Shown piece after piece: positions 1 through 64,000 of a stretch of 64,000 bases of DNA. The DNA is from an uncultured Bacteroidales bacterium (GTDB taxonomy: Bacteria; Bacteroidota; Bacteroidia; Bacteroidales; P3), in the NCBI GenBank assembly GCA_905234695.1, contig CAJOHZ010000014.1:1-64000 (forward strand), given 5' to 3'. A model generated the notes under the pieces. That model ran no database searches. It had not been told where the DNA came from and saw only the letters and a program-made list of their open reading frames with translations. Within the stretch, counting starts at the first letter, position 1, and each line of letters opens with the position of its first letter. The translations under genes and the position numbers were made by a program.

Positions 1-4
1 GCTC

Positions 5-98
5 CGCATATATGCGAGGTCGTTTTTCACCCGGAAAGTGCTCCCCGCATATATGCGCGACCGATTTTCGCCCCGAAAGTCCACCCCGCATATATGCG
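5..98. repeat. 41-bp tandem repeat with palindromic core, cut by window edge
   Basis: The 12-bp palindrome CGCATATATGCG occurs at 5-16, 46-57 and 87-98, exactly 41 bp apart. The 29 bp between successive palindromes are also similar to each other (both contain a T-rich stretch followed by CCGGAAAGT or CCGAAAGT), so this is a tandem repeat of a whole 41-bp unit. The array reaches the left edge and may continue beyond it. It ends about 60 bp before a small exported-protein gene. No coding frame is kept by a 41-bp period. Confidence 0.85.
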
Positions 99-157
99 CA
101 GTGAAACTGACTGAATGAAACAACAAAATGCAGACGAACAATAAACACATTGAGACA

Positions 158-463
158 ATGAAGAAACTAATGCTCCCATGCGCCTCCTTGCTCGCCCTTG
201 CCGCCACCGCCGAGGCGCAGAACGTGGACACAACAATAGTCCATGTTGTGGACACGGTGAAGATTGAGCGTATTCCCCCAATGGTTAATGTTGATACTAT
301 TTACACAACAAAGAACTGCGAACTGATGCCGCCAACACACGCATCAAAAGTATATCCTCATGATCCCCAAGCACCTATTCAACCCATTCTCCCAGGTACC
401 CCTGCCAACTATGGAATTGAATTGAATGACCAGCATGAATTATATGAGGATAAAAAAGAATGA
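158..463 (+). CDS. small exported hypothetical protein
   Basis: A protein of 101 residues that I do not recognise. The ATG at 158 is preferred over the one at 128 because it places a Lys-Lys pair directly before a hydrophobic stretch (MKKLMLPCASLLALAATAEA), a normal signal peptide with a likely cut after AEA. The mature part is about 80 residues, rich in Pro, Thr, Val and Asp, with a VDTIYTTK-type segment and a proline-rich middle (about residues 60-80), and no transmembrane helix or known motif. It ends 7 bp before the LOG-family gene, so the two may be co-transcribed. Localisation in periplasm or at the surface is inferred from the signal peptide only. Confidence 0.6.
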   Translation: MKKLMLPCASLLALAATAEAQNVDTTIVHVVDTVKIERIPPMVNVDTIYTTKNCELMPPTHASKVYPHDPQAPIQPILPGTPANYGIELNDQHELYEDKKE

Positions 464-470
464 AACGGTA

Positions 471-1046
471 ATGAACATAGCAGTCTTCTGCGGGGCGTCG
501 CTCCCGCACAGCGAACAAATCACAGAGGCCGCGCGGCAGCTCGGCCGCGCCATCGCCCGCGGCGGCCACACGCTGCTCTACGGCGGCAGCAATCTGGGGC
601 TGATGGGCGCCACCAGCGGCGCGGCCCTGCAGGAGGGCGGCCGCGTGGTGGGCGTCATCCCCACCTTCTTCAGCGACGACATCATCCACTCGCAGCCCGT
701 CAGCGAGCTCGTCCGCGTCCGCACCCTCGCCGAGCGCAAGGAATACCTCATCGCCCACAGCGACGCCTTCGTGGCCCTCCCCGGCGGCATCGGCACCCTC
801 GACGAGGTGCTCGAGGTCATGGTCGCCAACCAGCTGGGGCTGGTGCGCGACCGAAGTGGAGCGAACCAGTCCCAGGGCAAGCCGATGATACTCCTCAACC
901 TCGGCGGCTACTACAACCCCTTCCTCGCCCAGCTCGACGCCATGCGCGCCGAAGGCCTGCTCCGCAGCGCCGCGGGGTTAATCTCGGTAAATTCTGTAGA
1001 AGATATTTTCAAACTCCTTGCCGCTGGCGCGGCAGAAATCTCGTAA
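471..1046 (+). CDS. LOG family protein (TIGR00730; possible nucleoside 5'-monophosphate phosphoribohydrolase)
   Basis: 191 residues, the usual size of the Lonely Guy/YvdD Rossmann-fold family, which removes the base from cytokinin riboside or purine 5'-monophosphates. Visible signatures are NIAVFCGAS at the N-terminus, YGGSNLGLMG (37-46), the Arg-Lys pair at 89-90 in the AERKEYL segment, and the active-site motif PGGIGTLDE (104-112). Start at 471 is chosen because the hydrophobic first beta strand begins there; an in-frame ATG at 426 would overlap the preceding gene and add unlike residues. A small insertion (RDRSGANQSQG, about 124-134) interrupts the usual loop. Family assignment is firm; the substrate is not shown by the sequence. 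Confidence 0.9.
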   Translation: MNIAVFCGASLPHSEQITEAARQLGRAIARGGHTLLYGGSNLGLMGATSGAALQEGGRVVGVIPTFFSDDIIHSQPVSELVRVRTLAERKEYLIAHSDAFVALPGGIGTLDEVLEVMVANQLGLVRDRSGANQSQGKPMILLNLGGYYNPFLAQLDAMRAEGLLRSAAGLISVNSVEDIFKLLAAGAAEIS

Positions 1047-1128
1047 ATCTTGTAAATTATTTTGCTGACGCAACAACACGACAATCACCGCCGCAGGCGG
1101 AATAAATTTACAAGATTTACAAGATTTC
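1035..1128. repeat. 24-bp inverted repeat flanking a 46-bp loop
   Basis: The arm 1035-1058 (starting GAAATCTCGTAAATC) is the reverse complement of 1105-1128 with one difference that would be a G-U pair in RNA. The left arm overlaps the stop codon of the LOG-family gene. The loop holds a GC-rich palindrome (about 1089-1100, CGCCGCAGGCG). It may act as a transcript-end hairpin between two genes, although there is no clear T-run after it. Confidence 0.65.
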
Positions 1129-1166
1129 GTGAGCGCAGCGAGCAGGAGAATAAAGATTAACCGACA

Positions 1167-1862
1167 ATGACCCATCTGCTGAGCAAGAGCAAATACATCC
1201 GGGGCCTGCAGTGCGAGCGGGCGCTGTGGCTCGACGTCCACGAGCCGCGCCTGGCGCGCTACACCGCCGAGCAGATGCGCCGCTTCGACCGCGGCCGCGA
1301 GTTCGAATATGCTTTCAAGGACACCTTCCCGCACGGCATCGACATCTCCGTCGAACTGAAGCGCAACGTGGACGCATACCCCGATCTGACGGCACAACTC
1401 ATAGACAAAGAAGAAGAGATAGACCTTTTCGAAGCGGGATTCTACTACGACGATGTATTGGTGCTGGCCGACGTAGTCCACAAGTGTCCTGATGGCACCC
1501 TCGACATCTATGAAGTGAAGAGCGGCAACACCCTCAGTGAGACCTACCGTCGCGATGCTGCCCTGCAGCACTATGTTATCTCCCATTGCCGCAAGGTAAG
1601 GAAGTTTTGTGTTGTCTATAATGGTTTATCGGATAAGTTAGCTCCGCCCGACAGGTCGGATACGCCGTTTTCTATTGTTGACCTCACCGCCGAACTGGCC
1701 GCCCAACATGACGAGATTGCCGCGAATATCGCTTCCATGAAAACTATCGCCCTTGCAACCGCCGAACCTGCCACTCCCACAGGGCAGCATTGCCTTGAAC
1801 CCTACGCCTGCCCCTACCAGCACTATTGTGCCCAAGGAATTAGGCAGATGTCATTGTTCTAA
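1167..1862 (+). CDS. Cas4/RecB-like PD-(D/E)XK nuclease domain protein with iron-sulfur cysteines
   Basis: 231 residues. The N-terminus LSKSKYIRGLQCERALWL is the Cas4/DUF2779-type start, with a first cysteine at C16. The nuclease core shows Asp102 (LADV) and the EVK triad residues 116-118 in IYEVKSG. Three more cysteines, C209, C215 and C221, complete a pattern typical of the 4Fe-4S cluster in Cas4 and AddB nucleases. The last five residues, QMSLF (227-231), match the bacterial sliding-clamp binding pentapeptide. DUF2779 proteins are usually about twice this length, so this is a stand-alone nuclease domain. No cas genes or CRISPR array are near, so a DNA-repair role is more likely than spacer acquisition. 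The exact substrate is unknown. Confidence 0.75.
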   Translation: MTHLLSKSKYIRGLQCERALWLDVHEPRLARYTAEQMRRFDRGREFEYAFKDTFPHGIDISVELKRNVDAYPDLTAQLIDKEEEIDLFEAGFYYDDVLVLADVVHKCPDGTLDIYEVKSGNTLSETYRRDAALQHYVISHCRKVRKFCVVYNGLSDKLAPPDRSDTPFSIVDLTAELAAQHDEIAANIASMKTIALATAEPATPTGQHCLEPYACPYQHYCAQGIRQMSLF

Positions 1863-1874
1863 AAAAGATTTTTC

Positions 1875-3248
1875 TTAATTGGCGGTTTCGATGGACATCC
1901 TTTTCAGTTTGCGGGCAATCCAGAGGGCGAAGGGGATGCTGAAGAGGAATGTGGTTACGTCGGCGATGGGTTGGGTGAGGATGACCCCCTGCAAACCGAT
2001 GAACGGTGGCAGCAGGAAGAGGGGAGGGAGGAAGAAGAGCCCCTGGCGGCCGATACTGATGAGGGTAGATCGGATGGGCATGCGGATGACCTGGAAGAGC
2101 ATGTTGGTGGTGGTCGGGAGGCCGATGAGGGAGAATGCGGCGCACTGGTATCGCAACGCCTTGATGCCTACGGCTAGCATTATGGGGTCTTGGTCACGGT
2201 ATAGGCTGATGATTTGTGGAGCGAAGAGAAACCCTGCCGCCGAGATGACCAACAGCAGTGCCATCGAGACGGAGGTCGTGAAGAGGTACGACTGCCGTAC
2301 CCGGTCGTAGCGACGGGCCCCGTAGTTGAACCCTGCCACGGGCTGGAACCCCTGGTTCACACCCAGCACGAACGAGAAGGCGAACATCATGGTGCGTGTC
2401 ACCACTGCGAAGGCCGCCACCACCGACGCCGCCTGACCTTCGGGGGCGTAATAGGCTGCGGCGTAGTTAAGGCAGATGGCTGAGGCGCAGTTGAACACTT
2501 GGCGGCATAGCGACGGCAGTCCACCCATCAGTATCTCGTAGTAAGCCCGCCACGTGGGGAGGAACTTGCGAGGGTTGATATGCACGCTACCGTCGCGCAT
2601 GGTGCCCCACAGCAGGAGCCCCCAACTTACCAGTTGGCTGATGGCTGTGGCCAGAGAGGCTCCGGTCACGCCCCACCCTAGTATAGGAATGAAGAGGGCG
2701 TCGAGGAGGATGTTGAGGATGGCCCCCGTTACGATGCCCACCATGCCATAGCGGGCGTTGCCCTGTAGGCGCAACTGGTTGTTGAGCGTGAGGGCGGTCA
2801 TCATGAAGGGGGTGGCGAAGACGATATAGCGGAGGTATTCGGCGGCAAAGGGCACCACGTCGGGTGTGGCTCCCAGAAGACGTGCCAACAGGGGCAGGTT
2901 GAGTCCGAAGCCCACCGCCATGGCCAGACCCAGCAGCAGAGGAGTGAAGAATCCCACGGCCGCCATGGTGGAGGCAGTGGAGTGGTGTTTTGCACCCAAC
3001 TCCCGCGACATGTAGTTGCCCGACCCGTGGCCGAAGAAGAATCCCAGAGCCTGCACCACAATCATGTATGCGAACGACACGCCGATGCCTGCTGTAGCCT
3101 CGGTGCTGAGGTGTCCCACGAATGCGGCATCGACGATATTGTACAGCGAGGTCACCATCATGCTGATGGTGGTGGGTACCGCCAGTCGTAGCACCAGTCG
3201 GCGGACGGGTGTTTGGGTCATCTCGGTGTATTTGTCGGTCAGTGTCAC
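1875..3248 (-). CDS. MATE family efflux transporter
   Basis: 457 residues, the usual MATE length, with about 12 hydrophobic helices. It begins with TPVRRLVLRLAVPTTISMMV, the typical first helix, followed by YNIVDAAFVGHLSTEATAGIG and, in the second half, GVNQGFQPVAGFNYGARRYDRV, the conserved segment before helix 8 of the DinF/MepA-like branch. MATE proteins export cationic drugs or metabolites against Na+ or H+. The gene converges with the Cas4-like gene (13 bp apart) and follows the SIMPL gene with an 82-bp gap that contains a terminator-like hairpin, so it is probably transcribed alone. A second MATE paralogue lies at 31.0-32.5 kb. Substrate cannot be inferred. Confidence 0.93.
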   Translation of the reverse strand: MTLTDKYTEMTQTPVRRLVLRLAVPTTISMMVTSLYNIVDAAFVGHLSTEATAGIGVSFAYMIVVQALGFFFGHGSGNYMSRELGAKHHSTASTMAAVGFFTPLLLGLAMAVGFGLNLPLLARLLGATPDVVPFAAEYLRYIVFATPFMMTALTLNNQLRLQGNARYGMVGIVTGAILNILLDALFIPILGWGVTGASLATAISQLVSWGLLLWGTMRDGSVHINPRKFLPTWRAYYEILMGGLPSLCRQVFNCASAICLNYAAAYYAPEGQAASVVAAFAVVTRTMMFAFSFVLGVNQGFQPVAGFNYGARRYDRVRQSYLFTTSVSMALLLVISAAGFLFAPQIISLYRDQDPIMLAVGIKALRYQCAAFSLIGLPTTTNMLFQVIRMPIRSTLISIGRQGLFFLPPLFLLPPFIGLQGVILTQPIADVTTFLFSIPFALWIARKLKRMSIETAN

Positions 3249-3274
3249 GGGGTAGGGGTGTCGGAGAAAATATA

Positions 3275-3305
3275 AGGGGTTGAAAGAGCCAATCCTTCAA
3301 CCCCT
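3275..3305 (-). terminator. hairpin downstream of the SIMPL gene
   Basis: Arms AGGGGTTGAA (3275-3284) and TTCAACCCCT (3296-3305) pair perfectly around an 11-nt loop. Read on the minus strand the stem is followed by TATATTTT, consistent with an intrinsic terminator for the gene ending at 3331. Confidence 0.6.
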
Positions 3306-3330
3306 CTGTGCTTCCAGCGTCCGACGTGGG

Positions 3331-4071
3331 TTAGCGGACGTTGTAGGTGAGACGCATGTTGATGCTTGCGCGTTTCTTCCTGGAGGAGGTGTTGAATGTG
3401 CCGCCCCAGGAGTAGTCCTCGTCGGTCGAGTTGGGTGCGGTAATCTGGAACACGCCCATGTTGGCGGTCTTCAGTCCGCCCAGACTTGCACCGGCGCTCT
3501 TTGTGATGGTCTCGGCGCGGTTGCGGGCGTTCTCTGTAGCTTCGGCAAGCATTTCTACCTTCAGGTCGCCCAGCTTGGTGTAGTAGTACGACACGCTGTT
3601 GTCGTCGATATTGATACCGCGGTCCAGCAGTTCGGCAATCTGGCGCTGGACTTTCTCAATCTTCTCCACATCGTTGGATTCGATACGGACGCGCTGCGTC
3701 AGGCGGTAGCCGATAAAGATGCTCTGTGAGGTGCGGGTCTCGCTGTTGTAGCGGTATTCGGTCTCCTTGTAGTTGGTGATGGCCTTGAAGTCCATCTCGT
3801 TCTCGTCAACACCTTGCTTAATCAGATAGTCCTTCACGGTTTTGGTCATATCCTTGAGGGAGGTATATCCGCCCTTGATGTTCATGTCGAGGACGTTGTA
3901 GCTGATGTCCCACACGATGAGGTCGGAGTCGAAGTCGCGTTCGGCCAAGCCAACCACGCTGACTGTCTTCACCTGGCCTTTGGCCTTGTTGAGGTAAATG
4001 CCGGCAATCCAGACGCTGGCGACGATGGCAATGCTGAAAATAACAGCGGTGATGATTTTGACTCTTTTCAT
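3331..4071 (-). CDS. SIMPL domain-containing protein (DUF541)
   Basis: 246 residues. A single N-terminal hydrophobic helix (about 5-27, VFSIAIVASVWIAGIYL) anchors or exports the protein; the rest is the SIMPL/DUF541 fold, recognised from VKTVSVVGLAERDFDSDL near residue 35, the central GYRLTQRVRIES strand, and the later LAEATENARNRAETI helix. Family members are periplasmic or outer-membrane proteins linked to oxidative or membrane stress, but biochemistry is poorly known. It is followed by a hairpin terminator and preceded, 47 bp away, by the YD-like repeat gene on the same strand. Confidence 0.88.
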   Translation of the reverse strand: MKRVKIITAVIFSIAIVASVWIAGIYLNKAKGQVKTVSVVGLAERDFDSDLIVWDISYNVLDMNIKGGYTSLKDMTKTVKDYLIKQGVDENEMDFKAITNYKETEYRYNSETRTSQSIFIGYRLTQRVRIESNDVEKIEKVQRQIAELLDRGINIDDNSVSYYYTKLGDLKVEMLAEATENARNRAETITKSAGASLGGLKTANMGVFQITAPNSTDEDYSWGGTFNTSSRKKRASINMRLTYNVR

Positions 4072-4118
4072 GGGGTGTTGATATTTGAATTAATGAAGAC
4101 TGTCTTCAATCCATCTTG

Positions 4119-4946
4119 TCAATAGGCGGGGAAAGCGATTACGCGTTCGATGACCTGATATGCCACGTTGTTGCGGTAGATGGTCTGGCGCACCCAGTTG
4201 TCGTCCTCGTCGTACTCAAACACATAGCTGTGCTTCCAGTTCAAGTGCTCATCATAGTTGAACGAAGAGAGCTCGATGAGGTTGTCGTGGTCGTCGTAGT
4301 AGTAGGTTGTGAGGGCCACGAGGAAGTCGTCGGCATCATAGAAACGCCATTCGATGCGGTTCCCATGGCTGTCGTACTTGTAGAGGTAGCGCTGCATCAG
4401 TTCACCGTCGCGGTCGTAGAATTCCATCTCGGTGTTGTTGCCGGCGGCATCGTATTTGTAGACGCGTTTCTCGGTCATCGTGCCGTCGGGTGAGAAACTT
4501 TGCTCCTCCACCAGGCGGTTGTTCTCATAGCGCGAAGTCTCCTTCTTGGTCATGTGGTCGCCCATGAAGACGGTGCGCTCGATGCGGTTGCCGTTCTTGT
4601 CGTTGAGATAGGCAGTGCGGCCTGTCAATTCTTTGGCGCGGTTGTATTCGTTCCAGCCGAGGGCGTAGCCGTGCACGTCGAAATAGTACGAGTACCACGT
4701 GTATTCTCCGTCCTTGGTGCGGTATTTGTCTTGGAAGTTGCCTCGCTTGTCGAAGGTGATGGAGTCGATGCAAATCAACTGGCGACCGCCATTCTGACCC
4801 CCGTGCAGGTTGTAGGTGTATTCAATCACATACAGCGCATTGCCGTTGATGCCCATCTCCTGACGCGACGATTTGCGGGGTTTGTTGCTTGCAAAAGCGG
4901 CACCCATTACCGCCATAACAAGCACTAAAGCAATATATTTCTTCAT
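4119..4946 (-). CDS. exported protein with YD/RHS-like tandem repeats
   Basis: 275 residues with a clear signal peptide (MKKYIALVLVMAVMGAAFA, cut near residue 19). From about residue 80 to 260 it carries a tandem array of short beta repeats of the form YxYDxxGNxxExxxYD, for example YKYDAAGNNTEMEFYD and YKYDSHGNRIEWRFYD, resembling the YD repeats of RHS proteins and of many Bacteroidales secreted proteins. It lacks an RHS core-delimiting motif, a toxin tip, or a T9SS sorting domain. A promoter box lies 36 bp upstream. The likely role is a surface or periplasmic structural protein; the function is unknown. Confidence 0.7.
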   Translation of the reverse strand: MKKYIALVLVMAVMGAAFASNKPRKSSRQEMGINGNALYVIEYTYNLHGGQNGGRQLICIDSITFDKRGNFQDKYRTKDGEYTWYSYYFDVHGYALGWNEYNRAKELTGRTAYLNDKNGNRIERTVFMGDHMTKKETSRYENNRLVEEQSFSPDGTMTEKRVYKYDAAGNNTEMEFYDRDGELMQRYLYKYDSHGNRIEWRFYDADDFLVALTTYYYDDHDNLIELSSFNYDEHLNWKHSYVFEYDEDDNWVRQTIYRNNVAYQVIERVIAFPAY

Positions 4947-4981
4947 ATTAACCGATGTTTGTCTATACTAATAGAGTGTTG

Positions 4982-4989
4982 CAAAGATA
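4982..4989 (-). promoter_or_regulatory. TAnnTTTG promoter box for the YD-like repeat gene
   Basis: TATCTTTG on the minus strand, about 36 bp upstream of the start at 4946, with TTTG about 20 bp further upstream, matching the Bacteroidota -33/-7 arrangement. Confidence 0.7.
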
Positions 4990-5025
4990 CAACTTTTTCT
5001 TCATTCAAACGCGAAAAACCACAAA

Positions 5026-6624
5026 TTATTGCATGTTGGCGTTGTTTTTCTTCTGTCGGGCAGCGTAGAGGAAGAACATCACAGTCACCGCTGCGGTCAC
5101 CACTCCGCCGAGGACATATCCCACCGTGCGCGGCAGCAGGCTGCCGAGGCCCTCTTTCTCGGCCACAAAGATGAAACAGGAGGTGACCATGGTCATGAAC
5201 AGGGCGGGGACAAGGGTAATCCAGTACCACGCCTTGCCGGGGCGGTGCTGGATGAGGAATACGGTGCAGGCCCATAACGTCACAGTAGCCAGCACCTGAT
5301 TGGCCCATGAGAAATACCGCCAGATGACGCCGAACCCCTCTTTGTTGGCCACGGCGAAGACGAGCAGTCCTGCGGTGATGGCGAAGATAGGCAGTGCAAC
5401 ATACAGCCGCTTATGTACGGGCTTTTGGTCAACGTGCATGAAGTCGGCCACGATGAGGCGTGCCGACCGCAGGGCGGTGTCTCCGCTGGTGACGGCGGCC
5501 GCCACCACGCCCAATAGGGTGATGAAGGCAATCACCGTCGGGAACCATGTGTTGGCGATGAGTTTTACCATGTCGGCATCCGTCTCTCCGTGGTAGAGCG
5601 AGTCGTCGCCGCCATAGAAGAAATAGGCGGCAGCAGCGGCCCAGATGAGGGCTACAATACCTTCGGCAATCATGGCGCCGTAGAAGATGGGCCTAGCCTG
5701 TCGCTCGTTGGTCATGCAGCGAGCCATGAGGGGGCTCTGCGTGGCGTGGAAGCCGCTGATGGCTCCGCAGGCGATGCTGATGAACATCATCGGGAATATC
5801 GGGGTGCTCTTAGCGTTCGGGTGTTGGTTGGAGAGTTTCTCCCACACCTCGGGCAGGTCCACGCCGTGGACGAAAAATGCCACCATGATGGCTACTGCCA
5901 TGGCAAGTAGCAGGATGCCGAAGATGGGGTATATCTTACCGATGACCTTGTCGATGGGGAGCAGGGTGGCCAGCAGGTAGTATGCGAAGATGACGATTAT
6001 CCAGAAATAGAGCAGCACATTGGGGCTGAATAAAGGTACTTTTTGAATCTCTACTGTCGGTTCGGCGGCTTCTGCCGCGGCCTCGGTTGCAGCCTCGGCG
6101 GCCACGACGGTGTTCGCTTCGGTCGGCTGTACGGCGACTTCGACGGTTTTCATCGGCACGAAAGGCTGGCCGGTGAGCAGTGTGGCCGGTGTCTTTACAA
6201 ACACCACGCCTACCAGAATCATCAGCACCACCGTGAAGCCTCGCATGAACTGCTTCATGCCGTTGCCCAGATACTTGCCGTGAATCTCGGGCAGCGAAGC
6301 CCCATCGTGGCGGATGGAAATAAAGCCTGCAATGAAGTCGTGCACGGCGCCCGCCAGAATGCAGCCAAAGACAATCCACAGGAACGACGCGGTTCCGAAT
6401 TGTGCGCCCATCACGGCTCCGATGATGGGCCCTACGCCGGCGATGTTCAGAAATTGAATCAAGAAGACCCGCCATGGTTTCATTGGCACATAGTCCACTC
6501 CGTCGGGATGGGCCACGGCAGGTGTCTTGCAGGAGGGATCGACCCCTAACATTCGCTCAATCAGCTTGGAATACAGCCAATAGCCGAGAATAAGCAATAC
6601 GATAGAAATACAGAAAGTAATCAT
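5026..6624 (-). CDS. cstA: carbon starvation protein A (CstA family transporter)
   Basis: 532 residues with many hydrophobic helices. The N-terminal half has the CstA signatures DPSCKTPAVAHPDGVDYVP, NIAGVGPIIGAVMGAQFG and GAVHDFIAGFISIRHDGASL; later segments GAISGFHATQSPLMAR and TSGDTALRSARLI are equally diagnostic. CstA proteins import peptides or pyruvate, depending on the member. An Ala/Glu-rich, low-complexity stretch (about residues 165-200, with VVAAEAATEAAAEAAEP) is inserted in a loop between membrane helices, which I do not associate with the family. The gene stands alone with its own promoter. Confidence 0.93.
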   Translation of the reverse strand: MITFCISIVLLILGYWLYSKLIERMLGVDPSCKTPAVAHPDGVDYVPMKPWRVFLIQFLNIAGVGPIIGAVMGAQFGTASFLWIVFGCILAGAVHDFIAGFISIRHDGASLPEIHGKYLGNGMKQFMRGFTVVLMILVGVVFVKTPATLLTGQPFVPMKTVEVAVQPTEANTVVAAEAATEAAAEAAEPTVEIQKVPLFSPNVLLYFWIIVIFAYYLLATLLPIDKVIGKIYPIFGILLLAMAVAIMVAFFVHGVDLPEVWEKLSNQHPNAKSTPIFPMMFISIACGAISGFHATQSPLMARCMTNERQARPIFYGAMIAEGIVALIWAAAAAYFFYGGDDSLYHGETDADMVKLIANTWFPTVIAFITLLGVVAAAVTSGDTALRSARLIVADFMHVDQKPVHKRLYVALPIFAITAGLLVFAVANKEGFGVIWRYFSWANQVLATVTLWACTVFLIQHRPGKAWYWITLVPALFMTMVTSCFIFVAEKEGLGSLLPRTVGYVLGGVVTAAVTVMFFLYAARQKKNNANMQ

Positions 6625-6648
6625 AGCATCTCACTTTGTTTCGGAGTG

Positions 6649-6656
6649 CAAAAATA
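6649..6656 (-). promoter_or_regulatory. TAnnTTTG promoter box for cstA
   Basis: TATTTTTG on the minus strand, 25 bp upstream of the start codon at 6624, within an AT-rich stretch. Confidence 0.65.
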
Positions 6657-6732
6657 CAACTTTTTTCCTACATAGACAGCATTCCTCTCAATAATTTTCG
6701 TTGAGAGGCATTTGTGTATGTTCGGTGGAGCG

Positions 6733-8133
6733 TTATAACTCGACTTTCTGGCGGAATTCGGGGATCTCGATATGCTTCCAGCCTGCGGCGGTGAGGGTGT
6801 CGCGGAAACGGTACTGGGTCTCTTCTTCGCCGTGGACAAGGAAGAGCGTCTTGACGCGTTTCTTGTTTTGGCAGTCGACATAGCGCATCATCTCGTTGTA
6901 ATCGCCATGGCCGGAGAGGGATTCGATACGGCGCAGTTCGGCGCGTACGGTGTGCAGATGGCCGAAAATGGAGACTTCCTTGTCGCCACGCATAATCTTT
7001 GCTCCTAGGGTTTTGGGCTCGCAGTAGCCCACGCAAAGGATGGTCGTGGCGGGGTTCTCGATATGGTTGGCGATATGGTGCTTGACACGTCCAGCCTCCA
7101 TCATGCCAGACGCCGAGATGATGACACAGGGTTTGTGGCGCATGTTGAGAGCCTTGGAGGCTTCGATGGATTGAATGTACTGCAACCGGTCGAAACCGAA
7201 GGGGTCTGCGTCGTGACTCATGTATTCCAGTATCTCGGGTCCGAAACATTCATCGTGCAGCCGCATGATGTTGGTGGCCGAGACGCTGAGGGGACTGTCG
7301 ACAAAGACATCGATATCGGGCAGCATTTTAGAATGTTCCAGTCGGTCGAGAGCATAGATGATTTCTTGTGCGCGGCCGATGGCAAAGGAGGGAATGATGA
7401 GTTTTCCTTTCTTCTTGGTACAGGTGTCCAGTACGGCCATCAGTAACTCCTGCTCGGCGTTTTGGAGGGAGGTGTGCAGGCGATCACCATAGGTGGATTC
7501 CATGATGAGGTAGTCCACTTGAGGGAATGGTTCGGGGTCTTTCAGTATGCGCTTGTCGTATCGTCCGATGTCGCCGGTGAAGCCGAGTTTGATGGTGCGG
7601 CGGCCGTCGCGGATTTCGAGATATACACAGCTGCTGCCCAGGATGTGACCTGCATCGAAGAACTCCACGATGACCTCTCCCTCGATGTTGAAGGGCTTAT
7701 GGTAGGGGACGCTGATGAAGCACCGCATACATTCCTGTGCATCCTGTTCAGTATAGATGGGTTCGACGGGTTCTTCGCCCTGAGCCTTGCGTTTCTTATT
7801 GAAGGTGTGTACGTCGGCTTCTTGGATGCGTCCGGCATCGGCCAGCATGATAGCGCAGAGGTCTCGTGTGGCGGGTGTGCAGAGCACTGTGCCGCGGAAT
7901 CCCAGTTTATAGATGAAGGGAATCAGTCCCGAGTGGTCGATATGGGCGTGCGAGAGGATGAGGTAGTCGATCTTGGCGGGGTCAAAGCCCAGGTCGCGGT
8001 TCATCTCGTCGGTCTCAAGGCCTTTACCTTGATACATGCCGCAGTCGAGCAGGATATTCAGTCCTCTTTTTGTGGTGATGAGGTGTTTGCTGCCAGTTAC
8101 CTCGCGTGTTGCGCCCAAAAATTGCAGTTCCAT
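6733..8133 (-). CDS. MBL-fold / beta-CASP / RMMBL ribonuclease-like protein
   Basis: 466 residues. The start at 8133 is chosen because the fold begins with MELQFLGATREVTGSKHL; the frame is open upstream but that part overlaps the pfkA promoter and has no similarity to the family. Metal-binding motif SHAHIDHSG is near residue 57, further ligands are seen in FDAGHILGSS and GFTGDIGR, followed by the beta-CASP segment DSPLSVSAT and SASGMMEAGRVKHH, and a C-terminal RMMBL region with LSGHGDY. This is the CPSF73/YSH1-like group found across bacteria, presumed RNA endonucleases or exonucleases acting in the cytoplasm. It diverges from pfkA over 169 bp. Confidence 0.92.
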   Translation of the reverse strand: MELQFLGATREVTGSKHLITTKRGLNILLDCGMYQGKGLETDEMNRDLGFDPAKIDYLILSHAHIDHSGLIPFIYKLGFRGTVLCTPATRDLCAIMLADAGRIQEADVHTFNKKRKAQGEEPVEPIYTEQDAQECMRCFISVPYHKPFNIEGEVIVEFFDAGHILGSSCVYLEIRDGRRTIKLGFTGDIGRYDKRILKDPEPFPQVDYLIMESTYGDRLHTSLQNAEQELLMAVLDTCTKKKGKLIIPSFAIGRAQEIIYALDRLEHSKMLPDIDVFVDSPLSVSATNIMRLHDECFGPEILEYMSHDADPFGFDRLQYIQSIEASKALNMRHKPCVIISASGMMEAGRVKHHIANHIENPATTILCVGYCEPKTLGAKIMRGDKEVSIFGHLHTVRAELRRIESLSGHGDYNEMMRYVDCQNKKRVKTLFLVHGEEETQYRFRDTLTAAGWKHIEIPEFRQKVEL

Positions 8134-8247
8134 GATGAATTGAGATTGTGAATGGTAATAAAACGCGCTGAGGACGGTTTTATTGTGTCGGCGGGCGGGA
8201 AGAAAAAGATTTTCTTCCGAAAGTGCGCACAAGTCGGAAAAAAGTCG

Positions 8248-8256
8248 TACCTTTGC
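8248..8256 (+). promoter_or_regulatory. TAnnTTTG promoter box for pfkA
   Basis: TACCTTTGC about 50 bp upstream of the pfkA start. The leader after it contains two copies of GATTCTCAATT (8268-8294). Confidence 0.7.
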
Positions 8257-8302
8257 ACAAGAATTTTCGATTCTCAATTCACGATTCTCAATTTGTATCT
8301 AT

Positions 8303-9403
8303 ATGGCACTGAAAAGAGTAATGGTATTGACTGGCGGAGGTGATTGTCCGGGACTGAACGCCGTCATCCGTGGCATCGTGAAACGCGCCTCGCAGGAGAA
8401 AGACTGGGAGGTCGTGGGTTGCATCGAGTCGTTCAATGGCGTGTTGCGCGAACCTACGGAAATCATGATGCTGGACGAGAAGACTGTGGAAGGTCTCCAC
8501 ATGCAGGGTGGCACCATCCTCGGCACCACCAATAAGGGCGGCCCTTTCGCCTGGCCGGTGCGCAACAATGACGGCACCTGGACCACAGTAGACCGTAGCG
8601 ACGAGATGCTACGCAAGTTGCAGTACATGGGTGTCGACGCGGTCATCAACATTGGCGGCGATGGTTCGCAGCGCATCTCGTTGGGGTTGGCGAAGAAAGG
8701 TCTCAATATCGTGGGCGTGCCCAAGACTATTGACAACGACCTCTCGATGACGGACTACACCTTCGGTTTCCAGACGGCTGTGCAGATATGCACTGAGGCC
8801 ATTGACAAACTGGTGACCACGGCGGCCAGCCACAACCGCGTTTTCATCATGGAGGTGATGGGTCGCGACGCGGGCTGGATAGCCCTCCACAGTGCCGTGG
8901 CGGGTGGTGCCGACGTGTGCATCATTCCCGAAATTCCATACGATGTCAACAAGATAAAAGAGAAGATAGAACAACGTTACAACAAGCGTCGCGGATATTG
9001 TATCATCGTGGTGGCCGAAGGAGCCAAGCCTAAGGATGGCACGGTGGTGGGAACGGTGACCGGCGAAGTGGGCTATCAGCATATCAAACTGGGTGGCATC
9101 GGCAACCAGCTGGCAGAAGAATTGCGCCAGTCGGGAGTGGAACATGACATCCGCTGCACTATTCTGGGCCATCTGCAGCGCGGCGGTTCTCCTGTGGCTT
9201 TCGACCGTATCCTGGCTTCGGAGTTTGGCGTGCGTGCCATGGAGCTGGTCATCGAAGGCCGTTACGGCCAGATGGTGGCATACCAGCACCCCGACATTGT
9301 GGCTGTCCCCCTCGAAGAGGCGGTGAAGGCCCAGAACCTCGTCGACCCCAACGGTCTGTTGGTACACACCGCCAAAGGCCTTGGCATTGAGTTCGGCGAT
9401 TAG
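8303..9403 (+). CDS. pfkA: 6-phosphofructokinase, mixed-type (group III) family
   Basis: 366 residues. It phosphorylates fructose 6-phosphate to fructose 1,6-bisphosphate in glycolysis. Start at 8303 gives MALKRVMVLTGGGDCPGLNAV, the phosphate-binding loop. The phosphoryl-donor residues are GGDGS (118-122), which fits ATP-type enzymes at the position that is Asp in PPi-type enzymes, and PKTIDND (140-146), where Lys141 is the residue usual in PPi-type enzymes. This Gly/Lys combination is that of the group III or mixed-substrate clade. MEVMGRDAGWIA and the C-terminal LGHLQRGGSP match the substrate site. ATP as donor is the likelier reading but not proven by sequence. Confidence 0.93.
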   Translation: MALKRVMVLTGGGDCPGLNAVIRGIVKRASQEKDWEVVGCIESFNGVLREPTEIMMLDEKTVEGLHMQGGTILGTTNKGGPFAWPVRNNDGTWTTVDRSDEMLRKLQYMGVDAVINIGGDGSQRISLGLAKKGLNIVGVPKTIDNDLSMTDYTFGFQTAVQICTEAIDKLVTTAASHNRVFIMEVMGRDAGWIALHSAVAGGADVCIIPEIPYDVNKIKEKIEQRYNKRRGYCIIVVAEGAKPKDGTVVGTVTGEVGYQHIKLGGIGNQLAEELRQSGVEHDIRCTILGHLQRGGSPVAFDRILASEFGVRAMELVIEGRYGQMVAYQHPDIVAVPLEEAVKAQNLVDPNGLLVHTAKGLGIEFGD

Positions 9404-9449
9404 TATTATAGGTGACTAAAAATAAGTAAGCAACAAAACAATACATACA

Positions 9450-10976
9450 ATGGAACCCAAACGCATAAAGTCAGCCCTCATATCGGTCTTCTATAAAGAC
9501 GGGTTGGAGGGTATCGTGAAATCATTGAACAGTCAAGGGGTAACCATCTACTCCACGGGTGGCACCTACAAGTTTATCCACGACCTAGGCATCGAGCCCG
9601 TGGCAGTGGAAAGTCTTACGGGCTATCCTTCCATCTTGGGAGGGCGAGTGAAGACCTTGCATCCCAAGGTCTTTGGCGGCATATTGAGCCGCCGCGACAT
9701 GTTCTCCGACGGCGAGCAGCTGGCGCAGTATGAAATTCCCGAGATAGACCTCGTGATTGTCGACCTCTATCCCTTCGAGGCCACCGTGGCCAGCGGAGCT
9801 CCGCAGCAGGACATCATCGAGAAGATTGACATTGGAGGCATCTCCCTCATCCGGGCTGCCGCCAAGAACTTCAACGACGTGGTGATTGTGCCCGCAGTGG
9901 ATTACTACAAAGAGTTTCTTGATATTTACAATAGTCAGGATGGCGCCACGACCCTTGAGCAGCGTCGTCGTTTTGCCGCCTACGCCTTTGGCGTGAGCTC
10001 GCATTACGATTCGGCTATCTTCAACTACTTCAACCGCGAGGAGCAACTGCCTCTGCTGCGTGTCTGTGGCGACAAGGCCAATGTGTTGCGTTATGGCGAG
10101 AACCCTCACCAGAAGGGCTATTATTATGGTGACCTTGATGCCGCCTTTACCAAGCTCAATGGAAAGGAGATTTCATACAATAATATCGGTGACATTGATG
10201 CTGCCTGTGCCCTTATCGACGACTATGCCGACACCACATTTGCCATCCTGAAGCACAACAACGCCTGTGGCCTCGCCACGCGTCCTACGCTACTGCGGGC
10301 TTGGACAGATGCTTTGGCTGGCGATCCTGTATCGGCGTTTGGCGGTGTGTTGATTACCAACCGCACTATTACCAAGGATGTCGCCGAGGAAATGCATAAA
10401 ATCTTCTTCGAGGTTTGTATCGCTCCTGACTATGATGAAGAGGCGTTGACAATCTTGCGGGGCAAGAAGAACCGAATTATTTTGAAGCGTAACGCCTTCA
10501 GGATGGCTGATCCTCTCTTCCGCAATGCGTTGGATGGCATCTTGGTGCAGGATCGCGACACCGTGGTGCCTACAGCGGACGATATGTCCAAGAGTGTCAC
10601 CTCAACCCCCATTACCCCAGGCCAGGCGGCAGACCTGGCTTTCGCCACCATTCTGGTGAAGCACACCAAGAGCAACGCCATTGTGTTGGCCAAGGATGGA
10701 CAGCTCTGTGCCAGCGGCACGGGTCAGACCTCGCGTGTCGACGCCCTTCGGCAGGCCATCGCCAAGGCGCAGTCATTCGGTTTCGACCTCCATGGAGCGG
10801 TTATGGCCAGCGATGCCTTCTTCCCCTTCGCCGACTGCGTGGAGATTGCCCATGAGGCAGGCATCGTGGCAGTGGCGCATCCCGGTGGTTCAATACACGA
10901 CCAGGATTCCATCGACTACTGCGAGAAAAACCACATGGGGATGGCCATCACCGGATACCGCCATTTCAAGCACTAA
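9450..10976 (+). CDS. purH: bifunctional AICAR transformylase / IMP cyclohydrolase
   Basis: 508 residues, normal for PurH, which carries out the last two steps of purine nucleotide synthesis. The N-terminal MGS-like cyclohydrolase domain (1-190) has YSTGGTYKFI and SILGGRVKTLHPKV; the transformylase domain contains the catalytic KHNNACG segment (about 266-272) and a C-terminal GMAITGYRHFKH. The gene lies 46 bp after pfkA and 72 bp before mreB. In many Bacteroidales purH directly precedes mreB, and that linkage is retained here. Confidence 0.96.
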   Translation: MEPKRIKSALISVFYKDGLEGIVKSLNSQGVTIYSTGGTYKFIHDLGIEPVAVESLTGYPSILGGRVKTLHPKVFGGILSRRDMFSDGEQLAQYEIPEIDLVIVDLYPFEATVASGAPQQDIIEKIDIGGISLIRAAAKNFNDVVIVPAVDYYKEFLDIYNSQDGATTLEQRRRFAAYAFGVSSHYDSAIFNYFNREEQLPLLRVCGDKANVLRYGENPHQKGYYYGDLDAAFTKLNGKEISYNNIGDIDAACALIDDYADTTFAILKHNNACGLATRPTLLRAWTDALAGDPVSAFGGVLITNRTITKDVAEEMHKIFFEVCIAPDYDEEALTILRGKKNRIILKRNAFRMADPLFRNALDGILVQDRDTVVPTADDMSKSVTSTPITPGQAADLAFATILVKHTKSNAIVLAKDGQLCASGTGQTSRVDALRQAIAKAQSFGFDLHGAVMASDAFFPFADCVEIAHEAGIVAVAHPGGSIHDQDSIDYCEKNHMGMAITGYRHFKH

Positions 10977-11048
10977 GACGATTTATTTATAGGAAAATGA
11001 AACTTTTTTCGGCTTTTTCCGTATTATACTAGGCAAAACAAACAACAC

Positions 11049-12074
11049 ATGGGATTATTTTCATTCTTTAACAAAGAAGTGGCCATGGACTTGGGAACCG
11101 CCAACTCCATTGTCATCTACAATGACCAGGTGGTTATCGATGAGCCCTCTATCGTGGCCGTCGACCGCAATAACAAACGTATCGTTGCCGTCGGAAAGCG
11201 CGCCCAGATGATGGACGGCAAGACCGACAACAAGAATATCGAGACCATCCGTCCCTTGCGGGGTGGCGTTATCGCTGACTTCGAGATGGCTCAACACCTC
11301 ATCCGTGAACTCATCGGCATGACCAATGTCAACCGTTCGTTCATGCCTCCGTCGCTGCGTATGGTAATTTGCATTCCTTCGGGCATCACCAATGTCGAGG
11401 AACGCGCCGTGCGCGAGAGTGCAGAACAGGCTGGCGCCAAGGAGATCCGCATGATTCACGAGCCCATGGCAGCCGCTATTGGTATCGGTATTGATGTTCT
11501 TGAACCCGAAGGCCACATGGTGGTCGACATCGGAGGCGGTACCGCCGAGATCGCTGTGATTTCGCTGGGCGGCATTGTCTGCAACAACTCCATCCGCGTG
11601 GCTGGTGACGAGTTCAATGAGAATGTTGTGGAATACATGAAGAAGCAGCACAACATGGTTATTGGCGTGCGTACCGCTGAGCAGGTGAAAATCAAAGTCG
11701 GCGCCGCAGTCAGCGAGCTTGATGATCCCCCCGAGGACTATCCCACGCTGGGTCGCGACCTGCTGACAGGCCTCCCCAAAGAGATTTCCGTCAACTACAA
11801 GGAGATTGCCCATGCTCTCGACAAATCCATTGCCCGCATTGAGCAGGCCATCCTCGATACCCTTTCGGCGACTCCGCCCGAGTTGGCAGCCGATATCTAC
11901 CGTACCGGTATCTATCTGGCAGGTGGCGGCTCCCTGTTGCGTGGCTTGGACCAGCGTATCAAGTCGAAGACTAAACTGCAGGTCCATATCGCCGAAGACC
12001 CGTTGCGTGCTGTGGCCCGTGGCACGGGTATCGCACTGAAGAACTTCTCCAAGTTCTCCTTCCTCATTCGATAA
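11049..12074 (+). CDS. mreB: rod shape-determining protein MreB
   Basis: 341 residues with the actin-like nucleotide-binding signatures: phosphate 1 MDLGTANSIVIYND near the start, phosphate 2 VVDIGGGTAEIAVIS around 159-173, and adenosine motif YLAGGGSLLRG near 295. MreB polymerises under the inner membrane and guides lateral cell-wall synthesis. It follows purH, but mreC, mreD, mrdA and rodA, which usually follow in this phylum, are absent; a strong terminator comes 24 bp after the stop and then a converging gene. Confidence 0.96.
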   Translation: MGLFSFFNKEVAMDLGTANSIVIYNDQVVIDEPSIVAVDRNNKRIVAVGKRAQMMDGKTDNKNIETIRPLRGGVIADFEMAQHLIRELIGMTNVNRSFMPPSLRMVICIPSGITNVEERAVRESAEQAGAKEIRMIHEPMAAAIGIGIDVLEPEGHMVVDIGGGTAEIAVISLGGIVCNNSIRVAGDEFNENVVEYMKKQHNMVIGVRTAEQVKIKVGAAVSELDDPPEDYPTLGRDLLTGLPKEISVNYKEIAHALDKSIARIEQAILDTLSATPPELAADIYRTGIYLAGGGSLLRGLDQRIKSKTKLQVHIAEDPLRAVARGTGIALKNFSKFSFLIR

Positions 12075-12097
12075 GGTTAATATTGTTAAGATACGGT

Positions 12098-12128
12098 AAG
12101 AGGGTGCTTTCTTGGAATGCACCCTCTT
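12098..12128. terminator. bidirectional terminator between mreB and dacB-like gene
   Basis: AAGAGGGTGC (12098-12107) and GCACCCTCTT (12119-12128) form a perfect 10-bp stem with an 11-nt loop, followed on the plus strand by GTATTTTTC. It sits between two converging genes. Confidence 0.8.
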
Positions 12129-12151
12129 GTATTTTTCGTTGGTGTTGTGAT

Positions 12152-13615
12152 TTACAACTTGGCTATCTCCTCGATGATATTCTTTAGCAAGACATTGATG
12201 GTGTCGTTGTCGCAGTCGTAGTTGTTACTGATGATGGCGAAGCAGTAGGTGTCGCCATTCTTGTTTGTGAAGTAGCCGGCATAGCCTTTTACGCTGGTCA
12301 TTGAGCCGCTCTTAAGCACCAACTTGCACCCAGCGGGGATTTTGGGTTTCATTACCTTTGAGTCTCCCGTTTGCGAACTTATGCCGAGGGTATTGCGGTA
12401 ATCTTCGTAGTAGGGCTCTTTGGCCACGGCGGCGAGGAATTGGCACAAGAACTTCGCGGTGACGTGGTTGTCGCGCGACAATCCGCTACCGTCCACCATC
12501 TTCACCCCCGCCACATCAAGTCCCAACTCGTGGAAGTAAAGGTTCATGAAACGGCGGCTGTTGGTATAGTTTCCCACGCCGTCTTGGTAGTATCCAAGAT
12601 ATTTGAAAATTCCTTCGGCGCACATGTTGTTGGTCGTATAGTTCGTCAGCTTGGCGATGTCGCGGTAGTAGAGCGATTGGATGGTGGTGAGGTCGTGAAC
12701 CCTCTTAGGCATTTCGAATCGGTCGGATGCTTCGCCGCTCACTGGTACGCCATGCTTGCGAAGGTACTGGGTCAGTTGGTCGGCGAGGCAGAGGGCGGGA
12801 TTGGGTAGCGAGGCTCGGATAAGGGTGTCGCGAACTCCTTTGGCCAGTACGCCGCGGCAGATGCGGCTATTTGTGCTAGGGCTGCCGAAGAAACATATTT
12901 CGCTTGCCGTATCAGATGGGCCGGTCACTACCTCGTTGGTTAGCGTCAGCGCCATATTGGCGGGATAGATGTCGGTGATGGTGGCGGGGTCGCCCACATT
13001 GGCTCCTGCGCTGAAGCGCACGTTGATGGAGTTCTCGTGATAATTCAGTCCGCTGATGCCGCTTCCATAGTAGTTGCCGATATCGTTCCATTGCCAGGTA
13101 GGGTGTACCATTTCGTCGTCGAAGAGGCTTGCGTCGGCATAGATATGGCCATTGATGCGGTGGATGCCCTCATCTCGGATGGCTTGGGTGATGGCGCGGA
13201 AGAGTGTGTCGGGCATAGTGCCCTTGATTCGTGTCGAGCCTAGGAAGGGGTCACCGTTGCCAAGGATGACGATGTCGCCCGTGAGTACCCCTCGGTTGTC
13301 TATCGTGCCACTGTACACCAGATTTGTCTTGAATCGGAAGTCGCTCCCCAGGCGGCTGAATCCCGCCGCGGTGGTGAAGAGTTTGTTGAGTGCTGCAGGC
13401 AGCAAGGCGTGGTTTGCGTCGAGGGCGTAGATGGTGGAGTCGTGTGTGATGTCGTGAACGCATACGGCCAGCGAGGCATGTTTCATGTCGGGCTCCATGC
13501 GGGCCCGACGGACGGCGAAGTCGATATAGTCCGTGTTCTGGGCACTGACTGTCGCTGTGGTGGACACCATCAAGAGTATGATAAGTATATGTGGGCGTAT
13601 TTTCATCATGGTCAT
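12152..13615 (-). CDS. PBP4-like D-alanyl-D-alanine carboxypeptidase/endopeptidase family, nucleophile serine replaced by alanine
   Basis: 487 residues, with a signal peptide (about 1-25, [16 protein letters not shown]) and the overall layout of the DacB/PBP4 (peptidase S13) family. In these enzymes the nucleophile lies in an SxxK box within a PASxxKL context. Here the equivalent is [14 protein letters not shown], reading AxxK; the two alanine codons are both GCA. The later motifs look intact: DGSGLSRDN and the KTG-type box as [14 protein letters not shown]. So the fold should form but classical acyl-enzyme chemistry should not. The start overlaps the engB stop by 4 bp (ATGA), implying translational coupling. 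It may serve as a peptidoglycan-binding or regulatory pseudoenzyme. Confidence 0.85.
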
Positions 13616-14232
13616 TCGGTAGGGGTTGGGGTGAGTTTTATTTGGCGGTTGATTTCATCGATGCGGACGAGTAGTTTCTCCCTTCCGTATCGGGTGACGG
13701 CGGAGGTGATAAAAATCTCGGGTAGTTCCTCCCATGTCTCCAGAAGGGTGTTCTTGTATCCGTTGATGGTGGCGGCCACCTCGCGTTGCTTCTGTTTGTC
13801 CACTTTGGTGAATACAAGGCTCATGGGGATACCATGGGTCCCAAGGAAGTGGATGAATTCCAAGTCAATCTTCTGGGGAGGTATGCGGCTGTCGATAAGC
13901 ACAAAGACATTGGTTAGCGTGGGTCGTTTCAGCAGGTAGTTCTCTATCATCCGCTGCCATTGCGAGCGCGCTGTGCGTGAGGTGCGGGCGTATCCATAGC
14001 CAGGCAGGTCTACCAGGTACCACTCGTTGTTGATAAGGAAGTGGTTAATGAGTTGGGTCTTTCCGGGTTTTACGCTGGTTTTGGCAAGGCCCTTGTTTCC
14101 CGTGAGCATGTTGATAAGCGACGATTTCCCAACGTTGCTGCGTCCGATAAAGGCATATTCGGGCAGCCCTGTGTCGGGGCATTTACGGTAGTCGCTGTTG
14201 CTGACGACGAATGTCGCTTTCTTTATCTCCAT
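13612..14232 (-). CDS. engB: ribosome biogenesis GTP-binding protein YsxC/EngB
   Basis: 206 residues, standard for YihA/YsxC/EngB, a GTPase needed for assembly of the large ribosomal subunit. Visible G motifs are [12 protein letters not shown] (G1, about 31-42), KTQLINHF region (G2), VDLPGYGYA (G3) and FTKVDK (G4). It is the third gene of the minus-strand run glsA-glsB-engB-dacB, with a 17-bp gap from glsB and a 4-bp overlap with the dacB-like gene. Confidence 0.96.
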
Positions 14233-14249
14233 GGTTTTTTGGTGGGGGG

Positions 14250-15404
14250 CTATTTTTCGCGACGGTTCTCGCGTCGTTGCTGGCGACGGGCTTTGCGGAG
14301 TTTCTTCTTGTCTTTGTTTTCCTCTTCCATCAGTTGGGTGGCTTTGAGCTTTTTCAGCCCTCGGAGTTCTTCTCGCTCAGACTCGTCCAGTTTTTTCTTC
14401 CACCACGGCATCCGTCGCATATTGATGCGGAACAGGTGCATGCGGTCCAACACATGGTTGCGGATTTCGTAAGATTCCAGGTATCGAGCCCTCTTTTCGG
14501 GGATGATGTCGCGGATGCTGATCATGATGGCGGTTTCGTCCGTCTTGCCGAATTCGGGGTTGGGTGCGGTACCGAAAGAGCGCATGGTGGGCGAGAGATT
14601 CATATAGGCGTTGATCATCGCCGGCACGGTGCAACCCAACGCACGCACGTTGTGTTGCAGTATCTGGTAGTCTTCTTTGTAGTTGCGTCCGTTGAAAAGG
14701 GCGTGTAATTCGTTGTAGTCGGAGTGTATCTCAATTGGTTCGTTGGGCCATACCAGTCCGTCTCGGTCGGGGAAGTGCTTCTGGTAGAAATAGAGAATCA
14801 GGTCTTTCGCCCGTGGATTCATTTGTGAATACATGGTGATTTTCCCAAAGAAGTAGCGTGTTTCGGGAATCTCCATCACGATAGCCCCAAGTCCGTCCCA
14901 CAGGTTGTCGAGTGAGTAGATGCCTTTGCGCAGGTCGTTGCCTGGCTGGAAGTCGGGCTGCACGAAGGCACGACCCAATTCGAGTGTGTAGGGTAGATGG
15001 TTCTGTATAAAGTCGTCCGAGTAGTGGAAGAGGTCTGCTGTGGGAGTGACGAAGGTGCCGTCGTCGCGGCGTTTGATGTTGCTTCCGTGGATGAAGCGGT
15101 ATCCCCCCACAATTTTCTCATCTTCGGGACTCCACACGAACAGTTGCTTGAAGCAGTAGGGTTCGGGCAGGGTGTCGAACTCGTCGATATCGCATTCTTT
15201 GCCGGTGCCACCCCCTTCGAGGGCGAAGCTCAGTTCGCGCAGGCGACCGATTTCGCGCATGATATTGGGCGACAGGTGGGCGGTGGTGATGTAAATTTCC
15301 TTGTTGGCATAATTGGTCTTGCGAAGGAAGTTCTTATGTTTCAACTCGGCAATAAGAAGATCTCGCGGAACAGGGGGAATGATGTATGATGTGTCTATGT
15401 CCAT
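14250..15404 (-). CDS. GNAT-family N-acyltransferase, probable glycine-lipid synthase subunit GlsB
   Basis: 384 residues. The N-terminal two thirds match the hemolysin/OlsB-like GNAT acyltransferases of Bacteroidota: [28 protein letters not shown], then [22 protein letters not shown] and [20 protein letters not shown], where the Glu-Leu-Gly-Arg segment is typical. The C-terminus is very basic ([18 protein letters not shown]). In Bacteroides thetaiotaomicron the pair GlsB (N-acyltransferase) and GlsA (O-acyltransferase) makes acyl-oxyacyl glycine lipids. The same pairing here, with an 18-bp gap, supports the assignment; the acceptor amino acid is inferred from that precedent. Confidence 0.75.
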
Positions 15405-15422
15405 TGGCGTTGAGGTTAGGGT

Positions 15423-16298
15423 CTATGCAGGAATGAACTGTGCGGTGGGGTCGTGTTGCAGGCGGTAGCAGTGCTCCTTGAGCAGTTGTGCCCATTGCTG
15501 GGCGGTGTGCCGGCTGTCGAACACGGAGTAGGGGATGGGCTTCCCGATAATCAGGTGCAACGTCTTGCCCCGCTGGGCTATCATCTCGCCTGGCAACAGG
15601 GCCATCTCGAAGTTGAACTTAAAACCCAGTTTTTTGCGCAGGTTGGCGATGCGATAGAATTTCAGGCGGTTTCGTGCGTCGAAAAAGAAAGGTACAATGT
15701 CGCGCTGGTACTTTATAGCCTTTTTGACAAAGGTGGGCTTCCATTCAAGATCGCGAATGCTTCCGTCTTTCTGCTTGCGCGAGCAGAGCCCCGCGGGGAA
15801 GAACAATAGGGCGTTGTGGTCAGCAAACCCCTGCTCTAGCGCGTTGGCGTTGGCTGTGTTGCGGCGTACCTTGTCGATGGGTATGAACAATGGCGCTGGC
15901 CCGGGAAGATAGAGCAGGAAATCATTTACGGGGAATTTAATGTCGCTGCGGTAGTGCCCGATGGCACCCATGAGAGCTAGCCCGTCGGGTCCCCCCAGCG
16001 GGTGGTTCCCGGCGATGATAGGACTTCCCTCGGTGGGGATGTTTTCTGAGCCTGTCACCTCCACCTTGATGTTGAGGTCAAGTGGCCCCGACCCCTCTAG
16101 GTAAGCGTGAACGAAGTCCAGTCCGAACTTGTCTCGATGCCGATAAATGACTTTGTTAATCTCGTCAAGGTGCAAAATGTGCTCCATCCAGCGTACGGCG
16201 AAATTGGGAAGTTTGACATTCTTTTTTTTGAGAATTTTTTGAATGTCAATATGTTTCTCTGTAATGGACGCGGGGTCCATGTGTTGCAACTCTTCCAT
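15423..16298 (-). CDS. PlsC-like O-acyltransferase, probable GlsA
   Basis: 291 residues of the lysophospholipid acyltransferase family. The catalytic box appears as AGNHPLGGPDGLALMG, the variant with His and Asp seen in OlsA/GlsA-type enzymes; FPAGLCSRKQ is the second conserved block. GlsA adds the second acyl chain, on the 3-hydroxyl of the amide-linked fatty acid, after GlsB has acylated the amino acid. It is the first gene of the glsA-glsB-engB-dacB run, with a TAnnTTTG promoter box 23 bp upstream. A general glycerolipid acyltransferase is the alternative. Confidence 0.75.
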   Translation of the reverse strand: MEELQHMDPASITEKHIDIQKILKKKNVKLPNFAVRWMEHILHLDEINKVIYRHRDKFGLDFVHAYLEGSGPLDLNIKVEVTGSENIPTEGSPIIAGNHPLGGPDGLALMGAIGHYRSDIKFPVNDFLLYLPGPAPLFIPIDKVRRNTANANALEQGFADHNALLFFPAGLCSRKQKDGSIRDLEWKPTFVKKAIKYQRDIVPFFFDARNRLKFYRIANLRKKLGFKFNFEMALLPGEMIAQRGKTLHLIIGKPIPYSVFDSRHTAQQWAQLLKEHCYRLQHDPTAQFIPA

Positions 16299-16320
16299 CA
16301 GGGATGATTGTTAGGACATG

Positions 16321-16328
16321 CAAAAATA
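16321..16328 (-). promoter_or_regulatory. TAnnTTTG promoter box for the gls-engB-dacB run
   Basis: TATTTTTG on the minus strand, 23 bp upstream of the start at 16298, in an A/T-rich tract. Confidence 0.65.
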
Positions 16329-16397
16329 CGAAAAAAAAATGTCATAACTGATAACATATTCGCTTTTTATCCACTGTTCGATGTGCAAAGAAGCAAA

Positions 16398-16421
16398 AAG
16401 GCCGCCTGGTGGGGCGGCCTT
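16398..16421 (-). terminator. intrinsic terminator of hsp20
   Basis: AAGGCCGCC (16398-16406) pairs with GGCGGCCTT (16413-16421). On the minus strand the stem is followed by a run of five T, about 30 bp after the hsp20 stop. Confidence 0.85.
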
Positions 16422-16449
16422 GTGCTTGGTTAATGGTCGTAAATGTCGA

Positions 16450-16881
16450 TTATTTGATCTCGATGTGCTGGGCAAGAGCCTTCTTCTCTTGTTCGGTGAA
16501 TTTCGGCAGCACGATGTGCAGGATGCCGTGCTCCACCTTGGCGCTGATCTCTTCTTTCTTGACATTCTCGGGCAGGCTAAGGATTTGCTTGAACTGCATC
16601 GAGTTGAATTCGTGGCGCAGGTAGTGGCGTTGCTTTTTCTCCTCTTTTTTCTCCTCTTTCTGCACCATCTCGACGACCAAATTGTTGTCGCTGTCGATGC
16701 TCAGGTTGAGGTCTTCTTTCGCGAGGCCGGGGACGCAGAGTTCCAACTCATAGTTCTCTTCGCTTTCGCTGACATTCATCTTGGGCATCTCGTCTACGGC
16801 GCAGGTGTTCCAATTGTTCCAGTCCAGAAGATCGTTGAACAGGCTGGGCATCAGGTCTTGGTTTCTCTTTGCTAGTAACAT
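16450..16881 (-). CDS. Hsp20/alpha-crystallin family small heat-shock protein
   Basis: 143 residues, a typical small heat-shock protein that holds unfolding proteins in solution. The alpha-crystallin domain covers about 35-128, with YELELCVPGLAKEDLNLSID and the conserved GILHIVLPK near the end; the C-terminal HIEIK supplies the I-x-I motif used for oligomer assembly. A good ribosome-binding sequence (AGGAGA) precedes the start by 8 bp. The only recognisable promoter is a sigma54-type site about 90-105 bp upstream instead of the usual TAnnTTTG box. The gene is single and ends in a strong terminator. Confidence 0.95.
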   Translation of the reverse strand: MLLAKRNQDLMPSLFNDLLDWNNWNTCAVDEMPKMNVSESEENYELELCVPGLAKEDLNLSIDSDNNLVVEMVQKEEKKEEKKQRHYLRHEFNSMQFKQILSLPENVKKEEISAKVEHGILHIVLPKFTEQEKKALAQHIEIK

Positions 16882-16970
16882 GGTTTGAATCTCCTATTTT
16901 TATTTGTTGTTATTTTTTTGAATTTCGTTTTTCTTTCGGTGGGTTGACCGCCGTTTCTGCCCCTTACAAC

Positions 16971-16986
16971 GGCAATATTGGTGCCA
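16971..16986 (-). promoter_or_regulatory. sigma54-type -24/-12 promoter upstream of hsp20
   Basis: On the minus strand TGGCAC (16986-16981), 5 bp, then TTGC (16975-16972): the exact TGGCAC-N5-TTGC layout of RpoN promoters. It would start transcription near 16960, leaving a leader of about 80 nt. An inverted pair ACCC...GGGT lies just upstream (about 16986-17000). Inferred from motif only. Confidence 0.5.
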
Positions 16987-17120
16987 CCCTGTTTGTGGGT
17001 GACAAAATTTCCGAAAATTGGTTATTTTGCCCAATTCTACATGCCAAAATGTCTTAATTTATTTTTTTTTACATCATTTCTATTGTTTATCGCTCCGCAA
17101 TAGCCGATATGTAATCTTCA

Positions 17121-17337
17121 TTTTTATGTCGGGTCTGCAAGGTGGCAGTCCCGGTGTAGTCCCAATGGTCCTTCGGTGATCTTTCGGTGTTCCTTCGGTA
17201 TTTCTCCAACTGTTTCCCAACTGTTCTCCAACTGTTCTCCAATGTAAGATAGGGAAAACAGTAGGTTAACAATTGAATATCAGTTGGATAAATACCGAAA
17301 GAATACCGAAGGCACATAAAACGTACTCCGTCACCAC
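17121..17337. repeat. 11-bp-module hairpin element, copy A
   Basis: Part of a 714-bp gene-free stretch (16882-17595) that otherwise holds the hsp20 and rpmG promoters. Modules of 11 bp: three TTCGGT modules (CGGT at 17174, 17185, 17196), then core modules CCAACTGTTTC 17206-17216, CCAACTGTTCT 17217-17227 and 17228-17238, and on the other arm ACCGAAAGAAT 17294-17304, ACCGAAGGCAC 17305-17315, ATAAAACGTAC 17316-17326, ending TCCGTCAC. The TTCGGT and ACCGAA modules are reverse complements, so the whole can fold as an imperfect hairpin. Outer modules are shared with copies B-D. Confidence 0.75.
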
Positions 17338-17498
17338 TATTTTACAGGTATCGGGATGTTGTTGAGGTGTTTTCGTGGGTTTGCATGAGCGATTTGGGGA
17401 ACTATAATGATTGATGTATATATGTTGATTATTAGTATGTTGTGTGCGTAATAAAAAAATATTTCAACAAAAGTGTTTGTCATTTCAAAAAATAGTAG

Positions 17499-17506
17499 TA
17501 ATTTTG
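17499..17506 (+). promoter_or_regulatory. TAnnTTTG promoter box for rpmG
   Basis: TAATTTTG, with TTG at 17477-17479, about 19 bp upstream, a good match to the -33/-7 consensus. It leaves a leader of about 85 nt containing a small hairpin (CCCTTCGGTTCGGG). Confidence 0.75.
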
Positions 17507-17595
17507 CAGCCGCTTTCGCAAAGCCGTGAGGGGATTGTCGATGCTCCTTTCCCTTCGGTTCGGGAAGCTGAATTGGAACGAAAAATCAGACAACT

Positions 17596-17784
17596 ATGGC
17601 AAAGAAAAATAAAGACGCAAGAGTGCAGGTGATTCTCGAATGCACCGAGCAGAAGGCGAGCGGCGTTCCTGGCATGAGCCGTTACGTCACCACCAAGAAC
17701 AAGAAGAACACTCCCGAACGTTTGGAGCTGAAGAAGTACAACCCGTACTTGAAGAAAATGACTGTCCACAAAGAAATCAAATAA
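17596..17784 (+). CDS. rpmG: 50S ribosomal protein L33 (zinc-free form)
   Basis: 62 residues: [16 protein letters not shown] at the start and [18 protein letters not shown] in the second half are typical L33. Only one cysteine is present, so this is the zinc-independent C-minus paralogue. In Bacteroidota rpmG is usually in the order rpmB-rpmG-DUF4295; here the DUF4295 gene follows after 17 bp but rpmB is not upstream. The gene has its own promoter. Confidence 0.95.
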
Positions 17785-17801
17785 TATAGGAGACATAGAA
17801 C

Positions 17802-17957
17802 ATGGCAAAAAAAGTTGTTGCAACACTGAAAACCAGTACGGGAAAGAGCTATGCGAAAGTCATCCGTATGGTTCGCTCGCCGAAGACCAACGCCTATACG
17901 TTCGAAGAGACCATCGTCGCTTCTGACAATGTGCAAGAATTTCTGAAGAAGAAATAA
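17802..17957 (+). CDS. DUF4295 domain-containing small protein
   Basis: A 51-residue, very basic protein that begins MAKKVVATLKTSTGKSYAKV and ends in three lysines. It matches the small DUF4295 family which in Bacteroidota is encoded directly after rpmG and is thought to be ribosome associated. Its role is unknown. It is followed by a strong terminator 37 bp after the stop. The ftsY gene often found next in this order is absent. Confidence 0.85.
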   Translation: MAKKVVATLKTSTGKSYAKVIRMVRSPKTNAYTFEETIVASDNVQEFLKKK

Positions 17958-17993
17958 GCAAAAGTAGTAATAGTTTTTTTATTTATGACATTG

Positions 17994-18021
17994 ACCTCCG
18001 TTCCGCAACGGAGGTTTTTTT
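17994..18021 (+). terminator. terminator of the rpmG operon
   Basis: ACCTCCGTT (17994-18002) and AACGGAGGT (18007-18015) form a 9-bp stem with a 4-nt loop, followed by a run of seven T. Confidence 0.92.
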
Positions 18022-18122
18022 GTTTCTGAATCCCGTCCAATCCATGGGTTCTCTCGCGTGTGTGAAATAACTCGCGTGTGTAAATAATATGATATAAAGT
18101 GTATTAATTCAACTTTTTTTCT

Positions 18123-18130
18123 TATCTTTG
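18123..18130 (+). promoter_or_regulatory. TAnnTTTG promoter box for ileS
   Basis: TATCTTTG, 79 bp upstream of the ileS start. No clear -33 TTG is seen. The roughly 70-nt leader shows no T-box or other recognised structure. Confidence 0.6.
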
Positions 18131-18208
18131 CAAATTGGACGTGTTGTGGTCTTTTCGGATGCAATGCGCAAAGTTATTGATATATAAACTACTAGAGATA
18201 TCTTATTA

Positions 18209-21200
18209 ATGAAGTACACTGAGTACAAACAACTTAATTTGACCCAAGTGGGCGAAGACATTCGCCGCTACTGGGAAGAAAACGAGACTTTTGAGAAAGG
18301 CCAGAAACTGGCCGAAGGACATCCGTCATTTGTGTTTTACGATGGACCTCCGTCGGCCAATGGCAAGCCCGGCATACATCATGTCATGGCCCGCACCATT
18401 AAGGATGTCTTCTGCCGTTACAAGGCCCAGAAGGGCTACTATGTGGACCGCAAGGCTGGGTGGGACACCCACGGCCTGCCGGTTGAGTTGGGTGTCGAGA
18501 AGAACCTCGGCATTACCAAGGAGGATATCGGCAAGAAAATCAGCGTGGATGAGTACAATCACGCGTGCCGTACCGAGGTGCTCAAATACAAGGATCTGTG
18601 GGACGAGTTGACGCGCCAGATGGGCTATTGGGTGGATTTGAAACATCCGTATATCACTTTCGAGAATGAATATATTGAGACCTTATGGTTTCTTTTGAAG
18701 AAGTTATACGACAAAGGGCTGCTTTATAAAGGCTACACCATCCAGCCCTACAGCCCCGCCGCGGGCACGGGCCTTTCGAGCCACGAATTGAACCTGCCTG
18801 GCTGCTACCGTGACGTGAAGGACACCACTTGCGTGGCGATGTTTCGCATAGTGGATTGCATGAATGCAGAGTTGGTTGGATGTGGGAGTGAAAAGAACTC
18901 ACTTATTCAAGCAATCCAACAATCCAGCATCCCCACATACGCCATTGCCTGGACCACCACGCCATGGACATTGCCGAGTAACACCGCCCTTTGCGTGGGA
19001 CCCAATATTGATTATGTGCTCCTTGAAACCACGCATCCCTATACAGGGGACTCTTGCCGCATCCTCATGGCCAAGCCTCTTGTGGGGAGTATGTTCCCAG
19101 AGGGCAAGTCGCCAGAATACACGGTAGTGGGCGAGAGCAAGGGCGCCGCGCTGGAGGGACTGCAATACGAACAACTTATCCCTTGGGTGAAACCGACACC
19201 GTGTACTGACGATAAGCAGTCGGGCCGCACAACGGCTTTCCGGATAATTCTGGGTGACTATGTGACCACAGAGGATGGTACAGGTATTGTCCATATTGCC
19301 CCCACCTTTGGTGCCGACGATGCCCGCGTGGCCAAGAAAGCAGGTATCGGTGAGTTGTTGCTTTTCGACCGTGACGGCAAGCAGATGCCGATGGTGGATA
19401 AACAGGGGCGCTTTGCGTGTATTGAAGAGCTGGACCCTGAGTGGGTGAAGAAGAACGTTGATGTGGAAGAATACTCCAAGTATGCCGGAAAGTTCGTCAA
19501 AAATGCATTTGATTCTACCAAGACCGAGAAAGATATGAGTCTCGACGTGGAGTTGGTCATTATGCTCAAGGAACAAGGCAAACTTTTCAAGAGCGAGAAG
19601 CACACCCATAGCTACCCCCATTGCTGGCGTACCGACAAGCCTGTGCTGTACTACCCGTTGGACAGTTGGTTTATTCGTACCACGGCCCTCAAGGAGCGTA
19701 TGATTGAGCTAAACAAAACGATTAACTGGAAGCCTGAAGCCACCGGCACAGGCCGTTTTGGCAACTGGTTGGAGAATATCGTTGACTGGAATCTCAGTCG
19801 CAGCCGCTACTGGGGCACCCCGTTGCCCATCTGGCGCACCGAGGACGGCAAGGAGGAGATTTGCATCGGTTCCTACAACCAACTGTGCGAGGAAATTGAA
19901 AAAACCGTCAAAGCAGGAATAATGACACAGGAGCAGGTCGATAAACTGGGTTACAATAAAACATCGGCTCGGATACCAGGAGACCTCCATCGTCCCTACA
20001 TTGACAGCGTGGTACTTGTTTCGCCTACGGGACGCCCCATGCGCCGCGAGCCTGACTTGATTGATGTGTGGTTCGACAGTGGTGCCATGCCTTATGCCCA
20101 GATACATTATATGGGCGAGCCGTTAAAGAAGAACCAATTTCCTGCCGATTTCATTGCCGAGGGTGTCGATCAAACCCGTGGATGGTTCTATACCCTCCAC
20201 GCCATTGCCACCATGTGCTTTGACAGTGTGGCTTTCAAGAATGTCATTAGCAACGGATTGGTCCTCGACAAGAATGGAAATAAGATGTCCAAACGTCTTG
20301 GCAATGCAGTGGATCCCTTCGAGACCTTGGGCAAATATGGACCTGATGCCACTCGCTGGTACATGATTACCAACAGCCAGCCGTGGGACAACTTGAAGTT
20401 TGATGCTGAAGGGGTGGGAGAGGTGCGCCGCAAACTTTTTGGCACGCTCTACAACACCTACAGTTTCTTCGCCTTGTATGCCAATATCGACGGCTTTGAG
20501 TACAAGGAACCAGACATCCCCATTGCCTCGCGGCCCGAGATTGACCGTTGGGTGCTCAGTGAGTTGAACACATTGGTCAAGACCGTCGACGAGGCCTTTG
20601 CCGACTATGAACCTACACGTGCCGGTCGCGCCATCGACACTTTTGTGGATGCCTATCTTAGCAACTGGTATGTGCGCCTTTGCCGCCGCCGCTTCTGGAA
20701 GGGTCCAGCGTCCGGGCAGGCGATTGATGGAGAGGGACAGGCCGCGATGTCGGAAGACAAGGTCTCAGCCTACCAGACTCTCTATACCTGTCTCGAAACA
20801 CTGGCGCGTCTTATGTCGCCCATTGCGCCATTCTTCAGTGAACGCATGTTCCTCGACTTGAATGGGGTCACCCATCGCTTCTCTGCCGCATCGGTGCACC
20901 ACGTTCCGTTCCCCGAGATTCATGCTGAGATGATTGACAAGTCGCTGGAAGAACGTATGCAACTTGCACAGCAGATATGCTCCATGGGGCTTTCCTTGCG
21001 TAAGAAGAGCAACTTGCGTGTGCGTCAGCCGCTGCAGAAGATTGTCATCCCCGTGAAGGACGCCACCATGCGCGAGCAGATTGAACGTGTGCAGCATCTC
21101 ATCTGCTCTGAGTTGAATGTCAAGGAAATCGAATTCTTGGCACAGGACAACAACCTGCTGGTGAAGAAAATAAAGCCCAATTTCAAGACCCTAGGCCCCC

Positions 21201-21679
21201 GTTATGGCAAGATAATGAAATCGCTCGGTGCCGCTATCATGGCGTTCAGTCAGCAGCAAATTAACGCTCTTGAGGCCGAAGGCCGTTGTGTGGTCTCTGT
21301 CGAAGGTCAGGAGGCTGAGGTTTTGCTGGGCGACGTGGAGATTGCCACGCAGGATATTCCCGGATGGGTGGTGGCCAACGAAGGCAGTCTGACGGTGGCA
21401 CTCGACATCACCGTGACCCCCGAATTGCGTGACGAGGGCATTGCCCGTGAACTGGTCAACCGGATTCAGAATATCCGTAAAGAGGGCTTTGATGTTACCG
21501 ACCGTATCGTCATCGAGTTGCAAAGTGGTTCGTGGGACGATGCAGTCAACCGCTACATGGACTACATCTGCTCTGAGACACTCTGCACATCCCTCACACT
21601 CCTTCCCGAGGTGGCCGACGGCATCAAGATAGAGATTCTCGACGGTCAACCTACCCGCATCCGGGTCGAGAAGAAGTAG
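18209..21679 (+). CDS. ileS: isoleucyl-tRNA synthetase
   Basis: 1156 residues, class I synthetase that charges tRNA-Ile. The HIGH-type motif is GIHH in PPSANGKPGIHHVMA (about 48-62); KMSKRLGN begins near residue 692. The editing domain (CP1) contains TTPWTLPSN and GTGIVHIAPTFGADD. The C-terminal anticodon-binding and tail regions are complete (VTPELRDEGIARELVNRIQ). The size is that of the long type found in Bacteroidota. A variable stretch near residues 212-245, rich in Ser and Gln, sits in a loop. It lies 64 bp before the giant adhesin gene. Confidence 0.97.
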   Translation: MKYTEYKQLNLTQVGEDIRRYWEENETFEKGQKLAEGHPSFVFYDGPPSANGKPGIHHVMARTIKDVFCRYKAQKGYYVDRKAGWDTHGLPVELGVEKNLGITKEDIGKKISVDEYNHACRTEVLKYKDLWDELTRQMGYWVDLKHPYITFENEYIETLWFLLKKLYDKGLLYKGYTIQPYSPAAGTGLSSHELNLPGCYRDVKDTTCVAMFRIVDCMNAELVGCGSEKNSLIQAIQQSSIPTYAIAWTTTPWTLPSNTALCVGPNIDYVLLETTHPYTGDSCRILMAKPLVGSMFPEGKSPEYTVVGESKGAALEGLQYEQLIPWVKPTPCTDDKQSGRTTAFRIILGDYVTTEDGTGIVHIAPTFGADDARVAKKAGIGELLLFDRDGKQMPMVDKQGRFACIEELDPEWVKKNVDVEEYSKYAGKFVKNAFDSTKTEKDMSLDVELVIMLKEQGKLFKSEKHTHSYPHCWRTDKPVLYYPLDSWFIRTTALKERMIELNKTINWKPEATGTGRFGNWLENIVDWNLSRSRYWGTPLPIWRTEDGKEEICIGSYNQLCEEIEKTVKAGIMTQEQVDKLGYNKTSARIPGDLHRPYIDSVVLVSPTGRPMRREPDLIDVWFDSGAMPYAQIHYMGEPLKKNQFPADFIAEGVDQTRGWFYTLHAIATMCFDSVAFKNVISNGLVLDKNGNKMSKRLGNAVDPFETLGKYGPDATRWYMITNSQPWDNLKFDAEGVGEVRRKLFGTLYNTYSFFALYANIDGFEYKEPDIPIASRPEIDRWVLSELNTLVKTVDEAFADYEPTRAGRAIDTFVDAYLSNWYVRLCRRRFWKGPASGQAIDGEGQAAMSEDKVSAYQTLYTCLETLARLMSPIAPFFSERMFLDLNGVTHRFSAASVHHVPFPEIHAEMIDKSLEERMQLAQQICSMGLSLRKKSNLRVRQPLQKIVIPVKDATMREQIERVQHLICSELNVKEIEFLAQDNNLLVKKIKPNFKTLGPRYGKIMKSLGAAIMAFSQQQINALEAEGRCVVSVEGQEAEVLLGDVEIATQDIPGWVVANEGSLTVALDITVTPELRDEGIARELVNRIQNIRKEGFDVTDRIVIELQSGSWDDAVNRYMDYICSETLCTSLTLLPEVADGIKIEILDGQPTRIRVEKK

Positions 21680-21743
21680 CTATTGAGAAAAATTCGGTCT
21701 TCATCAAACAGTCTTGAATGATATATAGATAAACTCCATCCCC

Positions 21744-24700
21744 TTGAAAAAACGTCTGTTCATAGTACTCTTGTCGTTACTGACACTTTCCATTTCGGCG
21801 AAAAGTATCCGTCCGGCATACGCTACGACAGGTCGTGATTTCTGGGTGGCTTCCCTCAGACATCTCGACGGGACAGGCTCATTCATAGGGTCTGTTTCGC
21901 AGGAGATGACGCTAGCCCCGAGCCTCCATACTTTTGACAACAGCATGGGGCAGGGCTCTGCTACATTCTGTGACTTCGGCAACATGGAGTGCTATGCCTA
22001 TCCCACTGGCATGTTGCTTACCCCACCGGGCAACGGATGGACCGTCAATGGCACACCTCATAGTCTCACTGGCGATATTATTACCATCTGTCACAATGAT
22101 ATGCTGCATTTCGTTGTCATCCCTGCCACCAGTGATCATGCGGTGCGTTGGTTTGTAGACAACGTTGAACAGACAGAGACGTCTTTGAATTTCAATTTCA
22201 GATTTCCGTCAATTGTTGGTATCCACACTGTGATGGCAGTCATGCATGGGGACTGTTCTCCCAATTGGTGCGATACAATGCTTTTGGTGGTACAAGTGAA
22301 CGCCAGTTCTAGTACCGATGTGCATGCCGTATGTGAGAGCTATACCTGGATTGACGGAAACACCTACACCTCGTCTAACACCACAGCCACCCACACGCTC
22401 ACCAATGCCATCGGCTGCGACAGTGTCGTCACACTCAACCTCACAGTCAATAATAATGACAGCAACCTTGTCCTATGGGAGTTTCCCGAGAACTTCCCGG
22501 TGACGGTGAATGGCATTTCATATACCATACCTGGACGCTACCAGCAACATCTCACAAATGTCGCAGGTTGCGACAGCACGCTCAATATCCAAGTTATCCA
22601 ATATCCCGACAACGTGGACAGTGTTATCTGTACAGTCGGAGTGATAGAAAATCCATGGGATGCGCAAGTTTTAGGGTCAGTGGCAAATGTCCATAACTAC
22701 TATACTCCTTTGGTGGGTGATATTGATGGTGACGGTGTTGTCGAGATTGTGGCGGGTATTTATCCGGGTTCCAATACCGAGCCAATTTCACAAATAGGTA
22801 TTTTCCGTGGAACGGACCTGACTCGTATAGGTACCATCAATGTCTCTCAGAAGATTACATGTGACAAAATTGGACCGATGGCGATTGTCCGCTATCCCAA
22901 TGGCAGTGGTGGACTGCAAGGGGCAGTCATATTGCACTGCAATGACAGTAAACTCCGCTCCTATGATATTCATGGCAACTTGTTGCACACTTCGAATAAC
23001 AATACCCCCTGCAAGGGAGCTGTGTCCATTGCCGACTTCAATAACGATGGGTGGCCCGAGGTGTATGTGGGTAATGCCATCTATGATGCAGCTACCCTTC
23101 GGAGGCTCTGCGTTGGTCCTTCAGGAGGGAACAAGGGATTGCGTAATGTATGGAGTTCATCGGATATGTCCGCATTGCCTTTCGCAGCCAATGTGTTGAA
23201 TGATGAAAAACTGGAGCTTATCTGTGGAAATACCATCTATGGTGTCAACATTGTCAGCCGGACAAATGCTGCGTTGAACAGTATCAGTGTTCTCAAAACT
23301 ATTACTCTTCCTTCTCGTATATCTAGCGATGGTGGTGTTGCAGTGGTGGACTTTGATGGAGACGGGAGTCTGGAAGTCTTTGTGGTTCAAAACCGTGCTC
23401 ACGGTGAAAACACATACGACACGGCTTACTTTTATGCATACAATCCCGTAACAGAGAATATTCTTTTCATTCATGGCAGGTATTGTCTGAATGCTGGATT
23501 CCCACTTATTGGTGATATCGACGGTGACGGCCATTTGGAGTTTGTTTATACTGACAGGCAGACCAACGTGGCTAATGCCAGGATCACGGCGATAAAATAT
23601 ACTCCGGAAAACGGTGCGCAAGTGATGTTCCAAGCCACTCATACCGACCGTTCCGGAATGACCTCTATGACCCTCTTTGATTTCAACCAAGATGGTATCA
23701 TGGAGATTGTGTATCGCGATGAGACTGCTCTCCGCATTATCAACGCCAGCGGTAAAAGCCATCTCACGGGGAATGACACACTACCTTTCTACAACCTCTA
23801 TTCTTTGAATATGGCGGCCGGCACATGGATGGAAAATCCCGTTGTGGCCGAAGTGAATAATGACGGTGCTGCCGAGATTGTAGTATGTGGCATGTTGGGT
23901 ACAGGCCCTGGGGGTGCCGGCAGCAACTATCAATATCAAGGCCATCTTGTCATCCTTGGGGGCATACACCCTTGGGCGCCGACACGTAAGGTATGGAATC
24001 AGTACATGTACAATGTCACCAACATCAACGAGGACCTCACCACTCCGAGATATATCTTTGATAACGCCACATTCTTTACCGACTTCGATGGAGCCCAGTA
24101 CCAGCCCTATAACAATTTCCTCCAGCAAGCCACAACCCTTACGGACCGGGGACGACCTTATACGGCAGCGTCCGATGTATTCTCCACTCAAGCGTCGATA
24201 CAATCAAGTAATGATGTGTTCACCATTACACTAGACCTCAGTAACCAAGGCGACAATGCCCTCACGGCACCATATCAAATCACGGTGTACAAGAATACCT
24301 ACCGAGGACAGGTACTCTATACCCAAACAATCAGTCAATCTTTACCACAATCGGGCAGTCAGACTGTTACAATCACTCTGCCCCACAATACGATATGTTC
24401 CCTCGTTGATGTAGATAGCCTTGTTATCGCCCTTAACGATGCAGGAGCCGGTATCGCCCAGCACGGAAACCAGTCACCCGAATGTGATACTACGAACAAC
24501 ATTGTGACGCTGGCATGTCCACATAATTCGAATGGTACTGACATTCAGGCTGCATGTGAGAGTTTTGTGTGGATTGACGGCAATACCTATACGACATCCA
24601 ATACCACGGCTACCCATGCTCTCAACACAGTGTCCGGTTGTGACAGTATTGTCACACTCAATCTCACCATCAATCACAGCACAACAGGAGACACGACGGC

Positions 24701-27700
24701 GGAGGCGTGCGATAGCTTCACATGGTACGGGGAGACGTACACAGCGACCACCGAGACCCCGACACACGTGGGTACGAACGTGGCGGGGTGCGACAGCACG
24801 ACAACGCTGCATTTGACAGTCCACTACAGCACCGCAGGCGATACCTCGGCGGTGGCGTGCGACAACTTCACATGGTATGGGACCGACTACACGTCATCGA
24901 CGAATGCCCCCACGCATCATACCACCAATTCCGTGGGATGCGACAGTACCACCACGCTTCATCTGACTGTCAATTACAGCTCCGCAGGGGATACCTCCGC
25001 TACGGCCTGTGATAGCTATACCTGGTATGGGAATTCTTACACCGTCACTACCGCCACTCCCACACATACCCTGACGGGAGCCAATGTGGTGGGTTGTGAC
25101 AGTACCACCACGCTGCACCTTACCATCAACTATAGTAGCACGGGAGACACCACGGTGGTGGCATGCGACAACTTCACGTGGTATGGGACCGACTACACGT
25201 CATCGACGAATGTACCCACACATCACAGCACCAATTCTGTGGGCTGCGACAGTACCACTACGTTGCATCTCACTGTTAATTACAGCACATCGGGTGACAC
25301 CATGTCGGTGGCTTGCGACAATTTTACATGGTACGGGGAGACATACACGGCTTCGACAAATACGCCCACCCATCATAGCACCAATTCTGTAGGCTGTGAC
25401 AGCACCACCACGTTGCATCTCACTGTTCACTATAGCACTGCAGGGGATACCACGGCGGTGGCGTGCGACAACTTCACATGGTACGGGACCGACTACACGT
25501 CATCGACGAATGCCCCCACACATCACAGCACCAATTCTGTGGGATGCGACAGTACCACCACGTTGCATCTCACTGTTCACTACAGCACCGCAGGGGATAC
25601 CACGGCGGTGGCGTGCGACAACTTCACATGGTACGGGACCAACTACACGTCATCGACGAATGCCCCCACCCACCATAGCACCAATTCCGTGGGGTGCGAC
25701 AGCACCACTACGCTTCATCTGACTGTAAATCACAGCACCGTAGGAGATACAACAGCGGGGGCTTGTGACAGCTACACGTGGTACGGGGTGACGTATACGA
25801 CCTCGACCAATAGCCCAACACATGTAAGCACGAATGTGGCAGGGTGCGACAGCACGACGACGTTGCACCTGACAATCCGCTACAGCACCGCAGGAGACAC
25901 CACGGCGGTGGCATGCGACAACTTCACATGGTATGGGAACAACTACACGTCATCGACAAGTACCCCGACGCACGTCAGCGCCAACGTTGTAGGCTGTGAT
26001 AGCACCACCACTTTACATCTCACTGTTAATTACAGCACGTCGGCTGACACCACGTCGGTGGCTTGCGACAATTTCATGTGGTACGGGGAGACATACACGG
26101 CTTCGACAAATACGCCTACCCATCATAGCACCAATTCTATTGGATGCGACAGTACCACCACGTTGCATCTCACTGTTCACTACAGCACTGCAGGGGATAC
26201 CACGGCGGTGGCGTGCGACAACTTCACATGGTATGGGACCGACTACACGTCATCGACGAATGTTCCCACACACCATAGCACCAATTCCGTGGGATGCGAT
26301 AGTACCACCACGTTGCATCTTGTCATATCATACAGTAATGCAGGGGACACGACAGCCAACGCGTGCGACAGCTTCACGTGGTACGGGGTCACGTACATGG
26401 TTTCTACCAACAGCCCGACACATGTGAGCACGAATGTGGCGGGGTGCGACAGCACGACGACGTTGCATCTGACAATCCGCTATAGCACTGCAGGAGATAC
26501 CACGGCGGTGGTGTGCGACAGTTACACATGGTATGGCAATACCTACCCGGCTTCGACGAATACCCCAGTACATCACAGCACCAATTCCGTCGGGTGTGAT
26601 AGTGTCATTACGCTGCATCTTACAGTAAACTACAGCACCGCAGGGGATACCTTGGCAGAGGCGTGCGATAGTTACACGTGGTACGGGGAGACGTACACGG
26701 CTTCGACGAATACGCCTACCCATCATAGCACTAATTCCGTTGGATGCGACAGCACCACCACGTTGCATCTCACCGTTCACTACAGTACCGCAGGGGATAC
26801 TTTGGCAGAGGCGTGCGACAGTTTCATGTGGTACGGGGAGACATACACGGCTTCGACGAATGTACCCACACATCATAGCACCAATTCTGTAGGCTGTGAC
26901 AGCACCACCACGTTACATCTTGTCATATCATACAGTAATGCAGGAGACACGATGGCCAACGAGTGTGACAGCTTCATGTGGTACGGGGTGACGTATACGG
27001 CCTCGACTAATAGCCCGACACACGTAAGCACGAACGTGGCAGGGTGCGATAGCACGACGACGCTGCACTTGACGGTGAGATATTCGACGGTGTCGGAATA
27101 CTACGACACGTGTGTGGAGAACGCCCTTCCGCGGATCTTCAACGGACACAGCTACACGACGGAAGTGACGGGGACGGAGGTGACGGTGCCGAACGCGGAG
27201 GGGTGCGATAGCGCGATTGCCTATCATCTGCACATACACTGGAACACGAGCGCGACGCTGGACAGCACGGTGTGTGCGGACCGTTTGCCGCTGACGTGGA
27301 ACCACCGGGCCTTCGTGACGGGCGGAGAGCAGAGGGACACCTTGGTGAACGTGGCAGGTGCGGACAGCCTTGTGCTGATGAGGGTGAATGTGAACGCGAC
27401 ATACGCCGACACGGTGACGGCGAGCATCTGCGACAACGGGAGCTATTCCTTCGAGGGTAGCGAGTACACGACGGCGGGGAGCCACAGTCGCCTGCTCCAG
27501 ACCGGTGCGGGCTGCGACTCGCTGCGGACGCTTATGCAGGAAGTGCGGCAGACGACGACAGGGGACACAACAGCGGTGGCATGCGACAGCTTCACGTGGT
27601 ACGGAACCTCGCATATGTCCTCGACCAACAGCCCGACACATGTAAACACGAATGCGGCAGGATGCGACAGCACGACGACGCTGCACTTGACAATCCACTA

Positions 27701-29765
27701 TAGCACTGCAGGGGATACTTCGGCAGTGGCTTGCGACAGTTACACATGGTACGGGAATACCTACACGCTTTCGACGAATACGCCGGTACATCATAGCACC
27801 AATTCCGTTGGGTGCGATAGTTCCATTACGTTGTACCTCACGATTAACCACAGCACCACACGGGATACATTGGTGGAGGCATGCGACAGTTACACATGGT
27901 ATGGGACTACCTACACGGCTTCGACGAATACACCCACCCATCACAGTGTCAATTCTGTCGGGTGCGATAGCACGACGACGCTACACCTGACAATCCACTA
28001 CAGCACTGCAGGAGATACCTCGGCGGTGGCTTGCGACAGTTACACATGGTATGGCAATACCTACACGCTTTCGACGAATATGCCTACCCATCATAGCGCC
28101 AATTTTGTGGGATGTGACAGCACGACGACGCTCCACCTGACAATCCACTACAGCACCGCAGGAGATACCTCCGCGGTGGCTTGCGACAGCTTCACGTGGT
28201 ACGGGGAGACATTCACGGCCTCGACCAACAGCCCGACACATGTGAGTATGAACGCGGCGGGCTGCGACAGCACGACGACGCTGCACCTGACGGTGAGATA
28301 TTCGACAGGGTTGGAATACTACGACACATGCGTGGAGAACGCCCTTCCGCGGATTTTCAATGGTCATTCGTATCCGACAGACACAAGCGATTCCCGTGTC
28401 TTCGTCACCAATTCCGTTGGTTGTGACAGCGTCATTACCTACAACCTGTATGTCCACCGTAACTATCTTATCACCCTTGACAGCAGTCTTTGCAACGACA
28501 GCTTGCCAATTACATGGAATGGTGTCCTTTTCGACACACTTGTCCACCAGTCAGCCACGCTAGTCCGTTCGGTGACCCATACCGCTGTCACGGGTGCGGA
28601 CAGTGTGGTGCAGATGGCCCTTCATGTTCATCCGCTTTACAACAACCATCTCTCTGCAGAAATCTGTAAGCACCAGAAGTTCTCCTTTGGTGGCCATGAT
28701 TACAATGTCCAGGGTGATTATACCGATACCCTTCGCTCTGTTCATGGTTGCGACTCACTCTCCACGCTCCATCTGGAGGTCCGTGACACTTATGAGCAAT
28801 ATTATTTCGATACCATCTGCCATGGCGACACCTATGAATGGCGCGGCCATACAATTCACGGTACAAACAGCCTCCTTACCGAAGACTTCCTCATTCGTGA
28901 TACATTGACCACTGGCTATGGTTGTGATTCGGTAGATGTTCTCTCGCTCACCAAGATGGCGCAACCGCAGATATCTCTACAAGCAGATACCGATTGCATG
29001 ATTCCCGGGTATCATCTTTCCGTAAGAGCCACAGCTCCCTTGTCGGCTGGAGAAGAACCGGGACAGATTCCATACCTATATTGGTCCTCCGCCCCTGTTG
29101 ACGATATCCTTGTGGGGCAGGAGAATTCAGATGCGATAGTTGTCTCTCCCCAAAAGACGACAGAGTATATGCTTTATGCCGATTACCACGAGGCTCCGCT
29201 TTGTCCTGCGACGGCCTCCATTGTCCTCAATCCCGTGGTTGTGCCAGAAGCCATTCTCAGGGTCACTCCATCAATGCTTCTGCTCGAAAACATGCATGTA
29301 GTGGCGCAGGATAAGTCCAAGAAGGTATATCCTAGACGCTCTTGGTATGTGGACGGTGTCAAGCAGGTCACTCGTTCCAATCCTTTTGAGTATGATGTGG
29401 ATGCAAAGGCCGATAGTGTATCAATCTGGTTGGAAGTCTATAACGGGCAGTGTCGTGACACGGCAAAGCAGACCCTCTATGTCTATAGGGTGAATGTCTG
29501 GGCTCCCAATGTCTTTACCCCCTCGTTAGAGAGCAACAATATGTTCTACCTCTCCACACAGGGAGTTCTTGAAGGAGAATTGTTCATATATGACAGAATT
29601 GGCGACCTTGTGTTCCATACTACCGACATGACTCAGGGCTGGGACGGCACCCATAATGGTACGCCTTGTATCCAGCGTGCCTATGTGTGGACATTCCGTT
29701 ATCGCTCCATTGACCAACCCAATGCCTATCAGAATAAGACAGGAACTGTTCTTCTGCTGAGGTAG
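21744..29765 (+). CDS. giant repetitive cell-surface protein, T9SS type B sorting domain
   Basis: 2673 residues, starting at a TTG codon (no ATG is suitably placed) with signal peptide KKRLFIVLLSLLTLSISA. Order: N-terminal region like IgGFc-binding proteins (TTGRDFWVAS, 28-37); one repeat at about 190-243; six FG-GAP-like beta-propeller blades at about 320-720 (GDIDGDGVVEIV, DFDGDGSLEVF, DFNQDGIMEIV); a CARDB-like domain at about 820-930; then 22 repeats of about 50 residues at 931-2189, interrupted at 1784-1938 by three divergent repeats; further divergent repeats; and a gliding-motility/CHU_C type B sorting domain at about 2580-2673 (APNVFTPSLESNNMF, GWDGTHNG). Each repeat has two cysteines (ACDSxTWYG and GCDSTTTLHL). 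Probably a surface adhesin or gliding-type protein. Confidence 0.9.
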   Translation: MKKRLFIVLLSLLTLSISAKSIRPAYATTGRDFWVASLRHLDGTGSFIGSVSQEMTLAPSLHTFDNSMGQGSATFCDFGNMECYAYPTGMLLTPPGNGWTVNGTPHSLTGDIITICHNDMLHFVVIPATSDHAVRWFVDNVEQTETSLNFNFRFPSIVGIHTVMAVMHGDCSPNWCDTMLLVVQVNASSSTDVHAVCESYTWIDGNTYTSSNTTATHTLTNAIGCDSVVTLNLTVNNNDSNLVLWEFPENFPVTVNGISYTIPGRYQQHLTNVAGCDSTLNIQVIQYPDNVDSVICTVGVIENPWDAQVLGSVANVHNYYTPLVGDIDGDGVVEIVAGIYPGSNTEPISQIGIFRGTDLTRIGTINVSQKITCDKIGPMAIVRYPNGSGGLQGAVILHCNDSKLRSYDIHGNLLHTSNNNTPCKGAVSIADFNNDGWPEVYVGNAIYDAATLRRLCVGPSGGNKGLRNVWSSSDMSALPFAANVLNDEKLELICGNTIYGVNIVSRTNAALNSISVLKTITLPSRISSDGGVAVVDFDGDGSLEVFVVQNRAHGENTYDTAYFYAYNPVTENILFIHGRYCLNAGFPLIGDIDGDGHLEFVYTDRQTNVANARITAIKYTPENGAQVMFQATHTDRSGMTSMTLFDFNQDGIMEIVYRDETALRIINASGKSHLTGNDTLPFYNLYSLNMAAGTWMENPVVAEVNNDGAAEIVVCGMLGTGPGGAGSNYQYQGHLVILGGIHPWAPTRKVWNQYMYNVTNINEDLTTPRYIFDNATFFTDFDGAQYQPYNNFLQQATTLTDRGRPYTAASDVFSTQASIQSSNDVFTITLDLSNQGDNALTAPYQITVYKNTYRGQVLYTQTISQSLPQSGSQTVTITLPHNTICSLVDVDSLVIALNDAGAGIAQHGNQSPECDTTNNIVTLACPHNSNGTDIQAACESFVWIDGNTYTTSNTTATHALNTVSGCDSIVTLNLTINHSTTGDTTAEACDSFTWYGETYTATTETPTHVGTNVAGCDSTTTLHLTVHYSTAGDTSAVACDNFTWYGTDYTSSTNAPTHHTTNSVGCDSTTTLHLTVNYSSAGDTSATACDSYTWYGNSYTVTTATPTHTLTGANVVGCDSTTTLHLTINYSSTGDTTVVACDNFTWYGTDYTSSTNVPTHHSTNSVGCDSTTTLHLTVNYSTSGDTMSVACDNFTWYGETYTASTNTPTHHSTNSVGCDSTTTLHLTVHYSTAGDTTAVACDNFTWYGTDYTSSTNAPTHHSTNSVGCDSTTTLHLTVHYSTAGDTTAVACDNFTWYGTNYTSSTNAPTHHSTNSVGCDSTTTLHLTVNHSTVGDTTAGACDSYTWYGVTYTTSTNSPTHVSTNVAGCDSTTTLHLTIRYSTAGDTTAVACDNFTWYGNNYTSSTSTPTHVSANVVGCDSTTTLHLTVNYSTSADTTSVACDNFMWYGETYTASTNTPTHHSTNSIGCDSTTTLHLTVHYSTAGDTTAVACDNFTWYGTDYTSSTNVPTHHSTNSVGCDSTTTLHLVISYSNAGDTTANACDSFTWYGVTYMVSTNSPTHVSTNVAGCDSTTTLHLTIRYSTAGDTTAVVCDSYTWYGNTYPASTNTPVHHSTNSVGCDSVITLHLTVNYSTAGDTLAEACDSYTWYGETYTASTNTPTHHSTNSVGCDSTTTLHLTVHYSTAGDTLAEACDSFMWYGETYTASTNVPTHHSTNSVGCDSTTTLHLVISYSNAGDTMANECDSFMWYGVTYTASTNSPTHVSTNVAGCDSTTTLHLTVRYSTVSEYYDTCVENALPRIFNGHSYTTEVTGTEVTVPNAEGCDSAIAYHLHIHWNTSATLDSTVCADRLPLTWNHRAFVTGGEQRDTLVNVAGADSLVLMRVNVNATYADTVTASICDNGSYSFEGSEYTTAGSHSRLLQTGAGCDSLRTLMQEVRQTTTGDTTAVACDSFTWYGTSHMSSTNSPTHVNTNAAGCDSTTTLHLTIHYSTAGDTSAVACDSYTWYGNTYTLSTNTPVHHSTNSVGCDSSITLYLTINHSTTRDTLVEACDSYTWYGTTYTASTNTPTHHSVNSVGCDSTTTLHLTIHYSTAGDTSAVACDSYTWYGNTYTLSTNMPTHHSANFVGCDSTTTLHLTIHYSTAGDTSAVACDSFTWYGETFTASTNSPTHVSMNAAGCDSTTTLHLTVRYSTGLEYYDTCVENALPRIFNGHSYPTDTSDSRVFVTNSVGCDSVITYNLYVHRNYLITLDSSLCNDSLPITWNGVLFDTLVHQSATLVRSVTHTAVTGADSVVQMALHVHPLYNNHLSAEICKHQKFSFGGHDYNVQGDYTDTLRSVHGCDSLSTLHLEVRDTYEQYYFDTICHGDTYEWRGHTIHGTNSLLTEDFLIRDTLTTGYGCDSVDVLSLTKMAQPQISLQADTDCMIPGYHLSVRATAPLSAGEEPGQIPYLYWSSAPVDDILVGQENSDAIVVSPQKTTEYMLYADYHEAPLCPATASIVLNPVVVPEAILRVTPSMLLLENMHVVAQDKSKKVYPRRSWYVDGVKQVTRSNPFEYDVDAKADSVSIWLEVYNGQCRDTAKQTLYVYRVNVWAPNVFTPSLESNNMFYLSTQGVLEGELFIYDRIGDLVFHTTDMTQGWDGTHNGTPCIQRAYVWTFRYRSIDQPNAYQNKTGTVLLLR
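24534..28310 (+). repeat. 150-bp coding tandem repeats within the giant surface-protein gene
   Basis: Units of exactly 150 bp begin at 24687, 24837 and 24987; after one 156-bp unit the register resumes at 25143, 25293, 25443 and every 150 bp to 26943 (ending 27092), then again at 27561, 27711, 27861, 28011, 28161 (ending 28310). The first unit (24534-24686) is 153 bp. Two sequence dialects are seen. Units with HHSTNSVG mostly use ACCACCACG codons for the TTT triplet; units with HVSTNVAG use ACGACGACG. The second type occurs at units 9, 13 and 17, giving a 600-bp higher-order period. Confidence 0.92.
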
Positions 29766-29823
29766 TAAGGGAGAAAACCACTTGGATACAAAACTCACAA
29801 CAAAACGTATTAAGCAATATTAT

Positions 29824-31038
29824 ATGATGTCACTAGATATAATTGATACCATCAAACGGCTCGCCCATGAACAACGTGAGGAGGTCATCTCTTGGCGGCG
29901 CTGGCTGCACCGGCATCCAGAGTTGAGTCAGCAGGAGCACGGCACCATGGCGTATGTGGCAGAACGGCTGCATGATCTCGGACTTGAACCTCGCACGGGT
30001 ATTGGTGGCACGGGTGTGTCGGCGATGATTCGCGGTACTCACAAACCAAATAACTACTGTGTGGCTTTGCGGGCCGACTATGATGCGTTGCCCCTCACTG
30101 AATGTACCGGTCTTCCCTTTGCCTCGGAGAATCCCGGTGTAATGCACGCCTGTGGACACGATATGCACACCAGTTCGCTTCTCGGGGCGGCCAAAATACT
30201 TTGTCAGATGCGAGACCAGATGCAGGGTGACATCATGCTCATCTTTGAGCCGTCGGAGGAGAAATACCCTGGCGGTGCCCGTATGATGATGGACGATGGT
30301 CTTTTCGACGAAGTGATGCCCAATGAGATATACTCGTTCCATTGCCTGCCGGAGATGGACTATGGGCGTGTCGGCATGAAGAAAGGGCGTTATATGGCTT
30401 CTACCGACGAATTATACTGGACGGTAAAGGGTAGGGGAGGCCACGGCGCCACACCCCACCTGAACGTCGACCCCATTCTTATCGCGTCGCATATCGTTGT
30501 CTCGCTCCAGCAGATCGTCAGCCGCAATGCGGCCCCCATGATGCCCACGGTGTTCTCCATTGGTAAGATATCGGATGTCGGAGGCCGCACCAACATCATC
30601 CCCGACGAGGTGAAGATGGAAGGTATTATCCGTACGTTCGACCCCCAGTGGAGGCTCGACTGCCACGAGAAGATACGCAAGATTAGCTGCGGCATCGCCG
30701 AAAGTATGGGGGGTGAGTGCGACCTTTTCATTGACTATGGCTATCCGCCTGTCATCAACGACGATGAATGCACCCAGCAGGTACACGACAACGCCTGTGC
30801 TTTCCTTGGCGAGGAGAACGTCGAATGGCTCGACCTGCGCATGACTGCCGAGGACTTTGCCTTCTTCGCCCAGAAGATTCCCGCTTGTTACTTCCGCATC
30901 GGAATCCACACTCCCGGTGCGCCATATAACAACCTCCATCGACCCGATCTCATCGTCGACGAGCGCAGTATCGAGCTGGCCAACGGCCTCATCGCCTACA
31001 ATGCCCTTACAGCCCTCCAAAACAGAATAAAATCGTAA
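29824..31038 (+). CDS. M20 family metallo-amidohydrolase
   Basis: 404 residues of the HipO/AmhX-type amidohydrolases, which hydrolyse N-acyl amino acids or similar amides using two metal ions. The start at 29824 (MMSLDIIDTIKRL) is preferred over a TTG at 29782. Motifs: WLHRHPELS near 35, ALRADYDALPL, MHACGHDMHTSSLLGAA with metal ligands, LIFEPSEEKYPGGA and a late MTAEDFAFF. No signal peptide, so cytoplasmic. It begins the forward run leading to the MATE gene (6 bp after its stop). The substrate cannot be told. Confidence 0.9.
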   Translation: MMSLDIIDTIKRLAHEQREEVISWRRWLHRHPELSQQEHGTMAYVAERLHDLGLEPRTGIGGTGVSAMIRGTHKPNNYCVALRADYDALPLTECTGLPFASENPGVMHACGHDMHTSSLLGAAKILCQMRDQMQGDIMLIFEPSEEKYPGGARMMMDDGLFDEVMPNEIYSFHCLPEMDYGRVGMKKGRYMASTDELYWTVKGRGGHGATPHLNVDPILIASHIVVSLQQIVSRNAAPMMPTVFSIGKISDVGGRTNIIPDEVKMEGIIRTFDPQWRLDCHEKIRKISCGIAESMGGECDLFIDYGYPPVINDDECTQQVHDNACAFLGEENVEWLDLRMTAEDFAFFAQKIPACYFRIGIHTPGAPYNNLHRPDLIVDERSIELANGLIAYNALTALQNRIKS

Positions 31039-31044
31039 TCGTTG

Positions 31045-32463
31045 ATGGATAAGACAAAAGACCTGGAGATAAAGCCTATTGGCAAATTGCTGTTGACCTA
31101 TGCCCTGCCGGCGGTCATTACGCAGGTGGTGGCGTCGGTGTATAATATCGTGGACCGTGTCTTTCTTGGCCAATACGTGGGGGCAATGGCCATTGCGGGC
31201 CTTGCCATCACCATGCCCATCATGAATATCATTCATGCCTTTGGCTCTTTGGTGGGTGTCGGCGCCTCGTCGAGAATGAGCATTGTCCTGGGCCGTAAAG
31301 ATGTGCGGTGGGCTGAAAAGATTTTGGGCAACAGTATGTTGCTTACCTTCTTCTTCGGCTTTCTTTTTGTGACGGGCGGCTATCTCTTCATGGACCGCAT
31401 CCTGGAGATGTTCGGCGCCTCGGCGGATACAATAGCCTATGCCCGTGAATATATGCAGATTGTGCTTCCTGGCATGTTCCTCACTACGGTAACCTTCAAC
31501 CTCACGGGATTGATACGTGCCTCGGGCTATCCTACCAAAAGCATGTGGATTATGGCGGGAGGGGCGATTTTGAATATCGGCCTCGACGCCCTCTTCATCA
31601 GTGTCTTCGGATGGGGCATCGCGGGAGCCGCATGGGCTACGACGCTCTCCATGGCTTCGATGGCGGTGGTGTCGGTGTTGCATTTCGTCAATTCCAAGTC
31701 CTTTATCCGTTTCAAACGCCATGCTTGGGCCCCGAAACTCTATATCTTCCGCAACGTGCTGCTTATCGGCCTGAGTCCCTTCCTGATGAATTTCGCCGCT
31801 TCGTTTGTCGTGGCGCTATTGAACCGCCAGTTGATACATTATGGCGGCGACTTGGCCGTGGGAGCCTATGGCATCGTGAACACCTACGCCTCGTTCTTGG
31901 TTATGTTCATCCTCGGCCTCTGCCAGGGAATGCAACCCATTGCGGGTTATAACTACGGTGCAGGGCACAACCACCGCCTTAAGGAGGTCTTCACCCTGAC
32001 CATGAAAGTCTCGGTACTGACTGGCATTATCGGGGCTCTGCTGGCGGTAGTGCTGCCCCGTATCATTTTGAGGGCTTTCACCGATGATGCCGCCCTTATT
32101 GATATTGGTGTTCCCGCCATGCGCTATCTCAACGTCATGATGCCCCTTATTGGCTTCACCATCACCAACTCTCAGTTCTTCCAGAGCATCGACAAGCCCT
32201 GGATAGCCATTACGACGAGCCTCTCTCGCCAAGTGCTGTTCCTTATCCCCATGATTTATATAACACCCCTCATCATCTCTCGGCTTGGAGGTGATGGGTT
32301 GTCGGGTGTCTGGATGGCCTGCACTGCCAGCGACGTGATGGGCGCCATATTGGCGGCAGTCCTTCTCAGCACTCAGTTGAAGGTGTTCCGCCCGGGATAT
32401 GTCGCACCCGTTCGTAAGCCCCGCAAGGAGCATGGCCCCACCGAAGCTGAACCCAAGAATTAA
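31045..32463 (+). CDS. MATE family efflux transporter (second copy)
   Basis: 472 residues. The ATG at 31045 follows a TTG and is taken as start. First helix TYALPAVITQVVASVYNIVDRVFLG, mid-protein AGAILNIGLDALFISVFGWG-type loop, and GLCQGMQPIAGYNYGAGH before helix 8, as in MepA-like MATE pumps. About 12 hydrophobic helices; C-terminal tail hydrophilic (KPRKEHGPTEAEPKN). It lies 6 bp after the amidohydrolase gene, suggesting co-transcription; it may export the product or a related metabolite, which is only an inference. It shares the family with the gene at 1875-3248 but is not a recent duplicate. Confidence 0.93.
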   Translation: MDKTKDLEIKPIGKLLLTYALPAVITQVVASVYNIVDRVFLGQYVGAMAIAGLAITMPIMNIIHAFGSLVGVGASSRMSIVLGRKDVRWAEKILGNSMLLTFFFGFLFVTGGYLFMDRILEMFGASADTIAYAREYMQIVLPGMFLTTVTFNLTGLIRASGYPTKSMWIMAGGAILNIGLDALFISVFGWGIAGAAWATTLSMASMAVVSVLHFVNSKSFIRFKRHAWAPKLYIFRNVLLIGLSPFLMNFAASFVVALLNRQLIHYGGDLAVGAYGIVNTYASFLVMFILGLCQGMQPIAGYNYGAGHNHRLKEVFTLTMKVSVLTGIIGALLAVVLPRIILRAFTDDAALIDIGVPAMRYLNVMMPLIGFTITNSQFFQSIDKPWIAITTSLSRQVLFLIPMIYITPLIISRLGGDGLSGVWMACTASDVMGAILAAVLLSTQLKVFRPGYVAPVRKPRKEHGPTEAEPKN

Positions 32464-32526
32464 GAAGCAGACCCCAAGAACCAACAAGCAAAACTGCGCC
32501 AGCCAATTCTCAATTTTCAATCCCCC

Positions 32527-33708
32527 ATGTTCCTCCACATCGACTGCAACACCTTTTTCGCTTCCTGTGAAGTGGCTACCGACCCCACCCTCAAGGGGCG
32601 GCCTGTAGTGGTGTCCAACGACAACGATGTGGGAGGGGGTGTGATATTGGCGTTGACCCCTGAGGCCAAGGCTTTGGGGTTAAAACGCGGTGTGCCGCTT
32701 TTCAAGGTGCGCAAGCAGTTGGAACGTGATGGGGTGGTGGTCTGCCAGGCCGACCACAAGAAGTACCACCGTATCTCGCAACAGGTGATGAATGCGGTGC
32801 AGAAACAGGATATTGTGCTGGATTTTGTGCAGTATTCTGTGGATGAATTCTTCGGTGTACTTCCGCTTGACAATCCCGACGAGTTGGAATATTATACCCG
32901 TAAGGTGATGGATAACATCACCTCTTCGACGGGTATTCCGGTGGGGTGTGGCTGTTCGACGACATACACGCTCGCCAAGGTGGCGACGGGGTTCGCCAAA
33001 CGCTATCCGGCCTACCATGGAGTGTGCGTCCTTCCGCCCGAGAAACGCGAGAAGGCGTTGGCGTTGGTGCCGGTAGGCGATGTGTGGGGTGTGGGGCGTA
33101 AGCTGAGACCGCAGTTGATGCAGTTGGGTATAGAGACCGCTCGCGATTGGGCCAATCGAAGCGAAGAGGAGATGTCGCATGTCTTGTCGACGCCGGCGTT
33201 GCGCACCTATCACGAATTGAGGGGTGTCCCCAGTATCACGTTGCACACCAAAGAGCGGCAGAAGAGTATTATGCAGAGCCACACGTTTGGGCGGATGGTG
33301 GAAGACAAGGAGGCGCTTCGGGGCCATCTGCTACGTTTTGCAGAGCGGTGCTGCATATCCTTGCGTGCACAAAAAAGCCTCTGCTCACATATCGATATAT
33401 TCCTTTCGACCAACCGTTACCGGGATGACATGCCGCAATACCGCAACGGTCACGGCTGCCATCTCACGGAGTCCACGGCCGATACGCCTACGGTGTTGAA
33501 TGTCGTGGCGGCTTTGTTCGACGAGGTTTACCGTCCCGGATTTGCATATAAGCAGGCTGGCGTGATACTGAGTGGCATCGTTGCCGATGAGGGGCGCCAG
33601 TTGGATCTCTTCACCGTCGGCACCGACGAGCGTCACCGCCGCCTCATGGCGGTGGCCGACCGACTGAACCACAAGTTTGGCGAAAACACAGTCCATTTTA
33701 CTAGTTAG
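32527..33708 (+). CDS. Y-family DNA polymerase, UmuC type
   Basis: 393 residues. Translesion polymerase with first catalytic Asp in MFLHIDCNTFFASCE and the second motif YSVDEFFGVL (usually SxDE). Then the VGCGCSTTYTLAKVATGFAK thumb entry, the helix-hairpin region VGDVWGVGRKLRPQL, and little-finger domain. QLDLF (about 358-362) is a sliding-clamp binding pentapeptide of the same type as in UmuC. The sequence leans to UmuC, not DinB, from the FFASCE and C-terminal features, although no umuD is beside it. The leader repeats AATTCTCAATTTTCAAT just before the start. Confidence 0.9.
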   Translation: MFLHIDCNTFFASCEVATDPTLKGRPVVVSNDNDVGGGVILALTPEAKALGLKRGVPLFKVRKQLERDGVVVCQADHKKYHRISQQVMNAVQKQDIVLDFVQYSVDEFFGVLPLDNPDELEYYTRKVMDNITSSTGIPVGCGCSTTYTLAKVATGFAKRYPAYHGVCVLPPEKREKALALVPVGDVWGVGRKLRPQLMQLGIETARDWANRSEEEMSHVLSTPALRTYHELRGVPSITLHTKERQKSIMQSHTFGRMVEDKEALRGHLLRFAERCCISLRAQKSLCSHIDIFLSTNRYRDDMPQYRNGHGCHLTESTADTPTVLNVVAALFDEVYRPGFAYKQAGVILSGIVADEGRQLDLFTVGTDERHRRLMAVADRLNHKFGENTVHFTS

Positions 33709-33734
33709 TTGGAATGGTTAGAGCTATGAGATAC

Positions 33735-36068
33735 ATGAAAAGATTGTTCATCCTTTTTGTGACATTGCTGATGTCTGCCATGCTTCAGGCGCAGGATACG
33801 GCGGCATTCGTGCGGTCCACTCCGCCCAAAGTGGGCGTGGTGCTGGGCGGTGGTGGCGCCAAGGGCGCTGCCCATATTGGCGTGCTGAAGTATATGGAGG
33901 AGATAGGCATCCCCGTCAGCTATGTGTCGGGCACCAGTATCGGCTCCATCATCGGCGGCCTTTATTCGTTGGGCTATTCCCCTGACGAGATGGCCGAGCT
34001 GATTGCGAATATCGACTGGTCGTTCTATATGAGCAACAGCGTGGGGCGTAAGTACCAGTCTACCTCCAGCCGTCTCAACGCCGACACCTACCTTTTCAAG
34101 GTGCCCTTTGGCACGGGCAATTTCGAGGAGCGTTCCAGCAATTTCCTTTCCACACTCCCCAGCGGGGTAATCAATGGCGCAAGTCTGACGAACCTCTTCA
34201 ACAGTCTGAGTGTGGGCTATCAAGACTCGATGGACTTTAACGACTACCCCATCCCGTTTGCCTGCGTGGCCACCGATATCCTCAACGGCGACTCGGTGGT
34301 ATTCCATAGCGGCGAGTTCTCCACGGCGTTGCGTTCCAGCATGGCCATCCCCGGAGTGTTCTCACCGGTGCAATGGAATGGCCATCTGTTGGCCGACGGT
34401 GGCCTGAAAGACAACTTCCCGGTGGATGTCTGTAAACAGATGGGCGCCGATATTGTGATTGGTGTCGAACTGGCCGATGAACTCTCCGTCAATCTCTCCG
34501 ACCTTCAGTCGCTGCCGCAGCAGATGTCGCAGTACATCAGCATTGCTGTGCAGGGCGAAAGCCACCGCCATCGCCACATGTGCGATGTCTATATGCATCC
34601 CGATGTCTCGGGATACAATATGCTTAGTTTCAATGCCGCTGCCATCGATGCGCTGGTGAAGCGCGGCTACGAGTGTGCTCGGCAGCACCATGACGAACTG
34701 ATGGCTGTCAAGGCGCAGTTGGACGCCTTTGGGGTGTCAGGCAAGCACCTGCAGGCTCCTCCTGCCCGTCGGCTGACCCCATCCGACACCATTGTGTTGG
34801 CGTCGGTGACCTATCTCGGTGTCCCTGAGAAAGAACGCGACTGGCTGGCTCGCAAGGGTGGTCTGGAGGTGGGAGTGCCGTTGACGGTTGTGGACATCGA
34901 GCGTGCCATAGGCATCCTCAGCGGCACAGGGGCCTTCTCCGCCATTACCTATAAGATGCGCAAGACGGAGGAGGAGTACTGGCTTACCCATAACGTCTTT
35001 ACAGATGTGCTGGGGCGTGAGAGCTTCGATATGGAAATCATGCTCGCCCCTGCCGAGCCCCATAGTTTTGCCTTGGGCTTTCGCTATGATTCGGAAGAAA
35101 GCGCAAATCTGCTTTTCCATTTCGCATGGAACAAGCAACGCCTCTCGGGATTCAAGGCCGATATGGACATTAACCTCAAATACAACTTCGAGTACAAGGT
35201 ACATGCCTCGTGGAGCACGTTGGGGTTGGGAACCATCAATCTGGCCTATCGCTATCACAGCAGTCGGTACGACTTAGGCCATTATGATGGCGAGGCGGCT
35301 TGGATTGGATGGCAGGTGGACCACAATAACTTCAGCCTCTATTTCTCGGAGTTCCAGTTGCGCGATTTCAGCTTTGCCTTCGGTATCGATGAGGACCTTT
35401 ATTCGAATCATGCCGCTTTCACTTTCAGTAACGCGTTGAACGAAGGCGTCTTTCATTTCGACCGGGCAAAAGGTACCCTTGGACTTTTTCTGCGGGGAGT
35501 GTATGACAACCTTGACGATGCCTATTTCGCAACGAAGGGTTCCCGTTTTCGCTATAATGCCGGTTGGCGCAAGGATAACGAAACAATCTTCCAGAAGGAG
35601 GACAACGGGTTTGTTGACGTCGCTCTGTCATGGCAGAAATACTACTCCCTCTCGCGGCAATTTGTAGTGGTGCCGCAGCTCTATGCCCGTACATTGATAA
35701 ACTACGACTACGACTGGATATACGAGAATATTGTGGGAGGCACCCTTCCAGGTCGTTACATGGACCACCAAATGCCCTTTGTCGGGTTCAACAAGCCTGT
35801 CCATGTTGGGGATTGGGCTGCCGTGGTGCGATTGGATTTGCGTTATAATATTCAGGGCAGGTTCTATTTTTATTTGATAGGCAACTATGTCCGCAGTGCC
35901 GAGGAGTTCACCCATTTCTTCTCCACAGAGAAAGATTGCCACGGCAATTTCGGTGCAGCGGTGCGGTTGGCCTATGCCTCTGTCATCGGTCCGCTATCGA
36001 TAGACCTTCACTGGAACGATTACAACAACCGCCTGGGGGCCTATATCAACATCGGTTATGTCTTTTAA
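33735..36068 (+). CDS. patatin-like phospholipase with C-terminal outer-membrane beta-barrel
   Basis: 777 residues from the ATG at 33735, chosen because it starts a signal peptide (MKRLFILFVTLLMSAMLQAQ). Patatin domain at about 32-310: oxyanion loop GGGGAKGAAH, nucleophile GTSIGS (66-71), and Asp of the dyad in LLADGGLKDNFPVD near 220. Then a POTRA-like linker and, from about residue 430, alternating aromatic beta strands ending in GAYINIGYVF, with terminal Phe, as in outer-membrane barrels. The layout resembles type Vd PlpD-like proteins of the phylum. Likely a surface or outer-membrane phospholipase/esterase. Confidence 0.88.
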   Translation: MKRLFILFVTLLMSAMLQAQDTAAFVRSTPPKVGVVLGGGGAKGAAHIGVLKYMEEIGIPVSYVSGTSIGSIIGGLYSLGYSPDEMAELIANIDWSFYMSNSVGRKYQSTSSRLNADTYLFKVPFGTGNFEERSSNFLSTLPSGVINGASLTNLFNSLSVGYQDSMDFNDYPIPFACVATDILNGDSVVFHSGEFSTALRSSMAIPGVFSPVQWNGHLLADGGLKDNFPVDVCKQMGADIVIGVELADELSVNLSDLQSLPQQMSQYISIAVQGESHRHRHMCDVYMHPDVSGYNMLSFNAAAIDALVKRGYECARQHHDELMAVKAQLDAFGVSGKHLQAPPARRLTPSDTIVLASVTYLGVPEKERDWLARKGGLEVGVPLTVVDIERAIGILSGTGAFSAITYKMRKTEEEYWLTHNVFTDVLGRESFDMEIMLAPAEPHSFALGFRYDSEESANLLFHFAWNKQRLSGFKADMDINLKYNFEYKVHASWSTLGLGTINLAYRYHSSRYDLGHYDGEAAWIGWQVDHNNFSLYFSEFQLRDFSFAFGIDEDLYSNHAAFTFSNALNEGVFHFDRAKGTLGLFLRGVYDNLDDAYFATKGSRFRYNAGWRKDNETIFQKEDNGFVDVALSWQKYYSLSRQFVVVPQLYARTLINYDYDWIYENIVGGTLPGRYMDHQMPFVGFNKPVHVGDWAAVVRLDLRYNIQGRFYFYLIGNYVRSAEEFTHFFSTEKDCHGNFGAAVRLAYASVIGPLSIDLHWNDYNNRLGAYINIGYVF

Positions 36069-36083
36069 TGTCTCTTTCAGAAT

Positions 36084-37073
36084 ATGATACCCAACACGTT
36101 TGGAATACCCGCCACCGCCGACCGCTATGAGGTGCTGCGCACGCAGCAGGAGTTAGTCTCCCTCTTGCGTGGAGGTGGCCTGTGTGACGCGCCGTGCCTC
36201 GTGGTGGGTAGCGGCAGCAACATCGTCTTCACCGGCCACTATCCCGGTACGGTGGTGCATCTTGAAAACAAAGGCATCCGCCTGCTTTCGGAGTCGGACG
36301 GCACGCTTTTCGTCGAGGCCGCTGCCGGTGAGGTGTGGGATGATTTTGTGCGTCACTGCATCGCCCAAGGATGGCATGGGGTGGAGAATCTGGTGGCCAT
36401 ACCCGGAACCGTCGGGGCTTCTCCTGTGCAGAATGTTGGCGCCTACGGCAGCGAGGCAAAGGATGTCATTGATTCGGTCCTCGCCTACGACATCGCCACC
36501 GGCGAACCTCGCACCTTTACCCATGCGGAATGCCGTTTCGGTTACCGCGACAGCATTTTCAAAGGCGAGTTGAAAGACCGTTACATCGTTTGGTCGGTCA
36601 CCTATCGCCTGCAGCGTGTGTTTGAACCTCGGGTGGGCTACAAGGCCCTCTCTGATGCGCTTGCCAGTGCCGGCATCGCCAACCCAACGGCGCAGCAATT
36701 GGCCGATACCATTGCCGAGATTCGTTGGTCCAAACTGCCCCGGCCGGAGCAGACGGGCAGCGCTGGCAGTTTTTTCAAGAATCCAGTGGTGCCGGCGGCC
36801 AAGTATACCGAGTTGCATGCCTGTTATCCTGATATTGTGGCGTATCCTGTCGCGGCAGACAGTTACAAGCTGGCGGCCGGTTGGCTGATAGAGAAAGCCG
36901 GCTGGAAAGGCCGCACGCAGGGACGTTGTGGCGTCTATGAAAAGCAGGCTTTGGTGCTCGTCAACCGGGGTGGCTGCACAGGGCAGGAGGTGGTGGCGTT
37001 GGCCAATGCCATCGTCGCCGATGTCCAAGCAAAATTTGGTGTCACCCTTACCCCCGAAGCCATCATCGTATAA
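36084..37073 (+). CDS. murB: UDP-N-acetylenolpyruvoylglucosamine reductase
   Basis: 329 residues. MurB reduces UDP-GlcNAc-enolpyruvate to UDP-MurNAc with FAD and NADPH in peptidoglycan precursor synthesis. FAD-binding segments are VVGSGSNIVFTGHYPGTVVH and GVENLVAIPGTVGASPVQNVGAYG; the catalytic serine is in QTGSAGSFFKNP. The presence of the extra C-terminal region with the GCTGQE segment corresponds to type I MurB. It starts 15 bp after the patatin gene. Confidence 0.96.
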   Translation: MIPNTFGIPATADRYEVLRTQQELVSLLRGGGLCDAPCLVVGSGSNIVFTGHYPGTVVHLENKGIRLLSESDGTLFVEAAAGEVWDDFVRHCIAQGWHGVENLVAIPGTVGASPVQNVGAYGSEAKDVIDSVLAYDIATGEPRTFTHAECRFGYRDSIFKGELKDRYIVWSVTYRLQRVFEPRVGYKALSDALASAGIANPTAQQLADTIAEIRWSKLPRPEQTGSAGSFFKNPVVPAAKYTELHACYPDIVAYPVAADSYKLAAGWLIEKAGWKGRTQGRCGVYEKQALVLVNRGGCTGQEVVALANAIVADVQAKFGVTLTPEAIIV

Positions 37074-37091
37074 CCTCAACGCCCGAGTCTA

Positions 37092-37134
37092 AATCTCAAT
37101 TCTCCATTTCCAATTTTCAATTCTCAATTCTCAA
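37092..37134 (+). repeat. CAATT-type leader repeats
   Basis: A run of near-repeats of TTCTCAAT / TTTTCAAT ends directly before CCCCC and the ATG at 37141. The same ending TCAATCCCCCATG occurs before the UmuC-like gene (32504-32529), and related repeats occur before pfkA (8268-8294) and, in reverse orientation, before the propeller gene (63303-63327). Confidence 0.7.
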
Positions 37135-37140
37135 TCCCCC

Positions 37141-37788
37141 ATGACTTACAATCCCGATACCTTTTGGAGCTGGTTTTCCGCCAACAGCGAACAGCTTACC
37201 ATGATGAACGACCTGGAGGAACCCCGTCGTACCGCGCTGTTGAAAGAACTCCAGCAGCACCTGGATGCCTATTGCGAGGGTCTCACATTCGAACTGGGTG
37301 AGCCCACTCCTCAGGGCCGCACTCTCACATTCAGCGCCGAAGGCGATTTTGACCTTTTCCGCTATGTGGTGGCGCTGACCGACAATGCCCCCGATATCGA
37401 TTGGTGGGAGTTCATCGCCTTCAAGCAGCCCAAGGGTAAGAACCTGCGTGTGCTTTTCGACAAATACCGTTTCGAGACCTCCAAGATGGCGTTCATGCAG
37501 CTTGAAAGTGACGAGGAACCTGAGATGATAGGCTTGCGGATAGCTGTCCCTGGGTTGCCTCAGACCTATAGCCCGAAGCCCGACAGCGAAGCCGACGACG
37601 ACCTGCTGGTGGGTGTTTATGTCACCCTCGAAGCCCTGCTTGGCGAGTTCGACTGCACCACCCTCATAGGCTATGTGGAAGTCGCTCCTCTGCCCAAGGA
37701 GCCGTTCAAGGCCGGCTTCCGTCCGCTCGACGACCTTCCGGAGTTCGTCGACTGGTTCAAGCGGCAGCACGGGGTCCCCGATAATTGA
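37141..37788 (+). CDS. hypothetical cytoplasmic protein
   Basis: 215 residues; I do not recognise the family. No signal peptide or membrane helix. It is acidic, with aromatic-rich stretches (FWSWFSANSEQL near the start and DIDWWEFIAFKQP near 100). The gene is preceded by CAATT leader repeats and sits between murB (67 bp) and purA, with which it is on the same strand. The codon use is like its neighbours, so it appears to be a resident gene. Confidence 0.75.
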   Translation: MTYNPDTFWSWFSANSEQLTMMNDLEEPRRTALLKELQQHLDAYCEGLTFELGEPTPQGRTLTFSAEGDFDLFRYVVALTDNAPDIDWWEFIAFKQPKGKNLRVLFDKYRFETSKMAFMQLESDEEPEMIGLRIAVPGLPQTYSPKPDSEADDDLLVGVYVTLEALLGEFDCTTLIGYVEVAPLPKEPFKAGFRPLDDLPEFVDWFKRQHGVPDN

Positions 37789-37883
37789 TTTGTCAAAGAA
37801 CGGCAACTCGCTCGTTTTCTGTTCGACAGCGGCGACAGAGAACTTTATTTTCACGGAAATGTGAGTATGTGAAAAGAATATCG

Positions 37884-37891
37884 TATCTTTG
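37884..37891 (+). promoter_or_regulatory. TAnnTTTG promoter box for purA
   Basis: TATCTTTG, followed by GC, 66 bp upstream of the purA start. Confidence 0.7.
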
Positions 37892-37957
37892 CATTCGATT
37901 TGCGGTGTGTGTCCGCAGGTATAATAGTGACTTCAATATAGTAATACAGACTTTATA

Positions 37958-39250
37958 ATGAGCAAAGTAGACGTTCTGCTGGGTCTCCAATGGGGAGACG
38001 AGGGAAAAGGGAAAGTGGTCGATGTGTTGACCCCGGAGTATGATGTTATCGCCCGTTTCCAGGGAGGTCCCAATGCAGGCCATACCCTTGAATTCAATGG
38101 CATCAAACATGTGCTGCATATTATCCCGTCGGGAATTTTCCACGAGCACAAACTGAATGTGATAGGCAACGGAGTCCTGATTGAACCCCGCATCTTCCGT
38201 CAGGAGGTGGAAGCCCTGAAGGAGAAGCATGTGGATGCCACCAAAAACCTCTATATCTCCAAGAAGGCGCACCTTATCCTGCCGTCGCACCGTATGCTCG
38301 ATGCTGCCAACGAGAAGGCCAAAGGCAATGCCAAAATCGGCTCGACCCTGAAAGGCATCGGTCCGGCCTATACCGACAAGATTGCCCGCAGCGGCCTTCG
38401 TGTGGGCGACATCATGGAGTTCGATTTCCGCGAGAAATACGAACTGCTGAAATGCCAGCACATACAGACGGCCCACACGCTTAATTTCGACCTCGACACC
38501 TTCCGGATTGACAATATGACGCTCGACGAGTATGAGCAGCTTTGGCTCGCTTCGCTCGAAACGCTTAAGGAGTTCCGGCTCATCAACAGTGAGTACTTCA
38601 TCAACCGCTGCCTCGACGAAGGCAAGAAGGTGCTTGCCGAAGGGGCGCAGGGGTCGATGCTCGACATCGATTTCGGCTCCTATCCATTCGTCACCTCTTC
38701 CAGCACCATCACCGCGGGCGTCTGTTCCGGTCTCGGCGTGGCCCCCTCGCGCATCGGCCGTGTGATGGGCATCAGCAAGGCCTACTGCACCCGTGTGGGT
38801 GCAGGCCCTTTCCCCACGGAACTCTTCGACGAGACTGGCCGCACGCTCTGTGAGCTGGGGCATGAGTATGGCGCCACCACGGGTCGCTCCCGTCGCTGCG
38901 GTTGGATTGATATCCCCGCATTGCGGTATGCCTGTATGCTCAATGGTGTTACCGACCTCTTTGTCACCAAGCCCGATGTGATGAACGACTTCGATGAGGT
39001 GAAGATGTGTACCGCCTATGAAATTGACGGCCGTATGACAGACGAGATTCCCTTCGAGTTCAACGAGGTGGAGATAAAACCCGCCTACAAGTCGTTCCCC
39101 GGATGGAAGCAGAGCCTCGCCGGCATCGACCGCTACGATGCACTTCCGCGCCCGTTGCTGGACTACCTTGCCGCGCTCGAAAAGGCCGTCGGCGTGAAAG
39201 TCTATGCCGTTTCCATCAGTCCTGACCGTAAAGATGTGCTGTTCAGATAA
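37958..39250 (+). CDS. purA: adenylosuccinate synthetase
   Basis: 430 residues. PurA joins IMP and aspartate using GTP, the committed step to AMP. P-loop-like QWGDEGKGKVVD begins near residue 10; GPNAGHT-type loop as GGPNAGHTLEF; LPSHRMLDAANEKAKG and ARVGAGPFPTEL-equivalent TRVGAGPFPTEL; GRSRRCGWID in the C-terminal region. Full length, own promoter. Confidence 0.97.
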   Translation: MSKVDVLLGLQWGDEGKGKVVDVLTPEYDVIARFQGGPNAGHTLEFNGIKHVLHIIPSGIFHEHKLNVIGNGVLIEPRIFRQEVEALKEKHVDATKNLYISKKAHLILPSHRMLDAANEKAKGNAKIGSTLKGIGPAYTDKIARSGLRVGDIMEFDFREKYELLKCQHIQTAHTLNFDLDTFRIDNMTLDEYEQLWLASLETLKEFRLINSEYFINRCLDEGKKVLAEGAQGSMLDIDFGSYPFVTSSSTITAGVCSGLGVAPSRIGRVMGISKAYCTRVGAGPFPTELFDETGRTLCELGHEYGATTGRSRRCGWIDIPALRYACMLNGVTDLFVTKPDVMNDFDEVKMCTAYEIDGRMTDEIPFEFNEVEIKPAYKSFPGWKQSLAGIDRYDALPRPLLDYLAALEKAVGVKVYAVSISPDRKDVLFR

Positions 39251-39373
39251 CTGCTGATTTTCAATTCTGCCAGTCCAGCGCATTCTCGGAAGGCAGGCAT
39301 TGAAATAATTGACCTTACATACAATAAAACCACTGCTTATCCGTTTCTACAAGCAAACATAATCGTTTAATCA

Positions 39374-40429
39374 ATGAAAAAAGTTGTTCTTTTCCTTCTT
39401 CTTGCGCTGCCGTTGCTTTCGATAGCGCAGACCAAGATCAAAGAAACCCAGGTGCCTAAATCGGTACAGATTTCTCTGGAGAAAAAATACGACTCCTACA
39501 AGGTGAAGACCTGGTACCGCTCGCCGGGACAGTATATTGCCGAGTTTGTCACCGACGGGCAGAACGGCCGTGCCTACTTTACTCATACGGGCGATTGGCA
39601 GTTTAGTTCGTTCCCTGTCAAGCAGGAAGACTGTCCTTCGCAGATGAATCGCTATTTCCTCAGCAACTACCCTGGCTATCGTATCAAGTCCATTGACTAT
39701 GTGGAACAGATGGACGGCGACGTGTACTACCGCATGGTTATCGTCAAGAAGGGTGTTGGCTATTTGGACAATGAGCTCATCTTCGACTCCCGCGGACGTC
39801 TGCAGAAGAGCAACGCCCCCAACCCCGATGCGGTCAAGCGTGAGTTCTACACCCTCAACAACCCCGACGAGGAGGAACTCTCCAACCAGCAGCTCCGCAA
39901 GCTGAAGAGCTATCAGGGTGGCAAACGCCCCAACCCCGTGGAGGATGTGCCCGAAGTCTCTGCCATAGATACCAATGGCACCATTGTCGCCCACTTCAAC
40001 AAACTCAATCCCCCGACAAAGATTAGCGAAGGCCCCGAGTGGGTCAACCGTTATCCCGGTCTGGTGGTGGCCTATTACATCAACCGTCAGGATGTCGAGA
40101 TGGAAGAGGTGTACGATGTGGAGACCAGCGCCCACATGATGCAGGGCAAAGTGCTCGATAAGAACCATTACAACAACGCCATCATGAAATATCTCGCCGA
40201 GAAGTACAAGAACGAGAAGTACAAGATTGAGCGTATGATTACCTATACTTACGACAGCAAATGGCGTGGCGAGGATGGCAAGAAGCCCAAGCCTTACACC
40301 TATGTTGTCATCAGCCAGAAAGTCAGTGGCCTCGGCAATCGCGTTAAGTATACTCGTATGGAGTTCGACGCCTCGGGAGCCTTCCGCAACCTGCTGGCAC
40401 AGCCCCTCGACAAGAACGATATCCAGTAG
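39374..40429 (+). CDS. exported protein with PepSY-like (BLIP-like) domain
   Basis: 351 residues with a signal peptide (MKKVVLFLLLALPLLSIAQ). The first 110 residues follow the pattern of putative beta-lactamase-inhibitor-like PepSY domains common in Bacteroidota: VPKSVQISLEKKYDSYKVKTW, then an AEFVTDGQNGRAYF strand and a SNYPGYRIKSIDYVEQ strand. The remainder is hydrophilic and unrecognised. It ends with a strong hairpin terminator which is also the left end of repeat element B. Role unknown; probably periplasmic. Confidence 0.7.
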   Translation: MKKVVLFLLLALPLLSIAQTKIKETQVPKSVQISLEKKYDSYKVKTWYRSPGQYIAEFVTDGQNGRAYFTHTGDWQFSSFPVKQEDCPSQMNRYFLSNYPGYRIKSIDYVEQMDGDVYYRMVIVKKGVGYLDNELIFDSRGRLQKSNAPNPDAVKREFYTLNNPDEEELSNQQLRKLKSYQGGKRPNPVEDVPEVSAIDTNGTIVAHFNKLNPPTKISEGPEWVNRYPGLVVAYYINRQDVEMEEVYDVETSAHMMQGKVLDKNHYNNAIMKYLAEKYKNEKYKIERMITYTYDSKWRGEDGKKPKPYTYVVISQKVSGLGNRVKYTRMEFDASGAFRNLLAQPLDKNDIQ

Positions 40430-40482
40430 TTCACGACGGGATTATCCGTCGTCTTGGAGGAGATTCCTGTTTGACTGTTCTA

Positions 40483-40515
40483 ACACCGAGAGTACACATT
40501 GTGTGCTCTCGGTGT
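40483..40515 (+). terminator. terminator hairpin
   Basis: ACACCGAGAGTACAC (40483-40497) pairs with GTGTGCTCTCGGTGT (40501-40515) with one G-U pair and a 3-nt loop, followed by GGCTTTTATG. It ends the gene at 40429 and forms the left boundary of element B. Confidence 0.75.
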
Positions 40516-40707
40516 GGCTTTTATGCGCCTTTTTCCTTCCTTTTACTCTTATCTTACGCATACCCAGCACTTCTCCCACACTTCTCCCCTACATACGTTG
40601 GAGAAGTGTAGGAGAAGTGTAGGAGAAACGTTGGAGAAGAACCGAAGGCACACCGAAACCGCATAAGGACCACACCGAAGGCGCTCCCTTGTCACCCGGT
40701 GGCCGGA
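40505..40707. repeat. 11-bp-module hairpin element, copy B
   Basis: Left arm of eight 11-bp modules from 40505 to 40592 (for example TTATCTTACGC 40549-40559, TTCTCCCACAC 40571-40581), a 7-nt linker, then right-arm modules GGAGAAGTGTA 40600-40610 and 40611-40621, GGAGAAACGTT 40622-40632, GGAGAAGAACC 40633-40643, GAAGGCACACC, GAAACCGCATA, AGGACCACACC, GAAGGCGCTCC, CTTGTCACCCG (to 40698). Left and right arms are imperfect reverse complements, giving a hairpin about 90 bp long. It occupies most of the 377-bp gap 40430-40806. Confidence 0.85.
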
Positions 40708-40752
40708 AATGGGGCAAAATGTTAAAAATTTGCAGGATTGAAAAATTCTTTG

Positions 40753-40760
40753 TACTTTTG
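40753..40760 (+). promoter_or_regulatory. TAnnTTTG promoter box
   Basis: TACTTTTG with TTTG at 40729-40732, 20 bp upstream; 46 bp before the start at 40807. It lies just beyond element B. Confidence 0.75.
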
Positions 40761-40806
40761 CAAATCGAAAAATAACACAACCATTAACCCTCAAAAAACA
40801 ATAACT

Positions 40807-41848
40807 ATGAAAAAGACAATACTTTCTTTGATGCTGGTGCTGGCATTCCTGCCAGTGATGGCACAAAACCATATCGACACGATATTCACTTATTTTGACC
40901 ATTACCAAGGGCGACGGGATCCAACCTTCTATTATTACGGCGGTTTCGATGATTGGTTTAGAATAAGTCGGTCTGCTTATGGCAATACAGAGGGCAAGAA
41001 ACTTCAGGCTTTGACTGAAATAAAGTATTATGGCAAACCAATTTATGCCACATATAGATACATTGACACCTCTCTGCGGATTATCGGAGTCGCAGCGGCA
41101 TTGGATATCAGTATGGAAAGTAGATATCATTATTCGGATACTACCTTGGCAGGGCGTGAGCCAGAGTATTTGCAGTTATACAAACCCACAACAGACTCTA
41201 TGATATTGTTGGCACAAGGCTGCTGTACCAATAGGCAACCCCGTTATAGGTTACAGATTTTCACCACAGATCCTTATACAACGTTGTATTATCCATACAT
41301 ATATGAAGCCTATTTTGACAGTGCTATCATTGTGACGGATTCTTTCTATGTGGCGGCCACTGAGTTTAATAACTATAAAGACACGACAAATTATGATAAT
41401 TTTGCACATCCACAAACGGGTATATGGCAAATTTCTTATGAGGACGCAGGTGGGCCTTATGTATCTTCTCATTTCATCAGTAGAAGAACCGCAATGAGTG
41501 GGAGTGACACCACATGGTCTAGTGGATACCGCGGAGAAGTAACAATGCCTCACCGAGGCTCAGGCCTGCTTATCTTCCCGATATTCGACACGACGGGAAT
41601 CGTGCTGGACATCACGCAGCCTACCCGCTTGGCGGAGGAGCATACCAGCCTGTATCCCAACCCCGCCACCACGGAGGCGTCGCTCTTCTCGGCGTTCCGC
41701 ATCCACACGGTGGAGGTATATAACGCACAAGGGCAGCTGGTGGAGCAAGTACGCCCGCCTCAACCTCGCAGCCTATCCCAAGGGAATGTACGTGGTGGTG
41801 GTGACCACTGCCGCCGGCCGCACCACAAAGAAACTGCTGGTGGAATAG
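40807..41848 (+). pseudogene. exported T9SS type A cargo protein, frameshifted in the sorting domain
   Basis: Signal peptide MKKTILSLMLVLAFLPVMAQ begins at 40807; the body is unrecognised, rich in Tyr, Thr and Asp. A T9SS type A sorting domain starts near 41652 (LYPNPATTEASLF) and reads VEVYNAQGQLVEQ; then the frame continues with unlike residues to a stop at 41872-41874. In the +1 frame the expected end is present: RLNLAAYPKGMYVVVV, then GRTTKKLLVE and a TAG at 41846-41848. One extra base near 41744-41749 (in GAGCAAGTAC) explains it. Either the cargo has lost its signal or the base call is wrong. Otherwise the gene looks intact. Confidence 0.75.
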
Positions 41849-41904
41849 GACTGATCCCGATCCGAGGTGACTAGGGAGTGTCTTCGGTGTTCCTTTTATG
41901 CGCC

Positions 41905-41980
41905 TTGGCTCCACAAGGTCGCCGACCTTAGTTCAACAATCAACAGTTGGCTCCACAAGGTCGCCGACCTTAGTTCAACA
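41905..41980. repeat. 34-bp direct repeat pair containing AAGGTCGCCGACCTT palindrome
   Basis: The 34 bp at 41905-41938 and 41947-41980 are identical, 42 bp apart. Each contains the near-perfect palindrome AAGGTCGCCGACCTT. A related CACAAGGTGGCCGACC lies at 42211-42225, at the right end of element C. The pair is in the 372-bp gene-free stretch 41875-42246. Confidence 0.85.
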
Positions 41981-42022
41981 GGGTTTAGTTTTTACCTTTT
42001 GGTTTTAATCTTCTCCCACCCT

Positions 42023-42225
42023 GCTCTCGGTGCGCCTTTTATGTGGTTTTTATGTGCCTTCGGTATGCATTTTACCCTTATCTTACGCATATCCAGCACT
42101 TTTTCCGCACTTCTCCCGACATGAGTCGGAGAAGTGTCGGAGAAACGTCGGAGAAGGACAAAAGGCACATAAACGTCGCATAAGGACCGCACCGAAGTCA
42201 CTCCTTTGTCACAAGGTGGCCGACC
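42023..42225. repeat. 11-bp-module hairpin element, copy C
   Basis: Left-arm modules in strict 11-bp register: GCCTTTTATGT 42034-42044, GGTTTTTATGT 42045-42055, GCCTTCGGTAT 42056-42066, GCATTTTACCC, TTATCTTACGC 42078-42088, ATATCCAGCAC, TTTTTCCGCAC, TTCTCCCGACA (to 42121). After a 6-nt linker the right arm runs GGAGAAGTGTC 42128-42138, GGAGAAACGTC 42139-42149, GGAGAAGGACA, AAAGGCACATA, AACGTCGCATA, AGGACCGCACC, GAAGTCACTCC, TTTGTCACAAG (to 42215). It aligns module by module with copy B. It lies between two converging transcription units. Confidence 0.85.
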
Positions 42226-42246
42226 ACGGGGCGGTGGGAGGCCGGT

Positions 42247-45200
42247 TTACTCGGTGAGGCGGGTGAGTTGGGTGATGGCGCTGTGAATGGATTTGACGTT
42301 GGCAACCGAGAGGGTGAGCCGTTCGGTGCTTTCTTTGAGCCGTACCGTGTCGGGGTGCTCCTGTGCGTAGCGGATGAGGCGCATGAAGTTCGCGGAGCGG
42401 TAAAAGGGGTTGTCCGGATTGGCGGAGAAGTGGCACACCATCTTGTCCTGTTTCAGCACCAGTTTCTCTATGCCGAACTCCTTGGCCATGCGCCGTAGGG
42501 TGATGGTCTTGATAAGTTCCTGTGTGGGCGTTGGAATCGGGCCGAAGCGGTCGGTGAGCCGCTCGCGGTAATGGGCCAGTTCCTCCTCGCTGCTGAGGTC
42601 GTTAAGTTCCCGGTAGAGTAGCAGGCGCTCGCTGACGCTGGTGACGTAGTCGTCGGGCAGCAGCACTTCCAGGTCGGTCTCGATGACGCATTCGCGGACA
42701 TACTCCTGCGACTCCTCGGCTTCCTGACGGAACAGTTCTTTGAACTCGGTTTCTTTCAGTTCCTCGATGGCCTCGTTGAGGATTTTGTGGTACATGTCGT
42801 AGCCGATGTCGCTGATGAAGCCACTCTGCTCGGCCCCCAGGATGTTGCCCGCCCCGCGGATGTCGAGGTCGCGCATGGCGATATTGAGTCCGCTGCCGAT
42901 GCCGCTGAACTCCTCGATGGCGCGCAGTCGCTTCTGTGCCTCGTCGGTGAGCACGCTGTATGAGGGGATGAGCATGTAGCAGAAGGCTTTCTTGTTGCTG
43001 CGCCCCACACGGCCGCGCATCTGGTGCAGGTCGCTCAAGCCGAAGTTCTGTGCGTTGTTGATGATCATCGTGTTGGCATTGGGTATATCGAGGCCGTTCT
43101 CGACGATGGCGGTGGACACCAGCACGTCGATGTCGCCGCAAAGGAACTGCATCATGGTCTCTTCTACCTGTTTGCCGTCCATCTGCCCGTGGGCGATGCC
43201 TATGCGGGCATCGGGCACCAGCCGTCCCACGAGACCCGCCATTTCGGGCAGGTTCTCCACGAGGTTGCTTACAAAGAAGGTCTGTCCGCCGCGGGACATC
43301 TCGTAGCGGATGGCGTCGCGGATGACCTCTTCGTCGAAGCTGCACAGTTCAGTCTGGATGGGCTGCCGGTTGGGGGGTGCGGTGCGTATCACGCTCAGGT
43401 CGCGGGCGCCCATCAACGAGAACTGCAGGGTGCGAGGGATGGGGGTGGCGGTGAGGGTCAGGCAGTCCACGTTGACTTTCATCTGGCGTAATTTCTCCTT
43501 GACGCTCACACCGAATTTTTGTTCCTCGTCGATGATAAGCAGGCCGAGGTCTTTGAATTTGAGGTTTTTGTTGGTGATGGCGTGGGTGCCTATCAGGATG
43601 TCTATCTTGCCGGCTTCCACATCCTTGTATATCTGGTTTTTGTCGCGCAGGGAGCGGAACCGGTTGAGGTAGTCGATATTGACGGGCAGCCCCTGTAACC
43701 GTTCCTTGAAGGTGTTGTAGTGTTGGAAGGCGAGAATGGTGTTGGGCACCAGCACGGCCACCTGCTTGGAGTCGCACACCGCCTTGAAGGCGGCACGGAT
43801 GGCCACTTCGGTCTTTCCGAAGCCTACGTCGCCGCACACCAGGCGGTCCATCGGGGCTGAGGACTCCATGTCGTGTTTCACCTCCTGTGTGGCCTTCAGC
43901 TGGTCGGGGGTGTCTTCGTAGAAGAACGACGCTTCCAGTTGCTCTTGGAGGTAACTGTCGGCGCTGAAGGCAAAGCCTTGGGAGGCTTTGCGCTTGGCGT
44001 AGAGGGCGATAAGGTCTTTCGCGATGTCCTTGACCTGTTTCTTGGTGCGTTGTTTCAACACCTGCCAGGTATTGCTTCCCAACCGGTTGAGGGAGGGGGT
44101 GGTGCCCTCCTTGCCCACGTAACGGCTGATTTTGTGCAGTCCGTGGATGCTGATATACAGCGTGTCGTTGTTCTTGTACAGCAGCCGGATGACCTCTTGT
44201 GTGCGCCCGTTGGTGGTGATTTTCTCCAGTCCGCTGAAACGCCCCACGCCGTAGTCGATATGGGTTACGTAGTCGCCGGGTTTCAGTTCGAAGAGTTCCT
44301 TGAGCGTCATGGCCTGATGGCTGTCGCGCAGGTCCCGGACGGTGTATTTGTGGTAACGTTCAAAGATTTCGTGGTCGGTGAAGCAGACAATCTTCTCGCT
44401 GTTGTCCACAAAGCCGTGGTTCAGGGAGCACTGAAGAAATATCGCGGTCGGGGCGGTACCGTTCTCTTCGTCGGCGGCAAACACCTTCTCCAGTCGCCGT
44501 TGCTGCTGTTCGTTGGTAACGGTGACGATGACGCGGTAGCCCTGCTCGTCATACTGCCGCAGGGTGCTCATCAGCAGGTCGAATTGCTTGTTGAACGCCG
44601 GTTGGGGCGACGACTGGGTCTCGATGATGTCGGCCTTGGTAAAGTAGCTGCTGTTGCCCGTTTCGACAATGCGGCAGCGCAGCAGTTCTTTCAGGAACTG
44701 GTTGGCGGAGCAGTAAAGGCTCTCGTCGTGGCCGGTCTTGGCAAAGAGGCTTTCGATGGTCTCGCTGATGAACATCAGCCCTTGGACCCATACGGTGTCG
44801 TCGCTGCCGAAATAGTGCAGCAGCGGCACCTTCTCCTCCACGGTCACCGTGTCTTGCGAGTGGCGGGCCATGTTGGGAAGAATGTTGACGGTGTCGTATT
44901 GTTTCACCGAAAGCTGTGTCACGGGGTCGAAGGTGCGTAGCGAGTCTATCTCGTCGTCGAAGAACTCGATGCGGAAGGGGTGCTCGTTGGCGTAGGAGAA
45001 GACATCGATGATGCCGCCGCGTACGGCGTACTGGCCGGGTTCCACCACGAAGTCCACCCGCTCGAACTCGTATTCCTGCAGGGTGTCGATGATGAAGTCC
45101 ATCGAGAGGTGTGCACCCTTGCAGACCACGAGGGTGTTGCGGGTCAGCGTGCGCGACGAGACCACCTTCTCGTACAGCGCTTCGGGGTAGGTGACCACCA

Positions 45201-45606
45201 TGAGCCGTCGACCGGCGTTGAGTTGTTTTACCACCTCGCTGCGTTGTAGGATATTGGCGTTATCGGTCTCGAACAGGTCTGTGCCGCTACCGACATCGTC
45301 GCTCTTTTCGGCCCGACGGGGTTTGCGGTAGGTGGTGGGGAAGAGTAGCACTTGCTTCTGGTCCATGTCCAGCTCGCTCTCTTCCAACAGGGTTTCAAGG
45401 TCGTTGAGGAGATAAAAGGCCTCCTCTTTGTTTCCGGCGATGAGCATCTGCCCCATGTCGGGCCGTTGGATGGCGAGGGAGGCCGCCGCGATGGCGGGAA
45501 GCGAGCCGGTCATCCCGTTGATGTGGATGCGCGTTGTTCCCTTTGCAATATGCTCCGTAAGCGATCTAACAATCTCGGAGTCTTTGTATAAGTCGGTTAG
45601 CAGCAT
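42247..45606 (-). CDS. mfd: transcription-repair coupling factor Mfd
   Basis: 1119 residues. Mfd removes RNA polymerase stalled at DNA damage and recruits the excision-repair machinery. Order: UvrB-like N-terminal region (to about 450); CarD-like RNA-polymerase interaction domain with KPGDYVTHIDYGVGRFSGLE; helicase motif I GDVGFGKTEVAIRA; DEEQ box in LLIIDEEQKFGV; motif III LTATPIPRTL; motif VI QMRGRVGRSNKKAF; and the TRCF C-terminal domain. The promoter box is 17 bp upstream. It diverges from porX over 91 bp. Confidence 0.97.
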   Translation of the reverse strand: MLLTDLYKDSEIVRSLTEHIAKGTTRIHINGMTGSLPAIAAASLAIQRPDMGQMLIAGNKEEAFYLLNDLETLLEESELDMDQKQVLLFPTTYRKPRRAEKSDDVGSGTDLFETDNANILQRSEVVKQLNAGRRLMVVTYPEALYEKVVSSRTLTRNTLVVCKGAHLSMDFIIDTLQEYEFERVDFVVEPGQYAVRGGIIDVFSYANEHPFRIEFFDDEIDSLRTFDPVTQLSVKQYDTVNILPNMARHSQDTVTVEEKVPLLHYFGSDDTVWVQGLMFISETIESLFAKTGHDESLYCSANQFLKELLRCRIVETGNSSYFTKADIIETQSSPQPAFNKQFDLLMSTLRQYDEQGYRVIVTVTNEQQQRRLEKVFAADEENGTAPTAIFLQCSLNHGFVDNSEKIVCFTDHEIFERYHKYTVRDLRDSHQAMTLKELFELKPGDYVTHIDYGVGRFSGLEKITTNGRTQEVIRLLYKNNDTLYISIHGLHKISRYVGKEGTTPSLNRLGSNTWQVLKQRTKKQVKDIAKDLIALYAKRKASQGFAFSADSYLQEQLEASFFYEDTPDQLKATQEVKHDMESSAPMDRLVCGDVGFGKTEVAIRAAFKAVCDSKQVAVLVPNTILAFQHYNTFKERLQGLPVNIDYLNRFRSLRDKNQIYKDVEAGKIDILIGTHAITNKNLKFKDLGLLIIDEEQKFGVSVKEKLRQMKVNVDCLTLTATPIPRTLQFSLMGARDLSVIRTAPPNRQPIQTELCSFDEEVIRDAIRYEMSRGGQTFFVSNLVENLPEMAGLVGRLVPDARIGIAHGQMDGKQVEETMMQFLCGDIDVLVSTAIVENGLDIPNANTMIINNAQNFGLSDLHQMRGRVGRSNKKAFCYMLIPSYSVLTDEAQKRLRAIEEFSGIGSGLNIAMRDLDIRGAGNILGAEQSGFISDIGYDMYHKILNEAIEELKETEFKELFRQEAEESQEYVRECVIETDLEVLLPDDYVTSVSERLLLYRELNDLSSEEELAHYRERLTDRFGPIPTPTQELIKTITLRRMAKEFGIEKLVLKQDKMVCHFSANPDNPFYRSANFMRLIRYAQEHPDTVRLKESTERLTLSVANVKSIHSAITQLTRLTE

Positions 45607-45622
45607 GATGAGAAAGAAAGTG

Positions 45623-45630
45623 CAAAGATA
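45623..45630 (-). promoter_or_regulatory. TAnnTTTG promoter box for mfd
   Basis: TATCTTTG on the minus strand, 17 bp before the start codon, implying a very short leader. Confidence 0.65.
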
Positions 45631-45697
45631 CGAAAAAATAGTGACTTTTCATCCGAAAAGCCACGGCACACACAATATAAGGGCGGTGGGGTGCGTT

Positions 45698-47269
45698 ATG
45701 TCCAGTATGGATAAAATCACAATACTGTGGGCCGACGATGAGATAGACCTCTTGAAACCCCACATTCTGTTTTTGGAAGAGAAAGGTTATGCCGTGGTGC
45801 CCGTGATGAGCGGTACCGAGGCGCTCGACGAGATGGAGAACCGCCCTAACGGCATCGATATTGTGTTTCTCGACGAGAACATGCCGGGCCTCAGCGGCCT
45901 CGACACCCTCACGCAACTCAAGACCCGCTACCCGCAGGTGCCAGTGGTGATGATTACCAAGAGTGAGGAAGAGCACATCATGGACGAAGCGCTGGGAGGC
46001 AAAATCAGTGACTACCTTATCAAGCCCGTAAACCCCAAGCAGATACTTCTGGCCATCAAGAAGCACACCGAGGCGCGCCGTCTGCAGAGCGAGCGCTCCT
46101 CGATGAGCTATCAGCAGCAGTTTCGCGAAATTGGGATGGAACTCTCGGGTCCGTTGGACCATGCCGACTGGGTGGAGTTGTATCGCAAGTTGGTTTATTG
46201 GGATTTGGAGTTGAGTACCGTTGCCGACGACAATATTGCCGACATCTTCCAATCCCAGAAGGCCGAGGCCAACCAGCTTTTCTGCCGATTTTATGAACGG
46301 AACTACCTCGATTGGCTTTCGGGCAGTGGCGACAAACCGCTGATGTCGCCCACCGTGCTGCGCGAGAAGCTCTTCCCCCTGCTGAAGGAGAATCGCCCCA
46401 CCTTTTTGATTGTCATCGACAACTTCCGCTACGACCAGTGGAAGTACCTCCAGCCTGCCATAGAGCAGTACCTCCGTACCGAGGACGACTGTCTTTATTA
46501 CAGCATTTTGCCTACCACCACTCAGTTTGCCCGCAACGCCATGTTCGGAGGCTTGCTGCCGTCGGAAATCGAGCGCAAATACCCCCAATACTGGGTTAAC
46601 GAGGACCAAGAGGGCTTCAAGAACCAGTACGAGAACGAACTCTTGGACGAGAACTTGCGCCGCCACGGCCTGGTTATCAAGCATAGTTACAACAAGGTGC
46701 TGAATGCCCAATATGGAATGCGGCTGGCCGATACCATCCCGACCCTTCTGCAGAACAAGCTGAATGTCATTATCTACAACTTTGTCGATATGCTCTCCCA
46801 TGCCCGCACCGACTCCAACATCGTGCGTGAGTTGGCGGCCGACGAGAAGGCTTACCGCTCGGTGACCCTCTCATGGTTCGAGCACTCGCCGTTGGCAGAG
46901 GTGTTTAAAGCCCTCATGGGGCAGGATGTCAATATCATCATCACCACAGACCACGGTTCGGTGCGTATTGACCGCCCCGTGCGGGTGAAGGGGGACACCA
47001 GCGTGTCGGTCAACCTGCGCTACAAGCAGGGGCGCCTGCTTGACTACAACCCCAAGGAGGTGTTCGAGGTCAAGGACCCTGCCAAGGCCTTCCTGCCCCG
47101 CCGCCATGTCACCTCGCCCTACATCTTCTGCCATCAGAACGATTTCTTTGCCTATCCGAACAACTACAACCAATATGTACAGTACTACATGAACACTTTC
47201 CAACATGGAGGAATCTCGCTGGAGGAGGTGCTCATTCCCTTTATAACTTTAACTCCAAAAAACTCATGA
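45698..47269 (+). CDS. porX: T9SS response regulator PorX (receiver plus PglZ phosphodiesterase domain)
   Basis: 523 residues from the ATG at 45698 (a second ATG at 45707, giving MDKITILWADDE, is equally plausible). Receiver domain at 1-125: acidic pair D13-D14, phosphoacceptor D59 in VFLDENMPGLSG, Lys in YLIKPVNPKQ. The remainder is the alkaline-phosphatase-fold PglZ domain: metal ligands in VIDNFRYDQW (about 240) and ITTDHGSVRID (about 416), with FVDMLSHARTDSN between. In Porphyromonas gingivalis PorX activates T9SS genes with PorY and SigP, and PorX homologues bind zinc and cleave oligoribonucleotides. Its stop overlaps the next start by 4 bp. Confidence 0.93.
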   Translation: MSSMDKITILWADDEIDLLKPHILFLEEKGYAVVPVMSGTEALDEMENRPNGIDIVFLDENMPGLSGLDTLTQLKTRYPQVPVVMITKSEEEHIMDEALGGKISDYLIKPVNPKQILLAIKKHTEARRLQSERSSMSYQQQFREIGMELSGPLDHADWVELYRKLVYWDLELSTVADDNIADIFQSQKAEANQLFCRFYERNYLDWLSGSGDKPLMSPTVLREKLFPLLKENRPTFLIVIDNFRYDQWKYLQPAIEQYLRTEDDCLYYSILPTTTQFARNAMFGGLLPSEIERKYPQYWVNEDQEGFKNQYENELLDENLRRHGLVIKHSYNKVLNAQYGMRLADTIPTLLQNKLNVIIYNFVDMLSHARTDSNIVRELAADEKAYRSVTLSWFEHSPLAEVFKALMGQDVNIIITTDHGSVRIDRPVRVKGDTSVSVNLRYKQGRLLDYNPKEVFEVKDPAKAFLPRRHVTSPYIFCHQNDFFAYPNNYNQYVQYYMNTFQHGGISLEEVLIPFITLTPKNS

Positions 47270-49125
47270 ACACACGTATTATCCGTTGTTTGGCGGGCTT
47301 GCTTATATGTCTCTGGCCTGCCTCCCACACTTTCGCTCAGTACCAACTGACCAACCCCAGTTTCGAGAACTGGGACGGAACCGCTTCCTCAGCCCGACCA
47401 TTGGGCTGGAGCTCTTTCCCGCAGGCCGACGGCACGTATGCCTCTTTTGCCTCGACGGCGCAGCATGCCCACCGTTATGGCGGCCGCCCCGGTACGGCAG
47501 GCGCCTCGTTTGTCACCATCTGGACGCGCAGCGTCCTTGGTGTCAAGGCTAACGGCAACATGACCACGGGTCAAGTCCATGCTGGCGCGATGAGCGCTTC
47601 CAGCAGCGAGAACTACAACTACACCCACCGCGGGAGCACCTATTGCCACACCTTTAGCGGCACGCCCGACTCAATGTATGTATGGGTGTCGTTCTACGCC
47701 TCCAGCAGCAGCTCTGTGGCGGCGGTGCGAGCCTATATCCATGGCAACAACGATTTCCGCGATGCCAACGATGTCAACGACGGCACGCTTTATCGGGGCA
47801 AGGCTGTGGCCCAGTTCACCCGTACTACGAGTTCCTCTTCCTCCCGCACCTGGGTGCAGCAAAAGGTGCCCTTCGTGTATGACGGTTTCTCGTCGGTGAA
47901 CTATATTCTTATGTCAATGACCACCAATACCACCCCCGGCGGCGGTGCAGCCAATGACTCCCTGTCGGTGGATGATATTGAGTTTATCTACAGCGCATGG
48001 CTTGACAATATCTCTATCAACTGGGATTCCATTGACGATTTCCAGCGCGGCCGCATGGACTATACCGACACGGTGGACACCTACAGCCTCCTGCAGGGTT
48101 CCACGGTGCAGTTCTCGCCCCAGGCGAGTGATGCCACCGTCACGGTCGACACCCTCTGGCTGAACAGCCATACGCGTCAGTTCCAGTTGCATGTCCGGGC
48201 AGAGGACAGCGTCACCACCCGTACCTATACCGTCACCCTCGTGGGGCCGGAGCCTCCGTGCGACACTGTCCGCGATATCCAGACGCAGGTCTACTCCAAC
48301 CGCGTGAACGTCAGCTGGACGCCCGGCACCAGCAACAGTGCCTATGAGGTGGAATATGGCCCTGCCGGATTCGCCCAAGGAACCGGGACGACACTCTCCG
48401 TTTCCAATCAAGTGTTGTTGATCGACAGTCTGGAATATTCGACGACATATCAGCTCTACGTTCGCGCTATCTGTCGCGACACCGTCTATACAGACTGGGT
48501 GGGGCCGGTGACCTTCACCACCGACACACAAGCGGTGTTCCAATGCCCGTCGCCCGACAGCCTTACTCTCGATACCGTGTCCTACACCATGGCCTCGTTC
48601 CATTGGTATGTCGTCATCCCGGCCTCCGACACCACCGACACCCTCAATCCGCCGTTGCCCTGCCTGCCTCCATACGATGTGTGCCTGTTGCAGGGCACCG
48701 ACACCGTCAGCCATGTACAGCTGGGCGAGGGCGAAAACCATTACACGGTGGATAGTCTGCTTCCGGGCACGGCCTATACCTTTGCCGTCTCCACGATATG
48801 CAGCTGTGCCTCCGGCGAACTTAGTCAGCCCGTTCTTCTGTCGTTTGTCACATTGCGCGACACTGCGGGTATCGCTACACTCCCCGTGTCGCCTTCGTTG
48901 ACGCTCTATCCCAACCCTGCTACTGACATGGTCATGGTAGAGTGTGCCGAAGCGGTGGAGTCCATTGGGGTGTATAATGCCCAGGGGCAGCTGGTGCGTC
49001 GTTTCGACGGCCTCGCCACTGACCGTCCCGCCATCAGCCTTCGCGACCTTGCCGCGGGGGTCTACTTCGTCACGGTCCACACCCATCGAGGCACCGCCAG
49101 CCAGCGTGTCACCCTTGTAAGATAA
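47266..49125 (+). CDS. T9SS type A cargo protein with PCMD-like and fibronectin type III domains
   Basis: 619 residues with signal peptide (1-25, ending TFAQ). About 26-245 resembles the PCMD putative carbohydrate-binding/metabolism domain: LTNPSFENWDG, PLGWSSF, and NDSLSVDDIEFIYSAW at its end. Two fibronectin type III domains follow (about 331-420 and 425-540), then a type A sorting domain (about 545-619): LTLYPNPATDMVMVE, YNAQGQLVRRF, GVYFVTVHTHRG. The start codon overlaps the porX stop (ATGA), so a T9SS cargo is translationally coupled to the T9SS regulator. Likely displayed on the surface. Confidence 0.85.
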   Translation: MNTRIIRCLAGLLICLWPASHTFAQYQLTNPSFENWDGTASSARPLGWSSFPQADGTYASFASTAQHAHRYGGRPGTAGASFVTIWTRSVLGVKANGNMTTGQVHAGAMSASSSENYNYTHRGSTYCHTFSGTPDSMYVWVSFYASSSSSVAAVRAYIHGNNDFRDANDVNDGTLYRGKAVAQFTRTTSSSSSRTWVQQKVPFVYDGFSSVNYILMSMTTNTTPGGGAANDSLSVDDIEFIYSAWLDNISINWDSIDDFQRGRMDYTDTVDTYSLLQGSTVQFSPQASDATVTVDTLWLNSHTRQFQLHVRAEDSVTTRTYTVTLVGPEPPCDTVRDIQTQVYSNRVNVSWTPGTSNSAYEVEYGPAGFAQGTGTTLSVSNQVLLIDSLEYSTTYQLYVRAICRDTVYTDWVGPVTFTTDTQAVFQCPSPDSLTLDTVSYTMASFHWYVVIPASDTTDTLNPPLPCLPPYDVCLLQGTDTVSHVQLGEGENHYTVDSLLPGTAYTFAVSTICSCASGELSQPVLLSFVTLRDTAGIATLPVSPSLTLYPNPATDMVMVECAEAVESIGVYNAQGQLVRRFDGLATDRPAISLRDLAAGVYFVTVHTHRGTASQRVTLVR

Positions 49126-49143
49126 CCCTCTAAACTCTTTTCC

Positions 49144-51288
49144 ATGAACTATGCCGCTGTCATAGCCGAGCAGTTGGGTCTGGGTACCCGTCAGGTGGAG
49201 AAAACCATCGAACTGCTTGAGCAGGGGGCTACCGTGCCCTTCATCGCCCGTTACCGCAAGGAGGTGACGGGGAGCCTTAACGAAATACAAATTACCGCCA
49301 TTCGCGACCAGCTGCTCCGCCTCAAGGAACTTGATAAACGCCGTGAGGCGGTCATTGCCTCGGTGCGCGAACAGGGCAAGCTTACCCCCGAGTTGGAGGC
49401 CAGCCTGCTGGCGGCTGCCACGATGACGGAGCTGGAAGACCTCTACCTGCCCTATCGTCCCAAGCGGCGCACCCGTGCCACCATGGCAATGGAACGCGGC
49501 CTGGAGCCGTTGGCCAACGAATTGCAACGCCAGTACTCCTGCGATGTGGAGCAGTTGGCGGCTAAGTTCGTTAATCCCGACAAGGGGGTGGCCTCGGTCG
49601 AAGAAGCGTTGGCGGGCGCGCGCGATATCATTGCCGAGCGGGTAAGCGAAGACATTCGTGCCCGCAACCGGGTGCGCGCTATCTTCCACCGCACGGCGGT
49701 TCTCAGTTCCAAGGTTGTCAAGACCAAAGAGCAGGATGCGGGCAAGTATGAATCGTGGTTCGACTGGCAGGAACACGCCATGCGCGCCCCTTCGCACCGT
49801 ATTTTGGCGATGTTCAGGGGCGAGAAGGAAGGCCTTTTGCGCGTTCACGTGCTTCCACGCGACGATGAACCCGTATACGAGGCGTTGGAGCGCCAATTTG
49901 TCAGCGGCAGCCACGCCTCGTCCGAGCAGGTGCTGTTGGCGGTGCATGACGGATACAAGCGGCTGCTGGAGCCCTCTATCGAGACCGAATACTACAATCT
50001 GCTGAAAGAAAAGGCCGACAAAGAGGCCATAAGTGTCTTCGCCAAGAACTTGCGGCAGTTGCTGCTGGCCTCGCCGCTGGGGCAGAAGCGCATCTTGGCC
50101 ATTGACCCCGGTTTCCGTACCGGCTGCAAGACTGTATGCCTCGATGCACAAGGCCAACTGCTGCACAACGAGACTATCTATCCTTTCACTTCAGTGCGTG
50201 AGGAGCGTGCCGCCATCGCCAAGTTGGAGGCATTGGTCGAGGCGTTCCATATCGAGGCCATCGCCATCGGAAACGGAACGGCGGGACGCGAGACAGAGGA
50301 GGTGGTCAAGCGCTGCCGCTTCAAGGGGAAGGTTATTGCCGTGATGGTCAACGAGAGCGGTGCATCGATATATAGCGCATCGGATGTGGCCCGTCGCGAG
50401 TTTCCCGACTATGATGTCACCGTCCGCGGGGCTGTGAGCATCGGCCGTCGCCTGATGGACCCCCTCAGCGAACTTGTCAAAATAGACCCCAAGAGTATTG
50501 GTGTGGGACAGTATCAGCACGATGTCAACCAGACACTCCTGCAGGACAGCCTGGAGGATGTGGTGGTCAGTTGTGTGAACAATGTGGGGGTGGAGCTCAA
50601 CACGGCCAGCCGTGAGTTGCTGAGCTATGTCAGCGGCATCGGCCCGGCATTGGCCGACAAGATTGTGGAGTATCGCAATAGGGAAGGGGCGTTCCATTCC
50701 CGTAAGGAGTTGAAGAATGTGGAACGGCTGGGCGACAAGGCGTTTGAACAGTGTGCCGGTTTTCTGCGGGTGCGGGAGAGCGACAACCCGTTGGATCGTA
50801 GTGCGGTGCACCCCGAGCGGTACGCATTGGTGGAGCGCATGGCGCACGACATGAATGCCACGGTGGAACAGCTGATGCAGGACAAGGCACTGCGCGACAA
50901 GATTAAGATTGAGAATTATGTCACGGCCGACTGTGGCTTGCCCACCTTGCAGGATATCATGAAGGAATTGGACAAGCCGGGGCTGGACCCGCGAGCCAAG
51001 TTCGAGGTGTTTGAGTTCGACAAGAACGTTACCCGACCTGAAGACTTGCGCGAAGGGATGATACTGCCTGGCATTGTGACCAATATTACCGCTTTCGGGG
51101 CCTTTGTGGATGTGGGCGTGCATCAGGACGGACTGGTGCATGTCAGTCAGATGGCCGACCGACGGGTCAACGACCCCAACGCCGTGGTGCATCTGCACCA
51201 ACATGTGCAGGTCAAGGTGCTGGAGGTGGACCTGCGCAGGCGTAGGATTTCCCTTTCGATGAAAGGTTTAGGAAACCAGATAAACTAG
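49144..51288 (+). CDS. tex: Tex-family RNA-binding protein
   Basis: 714 residues, the usual Tex length. N-terminal helix-turn-helix region with LEQGATVPFIARYRKEVTGSLNE; YqgF/RNase H-like domain with LAIDPGFRTGCK; helix-hairpin-helix region with LLSYVSGIGPALADKIVEYR; and a C-terminal S1 RNA-binding domain with GIVTNITAFGAFVDVGVHQDGLVHVSQ (about 640-710). Tex binds nucleic acid and affects transcription in several bacteria. It follows the T9SS cargo gene by 18 bp and ends at a hairpin terminator. Confidence 0.95.
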   Translation: MNYAAVIAEQLGLGTRQVEKTIELLEQGATVPFIARYRKEVTGSLNEIQITAIRDQLLRLKELDKRREAVIASVREQGKLTPELEASLLAAATMTELEDLYLPYRPKRRTRATMAMERGLEPLANELQRQYSCDVEQLAAKFVNPDKGVASVEEALAGARDIIAERVSEDIRARNRVRAIFHRTAVLSSKVVKTKEQDAGKYESWFDWQEHAMRAPSHRILAMFRGEKEGLLRVHVLPRDDEPVYEALERQFVSGSHASSEQVLLAVHDGYKRLLEPSIETEYYNLLKEKADKEAISVFAKNLRQLLLASPLGQKRILAIDPGFRTGCKTVCLDAQGQLLHNETIYPFTSVREERAAIAKLEALVEAFHIEAIAIGNGTAGRETEEVVKRCRFKGKVIAVMVNESGASIYSASDVARREFPDYDVTVRGAVSIGRRLMDPLSELVKIDPKSIGVGQYQHDVNQTLLQDSLEDVVVSCVNNVGVELNTASRELLSYVSGIGPALADKIVEYRNREGAFHSRKELKNVERLGDKAFEQCAGFLRVRESDNPLDRSAVHPERYALVERMAHDMNATVEQLMQDKALRDKIKIENYVTADCGLPTLQDIMKELDKPGLDPRAKFEVFEFDKNVTRPEDLREGMILPGIVTNITAFGAFVDVGVHQDGLVHVSQMADRRVNDPNAVVHLHQHVQVKVLEVDLRRRRISLSMKGLGNQIN

Positions 51289-51295
51289 ATTAACC

Positions 51296-51322
51296 AGAGC
51301 AACTAGCTTGTCTAGTTGCTCT
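51296..51322 (+). terminator. terminator of the porX-tex run
   Basis: AGAGCAACTAG (51296-51306) pairs with CTAGTTGCTCT (51312-51322), followed by TTACTATTTT. It overlaps the stop region of the converging gene. Confidence 0.75.
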
Positions 51323-52856
51323 TTACTATTTTCTTTATGGTGCTGCCTTCGTCGCTGATGATGCGCACGAAGTATACTCCCTTACCATAAGGCCGCAGGT
51401 CGAGGGTGCGGGAGGTCTCGGTGCGGAGCAGTTGGCGGCCGCTGGCATCGGTCACGCTGACCTCTTTTATGTGGAGGCCGTCGATATGTACCAGCCCCGT
51501 GGTGGGGTTGGGGTACAGGTGACATTCCGTCGCGGGGTGTTCCTCAATGGTGGCCACGGTATGTAGTTCGATGTCGTCAATCAGCAACCAGTAGATATTG
51601 CTACAGTCGTGGTGGCGGAAGGCGATGCGGATGTCCTGCCCTAAGAGGGAAGAGGGCAGCGTCACCTGCATGTACTGGTAGTCCGAGCTCTGGAGGGTGT
51701 CGCTGAAAAGAGTGACGGTGAACTGGTCGGGGTCGGTCCCCGAGGTGGAGGCCAGCACGCTGTAACGTTCGGCAAAGGCCCGGTTGCTGGCATTCCCAGC
51801 CCACCATGAGAGAACGGCTCCCGAGGAGGTGATGTGAATCTCGGGGGTAATCATCCAGTTGTCAGGATGCAGGGCGGGGTTGAATGCGTTGTTGCCCCGG
51901 GAGGCTGAGGCGGCCACCCCTTCGCCGGTGTGGGCACGGTCGCCCGTCCAGCGTTGGAGATTCCAGTTGTTGCCGTCGCCGTCGGCATCGAGGAATGTCC
52001 AGCAGCCGAAGTTGTCTGTTGGCTCAAATCCGCAGGCAAAGGGCAGCTGCAGAGGAATGCTGCAGTCGAATACCTCCAGTGTGGTCTGTGCCGTGGCGGT
52101 ATCGCCTTCGGCGATGGCCGTGACGCTGACGTTGTAGCGGCCCGGCTGGCTCCATGTAGCGATGATGCTGCGGTCGGTGCCGGTGGCGGGAGTGCCCCCT
52201 TCGAGGGTCCATTGGTAGTCGGCGTTGGTGGGGCCATGTGCGGTGAAGGTGACGGAGTCGCCCACTAGCAGGCTGGAAGGCCCTTCAATATCGACGGTGA
52301 GGCTGTTGCCTGTGATGGCGGCAATCATCCAGGTGGGGTAGGGGTCCATACCCGGCATGACCTGCTGGATGTAGCTCCATTGGCCTTCCGTGCAGACGAA
52401 ACTGCTGTTGCTGTCGCCAGTGAAGACACAATACGAAGCCGGCGCGGAGACATCGCTGTTGAAAAACACCACCCATAAGCTGCTGGTGGTGTCCAGCGGC
52501 AGGATGCCTCCCAGAGGGCAATCCACCCATGCGCCGTTGGCGGAGAATCGGTAGCCGAGGCTGTCTATCCGCTGTTGAGGGGCATCCGTCCCCCCTTGAT
52601 ACAGCATCAAACTGTAGGTGCCCGGGCGGCTCACATAAAGCCGCACGCCGTGCAGATAGCGGCGTCCCGACATTTCGCTGGCGGGGAAGCAGACTCCCCA
52701 GGTGGTGCCGTTGTTGCCTCCGACGGTGTTGTAGCAATAGGCGTTAGGCTGACAATAGCTCAGCGTGTCGAGGGTGTCCGACTTGGTCGTTTGGGATTGT
52801 CCGAATGCCGACAGGGTGGTCAGCAGGGCGAGGGTGGTCAACAGGATGTGTCTCAT
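51312..52856 (-). CDS. T9SS type A cargo protein with PKD and choice-of-anchor J-like domains
   Basis: 514 residues. Signal peptide 1-20 (MRHILLTTLALLTTLSAFGQ). About 30-175 is an unassigned beta domain; 180-265 looks like a PKD domain (GDSVTFTAHGPTNADYQW, SQPGRYNVSVTAI); 265-440 is a choice-of-anchor J/MAM-like jelly roll (GFEPTDNFGCWTFLDADGDG, NWMITPEIHI, RIAFRHHDCSNIYWLLIDD). The last 70 residues are a type A sorting domain (ATECHLYPNPTTGLVHIDG and GVYFVRIISDEGS). It has the same architecture as the C-terminal half of the next gene, so the two are paralogues. They are on the same strand, separated by a terminator. Confidence 0.85.
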   Translation of the reverse strand: MRHILLTTLALLTTLSAFGQSQTTKSDTLDTLSYCQPNAYCYNTVGGNNGTTWGVCFPASEMSGRRYLHGVRLYVSRPGTYSLMLYQGGTDAPQQRIDSLGYRFSANGAWVDCPLGGILPLDTTSSLWVVFFNSDVSAPASYCVFTGDSNSSFVCTEGQWSYIQQVMPGMDPYPTWMIAAITGNSLTVDIEGPSSLLVGDSVTFTAHGPTNADYQWTLEGGTPATGTDRSIIATWSQPGRYNVSVTAIAEGDTATAQTTLEVFDCSIPLQLPFACGFEPTDNFGCWTFLDADGDGNNWNLQRWTGDRAHTGEGVAASASRGNNAFNPALHPDNWMITPEIHITSSGAVLSWWAGNASNRAFAERYSVLASTSGTDPDQFTVTLFSDTLQSSDYQYMQVTLPSSLLGQDIRIAFRHHDCSNIYWLLIDDIELHTVATIEEHPATECHLYPNPTTGLVHIDGLHIKEVSVTDASGRQLLRTETSRTLDLRPYGKGVYFVRIISDEGSTIKKIVKSN

Positions 52857-52876
52857 ATCGTGTTTGGTCTTAAAAA

Positions 52877-52903
52877 GAAGAGCCCGCGCCGGGCGGGCTC
52901 TTC
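52877..52903 (-). terminator. strong terminator between the two T9SS cargo genes
   Basis: GAAGAGCCCGC (52877-52887) pairs with GCGGGCTCTTC (52893-52903). On the minus strand a T-run follows, ending the gene whose stop is at 52930. Confidence 0.9.
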
Positions 52904-52929
52904 CAAAAACAAATCATTGTGAAATGTGA

Positions 52930-55263
52930 TTATTTGCGGACAACTTTCTGCACGCTGACACCATTGTTGGTGATGACTTGCACAAAGTAAACGCCCTGAG
53001 AGAGGTTGGTCATGTCGACGGTCGTGGTGTTGCGCTTGTTCATGACAGTGCGGCCGTTGACGTCAATCACGTTGATTTCCTGGATACCCTCGGCGTTGAT
53101 GTACAGTTTTCCATCGGTGGGGTTGGGGTAGAGGGAGATGTTGGTGTTGTTGACCTCATTGATGCTGGCAGTGCCCTCGCCGGTGATACCGAAATCGTCA
53201 AGGATGAGCCAGAACTTGTCGGTGCAGTTGAAGTGGCGGAAAGCAATGCGAACCACTTGGCCTCTGTAGGCGTCGAGGGAGGCCGTGACATTGCGCCAGG
53301 TCTTGGACGAGGGGATGTCGTATTCGGCCACAAGGACGAAGTTGCTGGGATTGCTGCTGCCAGTGGGGGATACATAGAGGCCGTAGTGCTCGGCATAGTC
53401 ATTGGTCTCGGGGCTGTACTCCCACCAGCTGATGCTGGCCTGGTTGGTAGGAATGCCAATCTTCGGGCTGATGAGCCAGTTGTCGGGGTTGATGGCACCG
53501 ACACCGCTGACCCACGACTGAGAGGCGACATTGCCGTTGCCGCTATGCGTTTCGGAACGGCCGTTGCGTACCCAGTTGTAGCCGTCGCCGTCCACGTCAG
53601 TCATAATCCAGCCAGGCATGTTGCTCTCGCAGTCCTCGTAGAAGTAGAACTTCTCGATAAGGACTTGGAGGGTCTTAGAGAGGGTTTCGCCATTGTTGTC
53701 GCCGTTGACGCTGATGGTGAAGGTACCGGCGGCGTCCCACGAAGCGGTGGCGGTCATGCCGGTAGCGGTGGCGGGAGTGGCACCCTCAATGGTCCAAGTG
53801 TAGGTGGCACCGCTGGGGCCAGAGATAGCGAATTCCAGATTTTGGCCGGTTCTGCCTTTTTCGGGACCGCTGAGGACGAAGTCGAAGGGAGGCTGGGTGG
53901 CGCTGGTGGTGGTCTTGATCATCCAAGTGCCTTCATAGCTGCCGCTGGTGGCGGTGGCCATGTCATACCAGGAGCCGTTCAAGGTGAGCATGGCGGAGTT
54001 GGGATCGCCGTTGTAGGTGGTGTAAGAGGCAGCATAGCCAGTGGTGGACAGGGTGACCCACATGCTCTGGGTCGGGTCGAGCTGAGCGCCGCCATAGATG
54101 GGGAAGTCCACATACTGGCCAGACTCGGTGACATTGTAAGGAGCCTCATAGATGAGGGTGTTGGGAGCGGTGGTGCCGCCCTGATAGATGCGGACAGTAT
54201 AGGTACCGGTGACGTCTTGGTTGATGTAGGCGCTGACTTTGGTGACATAGTTGCGGCCCGTCATCAGTTCTGCGGGATAGAGAACACCCCACTCAAATTC
54301 AGCACCGCTGCTGAGACCGAGGGCGCTCTGATAGGCACCGCCTTCGGTATAGTCCATCTCGTCGCCGAAGTTCCAGCCGTCGCGGACGGTGATGGTCTTG
54401 GAGGCGGTAGTGCTGCCAGTGGTGTTGACGACTTCAACCGTCACGGTATAGGTGCCAGGAGTGCTGTAGGTGGTGGAGGCAGTCGCACCGGAGCCGGTGG
54501 TGACATCCGCACCGGCGAAAGTCCAGTTGATGGCGGTGACAGTGTCAACGCTGACATAGGAAACGGCGAAAGAAATGGTAGAACCAGCAAAGGCGAAATT
54601 ATTGCTGTTGATGGTGACACCCGTAGGAGGCTGGTTGGGAGCGGGAGCCATGGCGATGATGTTGCTCAGGTTGGTCAGGTTCTGGGCGATGCTGGCACTG
54701 TAGGTAAGACCACCCTGACCATAAATCATGCAGTAGTATCCAGAGGGGGCAATGTACACAAGCGTGGGGACGGTGCCTTCGTAAAGGGAAGCACAGGTGT
54801 TGAGGCAGGTTCTGTCGTCAATGATTCTGTAGGGGACGGGGTTGCCATTGAGCCGAGTCCAGTCACCTTGCGTCAAACCGTCGCGGCCGGAGCCCGAGCT
54901 GGTACCGGTAATCTGGGCAGTGGTGTTGGAACCTTCAACCTCAATCCACATCACGCAGATGCTGTCGCCCATTTGGTTGTAGATGGCTTCGAGAATACCT
55001 GCCTGATGGAAGTTCCAGCAGGGACCGCACCATGCGCAGGAGTAGTCGATGACGACACCCTTGCCAGCGGCCAGCGTATCGGCGAGGGACACGGGGACAC
55101 CGTTGATGTCCTGAGTGGTGAACGGTGCAGCAATGTGATCCCAAGCTTCGGGAATGGCAGTGGTGGCCTTGGCGGGCAAAGCCTCACGCGTCTGAGTGCT
55201 GAATTGCGCAAAAGTAGCGGTGCAAGCCAGCAGTGCGAGCGCAACAAGTAATGTTTTTTTCAT
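52930..55263 (-). CDS. T9SS type A cargo protein with N-terminal thioredoxin-like (TlpA/ResA-type) domain
   Basis: 777 residues. Signal peptide 1-20. About 45-190 is a thioredoxin-like redox domain with CxxC at 79-82 in SCAWCGPCW, plus an extra Cys76. Next come a PKD-like domain (about 212-290), a jelly-roll region that repeats features of the neighbouring paralogue (290-460), a second PKD-like domain (about 465-540), a choice-of-anchor J domain (540-690) and a type A sorting domain (about 700-777: ISLYPNPTDGKLYINAEG, GVYFVQVITNNG). So a thiol-disulfide module appears to be exported to the surface. The gene diverges from another thioredoxin-like cargo gene over 241 bp. Confidence 0.88.
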   Translation of the reverse strand: MKKTLLVALALLACTATFAQFSTQTREALPAKATTAIPEAWDHIAAPFTTQDINGVPVSLADTLAAGKGVVIDYSCAWCGPCWNFHQAGILEAIYNQMGDSICVMWIEVEGSNTTAQITGTSSGSGRDGLTQGDWTRLNGNPVPYRIIDDRTCLNTCASLYEGTVPTLVYIAPSGYYCMIYGQGGLTYSASIAQNLTNLSNIIAMAPAPNQPPTGVTINSNNFAFAGSTISFAVSYVSVDTVTAINWTFAGADVTTGSGATASTTYSTPGTYTVTVEVVNTTGSTTASKTITVRDGWNFGDEMDYTEGGAYQSALGLSSGAEFEWGVLYPAELMTGRNYVTKVSAYINQDVTGTYTVRIYQGGTTAPNTLIYEAPYNVTESGQYVDFPIYGGAQLDPTQSMWVTLSTTGYAASYTTYNGDPNSAMLTLNGSWYDMATATSGSYEGTWMIKTTTSATQPPFDFVLSGPEKGRTGQNLEFAISGPSGATYTWTIEGATPATATGMTATASWDAAGTFTISVNGDNNGETLSKTLQVLIEKFYFYEDCESNMPGWIMTDVDGDGYNWVRNGRSETHSGNGNVASQSWVSGVGAINPDNWLISPKIGIPTNQASISWWEYSPETNDYAEHYGLYVSPTGSSNPSNFVLVAEYDIPSSKTWRNVTASLDAYRGQVVRIAFRHFNCTDKFWLILDDFGITGEGTASINEVNNTNISLYPNPTDGKLYINAEGIQEINVIDVNGRTVMNKRNTTTVDMTNLSQGVYFVQVITNNGVSVQKVVRK

Positions 55264-55365
55264 TGTTTGTGTTTTGTCCCGTTATTTGCCATTGGACCCG
55301 TCGGCTCTTGATTGTCAGTAATTTTGATTTTTGGAATAATATTTTCGTTTCATTTTTATATGATG

Positions 55366-55373
55366 CAAATATA
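55366..55373 (-). promoter_or_regulatory. TAnnTTTG promoter box for the thioredoxin-like cargo gene
   Basis: TATATTTG on the minus strand, 103 bp upstream of the start at 55263, within a very AT-rich divergent intergenic stretch. Confidence 0.55.
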
Positions 55374-55457
55374 CATATTTTCTGCGAAACAACAATTTTT
55401 TTTCATCAACATCAAAATAAATTTTTTGTCAGGTATTGGTGTGTTGAGAAATTTGTG

Positions 55458-55465
55458 TAAATTTG
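55458..55465 (+). promoter_or_regulatory. TAnnTTTG promoter box for the Omp28-like gene
   Basis: TAAATTTG, followed by CAG, 40 bp upstream of the start at 55505. Confidence 0.7.
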
Positions 55466-55504
55466 CAGTTGTTTCTTTTGGGATAAATTTAACCTAAATA
55501 CGTT

Positions 55505-56581
55505 ATGAAGAAGACTTTATTGGTTTCCGCCTTGTTGTTTGCGCTGCTCTCCGTCCAGGCGCAGGATGAAAAACAGACCTACACCCGCAAGATTTTGCTG
55601 GAACAGTTCACCACGGTTAACTGCGGTTGGTGTCCCCCTGGTGCCGACCGCATCACATCGGCTATCGGCACTGCGACCAACATCATTTGGATTAAGCACC
55701 ATGCGGGTTTTGGCGAAGACTTTTTGACCAATGATATCCATCGGGAGCTGTTGGCATTGTATGGCGGCAGCACGTTTGCCCCGGCCATGTCGGTGGACCG
55801 CACCCGTTTTAACGAGGAAGATGCCGGCCCGGTAGGCAGTGTGGGACAGGTGTCTGCCATCCGCACCCTCTTCGCCTCGGCCAAGCAGGTGGCCACCTAC
55901 TGCAAGGTGATTGCCCCCGAGATTACTTACAACCCCAGTACCCGCAGGGTGTCGGGACAGGTGCGTGTTCGCTTTGGCGATGAAATATGGGATGCCAATA
56001 CCCGCATCACGGTGTTTCTGATTGAGGACAGTATCGTGGGTAACCAGAACGACTATACCGACCATGGCAACTGGACCAATTACGTCCACATGGGTACCGT
56101 GCGCGCTGCGTTGACAGGGATTTGGGGCGACAATCTGGAGGTCGATGCGCAGGAGCGGACTGCCGTTCACAATATCAACTATGTCCTGCCGGCCGAATGC
56201 GAGTACAGCCATTGCAAGTTGGTGGCTTTCGTGACCAACCACGATGCAAGCAATATCAACAACCGCAAGGTGCTGAATGCTGCCGAGAGTGATTTCCTCG
56301 ATGAGGTGCCGCAGTCCACGGCAGGTGTCGGAGAGGTGGCTGGTGCCGCTCGTCTACGACTCTATCCCAACCCCGCCTCGAACCAGGTGGTGTTGGAGTC
56401 TGACGGGGAGATTGAGTCGGTGCAGCTCTTCAACGCATTGGGACAGCAGGTGTACCAGTCCCGTCTTGAAGGTGCCAAGCAGACGGCGGTGAATACCAGC
56501 CTGCTGCCGCAGGGGGTCTATGTGGTCCGTATCCGTACCGCTCAAGGCGTTGCCGAGCGGCGGTTGGCGGTGACCCACTGA
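55505..56581 (+). CDS. Omp28-related thioredoxin-fold protein with T9SS type A sorting domain
   Basis: 358 residues. Signal peptide 1-20 (MKKTLLVSALLFALLSVQAQ). RKILLEQFTTVNCGWCPPGA (29-48) is the Omp28-type start with CxxC at 40-43. The segment ALYGGSTFAPAMSVDRTRF follows the same family. C-terminal 73 residues form a type A sorting domain: LRLYPNPASNQVVLES, LFNALGQQVYQS, GVYVVRIRTAQG. Omp28 proteins are outer-membrane or surface lipoproteins and secreted proteins of the phylum. It diverges from the larger thioredoxin-like cargo gene, so the two probably act in related extracellular thiol chemistry; this is inference. Confidence 0.88.
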   Translation: MKKTLLVSALLFALLSVQAQDEKQTYTRKILLEQFTTVNCGWCPPGADRITSAIGTATNIIWIKHHAGFGEDFLTNDIHRELLALYGGSTFAPAMSVDRTRFNEEDAGPVGSVGQVSAIRTLFASAKQVATYCKVIAPEITYNPSTRRVSGQVRVRFGDEIWDANTRITVFLIEDSIVGNQNDYTDHGNWTNYVHMGTVRAALTGIWGDNLEVDAQERTAVHNINYVLPAECEYSHCKLVAFVTNHDASNINNRKVLNAAESDFLDEVPQSTAGVGEVAGAARLRLYPNPASNQVVLESDGEIESVQLFNALGQQVYQSRLEGAKQTAVNTSLLPQGVYVVRIRTAQGVAERRLAVTH

Positions 56582-56597
56582 TTTGTATGTCGGGGAG

Positions 56598-56617
56598 GGC
56601 AATAATGATTGCCTTTT
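56598..56617 (+). terminator. small terminator hairpin
   Basis: GGCAAT (56598-56603) and ATTGCC (56608-56613) pair around AATG, followed by TTTT; 17 bp after the stop of the Omp28-like gene. Confidence 0.6.
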
Positions 56618-56640
56618 CCCGTTAATTGAGAAAAAAGTCG

Positions 56641-56648
56641 TATCTTTG
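56641..56648 (+). promoter_or_regulatory. TAnnTTTG promoter box
   Basis: TATCTTTG followed by CA, 23 bp upstream of the start at 56672. Confidence 0.7.
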
Positions 56649-56671
56649 CATTTTCAAAGATGTTGTCAGTT

Positions 56672-57268
56672 ATGAAGAAAATAGTTCTGTCGTTAGCTCT
56701 TTTGGCCGTAGTCTTTGCGGCTGAGGCACAGCAGGTAAGTTCCCGTGCCAAGGCGGTGCGGATGCTCGCTTACGCCCGTGCGGAGTATCAGGTAAAGGAT
56801 GTCAAAGTGTATGCGGACACCATGACAGTGTTCTCTTTGGCGGACTATCCCATCTACCCGTTGGGCAAATGGAGCACGGTGGAGGATTACATCACCAGCA
56901 ACCAGCTGCTGTGGTATCGCGAGAGCGGATACAAGACCTTTTACGACACCATGACGGTCTCGGTCAACACCCTCAAACGGCTCGACGGCACGAATATCAA
57001 TGTCTATCGCAGTATTTGGACGAATAAACTGGAGATGGTGGCGGCCAAGATTACCGACAGCGCGGTGGTGCTGGCCAACGGCATCCATGTGGGGATGAGC
57101 AAGGAAGAGGTCTTCAAGACGATTTTCCGCAGCCACCCCAAGTCGTATACCTCCGACATCCATGTGTTGAAGGTGATTGCCGGCGCCGCCGAGGTGGGCG
57201 AAGTGTACACCTTCAAGGGCAACAAACTCCGCCACATCCAGATTGTGAGCAAGTATAAATACTATTGA
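56672..57268 (+). CDS. exported hypothetical protein
   Basis: 198 residues. The ATG at 56672 is chosen over 56660 because MKKIVLSLALLAVVFAAEAQ is a complete signal peptide. I do not recognise the mature domain; it contains YPLGKWSTVEDYITSNQ, a run of beta strands with ADTMTVFS and a GMSKEEVFKTIF segment (residues about 150-161), a pattern seen in small lipocalin-like or SmpA/OmlA-like proteins where strand-helix elements meet, but similarity is weak. No sorting domain. Periplasmic location is likely. Confidence 0.65.
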   Translation: MKKIVLSLALLAVVFAAEAQQVSSRAKAVRMLAYARAEYQVKDVKVYADTMTVFSLADYPIYPLGKWSTVEDYITSNQLLWYRESGYKTFYDTMTVSVNTLKRLDGTNINVYRSIWTNKLEMVAAKITDSAVVLANGIHVGMSKEEVFKTIFRSHPKSYTSDIHVLKVIAGAAEVGEVYTFKGNKLRHIQIVSKYKYY

Positions 57269-57287
57269 TGATGAACGGATAAGGGGA

Positions 57288-57356
57288 CATTCAGATGATC
57301 GGAAAATCTGAGAGTCCGAAAATCCGTAACTCCGAAAAACTGTAACTCCGAGAGTC
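57288..57356 (+). repeat. short near-repeats in the nadD leader
   Basis: CTGAGAGTCCGAAAA, CCGTAACTCCGAAAA and CTGTAACTCCGAGAG follow one another with small changes between 57308 and 57354. This is a second kind of degenerate leader repeat just before a start codon, comparable in position with the CAATT type. Confidence 0.55.
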
Positions 57357-57364
57357 CATATCCC

Positions 57365-57943
57365 ATGCGCAAAATCGGTCTCTTTTTTGGCTCGTTCAAC
57401 CCTGTGCATGTGGGACATCTTATTATTGCCAACAGCATGTTGGCCAACAGTGACTTGAATGAGGTGTGGCTGGTGGTGTCGCCCCAGAACCCGCTGAAAG
57501 AACGCCGCTCATTGCTGGCCGACCAGCAACGGCTGGAGATGGTGCGTCTGGCGGTGCACGACAACTACCGTTTGCGGGCCTGTGATGTGGAGTTCCACTT
57601 GCCGATACCCTCCTATACGGTGCTCACGCTGGCCCATCTGGGCGAGCAGTATCGCGATAAGCAGTTCTGTCTCATAATGGGGTCGGACAACTTGGCCACG
57701 CTTGACCGCTGGCGTAATTGGGAATACATCGTCGACCACTACCAGATATATGTCTATCCCCGTCCGGGGTATGAGAACTGCGCACTGGCGAAACATCCCA
57801 ACGTCACGCTCGTCGACGTGCCCACGATGGACATTTCATCCACTTATATCCGCGAGCAAATCCGGCAGGGACACGATGTGCGCTATCTGCTCACCGAGCC
57901 GGTCTATCAGTACCTCACGGAAATGCACTTTTACGAAAAATAG
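57365..57943 (+). CDS. nadD: nicotinate-nucleotide adenylyltransferase
   Basis: 192 residues. NadD adenylates nicotinate mononucleotide in NAD synthesis. The nucleotidyltransferase motif is GLFFGSFNPVHVGHLIIAN (4-22) and the second motif is MDISSTYIREQIRQG near 157. LIMGSDNLATLDRWRNWE is the conserved central block. It is encoded after degenerate leader repeats and converges with the next gene 12 bp away. Confidence 0.95.
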   Translation: MRKIGLFFGSFNPVHVGHLIIANSMLANSDLNEVWLVVSPQNPLKERRSLLADQQRLEMVRLAVHDNYRLRACDVEFHLPIPSYTVLTLAHLGEQYRDKQFCLIMGSDNLATLDRWRNWEYIVDHYQIYVYPRPGYENCALAKHPNVTLVDVPTMDISSTYIREQIRQGHDVRYLLTEPVYQYLTEMHFYEK

Positions 57944-57955
57944 GCGCTGCGACGG

Positions 57956-58657
57956 CTATTTGCGCGTCTTGGCCGGAGCCTTGGCAGGCTTTTTGGCGGC
58001 ACTCTTGGTCGACTTCTTTGCCTTGCTTGTGGTGGTTTTCTCAGCCTCCATGCGAGCCAACTCTTCGGGCGGGATTTCGGCGTTCTTGAATATCTCGCTG
58101 TCGATGTCCATCAGTTCCTCGTCGGTGGGCTCCATATCGTCGTCGTCCACGTCGTTGTCATCGGTCACCCGCTCGTTGGTGTAGCTGTCGTATATCTCTT
58201 CGTCATCGTCGTTGAAGGCCTCCTTCAGTTCTTCGCTGGTCATCTCAAGGCTCTTCTGCAATTCCTTGGAAGGCTCCTCGTCCAGCGCCTCTTCGTAGGA
58301 GGCGTGGCGCACCACACGCTCGGTGTGTGAGGTATTCTCCTCTTCGCGGTCGATGGCCTCCTGCAGGGGGGCGAAATCGTCATCGCCCTTGTCGCCGCCC
58401 TCCTCGTCGAGAAAGTCCTTGTCGAACTCGTCTTCAGCGAAGGTGGAGTCGATTTTGACATCGAATTTAATCATGTATACCGTGTCCTCCGTCTCCATCG
58501 GCACCACAAAAATTGTGTCGCCGTTGGGCTTCTCGAAGCGTTGCAAATAGTCCTGATACCCCTCGGGGTACTGTTCTTTGAACAATTCCAATAGTTCCTC
58601 GGATAGGTTTTTGTAGCTGACAATCAGGTTTCTTTTGTGAGTTCTTCTAGAGTTCAT
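57956..58657 (-). CDS. acidic hypothetical protein with a lysine-rich tail
   Basis: 233 residues, family not recognised. The first 80 residues look folded (LIVSYKNLSEELLELFKEQYPEGY, IFVVPMETEDTVYMIKFDV). Residues about 85-200 are strongly acidic and likely disordered (DDDEEIYDSY, DDNDVDDDDMEP). The last 25 residues are Lys/Ala/Pro-rich (SKAKKSTKSAAKKPAK), resembling DNA-binding histone-H1-like tails. The gene lies 98 bp after the topoisomerase gene on the same strand. A nucleic-acid or ribosome-associated role can be imagined but is not shown. Confidence 0.75.
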   Translation of the reverse strand: MNSRRTHKRNLIVSYKNLSEELLELFKEQYPEGYQDYLQRFEKPNGDTIFVVPMETEDTVYMIKFDVKIDSTFAEDEFDKDFLDEEGGDKGDDDFAPLQEAIDREEENTSHTERVVRHASYEEALDEEPSKELQKSLEMTSEELKEAFNDDDEEIYDSYTNERVTDDNDVDDDDMEPTDEELMDIDSEIFKNAEIPPEELARMEAEKTTTSKAKKSTKSAAKKPAKAPAKTRK

Positions 58658-58675
58658 GGTATAGAAATTTTGTGC

Positions 58676-58683
58676 AAGTATAA
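58676..58683 (-). promoter_or_regulatory. weak TAnnTTTG-like box
   Basis: TATACTTG on the minus strand, 19 bp upstream of the start at 58657; one mismatch from the -7 consensus. Confidence 0.4.
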
Positions 58684-58755
58684 CAAGTTTATTTCACTTA
58701 TACAATATTCGTAATCATAAAAACTTTTTAACGATTGGCGGCTCCCATGCGGAGG

Positions 58756-60660
58756 CTAGCCCACCACAATGCTTTCATCGTCTTCAACACGCAGGTTTTT
58801 CATGATGAATTCGCGTCGCTCGGCGCTGTTCTGACCCATGTAGAAACGCAGCACGCCGGGGGTGTCGAAGTCTTTGTGTAGCAGCACGGGGTCGAGGCGC
58901 ATGTCTTGGTTGATGAAGCCTTTGAACTCGTCGGGCGAGATTTCACCGAGACCTTTGAATCGGGTGATTTCGGCGTTGGCGGTGTTATGGATGGCTTCGA
59001 TGCGCTCCTCGTCGCTGTAGCAGTAGGTGGTCTTCTGTTTGTTGCGGACGCGGAAGAGGGGGGTCTGGAGAATGTAGACATGTCCCTGACGCACCAGGTC
59101 GGGGTAGAAGCGGAGGAAGAAGGTGAGCAGCAGAAGACGGATGTGCATTCCGTCCACATCGGCATCGGTGGCGATGACCACGTTGTTGTATCGCAAGTTC
59201 TCCATGCCGTCGTCGATGTCGAGGGCATTGTGGAGCAGGTTCAGCTCCTCGTTCTTGTAGACCTCGGCCTTGCCGACCGAGACAGTGTTGAGGGGCTTTC
59301 CTCGCAGGCTGAAAACGGCTTGGGTCTCCACGTCGCGGCTCTTGGTGATGGAACCCGAGGCCGAGAGGCCCTCGGTGATGAAGATGGTGCTCTCCAGCCG
59401 CCGGGGATGGTTGCTGTTGTAGTGTACGTGGCAGTCGCGCAGTTTCGAGTTGTTGAGGCTGGCCTTGCGGGTGCTCTCCTTGGCCAGCTTTTTGATGCCG
59501 GCAATCTCCTTGCGTTCCTTCTCGTTGCGCTGTATTTTGTCGAGCAGTGCCTCGGCGGTCTCGGCATGCATGTGGAGGTAGTTGTCGAGATGCCGTTTGA
59601 GGATATCGAGGACGTATGTCTTGAGGACGGGGCTGTCGTTGGTGCCGTCCTGGTTGTTGGGGGCGAGGTGGGTGGAGCCGAGTTTGGTCTTGGTCTGGGC
59701 CTCGAAAACGGGCTCTTGGATGCGGATGCAGAGTGCGCATACCAGCCCCTGTCGCACATCCTCGGGGGCGAATTCTTTCTTGTTGTAGAACTCCTTCACC
59801 ACACGGGCGTAACCTTCGCGGAAAGCGCTCTGGTGCGTGCCGCCCTCGGTGGTGTGTTGGCCGTTGACAAAGCTGTAGTAGTAGTCGCTGCTTTGGCCGT
59901 TGACATGGGTGAATGCGGCCTCGAAATCGTCGTCCTTGATATGGATGATGGGGTAGAGGGGTTCGCCTTCCATGTTGTGCTCCAGCAGGTCGAGGAGGCC
60001 GTTCTTGGAGTAGTAGCGACGGTCGTTGTAGTAGAAGGTGAGCCCTCGGTTGAGGTAGCAGTAGTTCCAGACACGCCGCTCCACGTACTCGCTGATGAAA
60101 TGGTAGTTGCCGAAGAGTTTGGCGTCGGGGATGAATTCCACCAGTGTGCCGGTGGTGTCGGACTCGAAATCGGTGATGCCGCTGTCGTAGGTCATCTTGC
60201 CCTCGCAGAACTCGGCGTAGCGGGTCTTCCCCTCGCGGAAGGCCTGCACTTTGAAATAGCTGGCCAGTGCGTTAACGGCTTTGGTACCCACGCCGTTCAG
60301 ACCGACAGACTTCTGGAACACCTTGCTGTCGTACTTGGCGCCGGTATTGAGTTTGCTGACCGCCTCGACCATCTTGCCCAAGGGGATTCCACGTCCGTAG
60401 TCGCGGATGCTCACCTTGCGTTCGCCGAAGTTGATGGTCATCTCGATGCGCTTGCCGAATCCCGAAGTGAATTCGTCGATGGCGTTATCAATCACCTCCT
60501 TGATGAGGACATAGATGCCGTCGTCGTGCGATGAGCCGTCGCCCAGCTTACCGATATACATACCGGGGCGGAGGCGGATATGCTCCATGTCTTCAAGGTG
60601 TACAATGCTGTCGTCGTTGTAGTTGACGGAGTCTTGCTGCATGGGGAGTTCTTCTTCCAT
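58756..60660 (-). CDS. type IIA DNA topoisomerase subunit B (topoisomerase IV ParE-like)
   Basis: 634 residues with GHKL ATPase, transducer and TOPRIM domains. ATPase motifs: [24 protein letters not shown], and [33 protein letters not shown] and [19 protein letters not shown]. The length fits ParE of Bacteroidota and is shorter than the roughly 650-residue GyrB, so ParE is preferred, but the parC partner that often follows is not in the window; instead the acidic hypothetical gene comes next. The enzyme decatenates or relaxes DNA with an A subunit. Confidence 0.9.
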
Positions 60661-60679
60661 AAGGCTGTCTTTTGCGCTG

Positions 60680-60687
60680 CAAAATTA
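60680..60687 (-). promoter_or_regulatory. TAnnTTTG promoter box for the topoisomerase gene
   Basis: TAATTTTG on the minus strand, 20 bp upstream of the start at 60660. Confidence 0.65.
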
Positions 60688-60818
60688 CAGAATAAACCCC
60701 ATATATCGCCCCTTGCATTGGGTGATTTATCCCCAATTGCGTTGTTGAAAACTTTCTTCCCGTCCGGTACCCCACAGTGGCGGGAGAAGAAAAAAGTGTC
60801 CGATTTGGAAAAAATGCG

Positions 60819-60826
60819 TATCTTTG
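60819..60826 (+). promoter_or_regulatory. TAnnTTTG promoter box for tRNA-Leu
   Basis: TATCTTTG followed by CAG, 48 bp upstream of the mature tRNA 5' end. Confidence 0.65.
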
Positions 60827-60873
60827 CAGTCGCTTTGTTTTCCGCGATTGCGTCGCAGAAAACAGGCACACAG

Positions 60874-60955
60874 GCGGATATGGCGTAATTGGTAGCCGCG
60901 CTAGACTTAGGATCTAGTTCTTCACGGAGTGGGGGTTCGAGTCCCCCTATCCGCA
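60874..60955 (+). tRNA. tRNA-Leu (anticodon UAG)
   Basis: 82 nt. Acceptor arms GCGGATA (60874-60880) and TATCCGC (60948-60954) pair perfectly; discriminator A at 60955. The anticodon stem CTAGA/TCTAG encloses the loop CTTAGGA, anticodon TAG, which reads CUA/CUN leucine codons. A long variable arm (CTTCACGGAG region) is that of a class II tRNA, and the T loop is GGTTCGAGTCC. CCA is not encoded. Confidence 0.95.
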
Positions 60956-60965
60956 CAAAACGACT

Positions 60966-60996
60966 GACGAGGGTTGAATGCCCTCGTCGTCTTTTT
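60966..60996 (+). terminator. terminator of tRNA-Leu
   Basis: GACGAGGG (60966-60973) pairs with CCCTCGTC (60981-60988) around TTGAATG, then GTCTTTTTTG. Confidence 0.85.
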
Positions 60997-61016
60997 TGTA
61001 GGGCAAAGAGTATGTT

Positions 61017-61364
61017 TTAACGATACTCTTGTATTAGTTGCTCAATAATTGGCTTTAATTGTGGGATATCTACAGCAATGGTTTCCCAAAGTTGGCTGGG
61101 GCGTATCTTGTAGTAGCCGTGCACCAACACGTGACGCATACGCTCAATGTCATCCCAGTTCACCTCATTGTGGCTGGCTCGGTACTGCATCGTCAGTTTG
61201 TACACAGCCTCGCCGATTATTTCCACGTGTTTTACCAATCCAAAGTAAACTACGGGGTTGGATTGAGTCTCTTCCAGAGTGTGATGCTCCACGTAATCGA
61301 CAAGCACATTTGCTGCTTCAAGAATGTGCTGCAACCGTTCGATGTCTCTAACCTCTTCTCTCAT
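61017..61364 (-). CDS. HepT-like toxin (DUF86 ribonuclease family)
   Basis: 115 residues, all helical. The HepT signature R-x4-H-x-Y appears as RHVLVHGYY (about 81-89) after VNWDDIERM. GLVKHVEIIGEAVYKL is the conserved central helix. HepT proteins are HEPN-domain toxins; in characterised systems the cognate MntA antitoxin adds AMP to the tyrosine of that motif. The start overlaps the upstream mntA-like gene by 17 bp, as usual for this module. Confidence 0.9.
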   Translation of the reverse strand: MREEVRDIERLQHILEAANVLVDYVEHHTLEETQSNPVVYFGLVKHVEIIGEAVYKLTMQYRASHNEVNWDDIERMRHVLVHGYYKIRPSQLWETIAVDIPQLKPIIEQLIQEYR

Positions 61365-61647
61365 ATATCAGTCGTTTGTCGCGGTTGGCTGATTCCACTG
61401 CAAAGGGCATCAGGCATCCGTCCTCGATTAAATCCACACGTCGCCCCGTACTGCGTTCTAATTCACCCATCATATGAGAAATGGTAAGCAAGGAGATGTG
61501 GGCGGTGTCATCGTATTGAACAAGTATGTCGACATCGCTTTCGGGCGTTTCTTCACCGCGGGCGAAAGAGCCGAAGAGCCAAGCCTTCAGGACGGGTTGC
61601 GTCTTGAAGTAATCGGCTATTATCTGTGTCATTGCTTGCGTGCTCAT
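61348..61647 (-). CDS. MntA-like nucleotidyltransferase antitoxin
   Basis: 99 residues of the minimal nucleotidyltransferase family. Motif WLFGSFARGEETPESDVDILV (23-43) holds the GSF...DxD active site with both aspartates present. It precedes and overlaps the HepT-like gene. In the known MntA/HepT pairs the antitoxin AMPylates the toxin. It may be transcribed from the TATCTTTG box at 61676-61683. The pair is downstream of a tRNA gene, a common site for such modules. Confidence 0.9.
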   Translation of the reverse strand: MSTQAMTQIIADYFKTQPVLKAWLFGSFARGEETPESDVDILVQYDDTAHISLLTISHMMGELERSTGRRVDLIEDGCLMPFAVESANRDKRLIYERRG

Positions 61648-61675
61648 AAACTAATGAGTTGTAATTTTCAATTTG

Positions 61676-61683
61676 CAAAGATA
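61676..61683 (-). promoter_or_regulatory. TAnnTTTG promoter box for mntA-hepT
   Basis: TATCTTTG on the minus strand, 29 bp upstream of the start at 61647, with TTTG (61706-61703) 19 bp further upstream. Confidence 0.75.
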
Positions 61684-61741
61684 CAAACTATTTTTGGATT
61701 GACAAAATATAATTTCATCCGTGAAGTTCCCTAACCGACAA

Positions 61742-61751
61742 GGGGGGGGGG
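61742..61751. repeat. homopolymer tract of ten G
   Basis: Ten consecutive G on the plus strand, just left of repeat element D and about 95 bp upstream of the mntA start. Such tracts can vary in length by slippage and also cause base-calling errors. Confidence 0.8.
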
Positions 61752-61975
61752 CTTTGCGTGGTTTCGGTGTGCCTTTTGTGTGGTCTCGGAGTGCCCTCGG
61801 AGATGCTGGCAAATTCCACCCGAATTCTTCCCATATTCCTCCCATCCTCGATGGGAAGATCATGGGAAGATCATGGGAGGATCATGGGAAGATCATGGGA
61901 AGAACACAAAATTCACACCGAAGTCAAACTGGGACCACCCCGAAGGCGCACAGGGAGCACTCCATTGTCACACAA
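61752..61975. repeat. 11-bp-module hairpin element, copy D
   Basis: Left side has TTCGGTGTGCC and CGAATTCTTCC / CATATTCCTCC-type modules (to 61850). Right arm: GGGAAGATCAT 61853-61863 and 61864-61874, GGGAGGATCAT 61875-61885, GGGAAGATCAT 61886-61896, GGGAAGAACAC 61897-61907, AAAATTCACAC, CGAAGTCAAAC, TGGGACCACCC, CGAAGGCGCAC, AGGGAGCACTC, CATTGTCACAC (to 61973), all in 11-bp register. The outer right modules match those of copies B and C. It fills most of the 386-bp gap 61648-62033. Confidence 0.85.
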
Positions 61976-62033
61976 AAAGGAAAATCTTAGACAGGCACAA
62001 TATTTTCCGCCTGCGGGCGTTAATGGGTACGTA

Positions 62034-63302
62034 ATGAAAAAATCGCTGCTCATCATTGCGCTGCTAGCATTGCTGTTTCCGTCGGCCAGGGCCAGTTATC
62101 TGCTCATTCCCATGGATGAGGTGCAGAAAAACCATCTGAAAGCCTACGGTATTGCCTATTGGGCCTTGGAGCGCGACGTGGAGGTGACGTGGTTGCTCAA
62201 CTATCGTGGCGGAAGTTTCATGATGAAGTTTGCCGACGCGCTGGAGCGCGAATGCCGACTGCGGGGAGTTACCGCCGAGGCTATCGCCGACGGGCAGTCG
62301 AGCGCCATCCTCTCGCAGATTGCCGAGCCGTCGGTCAACATGGATGCAGTGAAGTTGCAGAAAGCCCCGAAGATTGCCGTCTATTCGCCCAAGAACAAAC
62401 TGCCATGGGATGACGCGGTGACATTGGTACTCACCTACGCCGAGATACCTTACGATGTGGTGTACGACGAGGAGGTGATGGCCGGAGTGCTGCCCACCTA
62501 CGACTGGTTACACTTGCACCATGAGGACTTCACCGGGCAGTATGGCAAGTTCTGGGGCAACTACCGCAACACACAGTGGTATATCGAGGATGTGCGTGCC
62601 CAGGAGGCGACGGCGCAGAAATTGGGCTTTGCCAAAGTGAGCCAGTTGAAACTGGCCGTGGCGCACAAGATTCGTGACTTTGTGATGGGAGGTGGATTCC
62701 TGTTTGCCATGTGCTCGGCGCCCGACAGCTACGATGTGGCGCTGGCGGCCGAGAATGTGGATATCTGCGATGTGATGTTCGACGGCGACCCGATGCAGCC
62801 CGATGCACAGAACCAGTTGGATTTCAGTAAGACATTTGCCTTTAAGGATTTCCGTCTCAGCACCAATCCCAGTGAATATGAGATTTCGACCATTGATGTC
62901 GACGACCGTGTCCGCCAGCGGACGGTCAACGAGAAGAACGACTTCTTCACTCTCTTCGATTTCTCGGCCAAATGGGACTGGGTACCCACCATGTTGACAC
63001 AGAACCACACCCGTGTCATCCACGGCTTTATGGGACAGACCACCGCCTTCCGACGCGAGACGGTCAAGTCGTCGTGCGTCATTCTGGCCGAGAACAAGGC
63101 CCTCGGCGAGGTACGCTACCTGCATGGCGAATACGGAAAAGGGACCTGGACGTTCCTCGGTGGACATGACCCTGAGGACTACCGGCATTTCGTCGGCGAC
63201 CCGCCCACGGATCTCTCGCTCTATCCCAATTCACCAGGATACAGACTTATACTGAACAATATACTTTTCCCTGCGGCCAAGAAAGAGAAACACAAGACGT
63301 AG
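62034..63302 (+). CDS. conserved exported Bacteroidota protein
   Basis: 422 residues from the ATG at 62034, which opens a signal peptide (MKKSLLIIALLALLFPSARA). The frame stays open far upstream through element D, but that part has no protein character. The family begins SYLLIPMDEVQKNHLKAYGIAYWAL and has LLNYRGGSF, LHHEDFTGQYGKFWGNYR, FVMGGGFLFAMCSA and GKGTWTFLGGHDPEDYRH; the last parts resemble glutamine-amidotransferase-like (DUF4159/ThuA-type) folds. Family members are sometimes labelled asparagine synthetase B in databases, which I do not think the sequence supports. Function unknown; a periplasmic partner of the next gene is possible. Confidence 0.75.
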   Translation: MKKSLLIIALLALLFPSARASYLLIPMDEVQKNHLKAYGIAYWALERDVEVTWLLNYRGGSFMMKFADALERECRLRGVTAEAIADGQSSAILSQIAEPSVNMDAVKLQKAPKIAVYSPKNKLPWDDAVTLVLTYAEIPYDVVYDEEVMAGVLPTYDWLHLHHEDFTGQYGKFWGNYRNTQWYIEDVRAQEATAQKLGFAKVSQLKLAVAHKIRDFVMGGGFLFAMCSAPDSYDVALAAENVDICDVMFDGDPMQPDAQNQLDFSKTFAFKDFRLSTNPSEYEISTIDVDDRVRQRTVNEKNDFFTLFDFSAKWDWVPTMLTQNHTRVIHGFMGQTTAFRRETVKSSCVILAENKALGEVRYLHGEYGKGTWTFLGGHDPEDYRHFVGDPPTDLSLYPNSPGYRLILNNILFPAAKKEKHKT

Positions 63303-63336
63303 GGAATTGATAATTGAGAGTTGAAAATTACAATAC

Positions 63337-64000
63337 ATGAAAAAACTGATAGCCTTCATAGTTCTTAGTTCTTGCTTCTTACTTCCCGCCGGGGCGCAGA
63401 AGTGGGTTAACTACAACGTCAAGAACTCTGAAATCAACGGCAACAACGTGCTGGCGATTGCATGCGATGCCAAAGGCAACCTCTGGGTGGGCACCACGTT
63501 GGGCCTCTGCCAACTGAAGGGGCGCACCTGGACGGATTATGCGATGTTTAACGAGAAGCTGAAAGACCAGTTTGTCAACTGCCTTGTGGTGGAGGGCAAC
63601 CGGCTGTGGATTGGTACCGATGATTACGGTGTGATAGAGTTTAACGGTACTCGTTGGACGGAACACTCCGAGGAGACGCGTAGGCTGAATATGAAGTATA
63701 TCCGTGATATTGCGGTGGATCATGCGGGGGTGAAGTGGATAGGGGTCACGCTGAGCGGCTTTGTGCAGTACGATGGGGTGAATTGGACCAAGTACACCGT
63801 TGACGAGGGTGGCCTGCTGAGTGATTTCATCCTTTGTACCGTGGTGGACAACCGTGACCGCAAGTGGATTGGCACCAACGACGGACTCTGTGTCTTCGAC
63901 GGGAGCCGCTGGACCTCCTACACGGTCAAGAACTCCCGCCTGCCCCACAATATCTGCCTCTCGATTGCCATCGACAAGGATAACGTGAAATGGATAGGCA
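63337..64000 (+). CDS. exported beta-propeller protein (two-component regulator propeller repeats), cut by window end
   Basis: At least 221 residues; no stop before the window edge. Signal peptide MKKLIAFIVLSSCFLLPAGA. From residue 22 a propeller repeat occurs about every 46 residues: NLWVGTTLGLCQ, RLWIGTDDYGVIEF, VKWIGVTLSGFVQY, RKWIGTNDGLCVF, VKWIG at the edge, each followed by a G-x-x-W-T-x-Y strand. These Reg_prop repeats are seen in sensor domains of hybrid two-component systems and in stand-alone secreted proteins. Which one this is depends on sequence beyond the window. The gene starts 34 bp after its neighbour. Confidence 0.88.
   Translation, partial: MKKLIAFIVLSSCFLLPAGAQKWVNYNVKNSEINGNNVLAIACDAKGNLWVGTTLGLCQLKGRTWTDYAMFNEKLKDQFVNCLVVEGNRLWIGTDDYGVIEFNGTRWTEHSEETRRLNMKYIRDIAVDHAGVKWIGVTLSGFVQYDGVNWTKYTVDEGGLLSDFILCTVVDNRDRKWIGTNDGLCVFDGSRWTSYTVKNSRLPHNICLSIAIDKDNVKWIG

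Follow-up and report, generated by a model that had tools for sequence, protein, structure and literature searches.

The window, by which we mean the whole analysed stretch of 64,000 nucleotides from an uncultured Bacteroidales bacterium, carries four intergenic elements of about 200 bp each (copies A to D; Table 1). All four were found where the first-pass annotation had placed them and were built of 11-bp modules as it had described. The orientation of copies B and C was taken as canonical: the 5′ arm is pyrimidine-rich and contains TTATCTTACGCATA, and the 3′ arm is purine-rich, with several tandem modules (e.g. GGAGAAGTGTT) and the right end CACTCCCTTGTCACC. In 3′ arms of the copy C type the number of GGAGAA-type modules varies among copies in whole 11-bp units; the 3′ arm of copy D consists of tandem ATGGGAAGATC-type modules. 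Copies B and C were aligned module by module, as had been claimed, with one 3′-arm core module fewer in C. Outer modules had been regarded as common to the elements; B and C show them clearly, D in part and A weakly. A mirror copy of the end repeat to the left of copy C is possibly the far left end of that copy, parted from its body by other inserted repeats.

Table 1. Positions of the elements, their parts and associated features (window coordinates unless a locus prefix is given)
Feature	Position	Strand	Remarks
Copy A	17121-17337	-	A subfamily, orientation opposite to B and C; hairpin 17183-17310
Copy B	40505-40707	+	B/C subfamily; hairpin 40509-40678; right end 40682-40696
Copy C	42023-42225	+	B/C subfamily, canonical orientation; hairpin 42029-42204
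Left neighbour of copy C	40738-41874	+	378-aa ORF
Right neighbour of copy C	42247-45606	-	mfd, 3′ end towards copy C
Copy C 5′ arm, pyrimidine-rich	42029-42115	+	gapless scan; contains TTATCTTACGCATA motif
Copy C 3′ arm, purine-rich	42118-42204	+	gapless scan; tandem GGAGAA-type modules
Copy C right-end repeat CACTCCTTTGTCACA	42199-42213	+	two mismatches to CACTCCCTTGTCACC
Mirror copy of end repeat	41866-41880	-	reads GGTGACTAGGGAGTG on the + strand
Copy D	61752-61975	+	D subfamily; hairpin 61758-61960; right end 61958-61972
Promoter-like region, about 80 bp	40703-40790; C18:35667; C42:146; C1:2446; C20:35324; C17:734
7-bp-unit palindromic arrays, examples	L121:9771-9857; L122:575-654; L207:11277-11369

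The 11-bp period was measured as lag-11 identity, which was 0.529, 0.531, 0.531 and 0.568 in copies A to D, against a mean of 0.25 (sd 0.03) in dinucleotide shuffles; none of 1000 shuffles reached the observed value for any element, and among lags 5 to 23 only lag 22 approached lag 11. The four elements are the window's four strongest 11-bp-periodic places (excess of 29-40 matches; next best 12), and three block-shuffled windows gave a maximum excess of 20, 11 and 12. A hairpin scan blind to period recovered all of A to D, with 11 as the best arm period in each. Folding of copy C gave z scores of −7.7 (RNA, + strand), −5.2 (RNA, − strand) and −6.8 (DNA), and 0 of 200 shuffles folded equally well in each of the three cases. 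The observation made in the first-pass annotation was confirmed.

The window's genome (G000; 2.47 Mb in 70 contigs, 97% complete) was searched at the DNA level with copies B, D and A as queries, which returned 54, 16 and 51 matches. After a manual count, from which self-matches of the reverse arm and three hits of 22-25 bp were excluded, these came down to about 70 non-overlapping places (41 + 13 + 16 for the B, D and A queries), a count that is incomplete, since further divergent members lie at L293 (a short hit) and in C20, and that may include halves of one copy, since nine of the 70 places are within 50 bp of a contig end. Copies A to D belong to one dispersed superfamily; the annotated family of four is real, but it is far larger than four and copy A stands in the opposite orientation.

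Within the G000 loci 57 distinct hairpin copies were delimited, of which 49 were scored for gene context, the other eight having no called gene on one side. Tandem genes flank 27 copies (18 sense, 9 antisense), divergent genes 13 and convergent genes 9. No called ORF is overlapped by 45 of the 49 copies and four do overlap one (ORFs largely within an element were not counted), so the family is, as had been supposed, mostly intergenic as well as dispersed, with the many copies looked for in MITEs. Unique flanks predominate: 37 of 57 left flanks and 36 of 53 right flanks have no similarity to the flank of another copy, and 20 of 57 and 17 of 53, respectively, do. That the elements arose as an assembly artefact or as chance low complexity has a negligible probability. 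Places at contig ends are usual for repeats, but the other places lie inside contigs, most flanks are unique, orthologous copies occur at two loci in two further genomes (G009 and G022), and shuffles never reach the signal.

The only recurrent neighbours seen are three paralogous genes of 341-382 aa, which lie beside five delimited copies. Those with reading frames of 382 aa (window 40505-42225) and 348 aa (C18:35487-37328) are each flanked by two 11-bp elements, and the third (341 aa) adjoins another copy; the gene between two elements may have been duplicated together with them. In the window's paralogue a secretion-tail match was weak and did not reach the Pfam cut-off. A promoter-like region of about 80 bp (GGCAAAATGTTAAAAATTTGCAGGATTG...TTTGTACTTTTGCAAATC) is common to several loci, most of them adjoining an 11-bp element, and a similar region in C17 occurs without any such element. 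Between 40400 and 42400 three sigma-70-like promoters were predicted (2.3 in shuffles), together with four terminator-like sites (1.9 in shuffles), three of which overlap the left edge of copy B.

The outer modules CACTCC-TTGTCAC recur: the right end CACTCCCTTGTCACC was located at 34 places in G000 with at most two mismatches, against two for the control; at least six of these places are in element-free sequence. A mirrored left end was seen in few copies (C54, C23 and perhaps copy C), and both ends are intact in few. When the G000 copies and three G012 copies were inspected by eye, no target-site duplication was seen, nor was a formal empty site of the element found. Among the listed CACTCCCTTGTCACC places there was no inward-facing pair at the distance expected of a parent transposon. 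No transposase recurs near the delimited copies; the genome-wide transposase search covered Y1 only, and Y1_Tnp (PF01797) had no match in G000 and matches in 5 of 14 control genomes. Two pattern scans of IMG/VR for carriage by phages gave one hit and none; the hit, inside a 163-aa ORF that is followed by a 439-aa ORF, had no detectable hairpin and reads as chance. The suggested non-autonomous element is supported as to its dispersed spread; no parent transposase, target-site duplication or ligand was found.

Movement of a REP/REPIN-type element by a RAYT or IS200/IS605-like Y1 transposase is very improbable, and the REP/RAYT reading was rejected on the absence of PF01797 matches in G000. The likeness is in dispersed intergenic hairpins, paired compensatory changes in the arms, many copies and genome-specific sequence, all of which are described for REPINs in the available text of PMC3116915. 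According to the same text, however, a REPIN consists of two short REPs and depends on a RAYT, whereas here the stem is a periodic array and the unit architecture differs. The Y1 result holds for a genome of which about 3% is missing, but five other genomes (G009, G016, G017, G026 and G029) likewise have no Y1_Tnp match and yet carry 11-bp hairpins.

Alignment A1 comprised 31 of the 57 delimited copies; 12 of the other 26 belong to the D family, and the last 14 comprise truncated, interrupted, expanded and divergent copies and some initially read in reverse orientation. In the 5′ arm (columns 1-80) the 31 copies have accumulated 224 parsimony substitutions with no indel except a 1-nt gap column near the loop. 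The 3′ arm has seven distinct gap positions, six of 11 or 22 nt and one of 9 nt; counted by rows, which are not events, 55 of 56 gaps are whole-module. Among the 14 non-D copies outside A1, three carry about 27 bp of another repeat inserted into the 5′ arm, two lack 15 and 17 nt of that arm, and a further one has diverged too far for a judgement. The rule of whole-module length change is not absolute, since such odd-length 5′-arm indels exist. Core modules differ by 0.21 within copies and by 0.30 between copies. The annotated pattern of modules alike within a copy and different between copies is accordingly true but moderate in size, and together with the whole-module gaps it supports homogenisation within copies.

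The two arms of a copy are coupled. Own 5′ and 3′ arms pair at −70.6 kcal/mol and swapped arms at −62.3 kcal/mol, a difference matched by none of 5000 permutations; for the inner, middle and outer parts taken separately, 0, 0 and 11 of 5000 permutations did so. Loop-proximal columns contain two-sided changes (e.g. C-G 21 / G-C 10). Either compensatory selection or quasi-palindrome template switching would yield coupling of this kind. Consensus folding of the aligned family recovered only 10 pairs, all loop-proximal, because whole-module indels shift the outer register, and the arm-swap test was used instead. The properties observed for the family in this genome are its many copies, a unit of exactly 11 bp, a hairpin with coupled arms, and a 3′ arm that gains and loses whole modules.

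These properties bear on the main rival to the reading preferred below, namely that the elements are neutral relics in which an 11-mer was duplicated in tandem within palindromes and then altered by slippage and quasi-palindrome correction, without a binding factor or any selection on the period. We regard this as somewhat unlikely. Whole-unit gain and loss and homogenisation are products of slippage, odd-length indels occur in some copies, units of 7, 8 and 9 bp also form arrays, and the window's genome is without SbcCD (see below); it leaves unexplained that the 5′ arms of the 31 aligned copies took on 224 substitutions and not one indel.

A-form RNA has a pitch close to 11 bp, and it had been argued from this that a transcript would place the same letters on one face of a long stem at each turn. 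A stem kept as the RNA of one strand should tolerate more G.U than A.C mismatches on that strand. Such tolerance was not found in the 31 copies of the B, C and A type, which have 187 G.U and 183 A.C mismatches (p 0.88), or in the D family (50 and 60 in 12 copies; p 0.39), and the mismatch counts per hairpin in 54 hairpins of the genus showed no strand heterogeneity (p 0.68). Across families, conserved module positions did not gather on one contiguous face, 198 of 500 permutations being as good (11 of the 54 hairpins were left out as too short). Arrays of 11-bp units were equally common outside and inside detected hairpins (56 vs 50), and when the whole window was searched with Rfam models at gathering thresholds tRNA alone matched. 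Neither the pitch argument nor the one-face claim of the first-pass annotation is supported by these results. The equal G.U and A.C counts lead us to prefer a DNA-level reading over one-strand RNA; the symmetry gives no sign of selection as one-strand RNA and is compatible with transcription or with a function of both strands.

It is improbable that transcripts of the elements act as a long dsRNA scaffold or RNase III substrate by folding into an A-form stem with the same letters at each turn. The predicted RNA fold is very stable and better on the canonical strand (z −7.7 vs −5.2), the unit is near the A-form pitch and the arms are coupled, but there is no excess of G.U over A.C in the stems, copies occur in all gene contexts (with both sense and antisense copies between tandem genes), 11-bp arrays are as common outside detected hairpins, and the only Rfam match in the window is tRNA. 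In bacteria a period of about 11 bp is usually taken to reflect the pitch of negatively supercoiled DNA (available text of PMC4132750).

The genus comprises uncultured rumen and gut Bacteroidales. A search with copy B gave no match in any of 60 relatives, 36 of them from the same genus. Architecture was followed in a sample of 2.81 Mb from 34 genus genomes and 43 named rumen or hindgut Bacteroidales loci, some of which belong to those genomes, with exact duplicates removed; hairpins were detected by a scan blind to period (arms of at least 22 bp). The scan found 183 hairpins, 113 of them periodic, with periods of 7 (30 hairpins), 8 (15), 9 (4), 10 (1), 11 (54), 12 (1) and others (8). The palindromic arrays of 7 and 8 bp make 11 the commonest hairpin unit and not the sole one. 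Outgroups from other families and phyla (0.92 Mb) gave 46 hairpins, seven of them periodic, with a single period-11 hairpin in AT-rich Peptostreptococcus sequence.

The 54 11-bp hairpins fall into 25 sequence clusters and come from 15 of the 34 sampled genus genomes and three named loci; the other 19 genomes gave no 11-bp hairpin in samples of 4-100 kb. The pyrimidine-rich arm comes first in 24 of the 25 clusters (p 1.5e-6) but never in the 32 hairpins with a period of 7 or 14. Unit length and arm polarity are constant, therefore, in unrelated sequences across one genus: the sequence of the elements is species-bound and their architecture is not. The neutral account does not say why 11 should be the unit of unrelated families from 15 genomes when periods 10 and 12 have one hairpin each, or why 24 of the 25 clusters should share one polarity.

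Tandem arrays outside detected hairpins were counted in the genus at periods 10 (6), 11 (56), 12 (12) and 7 (142), so that 11 stands out from the periods next to it, and the outgroups had no period-11 array outside hairpins. As period-7 arrays are commoner, 11 is a second, separate class. Among these arrays are some that resemble imperfect hairpins overlooked by the scan. What the elements have in common is the 11-bp unit, and neither the sequence nor always the hairpin; a constant unit whose letters differ by species points to a shared machine or constraint that fixes unit length. Relatedness of the elements can be recognised from their letters over short distances. In G017, a close relative (Mfd 80% identical), TTCTCCCATAT modules cluster with one G000 element, copy D by its core, and in G009 and G022 orthologous elements are kept 5′ of mfd and 5′ of the start of a gene that we take, from the beginning of its reading frame, to be PriA-like (95% and 86% identical, no gaps).

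The palindrome nuclease SbcCD was scored in 37 genus genomes (G000-G036). SbcD was above the cut-off in 14, and SbcC-like hits with E of 5e-30 or better occurred in exactly those 14, none passing the curated SbcC cut-off. SbcD was below the cut-off or absent in G000 and in 22 of the 36 others, so that SbcC-like and SbcD proteins are missing or weak together in 23 of 37 genomes, several of which are only 71-88% complete. G000 itself has no SbcD match and a weak SbcC-like match (E 2.4e-4), and it stands beside a clade that keeps both proteins. Stems scoring at least 30 numbered 18 in 1199 kb from 21 genomes without SbcD and one in 789 kb from 13 genomes with it (permutation p 0.011); for 11-bp hairpins the figures were 42 and 9 (35 vs 11 per Mb; p 0.024). 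On the Mfd tree, from which G015 was excluded in its final form for a long branch, the link was not significant (four independent pairs, median p 0.63), and the presence of 11-bp hairpins did not track the loss of SbcCD. Loss of SbcCD as the sole cause was rejected because of this lack of correspondence on the tree; it is at most permissive for the elements.

The reading that we favour, tentatively and with a confidence that falls short of even, is that the elements are species-specific, dispersed and mostly intergenic palindromic minisatellites, MITE-like and non-autonomous, which act at the DNA level as helically phased units. Transposition or ectopic copying would disperse a unit with GGTGACAAGGGAGTG-type end repeats, and a putative DNA-binding or DNA-processing factor would contact underwound chromosomal DNA once per turn. 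As proposed here, this contact at every turn would preserve the 11-bp unit, since slippage by whole turns would be the main kind to survive. Within the extruded hairpin, slippage together with template switching may homogenise one arm and re-match the other, and loss of SbcCD in the lineage might let long, near-perfect stems persist. Since the one-face test was negative, helical phasing is a step that we infer.

A wider proposal, which we think rather unlikely, is that period and polarity define the element class: a factor belonging to one genus would write or guard 11-bp, outward-purine-rich arrays, head to head or single, which copy themselves around the genome while their letters drift between species. 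If true, such elements would resemble iteron arrays, but in many copies spread over the chromosome, and their phase would be that of the underwound DNA helix. The centromere parC of plasmid R1 is an array of 11-bp iterons bound by ParR on one face of duplex DNA. It shares with the present elements the array of 11-bp units; unlike them, it is a plasmid locus, neither dispersed nor palindromic. Bacterial repeat families are normally recognised by sequence, whereas here an 11-bp unit and a purine/pyrimidine polarity persist despite sequence turnover. If selection is responsible, the arrays would offer a natural assay of how, in living cells, one turn of DNA is read by a protein or enzyme; if the cause is mutational, they would expose a slippage or template-switch process with a built-in one-turn step. 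A link with SbcCD loss, should it hold, would make the genomes of the genus a natural experiment on palindrome tolerance.

The nearest described system, judging from the available text of PMC4596501, is the BrickBuilt MITE of Porphyromonas gingivalis, a minisatellite with short terminal inverted repeats and long predicted stem-loops in about 20 intergenic copies, which nucleotide searches confine to P. gingivalis and P. gulae. Both are intergenic Bacteroidales minisatellites in MITE-like elements whose lengths change by whole units. BrickBuilt, however, has 23-nt units in one direct array with IS5-like ends (of the GAGACCTTYGCA type in Table 2 of that paper), whereas the present elements have 11-bp units in two facing arms, different ends that were matched to no IS, and more copies, and unrelated families across a genus share their unit length. 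Stem-loop-containing sequence families (PMC2267715) and GTAG/CGTC-tagged REPs (PMC3733652) are likewise described, in the available parts of those papers, as families of intergenic stem-loop repeats; in that of PMC2267715 the words tandem, periodic, Bacteroides and Porphyromonas are absent and no 11-bp unit is apparent. The periodicity of about 11 bp in bacterial DNA (PMC4132750) has the same period, shown strongly by two transposons, but in the accessible text its signal is phased A/T in mostly coding DNA, whereas here literal 11-bp repeats lie in intergenic palindromes. Among the open-licence papers searched, no 11-bp-module hairpins and no constant unit with changing sequence across a genus were found; there is an open chance that a period-defined element class is new in itself.

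Several other repeats were observed. A small palindromic repeat (GGCTCCACAAGGTCGCCGACCTTAGTT; window 41913-41984, also L019, L068 and L070) has entered copies of the 11-bp element, perhaps duplicating TT, and resembles very small mobile repeats. The 7-bp-unit palindromic arrays have a purine-rich 5′ arm and often contain GCTGACGC or GCTGTCGC at the centre. A hairpin in the window (1035-1128) with an arm period of about 9 bp and a centre with GCTGACGC is apparently a relative of the 7/8-bp class. Palindromic arrays of 8-bp units (ACGGTTAT type) occur at several places in a Prevotella sequence (L211), so unit-built hairpins are not confined to the genus. In G028, whose 100-kb sample had no 11-bp hairpin, hairpins of 9-bp units (GAGTAATCT) were found at L255:17230-17331 and L259:16690-16760. 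The window also holds 150-bp tandem repeats (14 + 4 copies; 24785-28291) within a 2673-aa ORF (21744-29765) and, at its very start (4-99), a 41-bp tandem repeat that contains an inverted repeat (CGCATATATGCG).
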